40,935 bases of DNA from Alphaproteobacteria bacterium (GTDB lineage Bacteria; Pseudomonadota; Alphaproteobacteria; Micropepsales; Micropepsaceae): assembly GCA_018969785.1 (NCBI GenBank), contig JAGWXR010000006.1, positions 1 through 40,935 on the forward strand, written 5' to 3'. Under the pieces are notes generated by a model, which was not told the DNA's origin, ran no database searches, and saw only the letters and a program-made list of their open reading frames with translations. Both the position numbers and the translations under genes were made by a program. This document shows, in pieces, positions 1-40,935 of the stretch (the stretch's first letter is position 1; every line of letters starts with the position of its first letter).

Positions 1-471
1 GGACCTGCAGGGAAAGCCCATGAGGAACACCTCGGGTCCGTCCACGCGGATGCTGGTCGACACCGAGGGCACGCTGAGGGCGAGAATGTCTGCCGCGCCA
101 TCCTGCAATCCCATCTGGAAGCGGCCGATGCGGCTATCCCAATAGAGCCACGCTTCCTCGAGGATGTCTGTTGCGCCGGCATCGTTCAGGACCGTGTCGA
201 AGTTCGTCGCGTAGTCGAGGTCGAGCGCGACGCGTGCGCCCACCTGGCCGCCGCCATCGAGACGCTTGCTGGCCGATGCGTAGAGGCCGGAGTCGATCGC
301 GAGCGCCGTGGTGTCGAGACCGTTCATGTTGGACTGGTCGATGGTGGCGAGCACGGTGCTGACGTGTCCGTTGAGCTTCAGGACAAGTGAGCCATCGCCG
401 GCTGCAAACGCCTGCGGGGCCGCAAGCATCGTCGTGCACAGCAATGCGGACAGCGTGAACACGCGTCTCAT
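1..471 (-). CDS. Porin, N-terminal part (truncated by the left window edge)
   Basis: Reverse-strand frame open from ATG at 471 to the window edge; not in the ORF track because there is no stop inside the window. Translation begins MRRVFTLSALLCTTMLAAPQAFAAGDGSLVLKLNGHVSTVLATIDQSNMNGLDTTALAIDSGLYASASKRLDGGGQVGARVALDLDYATNF..., a signal peptide followed by porin-like beta strands; resembles the neighbouring porin (EEAWLYWDSRIGRFQMGLQDGAADI vs DEAWFYLQTAFGRLTVGLEDGAADG). Confidence 0.75.
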   Translation of the reverse strand, partial: MRRVFTLSALLCTTMLAAPQAFAAGDGSLVLKLNGHVSTVLATIDQSNMNGLDTTALAIDSGLYASASKRLDGGGQVGARVALDLDYATNFDTVLNDAGATDILEEAWLYWDSRIGRFQMGLQDGAADILALSVPSVSTSIRVDGPEVFLMGFPCRS

Positions 472-499
472 CGGCAACCACCCGTATTTTGATTACGAA

Positions 500-1804
500 T
501 CAGAACGAAATAGAGGTTTGGATGTAACCCAATCCTGCGTCAAGCGTATCACAGACAGGGGTGGCCCCGGCAAGGCATGAGCCGCCTGGTCCCTGGTAGT
601 TGTATTGCTGATATCCGGCCACAATCCTCGCGTTACCGTCGAATTCATAGCCGACGGCGCCTGACCAGGCTTCGGCGTCCTGCGTGAGGCTTCGGCGTAC
701 AGCGCCATCAAGAAAATCCGGCAGTTCCTGCTCGAGGTTCACGTATTCGGCGCCGACGCGCCACGGGCCGGTCTCGTAGGAAGCGCCTGCACCCCACGTG
801 GTTGTGTTCTTGCCGGGCAATACGCATCCGGCGAGAACGGCGCAGCCCACCGACACGGCGCCGCCGTCGGCAAGGCCCGCGCCACCGGCAACATTGGTCA
901 CCTTGAACGAACCGCCAACCTTCAATCCCTCGAATGCGAGCTGCGCGCCGGCGCCCCATTCCTCGAGGTCATCCGGGGTGAAGGGGAGCGAGGTGAAGGC
1001 GGTGGCACCTGCCGGGCCGATCGCATCGGCGACGATGCCGACGGTGCGGGTGGAGGCTGCCTCGTTGTAGCCCTTCACATAGCCGGCATAGACGCCGACG
1101 TCGAAGGCGCTGAGGGCGCCCTGATAGTTCAAGCCGACTTCCCAGATATCACCCTGGCGGTCGATCTCGTCGTTGCGGTTGAACAGGTCGTTCAGACCGC
1201 GGCTGAGTTCAGGCGTGTAGGAGGCGGACAGCTGAACCCCGATCAGGCGCGGCGAGTAATAGATGGCCTTGAAGGCGTCGCCTGATGCGCTGAGGTCGGT
1301 GCGCACATGAGCGCCGTTGGGCGTGTAGGGATCATATCCCGTGACGAGCGGGTTGCGCAGCGCGAAGGCGCGGGCGTCGTCGAGACGGTTGATGTCAGAG
1401 ACGGTGGGCGAATAGATGCCGGCGCCGTCGGCAGCGCCGTCCTCAAGGCCCACGGTCAGGCGCCCGAAGGCGGTCTGAAGGTAGAACCAGGCCTCGTCCA
1501 CCACGTCGGGAGCGCCACCGATCAGGTCATTGGAGAATTCGTGTTCGCGCGACTGGAAGCGCAGCTGGCCACGCACGCCATATTCGATCCCGCTTTCGGT
1601 TACCGCCCGGACGCGTCCCCAGGTCTTGCCCTCGGCTGCGAAGCCGAAATCCTCGAGGTCATTGCCGGCGACCTCGTCCTGGTCGATCCCGAAGCCCGTC
1701 AGATTGGCCTGGCCGCCCCAATCGAAGGACCAGTCACTCGCAGCCGACGGCAGGGAAAGAGCAACGACCGCCAAGGCCGCGAGGGACGTGTTGTACCGGA
1801 TCAT
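500..1804 (-). CDS. Outer-membrane porin (general porin family)
   Basis: 434 aa, signal peptide, Gly/aromatic-rich alternating beta-strand pattern, C-terminal aromatic residue (YIQTSISF). Confidence 0.85.
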   Translation of the reverse strand: MIRYNTSLAALAVVALSLPSAASDWSFDWGGQANLTGFGIDQDEVAGNDLEDFGFAAEGKTWGRVRAVTESGIEYGVRGQLRFQSREHEFSNDLIGGAPDVVDEAWFYLQTAFGRLTVGLEDGAADGAGIYSPTVSDINRLDDARAFALRNPLVTGYDPYTPNGAHVRTDLSASGDAFKAIYYSPRLIGVQLSASYTPELSRGLNDLFNRNDEIDRQGDIWEVGLNYQGALSAFDVGVYAGYVKGYNEAASTRTVGIVADAIGPAGATAFTSLPFTPDDLEEWGAGAQLAFEGLKVGGSFKVTNVAGGAGLADGGAVSVGCAVLAGCVLPGKNTTTWGAGASYETGPWRVGAEYVNLEQELPDFLDGAVRRSLTQDAEAWSGAVGYEFDGNARIVAGYQQYNYQGPGGSCLAGATPVCDTLDAGLGYIQTSISF

Positions 1805-2137
1805 GAGGCGCCTTTCAGATCTTCAGAACCAAGCGTGGTTCCCCCGCTTGCAAAGAGACGCCAATTTGCAAATACGGTCAAGCGCTTGATCAGGGCCGAG
1901 GGCGCTCAATTCCTGACTGTGGCGGGCCCTGCCTGCGCGCGAGCCTCGCGGGGCGCGCCGGGCGGGATCGGGCGGCGCCCGCCTGCCCCCTTGCGGCCCT
2001 GCCGCCGGCCGGATGCAAATTTGAGGGGCGGCGCGATTGCTGCGCATGCTCGCGTTCGCGTATAAGCTTCTGCGCCGGGCCTCGCGCCCGCGCGACGACC
2101 GTTCCAGTTTCGATACCATCCGATCCGAGCCCTCTCC

Positions 2138-2662
2138 ATGAAACGACACCTGGTTTCCGTGCTCTTCGTTGCGTCCGTGCTTGCCGGTTGCGGGTCCGAC
2201 CCCGAGAAACCGAAGCCGACCGCCGACATCGAACCGCCGCCGGCCCCGGCCGAAAAGGCGGAGAAGGGCGACCCGGGGATCTTCGGCTGGTTTGGCGGCG
2301 GCAGTGGCAGCACGGGCCTGCGGCCCGAAGACCGCAAGGGTGTTGCGGTCAACGCCTATCTGTGGCGGGCGAGCCTCGACACGCTGGCGTTCATGCCGAT
2401 GGAGCAGACCGATCCGTTTGGCGGCGTCATCAAGACGGGCTGGTGGGTGCCACCTTCGACACCCAACGAACGGATCCGCATCTTCGTGGCGATCCTCGAT
2501 ACGCGCCTTCGCGCCGAGGCGCTTCGGGTGACCCTTTTCAAGGAAGTGAAGCGGCCCACCGGCGAGTGGGAAGCTTCCTCGGCGCTCGATCCGGAAACGG
2601 TCACCAAGCTCGAGAACATCATCCTGAACAAGGCGCGGGCGATGAAGATCCAGGACGAGTAG
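2138..2662 (+). CDS. DUF3576 domain-containing lipoprotein
   Basis: Lipobox-like VASVLAGC; VNAYLWRASLDTLAFMP...GGVIKTGWW motif; located upstream of leuS as is common in alphaproteobacteria. Confidence 0.85.
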   Translation: MKRHLVSVLFVASVLAGCGSDPEKPKPTADIEPPPAPAEKAEKGDPGIFGWFGGGSGSTGLRPEDRKGVAVNAYLWRASLDTLAFMPMEQTDPFGGVIKTGWWVPPSTPNERIRIFVAILDTRLRAEALRVTLFKEVKRPTGEWEASSALDPETVTKLENIILNKARAMKIQDE

Positions 2663-2790
2663 CGTCCCTGCGGTCTCTTCGCGTACGCGGGCGCGGCCCG
2701 ATGCCGCGAGCCTGATCGCGGGTGAACGCTGGTAAACTTGCGTCAACAGTCCTGCACCAGACTTGAACGCAAAGCCAACGGAACCCGCAT

Positions 2791-5364
2791 ATGTCGCGCT
2801 ACAATGCCCGCGAGGCAGAGCCCAAGTGGCAAAAGGCCTGGGACGAGGCCAAGGTCTTCGAGGCGACCATCGATCGCACGAAGCCGAAATACTATGTCCT
2901 CGAGATGTTTCCCTACCCTTCGGGGCGCATCCATATCGGCCATGGCCGGAACTATGTCATGGGCGACGTGGTGGCACGCTTCAAGCGCGCGCAGGGGTTC
3001 AACGTGCTGCATCCGATGGGTTGGGATGCGTTCGGCATGCCGGCTGAAAACGCGGCGATGGAGCAGAAGTCCCATCCTGCGAAATGGACCTATGCCAACA
3101 TCGAGACGATGAAATCGCAGCTCAAGCTGCTGGGACTGTCGGTTGACTGGAGCCGCGAGTTCGCGACCTGCGACCCGGCCTATTACCGGCACCAGCAGAA
3201 GATGTTCCTCGATTTCCTGCGGCTTGGCCTTGTCGCGCGGAAAGAGTCGAGCGTGAACTGGGATCCGGTCGACAACACGGTGCTGGCCAACGAGCAGGTC
3301 GTCGATGGCCGCGGCTGGCGGTCGGGCGCGCTCGTCGAGCAGCGCAAGCTCACGCAGTGGTTCCTGCGGATCTCGGACATGGCCGAGGAACTGCTCGAGG
3401 CGATCGATACACTGGAACGCTGGCCGGACAAGGTGCGCCTCATGCAGCGCAACTGGATCGGCAAGTCGGAAGGCGCACGCGTGACATTTGCGCTGACGGA
3501 CAGCGTGCACACATCGCTGGAAGTCTTCACCACGCGGCCCGACACGCTGTTCGGTGCGAGCTTCTGTGCGATCTCGGGCGACCATCCCATCGCGCAGGAC
3601 CTGGCGCGGAAGAATCCTGCGCTTGCGGCCTTCATTGCCGAATGCAAGCGGATCGGCAGCTCGGCGGCCGCCATCGAGACGGCCGAGAAGATGGGCTTCG
3701 ACACGGGGCTGCGGGCGCGCCATCCGTTCATTGCGGGGCGCGAGCTTCCGGTCCATGTCGCCAATTTCGTGCTGATGGAGTACGGACTGGGTGCGATCTT
3801 CGGCTGCCCGGCGCATGACCAGCGCGACCTCGACTTTGCGCGCAAATACGGGCTGCCCGTGCTGCCCGTCGTCGTTCCGGAGGGGCAGGATCCCGCAAAT
3901 TTCGTGGTTGGCGACGAGGCCTATACGGGTGAGGGCCGGCTTGCGAATTCCGGCTTCCTCGACGGGCTGAGCGTGGAGGATGCCAAGCGTGAAGTGACGG
4001 CACGGCTTGAGGCGCAGGGCGCGGGCAAGAAGACCATCACCTACCGGTTGCGTGACTGGGGCATCAGCCGCCAGCGCTACTGGGGCTGTCCCATACCCAT
4101 CATCCACTGCGCCGGCTGCGGGGCTGTTCCTGTCCCCGAAAAGGACTTGCCGGTGACGCTGCCGGACGATCCCTCGTTCGATGTCCCCGGAAATCCGCTG
4201 GACCTGCATCCGACATGGAAGCACGTGGCCTGCCCTTCCTGCGGCAAGCCCGCGCGACGCGAAACGGACACGATGGACACGTTCGTCGACTCGTCATGGT
4301 ATTTTGCGCGGTTCTGCGACAGCAAGGCGGAAGGACCCACCAATATCGAGGCGGTGAACTACTGGCTGCCGGTGGACCAGTACATCGGCGGCATCGAACA
4401 CGCGATCCTTCACCTGCTCTATTCACGCTTCTTCGTGCGCGCGATGCGCAAGGCGGGGCATGCTGGCCTGAGCGAGCCCTTCGCAGGACTTTTCACGCAA
4501 GGGATGATCACGCACGAAACCTACAAGGACAGCGATGGCAAGTGGCTGTTCCCGGAGCAGGTCGAGAAGCGGGATGGCGTGGTGATGAAGCGCGGCACCA
4601 GCCTTCCGGTCGAGGTTGGCCCCGTCGAGAAGATGTCGAAGTCCAAGAAGAACGTGGTGCCGCCCGAGGCCGTCGCCGACACCTATGGGGTGGATGCGGC
4701 CCGCTGGTTCATGATGTCGGACTCGCCGCCCGAGCGTGACTCGGAGTGGAGCGAGGCGGGGATCGAGGGCGCGTGGCGCTTCGTGCAACGGGTCTGGCGC
4801 CTGCTCGACGACAGCCTGCCGGGCCTGCCTCCCATGGGAACGCCCTGCCCGGCCGCCCTGAGTGCGCCGGCGCTCGAGATCCGGAAGGTAACGCACCGGA
4901 CGATCGCGGCGGTGACCGAGGACCTCGAGCGGTTCCGCTTCAACAAGGCGGTCGCGCGCGTGTTCGAGTTCATCAATGCGCTCGGTGGATTTGCGCCGAA
5001 AGACGGCGGTGACCAGTGGGTGCTGCGCGAGGCGCTTGAAGCCCTGACCATCCTGGTCAATCCCATGGTTCCGCACCTGGCCGAGGAATGCTGGCAGCGG
5101 CTGGGGTCGCGGACGATGGCGGTCCATGCCCCCTGGCCCAAGGCGGACCCTGCCCTGACCCGGCTGGACAGCGTCACCCTGGCAATACAGATCGACGGCA
5201 AGCGCCGCGATGAGATAGATTTGCCCAAGGACCTGCCGTCGAAAGCCGTCGAAGAGGCGGCACTCGCCCGGGAAGGTGTCCGCAAGGCCATTGACGGACG
5301 GGCGATCAAGAAGGTCATTATCGTGCCGAACCGGATCGTGAACATCGTCACGGAGCAAAAATGA
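2791..5364 (+). CDS. leuS: Leucyl-tRNA synthetase
   Basis: 857 aa; HIGH-like ([15 protein letters not shown]) and KMSKS ([10 protein letters not shown]) motifs; full-length class I aaRS. Confidence 0.98.
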
Positions 5365-5879
5365 ACAGGATCGCCAAGGCCGCACTCGTGGCTGCCGCCG
5401 CCATCAGCCTTTCGGGCTGCGGGTTCAAGCCGCTCTATGCGGTCGGTACCACGCCGGACGGCATGCGCGCCTATTTCGGCCAGGTTTTCGTGGAGCCCAT
5501 CGCGGGACGCCAGGGCGTGCACCTGCGCAACCAGCTGCTCGACGCGATGACACCGGCGGGCACGCCGTCGGGTGCTGCCTATAACCTGAATGTCCAGCTG
5601 ACCGACACGAAGGAAGGTCTGGCCATCCAGGAGAACACGCAGATCACGCGCTACAATTACACGCTGACGGCGCGCTACGAACTGCGTGACGCCGTGTCGA
5701 ACGAGGTGCTCGACAAGGGTACTGCGCGCGCGATCGCCGCCTACAACGTTGTCGACTCGCAGTTCGGCACGCAGTCGGCCGAGCGCGATGCGCAGGATCG
5801 CGCTGCACGCGAGGTGGGCGAAGACATCCGGTTGCGGCTCGGGCTTTATTTCGAGAACCGTTTCGGCTCGCGGAACTGA
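5361..5879 (+). CDS. lptE: LPS-assembly lipoprotein LptE
   Basis: Lipobox [14 protein letters not shown] motif; ATGA overlap with leuS stop; conserved order leuS-lptE-holA. Confidence 0.9.
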
Positions 5880-5890
5880 TACGCGCCGCC

Positions 5891-6874
5891 GTGCGGATCA
5901 GCGGACAAGACGCCGACAAGCTTTCGAAGAAGCCGCCTGACACCTGGAAGGCCGTGCTGCTGCATGGGGCCAATGCCGGGCTCGTGCGGGAGCGGGCAGA
6001 TGCCATTGCCCGCGCGGTTGTTCCCGACCTGAAGGATGCGTTTCGCGTCAGCGACCTTTCGGGCGAGACGCTTAAGCGGGATCCGGCGCGGCTTGCCGAT
6101 GAAGCTTCTTCGATTTCAATGTTCGGCGGACGGCGCGTGGTGCGGGTGCGCGACGCCGCTGATGCGCTTGCGCCGCTGTTCGAGTCATTCCTGGGCAGCA
6201 ATAGCGGGGACACGCTGGTCGTGGTGGAGGCGGGCGAACTGTCGAAAGCCTCTGGCCTGCGCAAGCTGTTCGAAGGTGCGCGCCAAGCGGCCGGGATCGA
6301 GTGCGCCGATGACAGTGCGACGGATACCGCGCGCCTTGTCGAGGAGAGCCTCGCCGCGCAGGGATGGAAGATCACCCCGGAGGCGCAGGCCTATCTGGTC
6401 GATGCGCTGGGACCGGACCGTCGGCTGCTGCGGACGGAACTCGACAAGCTTCTGCTTTACCTGGGCGAGGCGGGTGACGCGGAAGCGCTTTCGCGCGCCG
6501 ATGTTTCGGCGGTCATCGGCGGCAGCGGGGATGTCGAGAGCGACGAGATTGCCGACGCGGTCGCCGACGGGGACCTCAAGCGGCTCGATGCCCTGATTGC
6601 GAAAGGCAACGAATCGGGCCTGCCCTGGGGGGTGGCGCTGGGGTTCACGCTGCGGCTGTTCCAGCGCCTTTCCGCGGGCATCGAGGGTGCCGGCCCGATG
6701 TGGGGCAAGATGCAGTCGCAGGCGGCGGGCTGGGACCGCCCGCGGATCCGGCTTGCACTTACCATCCTGTCCGAGGCGGAAGCGCGCACGCGGACGACCG
6801 GCTTTCCGGAGGCCGTGATGGCGCAGCAGGCGCTGATCGATGTCGCCCGCCGCAGGCCTGCGCGAAAGGCGTAG
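5891..6874 (+). CDS. holA: DNA polymerase III subunit delta
   Basis: 327 aa, GTG start; KAVLLHGANAGLVRERAD, DRRLLRTELDKLLLY; order leuS-lptE-holA. Confidence 0.92.
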   Translation: MRISGQDADKLSKKPPDTWKAVLLHGANAGLVRERADAIARAVVPDLKDAFRVSDLSGETLKRDPARLADEASSISMFGGRRVVRVRDAADALAPLFESFLGSNSGDTLVVVEAGELSKASGLRKLFEGARQAAGIECADDSATDTARLVEESLAAQGWKITPEAQAYLVDALGPDRRLLRTELDKLLLYLGEAGDAEALSRADVSAVIGGSGDVESDEIADAVADGDLKRLDALIAKGNESGLPWGVALGFTLRLFQRLSAGIEGAGPMWGKMQSQAAGWDRPRIRLALTILSEAEARTRTTGFPEAVMAQQALIDVARRRPARKA

Positions 6875-6877
6875 GTT

Positions 6878-7813
6878 CTACCTGTTGTGGCCCAGGAGGC
6901 GGCAGATCTCGTCGAGCTGCTCGAGGGTCTTGTAGCCAATCTTGAGTTCGCCGCCCTTCTCTCCCCTGAATGCGATCGAGACGTTCAGGCCGAGCTGCGA
7001 GGCCAGTGACTGTTCAAGCGCCCGGGTGTCGGCGTCCTTGCCGATCGTGCGCTTCTTCTTGCCCTTGACCTTGCGACCCTTTTCCTCGGCCTCGCGCACG
7101 TTGAGGCCGCCGGCGATGAGTTCGCGGGCCATGGCTTCGGGGTCGGGCTGGCCGACCAGGGTGCGGGCGTGGCCGGCGGACAGCTTGCCGGCGTAGATGT
7201 AATCCTGGACGGCCTGGGGCAACTGCAGCAGCCGGATCGTGTTGGCGATGTGGCTGCGGGAGCGGCCGATCACCTGGCCGAGGGCGTCCTGGGTGTAGTT
7301 GAAGCGATCGATCAGCTGGCGATAGCCGCGGGCTTCTTCGATCGGGTTCAGGTCGGCGCGCTGGATGTTCTCGATCAGCGCAACCTCGAGCGCCTCGGCG
7401 TCGGTCAACGCCTTGATGACGACGGGCACTTCGTGCAGACGCGCCTTCTGTGCCGCGCGCCAGCGGCGCTCGCCTGCCACGATCTGGTATTCGTCGGGCT
7501 GGCCGGGAACCGGACGCACGATGATCGGCTGGATCACGCCCTTGTCGCGCACCGAGGCGGCGAGTTCCTCGAGCGCCTCGGGGTCAAAATGCTCGCGCGG
7601 CTGGAACGGATTGGGACGCAGCAGTGCGATGGGCAGCGTGCGGGGCGCGCGCTGCTCGGCGGGGGCGCCGGGAAGAGCTGCGGCCGAGGGTACGGCGGAG
7701 GACTGGCCGGGCTGGCTGTTGCTGGCAGCAAGCACTTCGGACTCCACCTCTCCCAGCAATGCAGAGAGGCCGCGGCCCAGTCCCGAAAACGTTGATTTCT
7801 TTGCCTGTGTCAT
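6878..7813 (-). CDS. parB: Chromosome-partitioning protein ParB
   Basis: GLGRGLSALLGE N-terminus, GERRWRAAQ and ENIQRADLNPIEEA motifs; 4-bp overlap with parA. Confidence 0.98.
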   Translation of the reverse strand: MTQAKKSTFSGLGRGLSALLGEVESEVLAASNSQPGQSSAVPSAAALPGAPAEQRAPRTLPIALLRPNPFQPREHFDPEALEELAASVRDKGVIQPIIVRPVPGQPDEYQIVAGERRWRAAQKARLHEVPVVIKALTDAEALEVALIENIQRADLNPIEEARGYRQLIDRFNYTQDALGQVIGRSRSHIANTIRLLQLPQAVQDYIYAGKLSAGHARTLVGQPDPEAMARELIAGGLNVREAEEKGRKVKGKKKRTIGKDADTRALEQSLASQLGLNVSIAFRGEKGGELKIGYKTLEQLDEICRLLGHNR

Positions 7814-8706
7814 GCTGCCTTACGAGACTTTTCGCGTTGAATGAGTTCACCCGCCAGCTTGATGTAGGCCTGGCTGCCGGCGCTCTTGAGGTCGTAGAGC
7901 AAGGCCGGCAGGCCGTGGCTGGGTGCTTCGGAGATGCGCACGTTGCGCGGTATGATCGTCTGGTAGACCTTTTCGCCGAGGTGCTGGCGGACGTCGACGG
8001 CGACCTGCTCGGACAGGTTGTTGCGCTTGTCGTACATGGTCAGGACCACGCCCTGGATTTCGAGGCCCGGGTTCAGGCTGCCGCGCACGAGGTCGATCGT
8101 GCGCAGGAGCTGGGACAGGCCTTCCAGGGCGAAGAACTCGCACTGCAGGGGAACCAGCAGGCCGTGCGCCGCGGTCATGGCGTTTATCGTCAACAGGTTC
8201 AGCGAGGGCGGGCAGTCGATGAGGATGTAGTCGTAGCTGGTCAGGGTCGCCACATCGCGGGAGACTTCCGTCGAGGCGCTTGCCTCGGCCGGCGGGGCGA
8301 GCCTGCGTGAATAACTGTCCAGCGCGTCTCTTAACCTAAAGGAGCGGCGGGGGACGCCGACCAGCTCCATCTCGGCGCCGGCCAGTTCGGAGGTCGCGGG
8401 AACGACATGGAGGCCCGGGATCGCCGAGGGCACGATGGCCTCCTCGAGGGTCGCATCGCCGATCAGGACATCGTAGACGGATTTCGTGCGCTGGTGCCGC
8501 GAGATGCCGAGGCCCGTGGAGGCGTTGCCCTGCGGATCGACGTCGATCACGAGGATGGCCTTGCCGACCGCGGCGAGCGCGGTTCCGAGGTTTATGGCCG
8601 TGGTGGTCTTGCCAACGCCGCCCTTCTGATTCGCAATCACGATCACGCGCGGCCTGTCGGTGCGCGCGTGCCTCGGGCTCAAGAGGGTTTCCTGGGCTTC
8701 CGCCAC
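7810..8706 (-). CDS. parA: Chromosome-partitioning ATPase ParA (Soj)
   Basis: Deviant Walker A KGGVGKTTTAINL; DPQGNAST; DYILIDCPPSL. Confidence 0.98.
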   Translation of the reverse strand: MAEAQETLLSPRHARTDRPRVIVIANQKGGVGKTTTAINLGTALAAVGKAILVIDVDPQGNASTGLGISRHQRTKSVYDVLIGDATLEEAIVPSAIPGLHVVPATSELAGAEMELVGVPRRSFRLRDALDSYSRRLAPPAEASASTEVSRDVATLTSYDYILIDCPPSLNLLTINAMTAAHGLLVPLQCEFFALEGLSQLLRTIDLVRGSLNPGLEIQGVVLTMYDKRNNLSEQVAVDVRQHLGEKVYQTIIPRNVRISEAPSHGLPALLYDLKSAGSQAYIKLAGELIQREKSRKAA

Positions 8707-9343
8707 GTGGTTAATCCTGTCACTCGCAATAGTGTACCCGAGGGGTCAGACCGGCTCGGTATGGGGGTGGAATCAAGTTTCCAAGATTTGGCTGCGAGGG
8801 TCAATTCGGCGGGAAGCGATTTTCCTTTCAGAAACAATCCGATTGTACCGTCTCGGAAGAAGGGAGAGGCCAGTTCGAGGAGGCGGTCGAGTGGGGCCAG
8901 GGCGCGGGCCGTAACCACGTCGGCCTTGAGGCCGGCGAGGGCTTCGGCCCTGCTGCAATGGACCTCGACGGGCGCTGCGGTGGCGGCTGCGACTTCCTCC
9001 AAAAACCTGCATTTCTTGCCGATCGACTCGACGAGATGGACCTTCAGGCCAGGACGATCTGCGAGCATGATGGCGAGCACCATTCCGGGGAAGCCGGCGC
9101 CGCTGCCGAGGTCGACCAGGGTGGTGGCGTGGGGCGGGATGTGCTCGAGCAGCTGGGCGGAGTCGAGGATGTGACGGCGCCACACGTGTGGCAAAGTTGA
9201 CGCGGCTACCAAATTTAGTTGCTGGTTCCTTTTGCACAACAAATCCACATATGTGGATAAGCGACTCACAGTTTCACGTGCGACCCCCAGGTCACGGGCG
9301 AAGTCAAGGGCTGAGTAGTCTTCTGAGGGGGTCACGCTCGGGC

Positions 9344-9347
<4 letters not shown>
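8679..9347 (-). CDS. rsmG: 16S rRNA (guanine527-N7)-methyltransferase RsmG (GidB)
   Basis: [22 protein letters not shown] motifs; order mnmG-rsmG-parA-parB. Confidence 0.95.
9252..9260 (-). promoter_or_regulatory. Perfect DnaA box (TTATCCACA on the minus strand)
   Basis: TGTGGATAA on the plus strand, overlapping palindrome ATCCACATATGTGGAT (9243-9258). Confidence 0.5.
9270..9285. promoter_or_regulatory. parS-like site inside rsmG (AGTTTCACGTGCGACC)
   Basis: 12/16 to TGTTTCACGTGAAACA, perfect GTTTCACGTG. Confidence 0.5.
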
Positions 9348-11221
<1,874 letters not shown>

Positions 11222-11284
11222 GGGGATGCGGATAGCGCATGGGGGGGCCAGAGTCAAAACTCTGTGTGCGGAGAATGGCGGGCC

Positions 11285-11300
11285 CGTTTCATGTGAGTCA
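11285..11300. promoter_or_regulatory. parS-like site (CGTTTCATGTGAGTCA)
   Basis: Compared with consensus TGTTTCACGTGAAACA; mnmE-mnmG intergenic region; repeated exactly 100 bp downstream. Confidence 0.5.
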
Positions 11301-11341
11301 GGATCTTATTCCGGCTGTCGCGATGATGCGGATTGCCGCCG

Positions 11342-11357
11342 TGTCACACGTGAATCC
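11342..11357. promoter_or_regulatory. parS-like site (TGTCACACGTGAATCC)
   Basis: 12/16 to TGTTTCACGTGAAACA with intact CACGTGAA core; between two other parS-like sites. Confidence 0.55.
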
Positions 11358-11384
11358 AAAGTCCGTGTGCGGAACATCAGTGTC

Positions 11385-11400
11385 CGTTTCATGTGAGTCA
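11385..11400. promoter_or_regulatory. parS-like site (CGTTTCATGTGAGTCA), second copy
   Basis: Identical 16-mer to 11285-11300. Confidence 0.5.
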
Positions 11401-11430
11401 GGACCTCGCGTGCCACTGTCGGGTGCCGGG

Positions 11431-12780
11431 TCACTTGCCGATGCAGAAGTCGCGGAAGATGACGTCGAGATAATCCTCGACATCGATACGGCCTGTCAGG
11501 CGACCAAGATCGCGGGCTGCCATCCGGATGTCTTCTGCGAGGATGTCGATGCCCGATGCGCGGTGCGCATGGTTGTCGAGGAAGCGCGCGAGGTGCCGTG
11601 TCACCGCATCAAGGGCGTGCCGGTGGCGCGCCCTGGTCAGGGGGGCGGCTTCGGCAGAGCCCGCGCGTGCAACGACTTCGCGAGTCAGCCACGAGACGAG
11701 CGCTTCAATGCCCTGTCCCGTGCGCGCCGAAACATGGAAAACGGGGACATCGCCGGCGCGTGGTGCCGGGGCCTGTGCACCCAGCAGGTCGACCTTGTTG
11801 AGCACGATTGCGTCGGCACCCGGAATGGCCTGCGTCACACGTGAATCCATACCGTCCCCGAGACAGTCGGACACGGCGAGGCGAAGGTCGGCGGCGGCGG
11901 CGCGCGCATGTGCGCGACGCATGCCCTCGGCTTCAATCTCGTCGACCGTGTCCCTCAGTCCAGCGGTGTCGATCAAGGTTACAGCGTAGCCTTCGAGGTC
12001 GAGGTGGACCTCGATGGGATCGCGCGTGGTGCCGGGGATCGGCGAGACGATGGCGACGTCGCGGCGCGCCAGCGCGTTGAGGAGCGAGGACTTGCCGACA
12101 TTGGGGGCGCCGAGGATGACGACGGCGAGGCCATCGCGCGTGATCTCGCCGCTGCGGCTGGCGTCGAGATGACGCTGCAGGTCGGCCCTGAGTGTCGCCA
12201 CCTCGGCGACAACGCCCTCAACGAGGCCTTCGGGGATTTCCTCCTCGGGGAAATCGATGCAGGCTTCGAGGTGGGCGCCCGCCCGAATGAGCGCCTTGCG
12301 CCAAGCGTCGACGCGCTCGCGCAGGCCACCTTCCATCTGCCGCAAGGCCAGGCGCCGCTGGGCTGCGGTCTCGGCGGCGATCAGGTCGGCGAGGCCTTCA
12401 GCCTGCGTGAGGTCGAGCTTGCCGTTGTCGAAGGCGCGGCGCGTGAACTCGCCGGGGTCCGCCGGCCTGAGGCCATCGCAGCAAACGAGGGTGCGGGCCA
12501 GCGCGTCGATAACGGCCCTGCTGCCGTGGATGTGAAACTCGACCGTGTCCTCGCCGGTGAAGCTTGAGGGTGCCGGGAACCAGAGAACGAGGGCGCGGTC
12601 GATGATGTCGCCCGACATGTCCCTGAGCGTGCGCAGCGTGGCTGTCCGCGGTGGAGGCGGCCTGCGGCCTGTCAGCGCCTGCAGGGCGTCTGCGGCCTTG
12701 GGTCCGGAGACCCGGACGATGCTGACGCCAGCCCTGCCACGTGCCGAAGAGAGGGCGAAGATCGTATCCGATCCGGGCAT
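11431..12780 (-). CDS. mnmE: tRNA uridine-5-carboxymethylaminomethyl(34) synthesis GTPase MnmE (TrmE)
   Basis: [26 protein letters not shown]; GTPase [13 protein letters not shown]-terminal FCIGK. Confidence 0.97.
11833..11848. promoter_or_regulatory. parS-like site inside mnmE (CGTCACACGTGAATCC)
   Basis: GTCACACGTGAATCCA at 11834-11849 is a 16-nt exact match to 11343-11358. Confidence 0.5.
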
Positions 12781-12805
12781 GGGCTCTTGTTCCGCGCGGG
12801 CGGCG

Positions 12806-13093
12806 TTAACCCTTGGTCCTGGTCTTGGGTCCCTCGGGTTCCTTGTCCCGGGTTCCGGAGGGCGCCCATCCGGCAGCGGCAGCCTTGGCGAAGGTCTGGA
12901 AGGCCTCCATGCCCTGTGCCGACCATGGTGCCCATGTCTTCAGCAGCTGTTGCGGGTCGGTCATCGAGAGCGCGTTCATGACCCTGCGCTGGATCTCGGC
13001 CATGACTTCGGCCTGGAGGGGCTCGACGTCCGGCAACCCCATGAAGGCGCGGGCTTCGGCGGGTGTACAATCAACTTCAATTGTGATTTTCAT
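12806..13093 (-). CDS. Small conserved protein, probable DUF6489 family
   Basis: 95 aa [27 protein letters not shown]...; family assignment from memory. Confidence 0.65.
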
Positions 13094-13237
13094 CGGGCGT
13101 CCAATCGGCTTTCTGCTTTGGGCTGGCCTTCACGGTGAGTGCGGCTGCACGCATGCAGCGCACCATAGCGCGAACGCCGGCCGGTTGCAGCACAGCTTTT
13201 GATCCTCCGTTTTCCTCTTCAGGGAGCTTGCATACCC

Positions 13238-15298
13238 ATGAACCTGCTCGCCCAGTCGTCGAGCCCCTATCTGCTGCAGCACAAGGACAACCCGGTCCAC
13301 TGGATGGCCTGGGGACCCGACGCCCTCCAGCAGGCCAAGACGTCCGGAAAGCCCATTCTCGTCTCGATCGGCTATACGGCCTGCCACTGGTGCCACGTCA
13401 TGGCGAAGGAAAGCTTCGAGGATGCCGAGACGGCCGGCATGATGAACGAGCTGTTCGTCAACGTGAAGGTCGACCGGGAAGAGCGCCCGGATGTCGACAC
13501 GATCTTCCAGTCATCGATCAACATGATGGGCGAACAAGGCGGCTGGCCGCTCACAATCTTCCTGACACCGGAGGGGGATCCGTACTGGGGCGGCACCTAC
13601 TTCCCGAAGGAAGCGATGTTCGGCAAGCCTGCGTTCAAGGATGTGCTGCGCGAGGTGGCGCGGCTCTACCGCGAGAACGGCGACCAGGTTTCAAAGAACA
13701 CGCAGACCATCCGCGCCGGCCTGCAGAGGGCGTTCGAGACCAGCAGGCCCAGCAGTGCCATGGACCCGGCGACGCTGGAGTTCGCGATGAAGCGGCTCTG
13801 CCAGCAGGTAGACGTGTTCCATGGCGGGCTCATGGGGTCGCCTAAGTTCCCGAACGTGCCTGTCATCGAGTTGCTGTGGCGGGCGTTCTCGAACACGGGC
13901 TACATGCAATTCCGCCAGGCTGTCGACACAACGCTCCTGAACATCTGCCAGGGGGGAATCTACGACCACCTCGGTGGCGGCTTCTCGCGCTACTCCATGG
14001 ACGAGACATGGATGGTGCCGCACTTCGAGAAGATGCTCTACGACAACGCCATGATGATCGACATTCTCACGACCGTCTGGCTTTACAGCAAGAACCCGCT
14101 TTACCGCTCGCGCATCGAAGAGACGGTGACGTGGGTGCTGCGCGACATGGTGGTCGAGGGCGGCGGTTTTGCCTCGTCGCTGGATGCGGACATCGACGGC
14201 AAGGAAGGGGCCTATTACACCTGGACGGAGGCCGAAGTCGACGCGGCCCTCGGAAAGGACGCGCCGCTCTTCAAGCAGGTCTTCGATATCCGCCCCGAAG
14301 GCAACTGGGACGGACGCAACATCGTCCATCGCCTGCGCACGCCGCCGTCGCTGCCCGCCATCCAGGAGGGGAAGCTCAATGCGCTGCGCGAGAAGTTGCT
14401 GAATACCCGCAACCAGCGGCCCAGGCCGGTTCGCGATGACAAGGTGCTTGCCGACTGGAACGGCATGATGATCCGCTCGATCGCCAATGCGGCGGAAGCC
14501 CTCAACCGGGCTGACTGGCAGGCTGCGGCCGTGAAGGCTTTCTGGTTCGTTGCCAACTCGATGTCGTCGGGCAACCGGCTGTTCCATGCGTCGAGGAACG
14601 GGCAGGCGGGTGTGGCCGGGTTCGCCGATGATTATGCGGCGATGTCGCGCGCTGCCCTGACGCTCTACGAGATGACGGGCCACAAGCCCTATCTCGAAAA
14701 GGCGCTCGAGTGGGTGGGTGCGCTCGATACCCATTTCTGGCGCAGCGACCTGGGCGGCTATGCGTTGACCCCCGATGACGCGGAACCCGGGATTGTGCGC
14801 GTGCGTACCGTGCTCGACGGGGCGACACCCGCAGCGAACGGGACAATGGTCGAGGTGCATGCCCGGCTTCTCGGGCTGACCGGGAACCAGCACCATGCCG
14901 AGCGCTACAGCGTGATCGTGCAGACGTTCGCCGACGATGCCCGCCGGCAGCCGGCTGCTGCAGCGACCTATTACAATGGATTCGACCTGCTCCTGCGCGC
15001 CTTCGAGATCGTCATTTTCGGTGACCGAAACTCGCAAGTCACGGCTGCGTTCCGCGATGTGTTCCGGCGCGCGAACCTGTTGAACAGGATCGTGCTGCAC
15101 GTCGCACCGGGCGAAAGCCTGCCAGCGGGACATCCCGCTGCCGGCAAGGGTCCCGTGGATGGAAAGGTGACCGTCTATGTCTGCACGGGGCAGACCTGCT
15201 CGCTCCCGGTCACGGATCCCGTGACGCTCGAGACGCAGCTGAAGGTGCGCGTGATGCCGGGGCAGGCGCCTTCCGTGCCTGCGGCCCCTTCGGCGTAA
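13238..15298 (+). CDS. Thioredoxin domain-containing protein (DUF255 / YyaL-like)
   Basis: [26 protein letters not shown]...[17 protein letters not shown]...[12 protein letters not shown] signature. Confidence 0.93.
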
Positions 15299-15348
15299 AG
15301 ATGCGCTCGGCCTTGTGAGACGATTATCAAGCGCGGAGAGCGTGAGCC

Positions 15349-16323
15349 ATGATTGCAGCCATTCGCATCTCGCAGACCGGCGGGCCTGACGTCCTCAAGC
15401 TTGAGACGTTCGATCCGGGCCCGCCCAAGGCCGGCGAGGTGAGGGTCCGCCATCGTGCCATCGGCGTGAACTTCATCGACATCTACCATCGCACGGGGCT
15501 CTACAAGCTGCCCCTGCCGACGGGGCTGGGGCTCGAGGCTGCCGGTGAGGTTGAAGCTGTTGGTCCTGGCGTCAGCCGGTTCAATGCTGGGGACAGGGTG
15601 GTTTATGCAAGCGGTCCGATCGGTGCCTATGCGGAATCGTCGAATGTGCCGGCGGACCGTGCCGTGGCGATCCCCGAGGGCATCGCCTTCGACATCGCGG
15701 CGGCCGTCCTTCTCAAGGGCCTGACGGCCCACTACCTGCTGCGGCGTACCTATCCGGTGAAGCCAGGGCAGACGATCCTGTTCCATGCCGCTGCCGGCGG
15801 TGTCGGCGTGATCGCCGTGCAGTGGGCCAAGCGGCTGGGGGCCAGCGTGATCGGCACCGTCGGGAGCGACAGCAAGGTCGAGATCGCCCGGAGCCTGGGC
15901 TGCGACCATGTCATCGTGCCTGCGCGGGAAAACATCGCGAACCGGGTGCGCGAGATCACGGGTGGCAAGGGCGTGCCGGTCGCCTATGACTCGATCGGAC
16001 GCGACACGTTCATGGCAACGCTCGACAGCCTCGCGCCGCTGGGCCTGTTCGTGAGCTTCGGCAATGCCAGCGGTCCGGTGCCTCCATTCGATGGCGCGCT
16101 GCTGGCGCAGAAGGGTTCGCTGTTCTTCACGCGCCCGACGCTGATGCACTATGTCACCACCGCCGACGAACTCGACGCGGGGGCGGGCGAGTTGTTCGAC
16201 CTCATCCGGCGCGGGGATATCCGGATCAAGCCGCCGCGCCGCTTTCCGCTGGCGCAGGCCGCGGACGCGCACCGGGCGCTTGAGAGCCGGCAGACCACCG
16301 GTTCGCTTGTGCTGGTGCCCTAG
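15349..16323 (+). CDS. NADPH:quinone reductase / zinc-type alcohol dehydrogenase-like MDR protein
   Basis: 324 aa; GVNFIDIYHRTGLY, HAAAGGVGVIAVQWAKRLGA; QOR family. Confidence 0.9.
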   Translation: MIAAIRISQTGGPDVLKLETFDPGPPKAGEVRVRHRAIGVNFIDIYHRTGLYKLPLPTGLGLEAAGEVEAVGPGVSRFNAGDRVVYASGPIGAYAESSNVPADRAVAIPEGIAFDIAAAVLLKGLTAHYLLRRTYPVKPGQTILFHAAAGGVGVIAVQWAKRLGASVIGTVGSDSKVEIARSLGCDHVIVPARENIANRVREITGGKGVPVAYDSIGRDTFMATLDSLAPLGLFVSFGNASGPVPPFDGALLAQKGSLFFTRPTLMHYVTTADELDAGAGELFDLIRRGDIRIKPPRRFPLAQAADAHRALESRQTTGSLVLVP

Positions 16324-16372
16324 CCGAATTGCAATCCCGCTCGTGCCGTAACAGCGAGGGCAGCTTCCACCC

Positions 16373-16990
16373 TCACGCGGGCTGGCGCAGGTAGATCGAT
16401 CTCTTCGGTCGATCGAACACCCGGCCGATCATCGGCACGAATGCCTCGAGCGGCATCGAGGTGAAACCGGGATCAAACGAGTTCTGATCGTAGAGATGAC
16501 AGAACTGGGCCGTGGCCTCGAAGTGGGGGTGGCCGCGGTACTGGTCGCGCATGTTCCGATCGAGACCGAGGAAGTGGAAGAAGTAGTAGCCCTGGAAGAC
16601 CGCATGTTGCTCGACGATCCAGTGGTTCTTCTCCGAGACGTAGGGTTTCACGATGGAGGCCGCGATGTCGGCATGATTGGACGGACCGAGGGTGTCGCCG
16701 ATGTCATGCAGCAGGGCGCAGACGACGTACTCCTCGTCCTCGCCAGCCTGAAAGGCCCGCGTCGCCGTCTGCAGGGAGTGCTCGAGGCGATCAACCGGGT
16801 ATCCGCCGCAGTCCCCCTTGAGCAGGTTCAGGTGCGCGACAATCCGGTTGGGCAGGTCTTTCTGGAAGGGACGGGCATGGCGAGAGATGGCCGCCCAGTC
16901 CTCGGCCGTTCCCTCGAGCATCGAGGTGTAGGTCGCCTGGTCCCTGGTTTCGTCCGACATCGCCTTCTCCATGGTTCTCGCGCCGGACAC
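16373..16990 (-). CDS. HD-domain protein (possible PhnZ/COG4341-like diiron oxygenase rather than hydrolase)
   Basis: EHSLQ...LLHDIGD...NHADIAA...QHAVFQGYYFF spacing of His and Asp ligands. Confidence 0.75.
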   Translation of the reverse strand: MSGARTMEKAMSDETRDQATYTSMLEGTAEDWAAISRHARPFQKDLPNRIVAHLNLLKGDCGGYPVDRLEHSLQTATRAFQAGEDEEYVVCALLHDIGDTLGPSNHADIAASIVKPYVSEKNHWIVEQHAVFQGYYFFHFLGLDRNMRDQYRGHPHFEATAQFCHLYDQNSFDPGFTSMPLEAFVPMIGRVFDRPKRSIYLRQPA

Positions 16991-17091
16991 AGACTGACCG
17001 GACTCAGGCCACCGGTCAAATCCCGAGCGTTGACGCAGACGGCAAAGCCCTGAAGACTGCGCCCCTGGCGAAAAGCAAGGAGGCTCAGGTC

Positions 17092-17895
17092 ATGACGGAC
17101 AAGCTCAAGGGACGCGTTGCCCTGGTCACGGGCGGGGCGCGGGGCATCGGGGCCGCGTCGGCAAAGGCGCTGGCGGCCGAGGGTGCGGCCGTGCTGATCA
17201 CCGACCTTCTCGACGAAGCCGGACAGGACACAGCAAGCGCGATCGTGCAGGCGGGCGGGCGGGCCGGCTACATGCGCCACGATGTCCGTGACGAGGCGGC
17301 CTGGCTTGCTGCGGTGGCGGAAGCCGAGAAGCGGTTCGGCGGGCTCGACATCCTCGTGAACAACGCGGGCATCTTTGCCCTGAAGCCCATGCCGATGACG
17401 ACGCTGGAGGAGTTCCGCAACATGCAGGCAGTCAATGTCGAGGGGGTGTTCCTTGGCATGAAGTCGGCGCTGCCTGCGCTGTCGAAGCGGGCGGGGCAGT
17501 GGGCAGGTGGCAGCTCGATCATCAACATCTCGTCGGTGGCCGGCATCAACGGGGCGGCCTTCGCGGTGCCGTACAATGCATCGAAGGGTGCCGTGCGGCT
17601 CATGACCAAGGGCGCGGCGCTCGAGTGTGCGCGGCTTGGCCTCAAGATCCGCGTGAATTCGGTCCATCCCGGCGTCATCGAGACCATGATGGGGCAGAAG
17701 GTGATGGATGACTATGTGGCGGCGGGTGCCGGCAGCGCCAATGAAGTGCGCGCCGAGGTCATCGCGCTGCACCCGATCGGGCGCATCGGCCTGCCGACGG
17801 AAATCGGGAGCGCGGTTGCTTTCCTGGCCTGCGATGACTCGGCCTTCATGACCGGTACGGAGATCATCGTCGATGGCGGCATCACGGCCCGCTGA
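17092..17895 (+). CDS. SDR-family oxidoreductase
   Basis: TGGARGIGAASAKAL, NNAG, YNASKGAVRLMTK, C-terminal DGGITAR. Confidence 0.92.
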   Translation: MTDKLKGRVALVTGGARGIGAASAKALAAEGAAVLITDLLDEAGQDTASAIVQAGGRAGYMRHDVRDEAAWLAAVAEAEKRFGGLDILVNNAGIFALKPMPMTTLEEFRNMQAVNVEGVFLGMKSALPALSKRAGQWAGGSSIINISSVAGINGAAFAVPYNASKGAVRLMTKGAALECARLGLKIRVNSVHPGVIETMMGQKVMDDYVAAGAGSANEVRAEVIALHPIGRIGLPTEIGSAVAFLACDDSAFMTGTEIIVDGGITAR

Positions 17896-17913
17896 AGCCG
17901 TCCCTGATTGCCA

Positions 17914-18777
17914 TCACGACCGGGACTGGAAGCCCGTGCAGCGCACGTAGGAGCGCTTCCATTGCGGGATCGTGATCCCGCCAGCGCGCGGTTCGACATG
18001 GATGGTCTCGGGCAAGGCCTTGGTGTCGTCGAAGTCCCTGAGGCGGACCACGTATTTTCCTCCCTCGAAGTGTACGGACTCGATCCGCCAGTCTGAAATC
18101 GGATCGAGCGGGATCTTCACGGGCTTCTTCGAGGCAAGCCTGTCTGCAACCGCGAAGCTGTTCCAGCGGCTGAGCCGGAACTGCGACGGTCCGACCAGTG
18201 CAAAAAAGAGATACTGGGTTTCCTGGACTGCACAACGGTCGCCGGACTTCGGTGCGATGCGCTCATCGATGAAGAAGGCCTCGTCGCCTGGCAGGTCGGA
18301 GGCCAGCAACTTCATGGCGTCGGCGTCGATGTCGATGGCGCTTCGGTCGGCGGGCAGTTCGCAGCGCTTGAACACCATCATGTCGACGTCACCGCCCACG
18401 GAGGCGGATGACCTGACGCGTGACATGATGCGGTCGGTGTCGGGACGAAACCGGAAAACGGTATCATTTGCCGTGAGGCTGACCACACCGTTTTCCTCCG
18501 TTGCGGCAGCAATCATGCCGCGCAAGGCGGTTTCGCTGCCATCGCTGTAGAAGATGACGCCGCCGGTTCGCTGGAACTCGATGGCAAGGGTTGTCGCCCC
18601 CGGCGGTGGTGCAATGCGCGAGCACAGCTTGTCGGCGCTGACGTCGGCGGGCAGTCCGCTCCAGACCCCCTCGAGCCAGGCCTGGCGCTCGGGCGAGATT
18701 TCAACGGTGGCAGCGGCTGCGGCCTGCGCAGTCCACAGGCATGCGATCCAGAATGCGAATGCAAAAGCGGCGCGCAT
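17914..18777 (-). CDS. Secreted protein of unknown function
   Basis: Signal peptide MRAAFAFAFWIACLWTAQAAAA; no recognised domain; start placed at MRAAFAF (ORF track start at 18810). Confidence 0.7.
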   Translation of the reverse strand: MRAAFAFAFWIACLWTAQAAAAATVEISPERQAWLEGVWSGLPADVSADKLCSRIAPPPGATTLAIEFQRTGGVIFYSDGSETALRGMIAAATEENGVVSLTANDTVFRFRPDTDRIMSRVRSSASVGGDVDMMVFKRCELPADRSAIDIDADAMKLLASDLPGDEAFFIDERIAPKSGDRCAVQETQYLFFALVGPSQFRLSRWNSFAVADRLASKKPVKIPLDPISDWRIESVHFEGGKYVVRLRDFDDTKALPETIHVEPRAGGITIPQWKRSYVRCTGFQSRS

Positions 18778-18883
18778 CGACGAACCCTCCCGACAGCCGG
18801 CCCCTTGCACCCGCTCGGGACCGGTGCGCCGATGCTAGCCAATCGGCCGGCTTGCGTCACGCCTCTCGCGAGGGCAGGGAGGC

Positions 18884-18909
18884 GGGGGGTCCCTTCGCGG
18901 GAAACCCCC
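18884..18909. terminator. Possible terminator hairpin downstream of rho (convergence with the upstream spacer)
   Basis: GGGGGGTCCC-TTCGC-GGGAAACCCCC: GC-rich stem with small bulge immediately 3' of the rho stop; no clear U-tract. Confidence 0.35.
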
Positions 18910-18918
18910 GGCTGGCGA

Positions 18919-20193
18919 TCAGGTATTCATCGCGTCGAAGAAGTCCGAGTTCTGCTTGGTGCTCTTGAGCTTGTCGAGCAGGAACTCGATGGCGTCGGTC
19001 GCGCCCATCGGGTTGAGGATGCGGCGCAGGACGTACATCTTCTGCAGGACGTTGCGGTCCACGAGGAGTTCTTCCTTGCGGGTGCCCGACTTGAGGATGT
19101 CGATCGCAGGGAAGACGCGCTTGTCGGCGACCTTGCGGTCGAGGATGATTTCCGAGTTACCCGTGCCCTTGAATTCCTCGAAGATCACTTCGTCCATTCG
19201 GCTGCCCGTGTCGATGAGGGCGGTCGAGATGATCGTCAGCGAACCGCCTTCCTCGACGTTGCGCGCCGCGCCAAAGAAGCGCTTGGGGCGCTGCAATGCG
19301 TTTGCGTCGACACCGCCCGTCAGCACCTTGCCGGAGGAGGGGACGACGGTGTTGTAGGCACGGCCGAGGCGCGTGATGTTGTCGAGCAGGATGACGACGT
19401 CTCGTCCGTACTCGACGAGGCGCTTGGCCTTCTCGATCACCATCTCGGCGACCTGCACGTGGCGCGTGGCCGGTTCGTCGAAGGTGGAGGAGATGACCTC
19501 GCCCTTCACCGTGCGCTGCATGTCGGTCACTTCTTCCGGACGTTCGTCGATCAGGAGAACGATGAGGTAGACCTCGGGGTGATTGATCGCGATCGCCTTG
19601 GCAATGTTCTGCAGCAGGATGGTCTTGCCGACGCGGGGCGGCGCCACGATGAGGCAGCGCTGGCCCTTGCCGATGGGCGCCACGATGTCGATGACGCGGC
19701 CGGACCGGTCCTTGAGCGTGGGGTCCTGGATTTCCATCTTGAGCCGCTCATCGGGATAGAGCGGGGTGAGGTTGTCGAAGTGGACCTTGTGGCGCTGCTT
19801 TTCCGGATCCTCGAAGTTGACCGTGTTGACCTTGAGCAGCGCGAAATAGCGTTCACCGTCCTTGGGTCCGCGGATCGGGCCTTCGACGGTGTCCCCGGTG
19901 CGCAGGGCAAAGCGGCGGATCTGGGTCGGGCTGACATAGATGTCGTCGGGGCCCGGCAGGTAGTTCGACTCTGGCGCCCGGAGGAAACCAAAGCCGTCGG
20001 GCAGGACCTCGACCACGCCGGAACCGGTGATCTCGACAGCCTGTTCGGCCAGCTGCTTGAGGATGGCGAACATCATGTCCTGCTTGCGCATCGCGCTCGC
20101 ATTCTCGATCTTCAGCTCTTCGGCGAGTTCAAGGAGAGCGGCCGGGGACCTGGACTTGAGGTCCTGGAGCTTCATCACGTCTTGAAGCGACAT
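18919..20193 (-). CDS. rho: Transcription termination factor Rho
   Basis: [44 protein letters not shown]; 424 aa. Confidence 0.98.
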
Positions 20194-20491
20194 AGGTAGT
20201 AAACTCTCTGGTCAGGGGAAGTTGAGGCAAAGGGGTTCCGGTTTGTCGGTCCCTGGTTTGAGCCAATCGCCAGCGCAGGGGGATCCGGAAGGGATAAGGA
20301 GGTCATCTTCTCGTTCGGCGAGCCCGGACGGGGTCCAAGCCAGAGTCTGCGCGCAAAGCCTGAGGCTTCGGGTTAACGTTCCGGACGATTTCGGAGAACG
20401 CAGAACTTATACCCCAGAACAGACCTGCTTTGAAAGGGTCATTTTTCCTGTTTGGTTGTCGGCAGCAAAACGCGTGCTTTTGCCCCGAAAA

Positions 20492-20935
20492 TCAGAAGGG
20501 TTTCACGACCACCAGGATGACGATGACAATCATCAGAACGGCTGGTACCTCGTTCACGATCCGGTAGAAGCGCTGCGTGCGCGTGTTGGCGTTGCGTTCG
20601 AAATCGCGGCGCCAGCGCGAGAACATGCCGTGCATGCCCGACAGGCCGATCACGAGGGTGAACTTGGCGAGGAACCAGCCGCTGGTCCAGGCCGAGAGGG
20701 CCTCGACCAGAAGAAGTCCGAGCACCCAGACCGCCACCATCGAGGGGTTGATGATGATGCGCATTAGCTTGCGCTCCATCAGGACGAAGCGGTCGTACTC
20801 GGGCGTGCCGGGCCTGGTCTCGCAGTGATAGACGAAGAGGCGGGGCAAATAGAGCATGCCGGCCATCCATGCGATCACCGCGATGATGTGGAAGGCCTTG
20901 AGCCAGGGGTAGAGCGGCTGGAGCAGGTCGGTCAT
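20492..20935 (-). CDS. hemJ: Protoporphyrinogen oxidase HemJ
   Basis: Start at MTDLLQPLYPWLKAFHIIAVIAWMAGMLYLPRLFVYH; four-TM UPF0093 family; ATGA overlap with hemH. Confidence 0.93.
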   Translation of the reverse strand: MTDLLQPLYPWLKAFHIIAVIAWMAGMLYLPRLFVYHCETRPGTPEYDRFVLMERKLMRIIINPSMVAVWVLGLLLVEALSAWTSGWFLAKFTLVIGLSGMHGMFSRWRRDFERNANTRTQRFYRIVNEVPAVLMIVIVILVVVKPF

Positions 20936-21969
20936 GCCGCCGCGCCCTGCATCGCGCACTGGCTGCAGGTGCCCGGGCAGACGCGCTTGCCGGTTCCGCT
21001 GGCCACGCCCGTGCGGCCGAGGTTTGCCTTCACGAGCGCTGCGAGGCCCGCCACGAAGGCCGGGTGGGTTCCGACGGCGGGGACGCGCGCGTAGTGGGGG
21101 ACACCGCTCTCGTGTGCCTTTTCGGCATACTCGATGTCGAGTTCGACGAGCGTTTCGGAATGCTCGGAGACGAAGGCCACCGGCACGATCACGAGCGCCT
21201 TGCCCTCCTTGCCGGCGGCCTCGATCTCGGTCTCGGTCGCCGGACCGATCCACTTCAGGGGGCCGACACGGCTCTGATAGCTGATGCGCCAGTCAAGCCC
21301 GTCGATCGCGAGGGCCGATGCAATCGCTGCCGCGCTCTGCTCGACCTGTGCCTGGTAGGGGTCGCCACCCTTCACGACATTTTCCGGCAGCCCGTGGGCC
21401 GAGAAGAGCACGCGGTACTTCACGCCCTGTGGTACCGAGCCGAGTGTCTCGCGGATGAGGTCGGCATAGGCGTCGACGAAGCCCCTGTCGGTCGCGTAGC
21501 AGCAGAGCGTGAAGGTGGGGGCGTCGAGCTTGCGGGCGCGGGCTTCGGCCTGCCACTCGCGCACGGAGGAGCGCGAGGTGGTGGTTGAGAATTGCGGGTA
21601 AAGCGGCAGCAGGATGATCCTGTCGGGCCGGAAGCGGCGCACCTGCTCGACCACGTCGGCGGCGCGGGGCGAGGAGTAGCGCATGGCCACGAATACCTCG
21701 ACGTGATCGTCGCTGCCCTGCAGGGCGGACTGAAGGGCAGAGGCCTGGTTGTAGGTCTGTCCGAGGATCGGCGAGCTGCCGCCGAGTTTCTTGTAGATCT
21801 CGGTGGCGACGGGTGCGCGCCTCGAGGAGATCAGCTTTGCCACAAGCCACCGCAGCGGGTTCGGCAGACGGATGATCGCCGGATCGTTGAAGAGGTTGAA
21901 GAGAAAGGGCTTCACGTCAGCGAGGGAGCCCGGGCCTCCGAGATTGAAAAGGACGACGGCCGTTCTCAT
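20932..21969 (-). CDS. hemH: Ferrochelatase
   Basis: AVVLFNLGGPGSLADVKPFLFNLFND; LFSAHGLPENVV; C-terminal Cys motif CPGTCSQC. Confidence 0.96.
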   Translation of the reverse strand: MRTAVVLFNLGGPGSLADVKPFLFNLFNDPAIIRLPNPLRWLVAKLISSRRAPVATEIYKKLGGSSPILGQTYNQASALQSALQGSDDHVEVFVAMRYSSPRAADVVEQVRRFRPDRIILLPLYPQFSTTTSRSSVREWQAEARARKLDAPTFTLCCYATDRGFVDAYADLIRETLGSVPQGVKYRVLFSAHGLPENVVKGGDPYQAQVEQSAAAIASALAIDGLDWRISYQSRVGPLKWIGPATETEIEAAGKEGKALVIVPVAFVSEHSETLVELDIEYAEKAHESGVPHYARVPAVGTHPAFVAGLAALVKANLGRTGVASGTGKRVCPGTCSQCAMQGAAA

Positions 21970-23003
21970 CTTGTGGTCCTTATCTGGCTGATCATGCGGG
22001 CCACGTGCTCGACGGGTGTCTCCTGGCGAATGCCGTGTCCGAGGTTGAAGATATGCGGGTGTCCCCGTGTTTCGGAGAGGATTGCCTCGATGGCGCGATC
22101 CTGCGACGGGCCGCCGACGGCCAGAACCATGGGGTCGAGGTTGCCCTGGGTTGCCATGGTTGCGGGGACATGCTGGCGAATGGTCTCAAGCCTTGTCTGG
22201 TAATCCACGCCGATCGCGTTGGCGCCGGTTGCTGCCGCGTAGAGTGGCAGGTGGAGGCCTGCCCCGCGGGGGAACACGATGAAGGGCATCGCGGGGCACT
22301 GGCGGCGCACGGCCTCGATGATGCGCCTGATCGGGTCGACCGAGTAGCGGCTCACGAGGGGGGCTGGGATGGTGGCCGCCCAGCTTTCGAAGAGTTGCAA
22401 GACCTCGGCGCCGGCGCGCACCTGGGCCACGAGGTAGGCGGTGGTTGCCTCGACGAGCGTGTCGACGAGGTGGTCGCATTCGACGGGGTGGGTCGCTGCG
22501 AAGCGGCGCAGGTCCTCGGTTTCGGCGGAGCTGCCGCCGGCGACCATGTAGCTGGCAACCGTCCAGGGAGCGCCGGCAAAGCCGATCAGCGTGACGCCGG
22601 CTGGCAAGTCCGACCGGACGCGCGCCACGGTCTCGGCGATGGGGGCGAGGGCGTTGCCAGCTGCGTGCGGATCCATGCGGGCGAAGTCGGCGGGTCCGAA
22701 GCGCTCGAGCCTCGGGCCTTCGCCCTCGGCGAAGTGCAGGCGCTGGCCCAGGGCGTGGGGGATCACCAGGATGTCGGAGAACAGGATCGCGGCATCGAAA
22801 CCGAAGCGGCGGATGGGCTGGAGGGTTACCTCGGCGGCGAGCGCCGGGGTGAAGCACAGGGTCATGAAATCCCCTGCTTTTGCCCGCAACTGGCGGTATT
22901 CGGGCAGGTAGCGGCCTGCCTGGCGCATCAGCCAGATGGGCGCCGGCGTCACGGGTTGGCCCGCGAGGACCGCGAGGACGGGTTTGATCGACGTCCGGGT
23001 CAC
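21966..23003 (-). CDS. hemE: Uroporphyrinogen decarboxylase
   Basis: PIWLMRQAGRYLPEYR signature, FSDILVIPHALG; GTG start (VTRTSIKPVL) preferred over the extended ORF to 23111. Confidence 0.95.
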   Translation of the reverse strand: MTRTSIKPVLAVLAGQPVTPAPIWLMRQAGRYLPEYRQLRAKAGDFMTLCFTPALAAEVTLQPIRRFGFDAAILFSDILVIPHALGQRLHFAEGEGPRLERFGPADFARMDPHAAGNALAPIAETVARVRSDLPAGVTLIGFAGAPWTVASYMVAGGSSAETEDLRRFAATHPVECDHLVDTLVEATTAYLVAQVRAGAEVLQLFESWAATIPAPLVSRYSVDPIRRIIEAVRRQCPAMPFIVFPRGAGLHLPLYAAATGANAIGVDYQTRLETIRQHVPATMATQGNLDPMVLAVGGPSQDRAIEAILSETRGHPHIFNLGHGIRQETPVEHVARMISQIRTTR

Positions 23004-23381
23004 AGGAAGATCTCTAATTTCATAAGAACATTTATATTTGTTAGGATTTAAGTAGGAAGATGATGGGCGTGTGGACATTTGGGATAGCGGGGCTGTCCTC
23101 GTGTCTTCCACAGAGTGATGCCCATGGGGTCAGTGTTTCCATGGTTGGGGAAAAGTAACCCGATGGCAAGGATTCATTTACCTCTGTGGCGCGGTGGCCA
23201 TGTGGATCAATCGTGTACGGCACGAGGATGCAAAAGGTCGGGATAAGAGCGGCTGGACGACCGGGTCCGGTGGAAAGCGGGTGTACAGACAGGGGTGGCC
23301 GGCTGGGGAAGAAGCTCCTTCCGGGTTGTCCCGGGTCGATGCCCGGTGTTGTGCAGTTGTCATCTACAGAATGATCCTCAG
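23004..23381. other. Candidate chromosomal replication origin (oriC) in the hemE/ppsR divergent intergenic region
   Basis: 378-bp non-coding gap in the hemE-RP001(ppsR) position known for alphaproteobacterial origins; 40-bp ~80% AT tract (23011-23050); degenerate DnaA boxes at 23070-23078 (TGTGGACAT), 23104-23112 (TCTTCCACA) and 23201-23209 (TGTGGATCA); genes diverge from it. Confidence 0.65.
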
Positions 23382-24227
23382 GTGAGTGAGCGGAAAAACA
23401 GCGGCGTTGCCATCTATTTTCATCTTCACCTGGTGTCGGACTCGACGGGTGAGACGCTGAATGCGGTTGCGAAAGCCGCATGTGCGCAGTTCGACATGGG
23501 TCGTCCGCTTGAGCATTTCTATCCACTTGTGCGCAATCGCAAGCAGCTCGAGCGTGCGATGCTCGAGCTCGAGGCGTCTCCCGGGCTTGTGCTCCACACG
23601 ATCGTGAATGCCGAACTGCGCGAGATACTTGAACGGCGCTGCCGGGAATTGTCGATGCCGTCGGTGGCGGTGCTTGATCCGGTCATGTCGAGCCTCGCGG
23701 GCTATCTCGGTGTTGAGGAGAGCCACAGGCCTGGCGCGCAGCACGAGCTTGACGCGCGCTACTTTGCGCGCATCGAGGCCCTCAACTTCACCATGGCGCA
23801 TGATGACGGTCAAAGCCTTTCCAGCCTGAACCAGGCGGACGTGGTCCTGGTCGGCGTGAGCCGTACATCGAAGACGCCGACCTGCATCTACCTGGCAAAC
23901 AGGGGTATCAAGGCAGCGAACATTCCGATTGTTGCCGGCGTGCCCTTGCCGGATGAACTGCACACGATCGACGGGCCGCTTGTGGTTGGCCTGATCGTCA
24001 ATCCCGAGCGTCTGCTGCATATACGGCGCAACCGCCTTCTGTCGCTGCATGAGACGACAGAGACGGATTATGTCGACCTGGATGCCATTCGCGCTGAGCT
24101 GGTCGTGGCGCGAAAGCTGTTTGCCGACAAGGGCTGGCCCGTCATCGACGTGACGCGCCGCTCGATCGAGGAGACGGCTGCGGCCGTGTTGGCCCTCCAT
24201 TCCCGAGTGGAGCCGAAAGTTCCATGA
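23382..24227 (+). CDS. ppsR: Pyruvate, phosphate dikinase/PEP synthase regulatory protein (DUF299, kinase/pyrophosphorylase)
   Basis: FHLHLVSDSTGETLNAVAKA; GVSRTSKTPTCIYLANRGIKAANIPIV; GTG start VSERKNSG. Confidence 0.92.
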   Translation: MSERKNSGVAIYFHLHLVSDSTGETLNAVAKAACAQFDMGRPLEHFYPLVRNRKQLERAMLELEASPGLVLHTIVNAELREILERRCRELSMPSVAVLDPVMSSLAGYLGVEESHRPGAQHELDARYFARIEALNFTMAHDDGQSLSSLNQADVVLVGVSRTSKTPTCIYLANRGIKAANIPIVAGVPLPDELHTIDGPLVVGLIVNPERLLHIRRNRLLSLHETTETDYVDLDAIRAELVVARKLFADKGWPVIDVTRRSIEETAAAVLALHSRVEPKVP

Positions 24228-24820
24228 CCATGTTCGTGCTTGCCTCGCAAAGTGCCGCGCGCCGGCGCATGCTGGACGCGGCGGGGCTGACATTCGAGGT
24301 CCAGCCGGCCTCGATTGACGAGACCAGCCTGATCGAAGGGCTGCTGGCGGAGGGGCAGGGCGGGCGAAACATCGCCGATTGCCTGGCCGAGATGAAGGCG
24401 CGTCGCGTGTCGGCAGGCCTGCCGACAGCTTGGGTGGTCGGCAGCGACCAGGTGCTCAGCCTTGGCAGCGAGATCTTCGAAAAGCCGGGAAGCGTCGAGA
24501 TGGCACGTGCGCACCTGATGCGCCTCAGGGGCAAGACGCATGTGCTTCATTCGGCGGCGAGCATTGCGCGCGGCGGCAGCGTGGTTTGGCGGCATGTAGC
24601 CGAGGCGAGGATGACCATGCGGGCGTTTTCCGAAGAATTCCTTGATGACTATCTGGCGAAGGCCGGGCCTGATATCGTCCACAGCGTGGGCGCATATCAT
24701 GTGGAGGGGCGGGGCATTCAGCTCTTTTCCCGCATTGAGGGTGACCTTTTCACGGTGCAGGGCTTTCCCTTGCTGCCGTTTCTCGATTTCCTTCGTGTCC
24801 AGGGTGTTGTGAGAAGCTGA
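24224..24820 (+). CDS. maf: Maf family nucleotide pyrophosphatase
   Basis: LASQSAARRRMLDAAGL; VVGSDQVL; order ppsR-maf-aroE-coaE-dnaQ. Confidence 0.93.
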   Translation: MTMFVLASQSAARRRMLDAAGLTFEVQPASIDETSLIEGLLAEGQGGRNIADCLAEMKARRVSAGLPTAWVVGSDQVLSLGSEIFEKPGSVEMARAHLMRLRGKTHVLHSAASIARGGSVVWRHVAEARMTMRAFSEEFLDDYLAKAGPDIVHSVGAYHVEGRGIQLFSRIEGDLFTVQGFPLLPFLDFLRVQGVVRS

Positions 24821-25662
24821 TGATTTCGGGAAGGGCGAAACTCGCAGGTGTGCTGGGGTGGCCGATTGCGCACTCCCTGTCGCCCACCCTGCACGGCCAC
24901 TGGATCGAGAAGCTGTCGCTCGATGCGGCCTATGTCCCGCTGGCCGTGCGCGAGGAGGATTTCGAGACTGTCGTCGCGGCGCTGCCGCGCATGGGGTTTC
25001 GCGGCGTCAACGTCACGTTGCCGCACAAGGAGGCGGCGCTGCGGCTGGCCGATACGGCGGATGATGCTGCGCGTGCCTGTGGGGCGGCCAATACGCTCGT
25101 GTTCGCACGAGGGCGGGTCCACGCGATGAATACGGATGTCGCCGGGTTTCTTGCCTCACTGGACGAGGCGGGTGCAGGTGATCTTGATGGGATGCGCGTG
25201 ACGGTCCTGGGGGCAGGCGGCGCGGCGCGCGCGGTCATCCATGGGCTGCTGACACGCAGCGTTTCCGAGATCCTGCTTTGCAACCGAACGGCGGCGAAGG
25301 CCGAGGGGCTTGCCGCTTTCTTTGGAGGGAAGGTGCGGCCGGTTGCCTGGGACACGACGACGAGCGCTCTGGGCTCAAGCCAGGTCCTGGTCAACACCAC
25401 CAAGCTTGGCATGGCTGGTGAACAGCCGCTTGATCTCGACCTGGCGGCGATGCCCGCCGGGGGCGTTGTCGTTGATATTGTCTACCGGCCGCTTGAGACC
25501 GGGCTTCTTGCCAGGGCGCGTGCGCGGGGCCTTACGGCGGTCGATGGTCTTGGCATGCTCCTCCACCAGGCGGTTCCGGGTTTCAGGGCATGGTTTGATG
25601 TTGAACCCCGGGTGACCCCGGCGCTGCGTGCCCATCTGGTCGGGCTCCTGGAGGGAGGGTGA
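24820..25662 (+). CDS. aroE: Shikimate dehydrogenase
   Basis: [42 protein letters not shown]. Confidence 0.96.
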
Positions 25663-26276
25663 GCATGCTGATCATCGGCCTGACGGGATCGATTGGCATG
25701 GGCAAGAGTGCGACGGCGCAGATGTTTGCGCGCAAGGGCGTGCCAGTCTGCGATTCCGACGCGCTGGTCCACGGGCTCTACGAGAAGGGTGGGGCCGCGG
25801 TCGTGCCTGTAACGGCGGCGTTTCCAGATGCCAATGTCGACGGGCGCATTGACCGGGAGATCCTGTCGCGCCTCGTGCTGGGCCAGCCGGAGCAGCTCAG
25901 GCACCTGGAGCGGATCGTGCATCCGCTTGTCGGCATGGCGCAGGCGAAGTTCCTTCAGGACTGCGCGGCGCGCGGCGAACCCATGGTGGTGCTGGATATC
26001 CCGCTCCTGCTTGAAGCAGGGGGCCCACGGCGGGTTGATGTGATTGTCGTCGTATCGGCGCCTGCGGCGGTACAACGTGCGCGCGTGCTGGCGCGACCGG
26101 GAATGACTTCAGAGAAATTCGAGGCGATCCTGGCCAAGCAGGTGCCTGATGCCATCAAGCGTGAAAAAGCGGATTTCGTGATTGATACCTCGCAGGGTTT
26201 TGAGTACGCGGAGGCGCAGGTCGACGCGGTCATCCAAGCGCTGGCCGGTCGCAAGGGTGAAATCTGGGTTTCCTGA
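25659..26276 (+). CDS. coaE: Dephospho-CoA kinase
   Basis: [21 protein letters not shown]-loop; CDSDALVH. Confidence 0.95.
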
Positions 26277-26278
26277 TC

Positions 26279-26971
26279 ATGCGTGAAATCGTGCTGGATA
26301 CCGAAACCACCGGGCTTGAGACCTCGCAAGGTCACAGGGTGATCGAGATCGGCTGCCTGGAGCTGTACAACAGGACGCCGACGGGGGCGCGGTATCATAC
26401 GTATCTCAACCCGCAGCGTGACGTGCCGGAAGAGGCGCAGCGCGTGAGCAACCTGTCGACGGAATTCCTGCGCGACAAGCCGTTGTTTGCGGATGTCGTG
26501 GACGAGTTCCTTGCCTTCATCGGTGACAGCCCGCTTGTGATCCACAACGCCGAATTCGACATCAAGTTCCTCAACATGGAACTGTCGAAGGCCGACAGGC
26601 CGGTGCTGCAGAGCGGCCGGGCCGTTGACACTGTGCTCATGGCCCGCCGGAAGTTTCCGGGATCGCCGGCGTCACTGGATGCCCTGTGCCGGCGCTTCAA
26701 CATCAGCCTCGACGAGCGCAAGTCGAAGGGCCATGGTGCGATGCTCGACGTCGAGCTGCTGGCGCAGGTCTATCTCGAGCTCCTGGGCGGGAAGCAGCCG
26801 GGGCTTGAACTGCTTGCGAAGACGAGTTCGCCCGTGGGGGCCGCAAAGCTCAGGAAGGCCGCGCAGACACGACCTGTGCCGCTGGCGCCGCGCCTGTCTG
26901 ACGAAGAGCGCGCGCGCCATGATGCCCTGATCGAGCGTCTTGGCGCGGGAGCGATCTGGAAGAAGAGCTAG
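26279..26971 (+). CDS. dnaQ: DNA polymerase III subunit epsilon
   Basis: REIVLDTETTGLE; VIHNAEFDIKFLN; HGAMLDVELLAQVYLEL. Confidence 0.96.
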   Translation: MREIVLDTETTGLETSQGHRVIEIGCLELYNRTPTGARYHTYLNPQRDVPEEAQRVSNLSTEFLRDKPLFADVVDEFLAFIGDSPLVIHNAEFDIKFLNMELSKADRPVLQSGRAVDTVLMARRKFPGSPASLDALCRRFNISLDERKSKGHGAMLDVELLAQVYLELLGGKQPGLELLAKTSSPVGAAKLRKAAQTRPVPLAPRLSDEERARHDALIERLGAGAIWKKS

Positions 26972-27462
26972 GCGGTTGCTGTCTGGGACTTCTGCTGGGC
27001 CATTTGTGCCCGGTAAAGGCTCATGAAGTCGATCGGGTCAAGCATCAGCGGCGGGAAACCGCCATCGCGCGTGACATCGGCCATGACGCGGCGGGCAAAG
27101 GGGAACAGCTGGCGCGGACACTCGATCAGGAGGACCGGCTGGATGTTCTCGGCGGAGATGTTGCGCAGCATGAAAACGCCGGCGTAGACGACCTCGCAGA
27201 CGAAGACCGTCTGGGTTCCCGACTTGGCGTCGGCCCGGATGCGGATCTGCACCTCGTACTGGTCGACGCCCAAGCCGCGCGCCTGAACGTCGACGCCCAC
27301 TTCCAGTGCCGGCTTCTGGCCCTGGAGGGTCATCGGCGCGCCAGGGTTCTCGAATGACAAATCCTTAACGTACTGTGCCAAGACCTGGATCTGGGCTGCA
27401 CCCGCGGCTGCTGCCTGGGGATCCACTGCCTGTCCGTTTCCGTTTGTCTGACTGTCACTCAT
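26968..27462 (-). CDS. secB: Protein-export chaperone SecB
   Basis: QYVKDLSFENPGAP; CPRQLFPFARRVMADVTRDGGFPPLMLDPIDF; start at MSDSQTNGNG. Confidence 0.96.
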   Translation of the reverse strand: MSDSQTNGNGQAVDPQAAAAGAAQIQVLAQYVKDLSFENPGAPMTLQGQKPALEVGVDVQARGLGVDQYEVQIRIRADAKSGTQTVFVCEVVYAGVFMLRNISAENIQPVLLIECPRQLFPFARRVMADVTRDGGFPPLMLDPIDFMSLYRAQMAQQKSQTATA

Positions 27463-27711
27463 TCCTTGGGTGTCCTTGAAATCCAGAAATTCCGCGCAAT
27501 TTATGGGCGGGTGGCTAACACGGTTCTTGGTCGTGAGACAAGCAATAGTGCGGTTCACGGGAAATTTGCCCTTGCCGGGAACCGGATCGTCAGGAAGCCG
27601 GGTGTATTCTGTGGACCCTGGGAAGCAGGGCATTGTAGGGTCAAGGGCCTGTGCGGGGTTCCATTGCGAGGTCAGCAGCGGGGTCCGGCAGGACAGTATC
27701 GAGCGGGTGTG

Positions 27712-28422
27712 ATGGGTTCAGCGGAAATCGAAATCCTGTTTCTGGCCGGTATCGCGGCCTTCATCGGCTATCGCATCTATTCGGTCCTTGGGCGTCGCAC
27801 CGGCAACGAGCGGCCGCCGGCCGATCCCATCAGCCGCCGCGAAAGCGTCGAGCAACGCCGCCCGGCCAGCCCGAAGGCCGAAGACAACGTGGTGAGCCTG
27901 CCGCGCGCCCGCGATGCGGCGCCACCACGCAAGCGACACAGCGTCATGAACGCGATTGACCCGAACTCCGCGCTGGCGGACGGGATCAATGCCATCCGGA
28001 CCGATGATCCCGGCTTTGATCCGGATGCGTTTGTCGATGGTGCCAAGGTCGCCCACGAAATGATCGTGAAGGCTTTTGCCGATGGTGATCGCGACACGCT
28101 GCGTCCGCTGCTTGCCGATGATGTCCGCGAAGGCTTCGAGGGGGTCATCGCGTCGCGCGAGCGGGCCGGCCACCGCGTCGAGTTCGCGTTTGTCGGCCTG
28201 AAGTCGGCGACGCTTGAGGACGCCCGCCTGCGCGGCCGGGTGTCCGAGATCACGGTGAAGTTCGTGTCGGAACTGATCACGGCCACCCGTGATGCCGCCG
28301 GTGCCGTTGTCGAAGGCGCTGCCGGGGTCGTGCGTGAAGTCACCGACGTGTGGACGTTCGCGCGTGACACGCGGTCTGCCGATCCCAACTGGAAGGTGGT
28401 TGCCACTGCGGGTGCTGCGTAG
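27712..28422 (+). CDS. Tim44/TimA-like domain protein
   Basis: N-terminal TM segment EIEILFLAGIAAFIGYRIYSVLGRRTG; DGAKVAHEMIVKAFADGDRDTLRPLLADDV; typical divergent partner of secB. Confidence 0.9.
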   Translation: MGSAEIEILFLAGIAAFIGYRIYSVLGRRTGNERPPADPISRRESVEQRRPASPKAEDNVVSLPRARDAAPPRKRHSVMNAIDPNSALADGINAIRTDDPGFDPDAFVDGAKVAHEMIVKAFADGDRDTLRPLLADDVREGFEGVIASRERAGHRVEFAFVGLKSATLEDARLRGRVSEITVKFVSELITATRDAAGAVVEGAAGVVREVTDVWTFARDTRSADPNWKVVATAGAA

Positions 28423-28436
28423 CATAAGCTCGCAGC

Positions 28437-29657
28437 ATGAACGCGCTTCGCATTGTCAAAGCGGCAACGCTCGCCCTGACACTTGCCGCCTGTGTCCCGG
28501 TTTCGCAGAAACCGGGCACTTCCGACCGGGGTGCCGAGGCACGCCTCGTCTTCAAGATATCTTCCTTTTCAGCCCTTGATGGCTGGGGTGGCGCGAGGTT
28601 GCGCGACGCGCATGCGGCTTTCCAGGCGTCCTGCAGGGTCATCACCGGGCGTACACCGACCGATGCGCTGGGTGGTGACAAGGCCTATGGGACTGCCGGG
28701 GACTGGCAGCCGGCGTGCCGGGCCGCACTTGAACGTCCGGTTTCCTCCGAGAGCGAGGCCCGCGCCTATTTCGAAACATGGTTCGATGCCGTGCAGGCCT
28801 TCAACGGTGCAGAGGACCGCGGCCTGTTCACCGGCTATTACGAGCCCGAGCTCAACGGCAGTCGAAAGAAGGGTGGGCCATACCGGACACCGCTGTTCCA
28901 GAGGCCTGCGGACCTCGTCGAGGTCGACCTTGGCCAGTTCCGGCCCAACCTCAAGGGGGAACGCGTCGCCGGTCGCGTGGTTGGCGGACGTCTGGTTCCC
29001 TTTTCGCCGCGGCGCGAGATCGTGGCCGGTGGCCTTGGTGCTGCGGGCCAGCCGCTGGTCTATGTGGATGACGCGGTCGGCGCTTTCTTCCTGCAGATCC
29101 AGGGTTCGGGGCGGATCAAGCTGGACAACGGTGCGTACATACGCGCGGCCTATGACGGGCAGAACGGGCATGCCTACACGGCCATCGGGCGGATCCTCGT
29201 CGAGCGTGGCGAGATCCCGCGCGAGACGCTGTCGATGCAGGGCATCCGTGCCTGGCTGGAGGGAAATCCGGACCAGGCGGATGCGCTGATGAACGAAAAT
29301 GCGTCGTACGTCTTCTTCAAGGAGATGCCGATCGGGGATCCGTCGAAGGGGGCGAATGGTGCGCAAGGCGTGCCGCTGACCGCTGAAGCGAGCCTGGCGG
29401 TCGACCTGAAATTCCATGCGCTTGGCGTGCCGATGTGGGTGGATGCTTCGGCTCCATCCGAGGTTGCGGGGGCGCTTGATGCCACCTATCGACGGCTTTT
29501 CATCGCACAGGACACGGGCGGGGCGATCCGCGGGCCGATCCGCGGTGATGTCTACTGGGGCGCGGGCGCACGCGCGGAGCAGATTGCGGGGCGGATGGCC
29601 CACCGGGGGCGGTTGTTTGTCCTTCTGCCCAAGCCCCTTGCCCGGGCAATCGACTGA
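28437..29657 (+). CDS. mltA: Membrane-bound lytic murein transglycosylase A
   Basis: FTGYYEPELNGS; FFLQIQGSGRI; AQDTGGAIRGPIRGDVYWG. Confidence 0.95.
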   Translation: MNALRIVKAATLALTLAACVPVSQKPGTSDRGAEARLVFKISSFSALDGWGGARLRDAHAAFQASCRVITGRTPTDALGGDKAYGTAGDWQPACRAALERPVSSESEARAYFETWFDAVQAFNGAEDRGLFTGYYEPELNGSRKKGGPYRTPLFQRPADLVEVDLGQFRPNLKGERVAGRVVGGRLVPFSPRREIVAGGLGAAGQPLVYVDDAVGAFFLQIQGSGRIKLDNGAYIRAAYDGQNGHAYTAIGRILVERGEIPRETLSMQGIRAWLEGNPDQADALMNENASYVFFKEMPIGDPSKGANGAQGVPLTAEASLAVDLKFHALGVPMWVDASAPSEVAGALDATYRRLFIAQDTGGAIRGPIRGDVYWGAGARAEQIAGRMAHRGRLFVLLPKPLARAID

Positions 29658-29666
29658 GCGGTTGGC

Positions 29667-30260
29667 ATGAAGCGTCGCGAACCCACGCAGGGAGAGATCA
29701 AGCTCTGGGAGGAGGTCACCCGGGAGGTGGTGCCCGTCAAGCGGACGCGGCGCAAGCCCGCTCCTGCGGTGCCGTCGCAGCCGGCACGGGCGGGCGGCGG
29801 ATCTGCGGGCGCGCGCAAAACAGATACGCCGGGCCTGCCGCATGCGACCGCGGTCGTTGAGCGCGGCCGGCCGGCCGCGCCGCAGCGGCTCGACGGGTCG
29901 ACCCTTCGCCGGCTCAGCGAGGGAAAGGTCGAACCTGATGCGAAGATCGACCTCCATGGGCTGACACAGGTGCAGGCACATGCGCGGCTTGTCACCTTCA
30001 TCCATCGTGCGCATGCAAATGGCCTGAGGTGCGTGCTGGTCGTTACCGGAAAAGGTACGGCGCGCGATGGTGGCGAGACGGGGGCGGCGAACTGGATGCA
30101 CGATGGCACGCGTGGACTGCTGCGCAGCCTCGTCCCGCGCTGGCTTGCGGAGGGCGACCTCAAAGGGCAGGTGACGGGCCTTGCCGGTGCCCATGTCCGC
30201 CATGGCGGGGGAGGGGCGATCTACGTCTATCTCAAGCGCAATCGCAGCAAGCCCGCCTGA
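29667..30260 (+). CDS. Smr domain-containing endonuclease-like protein
   Basis: IDLHGLTQVQAHARL; VVTGKG; HGGGGAIYVYLKR C-terminus. Confidence 0.92.
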   Translation: MKRREPTQGEIKLWEEVTREVVPVKRTRRKPAPAVPSQPARAGGGSAGARKTDTPGLPHATAVVERGRPAAPQRLDGSTLRRLSEGKVEPDAKIDLHGLTQVQAHARLVTFIHRAHANGLRCVLVVTGKGTARDGGETGAANWMHDGTRGLLRSLVPRWLAEGDLKGQVTGLAGAHVRHGGGGAIYVYLKRNRSKPA

Positions 30261-30290
30261 GGCCGCAAGCCTGTCAGGCGAAAGGCCTGC

Positions 30291-32378
30291 TCACTCATTC
30301 GAGAAGGGATCGTCGAGCGACTTGTGGTCATAGGCGCTGTCGTAACCCGATGCGGGTCGCTGCCACCCCTGGGACTGGGGCTTCAGGATGCGCAGCATGA
30401 ACGGGCCCGATCCTTCGGAGCGGATCCTCGACACGGGCACGCCGAGCCTGACAAGTTCGTCCCGGACCGCATTCAGCCTGCGGCGCCAGAGGCCTGCGTC
30501 GGCTTCACGCTGGCCGACCGCAAAGATGCGAATGCTGACTTCGCGGCTGGACTGGAGCGACTGGGATGCGGCCGAGGCAAGAACGTTGAAGCTCTCGCGC
30601 GTGAGGTTCGACTTCGCCTCGGTGAAGGCGACATGCATCAGGACTGGCCTTGGCTGCGCGATGACCGGGTTGGATGGCGCTGTCGGTGCAGGTGTCCTTC
30701 CGGCGGCGGGTGACCGGTCGGCTTCCCCGACACCAGGAGAGGCCGGGTAGGGCGGGATGGGCCCGGCCGATGACGGCGGCGCGGCCGGCGTTACCCTGGT
30801 GGGCGGTGCGGGCAGTCCCGGATAGGTGCCGGGGGCCGGAGGGCTTCCCGTGGATCCGCTGGTGCCCGTCACCGGTGTCACCGCAGGCGGGGGTGGCGTG
30901 ATTGCTTGCGGCTGATAGGAGCCGGTGCTTGCCTGGTTGGTGTTGCCTGCAAACAGCCAGTAGCCGGCAAGCAGCAGTACTGATGCCGCAATGGCGCCGA
31001 GGGAAAACCAGGCAATTGAGGGTACGGAAGAGCCGCCGTCGTGATCTTCCGAGGCGACCGGCGTGACGGCGCAGGAGCAGCCCTCGGGGTGGGCCATCGA
31101 CGGGGCGCACCATGATTTGTACTCGCCGAGATAGACCAGTGCGTGATCGTCGGCTGATCCCTTGTCGGGCTTGGGTTCCGGCTTTTTCTCAATCCGCTCC
31201 TGCAGCGAGCCGGGTCCGGGCTTGCTGCCAAAGAGCTTGGGCCACTGCCAGACGGCCTTCATGCCTGTGGGCCGTGCCTTGCCGCCTTCGAACAGGAAGA
31301 CAGGGTGACCGGTACCCTCGACGGGGACCGGGGCGCGATCGAAGACGTAATCGGTCGTCTCTGTCCGCTTTTCGATGCGCTCGAGCGGACGGCGCCACTG
31401 GTCCGATGTCGAGACGCGATGGTTCGTGCGTGCCAGCACCATCGTGCGCGACTGCGATTTCTCGGGCAGGGGCAGCAGCGCGCCCTGCGGCAGCTTCGTG
31501 CCCTTCTTCGACAGGAGAAGGTACTTTGTCTTGTTCTCCGGCATGTCGGGGGCGCCGAAGGAGTAGACGTCGAGCAGCTCGAGCAGGTTCTTCAGCAGCG
31601 AGAGGATCTCTCCAACCGAGCCATGACGGTCCCAGCCATCGTTGTCCTGGCGCGCATCGAGAAGGCCCGATGCGATCAGCACTGCCGGAACATTCAGTTC
31701 CGAGATGGTGCCAGGACGCGCGCCGGCGAGCTCGACGAAGAAGGGCGTGCCGCCGAAACCCTGTTCACGCTGCGGGCGGGCGTGGCGGGGTGCGCCCCAC
31801 TGGAGGTCCTTGACCAGCTCGTTGCGCGAGATTTCCTCGAGGACCCTGAGCGGGTTTCGCGTGTGCTCAAGGGTCGCCTGCGCCATGTCGGGGCGGATCA
31901 GGCGACCGCGGTACTGTTCCTCGGCCTGTGCATTCACGAAGATGCGGGTAAGGAAGCGGGTGTAGATCTTCTTGGCGCGCTCGGCAGAAAGTTCGGCCTT
32001 GCCTTCGTCACGCGGCGACAGCGCGCGGTAGCGTTCGACGAATTCGCTCATGTACTGCTTGTGCGCGGCGAGAACGTAGCTCACCGGCATGCACATCTGC
32101 GCATGGATCTCGAACTGGCCCGAGGCCAGCGCCTTCACCGTTGCGCCGTCCCAGTGCGTGATCGAGTTGTAGAAGGGGACAACGGCGAAATTCGCCTGGC
32201 CTGCAATCACCGTGTCGAGGACGTCGGCAACCGTGGTGCGGAACAGGAGATGACCGATGCTGTTCGCATCGAGCATTGACCGCATCGCCAGATATGAATG
32301 ACCGCCGTCGCTCTCGGCAAAACTCACGAAGAGGTTTCGCTTGCTCACCCGCGTCCCCAATTCCAGCGGACGCGGCAA
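30291..32378 (-). CDS. Membrane protein with prephenate-dehydratase-like N-terminus, one TM helix, Pro-rich linker and OmpA-like C-terminus
   Basis: FAESDGGHSYLAMRS...IAGQANFAVVPFYNS...NKTKYLLLSKKG resembles PDT landmarks; TM about aa 453-477; Pro-rich about 485-575; VAFTEAKSNLTRESFNVLASAA...RRRLNAVRDELVRLGVPVSRI OmpA-like. Confidence 0.75.
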   Translation of the reverse strand: MPRPLELGTRVSKRNLFVSFAESDGGHSYLAMRSMLDANSIGHLLFRTTVADVLDTVIAGQANFAVVPFYNSITHWDGATVKALASGQFEIHAQMCMPVSYVLAAHKQYMSEFVERYRALSPRDEGKAELSAERAKKIYTRFLTRIFVNAQAEEQYRGRLIRPDMAQATLEHTRNPLRVLEEISRNELVKDLQWGAPRHARPQREQGFGGTPFFVELAGARPGTISELNVPAVLIASGLLDARQDNDGWDRHGSVGEILSLLKNLLELLDVYSFGAPDMPENKTKYLLLSKKGTKLPQGALLPLPEKSQSRTMVLARTNHRVSTSDQWRRPLERIEKRTETTDYVFDRAPVPVEGTGHPVFLFEGGKARPTGMKAVWQWPKLFGSKPGPGSLQERIEKKPEPKPDKGSADDHALVYLGEYKSWCAPSMAHPEGCSCAVTPVASEDHDGGSSVPSIAWFSLGAIAASVLLLAGYWLFAGNTNQASTGSYQPQAITPPPPAVTPVTGTSGSTGSPPAPGTYPGLPAPPTRVTPAAPPSSAGPIPPYPASPGVGEADRSPAAGRTPAPTAPSNPVIAQPRPVLMHVAFTEAKSNLTRESFNVLASAASQSLQSSREVSIRIFAVGQREADAGLWRRRLNAVRDELVRLGVPVSRIRSEGSGPFMLRILKPQSQGWQRPASGYDSAYDHKSLDDPFSNE

Positions 32379-32525
32379 CCCCGGGGATGGGAGGGCCGGT
32401 CTCGCTGACCAGAGCTTGAGGCTAGCGCGAAAGATCTTGGAAAGCGAGTGTTATCAACAATTTAGAGACCGTTTTTGAGCGGTCATCGCGCTCACCTGCT
32501 GGGTGTGCCACCGCTTCTTTTCGCG

Positions 32526-33836
32526 TCAAAGTATGAAGCGCGACAGGTCTGCATTCTTCGCCAATGAGCCAATTTCCCTCTGCACGAAAGTGCGATCTAT
32601 CGTTATGCGTGCATCGCGGCTGTCCGGGGCATGGAAGCTTACTTCCTCCAGCACTCGCTCCATGACGGTCTGCAACCTGCGCGCGCCTATGTTTTCCACG
32701 CTGGCATTCACCTCTGCGGCGGCATCCGCGAGGGCATCAATCCCGTCATCGGTGAATTCCAGCTCGACGCCTTCGGTGGCCATGAGGGCCTTGTACTGCT
32801 TGATGAGGCTTGCCTCGGGTTCGGTCAGGATGCGGCGGAAGTCATCACGGGTCAGGGCCTGGAGCTCGACGCGGATGGGAAGGCGTCCCTGCAACTCGGG
32901 CAGGAGGTCTGACGGCTTGGCGAGGTGGAACGCGCCCGAGGCGATGAAGAGGATGTGGTCGGTCTTCACGGGGCCGTGCTTGGTGCTGACGGTCGTGCCT
33001 TCGATCAGCGGCAGGAGGTCACGCTGGACACCTTCGCGGCTGACGTCGCCGCCGCCGCGCTGCGCGCCTTCACGGGCGCAGATCTTGTCGATTTCGTCGA
33101 GGAAGACGATACCGTCGTTCTCGACCGTGCGGATGGCTTCCTGCACGAGGGCGTCATTATCGATGAGCCGGTCGGACTCTTCGGCCACCAGCGGCGCGTA
33201 GGCGTCGGCCACCTTCATCTTGCGGTGGCGCTGGCGTCCGCCGAGCGCCTTTCCGAGCATGTCATTGAGGTTGAGCATTCCCATCTGCGCGCCGGGCATC
33301 CCGGGGATCTCGAATGCGGGGAAACCCCCGGTTTCATTGAGCTGGAGCTCGATCTCCTTGTCGTCGAGGTCGCCGTTGCGCAGCCGCGTGCGGAAGGCTT
33401 CGCGCGTGGATTCCGATGCGCTCGTGCCCACGAGTGCGTCGAGCACGCGGTCTTCGGCGGCCTTTTCGGCGCGTGCCTTGACATCCTTGTGACGGCGGGC
33501 GCGCACCGAGGCGATGCCGATCTCGAGCAGGTCGCGGATGATCTGCTCGACATCGCGGCCGACGTAGCCCACTTCCGTGAATTTCGTCGCTTCGATCTTG
33601 AGGAAGGGGGCGTCGGCGAGCCGTGCAAGCCTGCGGGAGATCTCGGTCTTGCCCACGCCGGTGGGGCCGATCATGAGGATGTTCTTCGGCAGGACTTCTT
33701 CCTTGAGGCCTGATGGCAGCTGCTGGCGGCGCCAGCGGTTGCGCAACGCGATGGCCACCGCGCGCTTGGCGGCCGCCTGGCCCACGATGTAGCGGTCAAG
33801 CTCGACGACGATCTGGCGGGGGGTGAGGGCGCTCAT
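32526..33836 (-). CDS. hslU: ATP-dependent protease ATPase subunit HslU
   Basis: [28 protein letters not shown]-terminal DLSRFIL. Confidence 0.98.
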
Positions 33837-33842
33837 GGCGGT

Positions 33843-34400
33843 TCAGAGTGTCTCGATGGTGAATTCTTGGTTGGTGTAGACGCAGAGGTCGGCGGCGATC
33901 TTCATCGAGCGACGGGCGATTTCCTCGGCGTCGAGGTCCATGGGGTAGAGGGCGCGGGCAGCGGCCAGGGCAAAATTGCCGCCTGAGCCGATGCCGATGA
34001 GGCCGTCCTCGGGCTCGACGACATCGCCCGTGCCGGACAGGATCAGGCTGACGCTGGCGTCTGCGACGGCGAGCATGGCTTCGAGACGGCGCAGATAGCG
34101 GTCGGTGCGCCAGTCCTTGGCGAGCTCGACGGCGGCCCGCGTGAGGTTGCCGGGATAGGTCTCAAGCTTGCCCTCGAGGCGCTCGAACAGCGTAAACGCG
34201 TCGGCCGTGGCGCCGGCAAAGCCTGCAATCACGCGCCCGCCGGAGAGCCTTCGGACCTTGCGGGCGTTGGCTTTCATGACCGTTGGTCCCAGGCTTACCT
34301 GGCCGTCGCCTGCGACAACGACGCGTCCGTTCTTGCGCACCGAGAGGATCGTGGTCCGCCGCCAGATGCCCTGGCCCTCGGTCGCGTCATTCGTCGGCAT
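33843..34400 (-). CDS. hslV: ATP-dependent protease subunit HslV
   Basis: [38 protein letters not shown]. Confidence 0.98.
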
Positions 34401-34486
34401 TGCGTCTCCCTTCGCGCATTGTTAGGGCTTTTCAAAGAAAAAGGGCCATGGCTGCAGGAGCCGGCCGGCCCAGAGGTAAAGGTTAC

Positions 34487-35080
34487 ATGCGCAAAGCATC
34501 GGTCGAACGCAAGACGCGGGAAACGGAAATTTCCGTGAGCCTCGACCTTGACGGGTCCGGCAATTTCGACATCAGCACGGGGATCGGCTTCCTCGACCAC
34601 ATGCTTGAGAGCTTTTCCAAGCATTCGGGCATCGACCTGACGGTGCGCGCGAAGGGCGACACGCATATCGATTTCCACCACACCACCGAGGATACGGCGA
34701 TCGTCATCGGGCAGGCCATCGCGAAGGCGCTTGGCGAACCGAAGGGGATCAGACGCTTCGGATCGGCGCTGATCCCGATGGACGAGACGCTGACGCGCTG
34801 TGCGGTCGATGTGTCGGGGCGTCCCTACTTCATCTGGAAAGTTTCGTTCAGCCGGGCGAAGCTTGGCGAGATGGATACGGAGCTGTTCAAGGAATGGTTC
34901 CAGGCCCTGTCGCAGAACGCGGGGTTGACGCTGCACATCGAGAACCTGTACGGCGAGAACAACCATCACATTGCCGAGAGCTGCTACAAGGCGTGCGCGC
35001 GTGCGCTCAGGCAGGCGCTTGAGACCGATCCGCGACAGGCGGGCTTGGTACCGAGCACAAAGGGAAGCCTCGGCCGCTGA
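34487..35080 (+). CDS. hisB: Imidazoleglycerol-phosphate dehydratase
   Basis: [41 protein letters not shown]; start at MRKASVERK. Confidence 0.97.
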
Positions 35081-35098
35081 GGAGGCGGGACAGTCTCC

Positions 35099-35752
35099 AT
35101 GACCGAGTGCGTCGCCATCGTCGACTACGGCTCCGGCAACCTGCGATCGGTCGAGAAGGCCGTGATGCGTGCGATTGCCGACAACGGGCTTGATTGCCGT
35201 GTCAGCGTCACCTCGTCGCCCGAGGCGGTGCTTTCGGCTTCACGCATCGTGCTGCCGGGTGTTGGTGCCTTCGCGGACTGCATGCGCGGCGTCAAGCGCA
35301 TCGACGGGCTTGATGCGGCGCTCGCGGAGAGCGTGAGGGGTAAGGGCAGGCCGTTCCTCGGGATCTGCGTTGGCATGCAGCTGCTCGCGGATGAGGGGCT
35401 GGAGCATGGGCGTCTTGCGGGCCTGGGATGGATTTCCGGCCAGGTGATACGGATCGAGACCGGGCAGGCGCATTTGAAAGTGCCCCACATGGGCTGGAAC
35501 GAACTGAAGCTCGTGCGGCCGCATCCGGTGCTTGCCCATCTCGGGCCCGGGGAGGCGGCCCACGCCTATTTCGTGCACAGCTATCATTTTCGCGCTTCGG
35601 ATCCGCGCGATGTGATTGCGACGAGCGAGCATGGCGAGACGATCTGCGCTGCCATCGGCCGTGACAACATCATCGGTACCCAGTTCCATCCCGAGAAGAG
35701 CCAGGCGCTCGGGCTGACGCTGCTGGCCAATTTCATCCGGTGGCGGCCATGA
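35099..35752 (+). CDS. hisH: Imidazole glycerol phosphate synthase subunit HisH
   Basis: [35 protein letters not shown]. Confidence 0.97.
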
Positions 35753-36474
35753 TCCTTTTTCCGGCGATCGACCTCAAAGGTGGCAAGTGCGTGCGGTTGC
35801 TGCGGGGTGACATGGCGAGCGCGACCGTGTTCAACGACGATCCGGGGCAGCAGGCGCAACTCTTTGCGGCGCAGGGTTTCTCGTGGATCCATGTGGTGGA
35901 TCTTGATGGCGCCTTTGCAGGGAGCAGCGTCAACACCGATGCTATCCGCGGCGTGCTCTCGATGAGCGGGCTTCCCGTGCAGCTGGGCGGGGGGATCCGC
36001 TCGCTGGCGGCCATCGAGCACTGGCTGGGCCTTGGCGTGAACCGGGTCATCCTCGGCACGATTGCCGTCACCGAACCGGCGCTTGTGCACGAGGCGGGGC
36101 GGCTGTTTCCGGGGCGGGTCGTCGTCGGCATCGATGCGCGCGAGGGCCGTGTGGCCATCCAGGGATGGGGCGCGGGCACCGATGTCACGGCGGTCGAGCT
36201 TGCGCGCCGGCTGTCGGATGCCGGGATCGGCGCGATCATCTATACCGACATTGCCCGCGACGGGACGGGGCTTGGGCTCAATCTTCATGAAACGGCGCTG
36301 GTGGCAGAGGCCTCGCCGGTTCCTGTGATTGCCAGCGGCGGCGTGGGGTCGCTTGCGGACCTCGAGGCGCTCAAGGCACTCAACCATCCCAACATCGCAG
36401 GCGCGGTGTGCGGGCGAGCACTCTATGACGGGCGGCTCGATGCGCGTGCGGCGCTTGCGGCGATGGAGGCCTGA
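35749..36474 (+). CDS. hisA: 1-(5-phosphoribosyl)-5-[(5-phosphoribosylamino)methylideneamino]imidazole-4-carboxamide isomerase
   Basis: [37 protein letters not shown]. Confidence 0.96.
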
Positions 36475-36479
36475 TCCTC

Positions 36480-37238
36480 ATGCTGAAGGTGCGCGTCATA
36501 CCCTGCCTCGACGTGAAGGATGGCCGCGTGGTCAAGGGCGTGCGGTTTGAAAACCTGCGCGATGCGGGCGATCCGGTCGAGGCCGCACGCGCCTATGATG
36601 CGGCAGGCGCGGACGAACTCTGCTTTCTCGACATCACTGCCAGCCACGAGCAGCGGGGCGCGATCCTTGATGTGATCCGGCGAACGGCGGATGTGTGCTT
36701 CATGCCGCTGACCGTGGGCGGCGGTGTGCGGACCCTGGAAGACATGCGCGCCCTGCTGCTCGCCGGGGCGGACAAGGTTTCGATCAACACGGCCGCGGTA
36801 CAGCGGCGCGAGGTCGTGCGCGAGGCGGCGGAGAAATTCGGGTCCCAGCTTGTGGTGGTGGCGATCGATGCCCGGCGCGTGCCGGGCGGGCGGTTCGAGA
36901 TCTTCACCCATGGCGGGCGGCAGGCCACGGGGATCGATGCGCTGGCCTATGCGCGGGAAGTCGAAGCGCTCGGGGCGGGCGAGATCCTGCTGACCTCGAT
37001 GGATCGTGACGGCACGCGGGAGGGTTATGACATCGACCTCACCCGCGCGGTTTCGGATGCGGTCGGCATCCCTGTCATTGCGAGCGGCGGGGTGGGGCAG
37101 GTCGATCACCTGGCCGAGGGGATCCTCTCGGGGCATGCCAGCGCGGTGCTTGCAGCATCGATCTTCCACTTCGGCGAGGTTTCCATCGCGCAAGCCAAGG
37201 CGCGGCTGCAGGCGTGTGGCATTCCGGTTCGCATCTAG
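36480..37238 (+). CDS. hisF: Imidazole glycerol phosphate synthase subunit HisF
   Basis: [47 protein letters not shown]. Confidence 0.98.
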
Positions 37239-37396
37239 CCAAAGAGTTTTCCACAGACTCTGGCGGATGTGGGGATACCCCGTGGTAAACTACCAGATGC
37301 TGGGTTGATGACGCTTTTGTGAATGAAACATGACATTTGCGTTGCGGGGATGGCCTGTCGAAAATCCTCGCGTCAATGCCGTGGATGTCGGGGCCC

Positions 37397-38950
37397 ATGC
37401 ATCAGGAAACGGAACTCAAGTTCGTCGGGGATGATGGCGCACTCAGTGCCTTGCGGCAGTCTGCCCCGTTCCTGAGCTACGCGGGTCATCGCAGCGCGAG
37501 CACGGCCGTGCGGCGGGCCGTCTATTTCGATACTGCCGACCACACGTTGCGCCGTGCGGGCTATGTCCTGCGGGTCAGGGGCGAGGGCAATGTGCAGTGC
37601 CAGACCCTGAAGAAGATTGGTTCGGGCGAACTGGTGACGCGGCCGGAGTACAAGTCGGAGATTGCCGGCACACGGCCCGAGGTTGCTTCCATTCCCGACA
37701 GCCGGGCGCGATGGAAGGTGACGCACCTGCTCTCGGGAAGGCCGCTTGAGCCGATCTTCGAAGTCGATACGCGCCGGACCCGGGTGGTACTCACGCCGGC
37801 CCGCAATGTTGAACTGGAAGCGGCGATCGACACAGGCGAGATCCGGCTTGCGCGGGATACGACACGCACGCTCACCATCAGCGAGGTCGAATTCGAACTG
37901 GTCCGCGGCAGCATGAATGACCTGCTGTCGACGGCGCGCGTGCTGACGCGCGGGCTGCCGCTGACGCTCTCGTTCCTGTCCAAGCCCGAGCGGGGCTTCC
38001 GGCTTGCCGCGGACGAGGCGCTCGAGCCCTGGCGCCCGTCGAAGATCAACCTGCGCGGTGCGCAGACGGCGGATGATGCGATGGCCATCATCATTGGCAG
38101 CTGCCTGAAGCACCTGCTGAACAACCATGATGCCGTCGTCTCCGGGCACAGGAGCGAGGGCATCCACCAGATGCGGGTTGCGCTTCGCAAGCTTCGCGTC
38201 GCGTTCTCGATGCTTTCACCCGAGCAGCGCGCGCAGCAGGCTGCGCTGATCGGGGAGGTGAAGCGCGTTGCCTCGGCGCTTGGCGCCTGTCGTGACAAGG
38301 AGATCCTTCTGTCCGAGATGACGCTGCCGGTGGCGCGACAGCTCGGGCGGGAAGACGAGTTCGTCCCGCTTGTACAGCGGATGGAGCATGCGCGTGAGGA
38401 GACATGGCGCGCGGCGCTTGATTGCCTGTCGTCGGACCGGTTCCGTGCGCTGGTGCTTGACCTTGCCTCGATCACGCAGCAGCGGCCGTGGCTGTCAAAT
38501 CCCTCGTCCCATCGCGACCTCGAAGCGGATGCGCGCCGCTTTGGCGCGACGCAGTCGCAGCGGCGGCTGAAACAGTGCCAGAAGGCGCTGAAACGTGCTC
38601 GAAAGCTCAAGGGCGCCGAACTGCACGACTTGCGCATCGCGCTCAAGAAGCTTCGCTACACGCTCGAGTTCTTCGAATCCATCGAGGACAGGCGCACCAC
38701 GAAGGTGCTGCTGAAGCGTGTCAGCCGGCTCCAGGACCTGCTCGGCGAGATGAATGACGTGCTCGTGGCGCGCCCGCAGCTGAGGGCGATGATCGCCGAC
38801 AGCCAGTCCAGCGACCAGGCGTCCGCCGTGTCGCTGGCCGGCGGGATGCTGCTTGGCTGGCACGGGCGGCGCTATGTGGCCAAGCGCAAGCGCGTTCGTG
38901 CGCGGCTCAAGTCGCTTGCGCGGCTCCGGCGGATCGCCAGGCCGTCCTAG
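37397..38950 (+). CDS. CYTH and CHAD domain-containing protein
   Basis: N-terminal MHQETELKF (ExExK) CYTH; CHAD HQMRVALRKLRVAFSML and HDLRIALKKLRYTLEFFE. Confidence 0.92.
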   Translation: MHQETELKFVGDDGALSALRQSAPFLSYAGHRSASTAVRRAVYFDTADHTLRRAGYVLRVRGEGNVQCQTLKKIGSGELVTRPEYKSEIAGTRPEVASIPDSRARWKVTHLLSGRPLEPIFEVDTRRTRVVLTPARNVELEAAIDTGEIRLARDTTRTLTISEVEFELVRGSMNDLLSTARVLTRGLPLTLSFLSKPERGFRLAADEALEPWRPSKINLRGAQTADDAMAIIIGSCLKHLLNNHDAVVSGHRSEGIHQMRVALRKLRVAFSMLSPEQRAQQAALIGEVKRVASALGACRDKEILLSEMTLPVARQLGREDEFVPLVQRMEHAREETWRAALDCLSSDRFRALVLDLASITQQRPWLSNPSSHRDLEADARRFGATQSQRRLKQCQKALKRARKLKGAELHDLRIALKKLRYTLEFFESIEDRRTTKVLLKRVSRLQDLLGEMNDVLVARPQLRAMIADSQSSDQASAVSLAGGMLLGWHGRRYVAKRKRVRARLKSLARLRRIARPS

Positions 38951-40302
38951 ACGTTCAGCAGCAGGTGCTGGCGTTCCCAGGGGCTGATGACCTGCTGGTA
39001 GGCATCGTGTTCGGAGGCTTTCACGTCGGAGTAAAGGTCGACAAAAGCGGGCCCGAGCAGGTCGCGTATGTCGGCTGAGTTGCGGAAGCGCTGGATGGCG
39101 TCGAGAAGGTGCCGGGGAAGCTGGTACTTCATCGACTCGTAGGCGTTTCCTTCCATGGGCTTTGTCGGCATGAGGTTCTGCGTCATGCCCATGTAGCCGC
39201 AGGCGAGGGTCGCGGCAATGGCAAGGTAGGGATTGGCGTCGGCGCCGGGGACGCGGTTCTCGATGCGGCGGTTCTTCTGCTCGGACTCCGGCACGCGCAG
39301 GCCCACGGTGCGGTTCTCGTGGCCCCAATGGGTGTTCACGGGCGCCGAGAGGTAGCGCACCAGCCTTCGATACGAATTCACGTAAGGGGCAATCAGGGGC
39401 ATCGATGCGGGCAGGTATTTCTGCAAGCCCGCGATATAGGCGAGGAAGAGCCTCGTGTCCTTGCCGTTCTTGTTGGCAAAGAGGTTCTTGCCGGTCCTCG
39501 CGTCCACAACGCTCTGGTGGATGTGCATGGCGCTGCCGGGTTCCTGCTCGTAGGGCTTGGCCATGAAGGTTGCGTAGATGTCATGGCGCAGGGCGGCCTG
39601 GCGCACGGTACGCTTGAAGAGGAAGGACTGGTCGGCGAGCTGCAGGGGATCGCCGTGATAGAAGTTGATCTCGCACTGCGCCACGCCTTCCTCGTGGATG
39701 AGGCTGTCGATGCCGATCTCCTGCGCATCGCAATAGTCGTAGACGTCCTCGAACATCGGATCGAATTCGTTGACGGCATCAATGGCGTAGGCCTGTCGGC
39801 CGGTCTGCGGGCGGCCCGACTTGCCGGCTGGCGGCAGGAGCGGATAATCGGGGTCGATGTTCTTCTGCGCGAGGTAGAACTCGAGTTCCGGCGCGACCAC
39901 AGGCCTCCAGTTGCGTTCCCTGAACCTGGCGAGGATCGACTTGAGAACCTGGCGCGGGGCGACGGGGTTCGGTTTTCCGGTTCGGTCGGTACAGTCGCAG
40001 ATGACCTGAGCGGTCGGCTCGCGGTACCACGGGACGACGCAGATCGTGTCGGCGTCGGGCACGAGGATCATGTCGGGCGCCTGGTAGGTGAGGGCGTCCG
40101 TTTCGGCGTCGGCTCCGGTCACCATCTGGCCGAAGACGCTCTCGGGCAGGCGCAGCGTGTCGTTTTCGAGGCCGGAGAGGAACTTGCTCGTGGGCAGGAT
40201 CTTGCCGCGAGCGATCCCGGCCATGTCCGGGACGAGGAGTTCGACTTCCGTGATGCGGCGTTCTTTCAGCCACTCCTTCAACTGCGCGTGATTTCTGCTC
40301 AT
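38947..40302 (-). CDS. Glutamine synthetase family protein (PuuA-like gamma-glutamylpolyamine synthetase)
   Basis: PELEFYL; AMHIHQSVVD; NSYRRLV; start at MSRNHAQLKEW; adjacent PuuD-like gene. Confidence 0.88.
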   Translation of the reverse strand: MSRNHAQLKEWLKERRITEVELLVPDMAGIARGKILPTSKFLSGLENDTLRLPESVFGQMVTGADAETDALTYQAPDMILVPDADTICVVPWYREPTAQVICDCTDRTGKPNPVAPRQVLKSILARFRERNWRPVVAPELEFYLAQKNIDPDYPLLPPAGKSGRPQTGRQAYAIDAVNEFDPMFEDVYDYCDAQEIGIDSLIHEEGVAQCEINFYHGDPLQLADQSFLFKRTVRQAALRHDIYATFMAKPYEQEPGSAMHIHQSVVDARTGKNLFANKNGKDTRLFLAYIAGLQKYLPASMPLIAPYVNSYRRLVRYLSAPVNTHWGHENRTVGLRVPESEQKNRRIENRVPGADANPYLAIAATLACGYMGMTQNLMPTKPMEGNAYESMKYQLPRHLLDAIQRFRNSADIRDLLGPAFVDLYSDVKASEHDAYQQVISPWERQHLLLNV

Positions 40303-40935
40303 CTGCCTACCCCAACCCCATTTGTCTGCTTTCCAAGAGCGTCCCCGAATGCGCCGAAGATCGATGCCGAGAAGGCATCCTCCCAGAACCTCCACTCGGG
40401 GTGCCACTGCACGCCCAGCGCAAACGCACGGGCGTCGGCTGGCCTGATTGCCTCTATTGTTCCATCCGGTGCCGTGGCCTCGACGACGAGGCCCTCACCG
40501 AGACGGTCGACGCCCTGGCCGTGAAGCGAGTTCACGCGCACCGCGGGCTTGCCTGCCAGTCGCTCGAGAAAGCCTCCGGGGGCGAGCGCAATGTCGTGGG
40601 CGGATGCGTACTGGATGTCGAGGGGTGCTGACTTGTCTTCCCTGTGATCGAAGCGGCCGGGAATCTCTTCGAGATGCTGGTGGAGCGTTCCGCCAAAGGC
40701 CACATTCATTTCCTGAAAGCCCCTGCAGACGGCGAGGAAGGGCTTGCCGCTTGCAATCACGTGCCGGATCAGGGGCAGTGTCGTGTTGTCCCGGCGGCGG
40801 TCCTGGAGGACGCCCTCGCGGGGCTTCTGGCCGCCGTAGAGATCCGGTGCCACGTTCGAGGGCGACCCCGTCAGGAAAACGCCGTCGACGATCGACAGGA
40901 TCCCGTCCATGGCGATCGGGTCCTCTAGGACCGGG
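40299..40935 (-). CDS. Gamma-glutamyl-gamma-aminobutyrate hydrolase-like class I amidotransferase (PuuD-like), 5' end outside the window
   Basis: DGVFLTGSPSNVAP, FLAVCRGFQEMNVAFGG, GVQWHPEW; frame stays open through the window edge. Confidence 0.88.
   Translation of the reverse strand, partial: PVLEDPIAMDGILSIVDGVFLTGSPSNVAPDLYGGQKPREGVLQDRRRDNTTLPLIRHVIASGKPFLAVCRGFQEMNVAFGGTLHQHLEEIPGRFDHREDKSAPLDIQYASAHDIALAPGGFLERLAGKPAVRVNSLHGQGVDRLGEGLVVEATAPDGTIEAIRPADARAFALGVQWHPEWRFWEDAFSASIFGAFGDALGKQTNGVGVGR

Follow-up and report, generated by a model that had tools for sequence, protein, structure and literature searches.

The 378-bp gap between the divergent genes hemE and ppsR is very probably a working DnaA-dependent chromosomal origin of the Cori type, a known kind of origin, as judged from its sequence and that of its relatives. 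The gap lies in a window of 40,935 nucleotides, which is the entire contig G000:C50 of a MAG (2.1 Mb, 210 contigs, 87% complete). The initial annotation had placed a candidate origin here, at the position equivalent to those of Caulobacter and Rickettsia. This assignment is supported by synteny with the mapped Caulobacter origin, by an array of DnaA boxes beside an AT-rich stretch, and by dif, the polarity of the octamer GGGCAGGG and an AT-skew step in relatives, with which the window agrees. The gap is read as an origin because it forms the origin end of the ori-dif axis and carries its array beside an AT-rich stretch, as a DnaA origin needs. DnaA would load on strong (G) and weak (W) boxes, arrayed at fixed positions over 23070-23209, and would melt the adjoining AT-rich stretch at 23011-23050, which also seems to hold the hemE promoter. 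Two forks would then leave, one towards hemE and one towards ppsR, and would meet near dif. The uncultured genus thereby gains a well-supported origin, and the combination of boundary genes, a genus-conserved G/W-box array, dif position and GGGCAGGG polarity provides a recipe for cases where GC skew fails.

Gene order and conservation of the gap

Seven features (a to g) characterize the hemE-type oriC of Alphaproteobacteria; an origin may lack some of them, and in several members of the class GC skew does not work (PMC1914354). The boundary genes hemE and COG1806 (feature a) are both found here, and NCBIfam matches confirm the divergent hemE and ppsR of the initial annotation. The gene order, with arrowheads giving direction, is leuS-lptE-holA> <parB-parA-rsmG-mnmG-mnmE ... 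<rho-hemJ-hemH-hemE, gap, ppsR-maf-aroE-coaE-dnaQ> <secB, timA-mltA-smr>, hslUV, hisBHAF. The heme/rho and ppsR-dnaQ blocks thus diverge from the gap, as had been described. Compared with the window, the order from leuS to hemE and from ppsR to the his genes is unbroken in three congeners. Among the ppsR loci taken from 30 genomes, 27 have a divergent hemE adjoining ppsR. The gap length falls within the 200-1000 bp of feature b and varies little in the genus (366-404 bp), as does its GC content (0.50-0.54), despite a HemE identity of only 54-60%.

Several other observations were made in this neighbourhood. parAB is located at 6878-8706, and the canonical parS core GTTNCACGTGNAAC is missing from 10 of the 11 genus genomes, where parS may have diverged; parS was consequently discarded as a guide to the origin. 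Two near-identical copies of GTCACACGTGAATCCA, which could be a parS variant, occur at about 11341-11358 (mnmG/mnmE interval) and 11832-11849 (within mnmE). A small DUF6489 gene (12806-13093, minus strand), between mnmE and a DUF255 gene, is very well conserved across the genus.

The aligned genus gaps share conserved blocks at constant spacing: TTTATAG, GTAGGAAGATGATGGGCGTGTGGAGAATTGGGACA, TCCCCAGGGTCATGCCCAGGGG, TCCACATTTGGGGA, ATGTGGAT, TTCAAAGCTTGGGA, TTGCAT-17-TCTTAT, TTCACA and GATCCTCAG. A profile of these gaps finds one match in each of 10 of the 11 genus genomes, always at hemE/ppsR, and elsewhere among 195 genomes just marginal partial matches (E 0.005-0.04). When the window copy is excluded from the profile, the sole match in the window is 23027-23380 (E 7e-36). 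Between the window and the congener G002, the gap is conserved with a z of 20.9, compared with 1.8-10.2 for four noncoding controls (feature f); towards the congeners G001 and G003 its conservation is weak.

DnaA boxes, AT-rich stretch and promoters

The features of the gap are collected in Table 1. In Caulobacter, the high-affinity G-box TGATCCACA and the W-box TCCCCA have been defined (PMC4285127), and both of these Cori elements are present in the gap. Three near-consensus DnaA boxes on both strands had been annotated initially. All three exist, but only that at 23201-23209 is an exact known high-affinity box, the other two having two mismatches to TTATCCACA. The count of three also undersells the array, as about five G/W sites hold fixed positions across the genus. 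In gap coordinates, the first is TGTGGA at 67-72. Most members then have TCCCCA at 104-109, replaced by TCCACA in the window, and most have either TCCACA or TCCCCA at 135-139. TGGGGA follows at 143-148, except in G010, G001 and G003, and TGTGGA recurs at 197-222.

Table 1. Coordinates of the boundary genes and of the features identified in the gap (window positions).
Feature	Position	Strand	Remarks
hemE, uroporphyrinogen decarboxylase, left boundary gene	21966..23003	-	GTG start at 23003; TIGR01464 E 1.9e-109, above curated cut-off
hemE-ppsR intergenic element, probable origin, 378 bp	23004..23381		single-copy conserved element
AT-rich stretch, putative DNA unwinding element, overlapping hemE promoter region	23011..23050		8/40 G/C
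Conserved TATAAA within AT-rich stretch, likely -10 of hemE promoter	23031..23036	-	TTATA invariant in 8/8 aligned genus sequences
DnaA box 1 ATGTCCACA	23070..23078	-	TGTGGA core at same place in all genus gaps
DnaA box 2 TCTTCCACA	23104..23112	+	position where most congeners carry W-box TCCCCA
W-box TCCCCA, conserved position	23146..23151	-	site search and genus comparison
GANTC (GATTC), CcrM-type site	23171..23175		near this position in 7/10 genus gaps
DnaA G-box TGATCCACA	23201..23209	-	TGTGGA core kept in all genus gaps; G-box sequence from PMC4285127
Second W-box TCCCCA of window copy	23304..23309	-	site search
Likely ppsR promoter; genus consensus TTGCAT-17-TCTTAT, diverged in window copy	23324..23352	+	conserved alignment block
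Weak DnaA-box-like site TCATCTACA	23360..23368	+	several congeners have ..TTCACA there
ppsR (DUF299/COG1806), right boundary gene	23382..24227	+	GTG start at 23382; NF003742 E 1.1e-100, above curated cut-off

Seven sites of the gap lie within two mismatches of TTATCCACA, against a shuffled mean of 1.15, and none of 300 shuffles reaches seven. Summed over nine genus gaps, the figure is 46 against 9.45 in shuffles (maximum 18). In the same nine gaps, TCCACA occurs 22 times for 2.6 expected, and TCCCCA 18 times for a shuffled mean of 3.8 (maximum 12). The TCCCCA enrichment was scored before the identity of this motif with the Caulobacter W-box was known (PMC4285127) and hence constitutes an unplanned confirmation. 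The DnaA sites of feature c1 are thus present at the level of motifs, most of them degenerate. Two more exact copies of TGATCCACA are found in the window, both inside genes, and an individual box therefore carries little weight. The gap is the densest 378-bp box stretch of the window, with seven sites against four at the next independent places (feature d); the G002 copy is not the single densest stretch of its sampled 1.29 Mb. Clusters of TTATCCACA in G002 were rejected as a guide, just six scattered copies being found.

Among other binding motifs, the IHF consensus WATCAN5WTR (feature c2) occurs neither in the gap nor in nine genus gaps, where a diverged site may exist. CtrA sites (TTAA-N7-TTAA) show no excess: one with two mismatches lies at 23037-23051, and the window total is 12 for 13.7 expected. 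Of 10 genus gaps, 7 carry a GANTC near gap position 158-181. In the window as a whole, GANTC is about fivefold depleted (42 against 200 expected; 32 to the left and 9 to the right of the gap), as might be expected under CcrM-type methylation. As for DnaA itself, three congeners encode a second near-full-length copy (G001:C3:8234-9553, G002:C2:1928-3241, G004:C262:3604-4914), and shorter proteins matching only its N- and C-terminal parts are encoded on G005:C9, G006:C153, G008:C184 and G010:C94.

The GC content of the gap is 0.53, compared with about 0.65 in its flanks. The 40-bp stretch with 8 G/C reported in the initial annotation was recounted and found correct, and no 40-mers of the window are richer in AT than those around 23011-23015, of which the lowest in G/C (7, at 23015) overlaps this stretch. 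The raised AT content of feature e is therefore found both in the gap as a whole and in this most AT-rich 40-mer. No RNA gene was detected in the gap by Rfam matching.

Two conserved blocks of the gap look like the promoters of hemE and ppsR, namely TATAAA towards hemE and TTGCAT-17-TCTTAT towards ppsR. They would be explained by a mere divergent promoter region in which the DnaA sites regulate transcription and no origin exists. This reading is very improbable, as neither promoter needs the central G- and W-box blocks at 23070-23209, other noncoding intergenic regions of the block show weaker conservation than the gap in the comparison with G002 (z of 5.6 for rho-hemJ), and the axis defined by dif and KOPS points to the gap.

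Segregation axis and strand asymmetry

dif was located by pattern; an E. coli-like probe missed it in this family, where the alphaproteobacterial form of the site gave matches. The four complete family genomes have dif within 84 kb (G020), 171 kb (G040), 52 kb (G045) and 144 kb (G046) of the point opposite hemE/ppsR, i.e. 1.2-3.4% of the genome, and it is roughly opposite hemE/ppsR in three class relatives as well. FtsK takes its direction from KOPS octamers, which are oriented from the origin towards the terminus (PMC2680272). GGGCAGGG, the FtsK-guiding octamer, is the most polar on the hemE/ppsR-to-dif axis, ranking 1 of 9,008 in G020 and 1 of 11,375 in G002. Counts of GGGNAGGG towards dif and away from it are 77/19 in G020 and 66/18 in G002; the axis, with dif opposite and a KOPS switch at the locus, is thus observed in relatives, and the window itself contributes a count of 8/1. 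The sites are too few in G001 (4/7) and G003 (8/9). With the terminus fixed at dif in G020, the best origin falls at 170-210 kb, hemE/ppsR being at 194 kb, and on contig C21 of G002 the KOPS converge on dif. This polarity is not a by-product of base composition, since the GC skew of G002 contig C17 predicts the opposite KOPS strand on the hemE side. In G045, a member of genus g5, no KOPS switch occurs up to 50 kb from hemE/ppsR; the gaps of g5 are short (about 200 bp), and this genus may have drifted.

On contig C17 of G002, the best KOPS switch is at 246-260 kb and the gap at 274 kb, the switch thus lying 14-28 kb to the ppsR side (44 against 41 of 57 sites). In the window, four DnaA-box-like sites cluster at 37247-37364, starting in the intergenic region before a CYTH/CHAD-domain gene. 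Both would suit an origin near the gap but outside it, within about 30 kb on the ppsR side. Such a location is hardly probable: the KOPS difference amounts to three sites, the 37-kb cluster begins in a 98-bp intergenic region and has four sites against the seven of the gap, and hemE/COG1806 is the origin site used by other Alphaproteobacteria (PMC1914354). The neighbourhood of dnaA was also discarded as an origin, as no skew switch occurs at dnaA on G002 C17 and dnaA lies about 400-450 kb from dif in three g5 genomes.

In G020, the AT skew at fourfold sites reverses at both hemE/ppsR and dif. In the ppsR orientation, it steps at the gap in the same, expected direction in the window (-0.16 to -0.28), G001 (+0.02 to -0.15), G002 (-0.03 to -0.11) and G003 (-0.03 to -0.12). 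Of 362 genes in G002, 61% are directed away from the gap, a bias not seen in the first 50 kb, and G001, G003, G020 and g5 likewise show no local orientation bias over that distance. The gene-orientation and KOPS tests treat sites as independent and are to that extent generous.

The GC skew behaves differently and is the sole surprising part of this locus, the other origin markers being mostly present. A cumulative skew over the window's own genome is impossible, the MAG being in 210 contigs. The raw skew is positive along the entire window. At fourfold sites, where plus- and minus-strand genes were averaged to remove the transcription component, it is +0.21 to the left and +0.23 to the right of the gap. 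Around the gap, the skew has a single sign across 603 kb of G002 and across 120 kb of both G001 and G003; a shift at the gap (feature g) is thus absent in the window as in these three congeners. The method does detect origins, since in four Kiloniella loci taken as positive control the skew is about -0.2 on the flank of hemE and reverses to about +0.15 to +0.28 on that of ppsR. Inversions were ruled out as the cause, the gene order being intact on both sides. A GC-skew minimum elsewhere had been named in the initial annotation as a ground for abandoning the origin, and formally this objection applies, with one sign on both sides of the gap. Yet on contig C21 of G002, the GC skew passes dif as well without reversing, so in this genus it does not mark the ori-ter axis and is invalid as a guide to the origin. 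This strong one-signed skew across hemE/ppsR and dif differs in sign between species of the genus. GC-skew-based automated calling would misplace the origin here.

A GC skew that runs unchanged across the gap in four genus members, and a window plus strand that is G-rich and T-rich on both sides, might also be expected if the gap were an ancestral origin, no longer the main start, with forks that start elsewhere and cross hemE/ppsR one way, leaving a one-sided G-/T-rich strand. Contig C10 of G002 would offer such a start, with an origin-type GC-skew sign change between 140 and 250 kb. At G002:C10 140001-250000, the GC and AT skews change sign together within one chromosome arm and KOPS polarity is unchanged. 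A move of the origin to this segment was ruled out as far as the ori-ter axis is concerned, since KOPS do not switch there (0/1, 0/3, 0/3, 0/3, 0/2, 1/4) but do so at hemE/ppsR and dif. Demotion of the gap to an ancestral origin is quite unlikely, given also that the GC skew ignores dif on C21, that the AT-skew step persists at the gap in all four genus genomes, and that the element is still conserved box by box.

With the gap retained as the probable working origin, the candidates for the one-signed G-/T-rich asymmetry are a dominant fork direction, extra initiation sites and a non-replicative asymmetry. KOPS and dif report the segregation axis and not the fork direction, and are therefore compatible with an unusual replication mode. 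It is conceivable, if unlikely, that strand asymmetry in the genus has another source than two symmetric forks from hemE/ppsR. Most forks would then cross the origin region one way (because a single fork dominates, the replichores are strongly unequal or initiation is frequent elsewhere), with segregation still following the hemE/ppsR-dif axis. If so, replication and segregation polarity would be uncoupled in a bacterial main chromosome.

Comparison with known origins

The closest counterpart is the origin of Caulobacter crescentus, mapped experimentally at hemE (PMC1914354). The gap shares with Cori (hemE - CC0001/COG1806; PMC1914354, PMC4285127) its boundary genes, size class, an AT-rich stretch of about 40 bp, the exact G-box TGATCCACA and W-boxes TCCCCA. 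In both, the AT-rich stretch is on the hemE side and contains a hemE promoter-like -10. The gap is nevertheless not Cori in detail: whereas Cori has five CtrA sites (TTAA-N7-TTAA), the gap displays no excess of these, no IHF consensus and no chromosome GC-skew reversal.

The origins of Rickettsia, Wolbachia and Ehrlichia near hemE (PMC1914354) resemble the gap by their hemE boundary, length of 200-1000 bp, DnaA boxes, raised AT content and greater likeness among close relatives, but those were found with IHF sites. In Wolbachia, the skew pattern disappeared as the genome was rearranged; here, local synteny is preserved and the skew, though strong, is one-sided. In Sphingopyxis and other Sphingomonadaceae, the hemE cluster was likewise used to place oriC (PMC4741004); that prediction rests on Ori-Finder and synteny, while the genus-level element and the dif and KOPS tests are from this work. 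Finally, the unidirectionally replicating chromids of Pseudoalteromonas (PMC7858055) also have a GC skew without the usual bipartite reversal. Their dif adjoins the origin, whereas here dif is opposite hemE/ppsR and KOPS polarity is bipartite.
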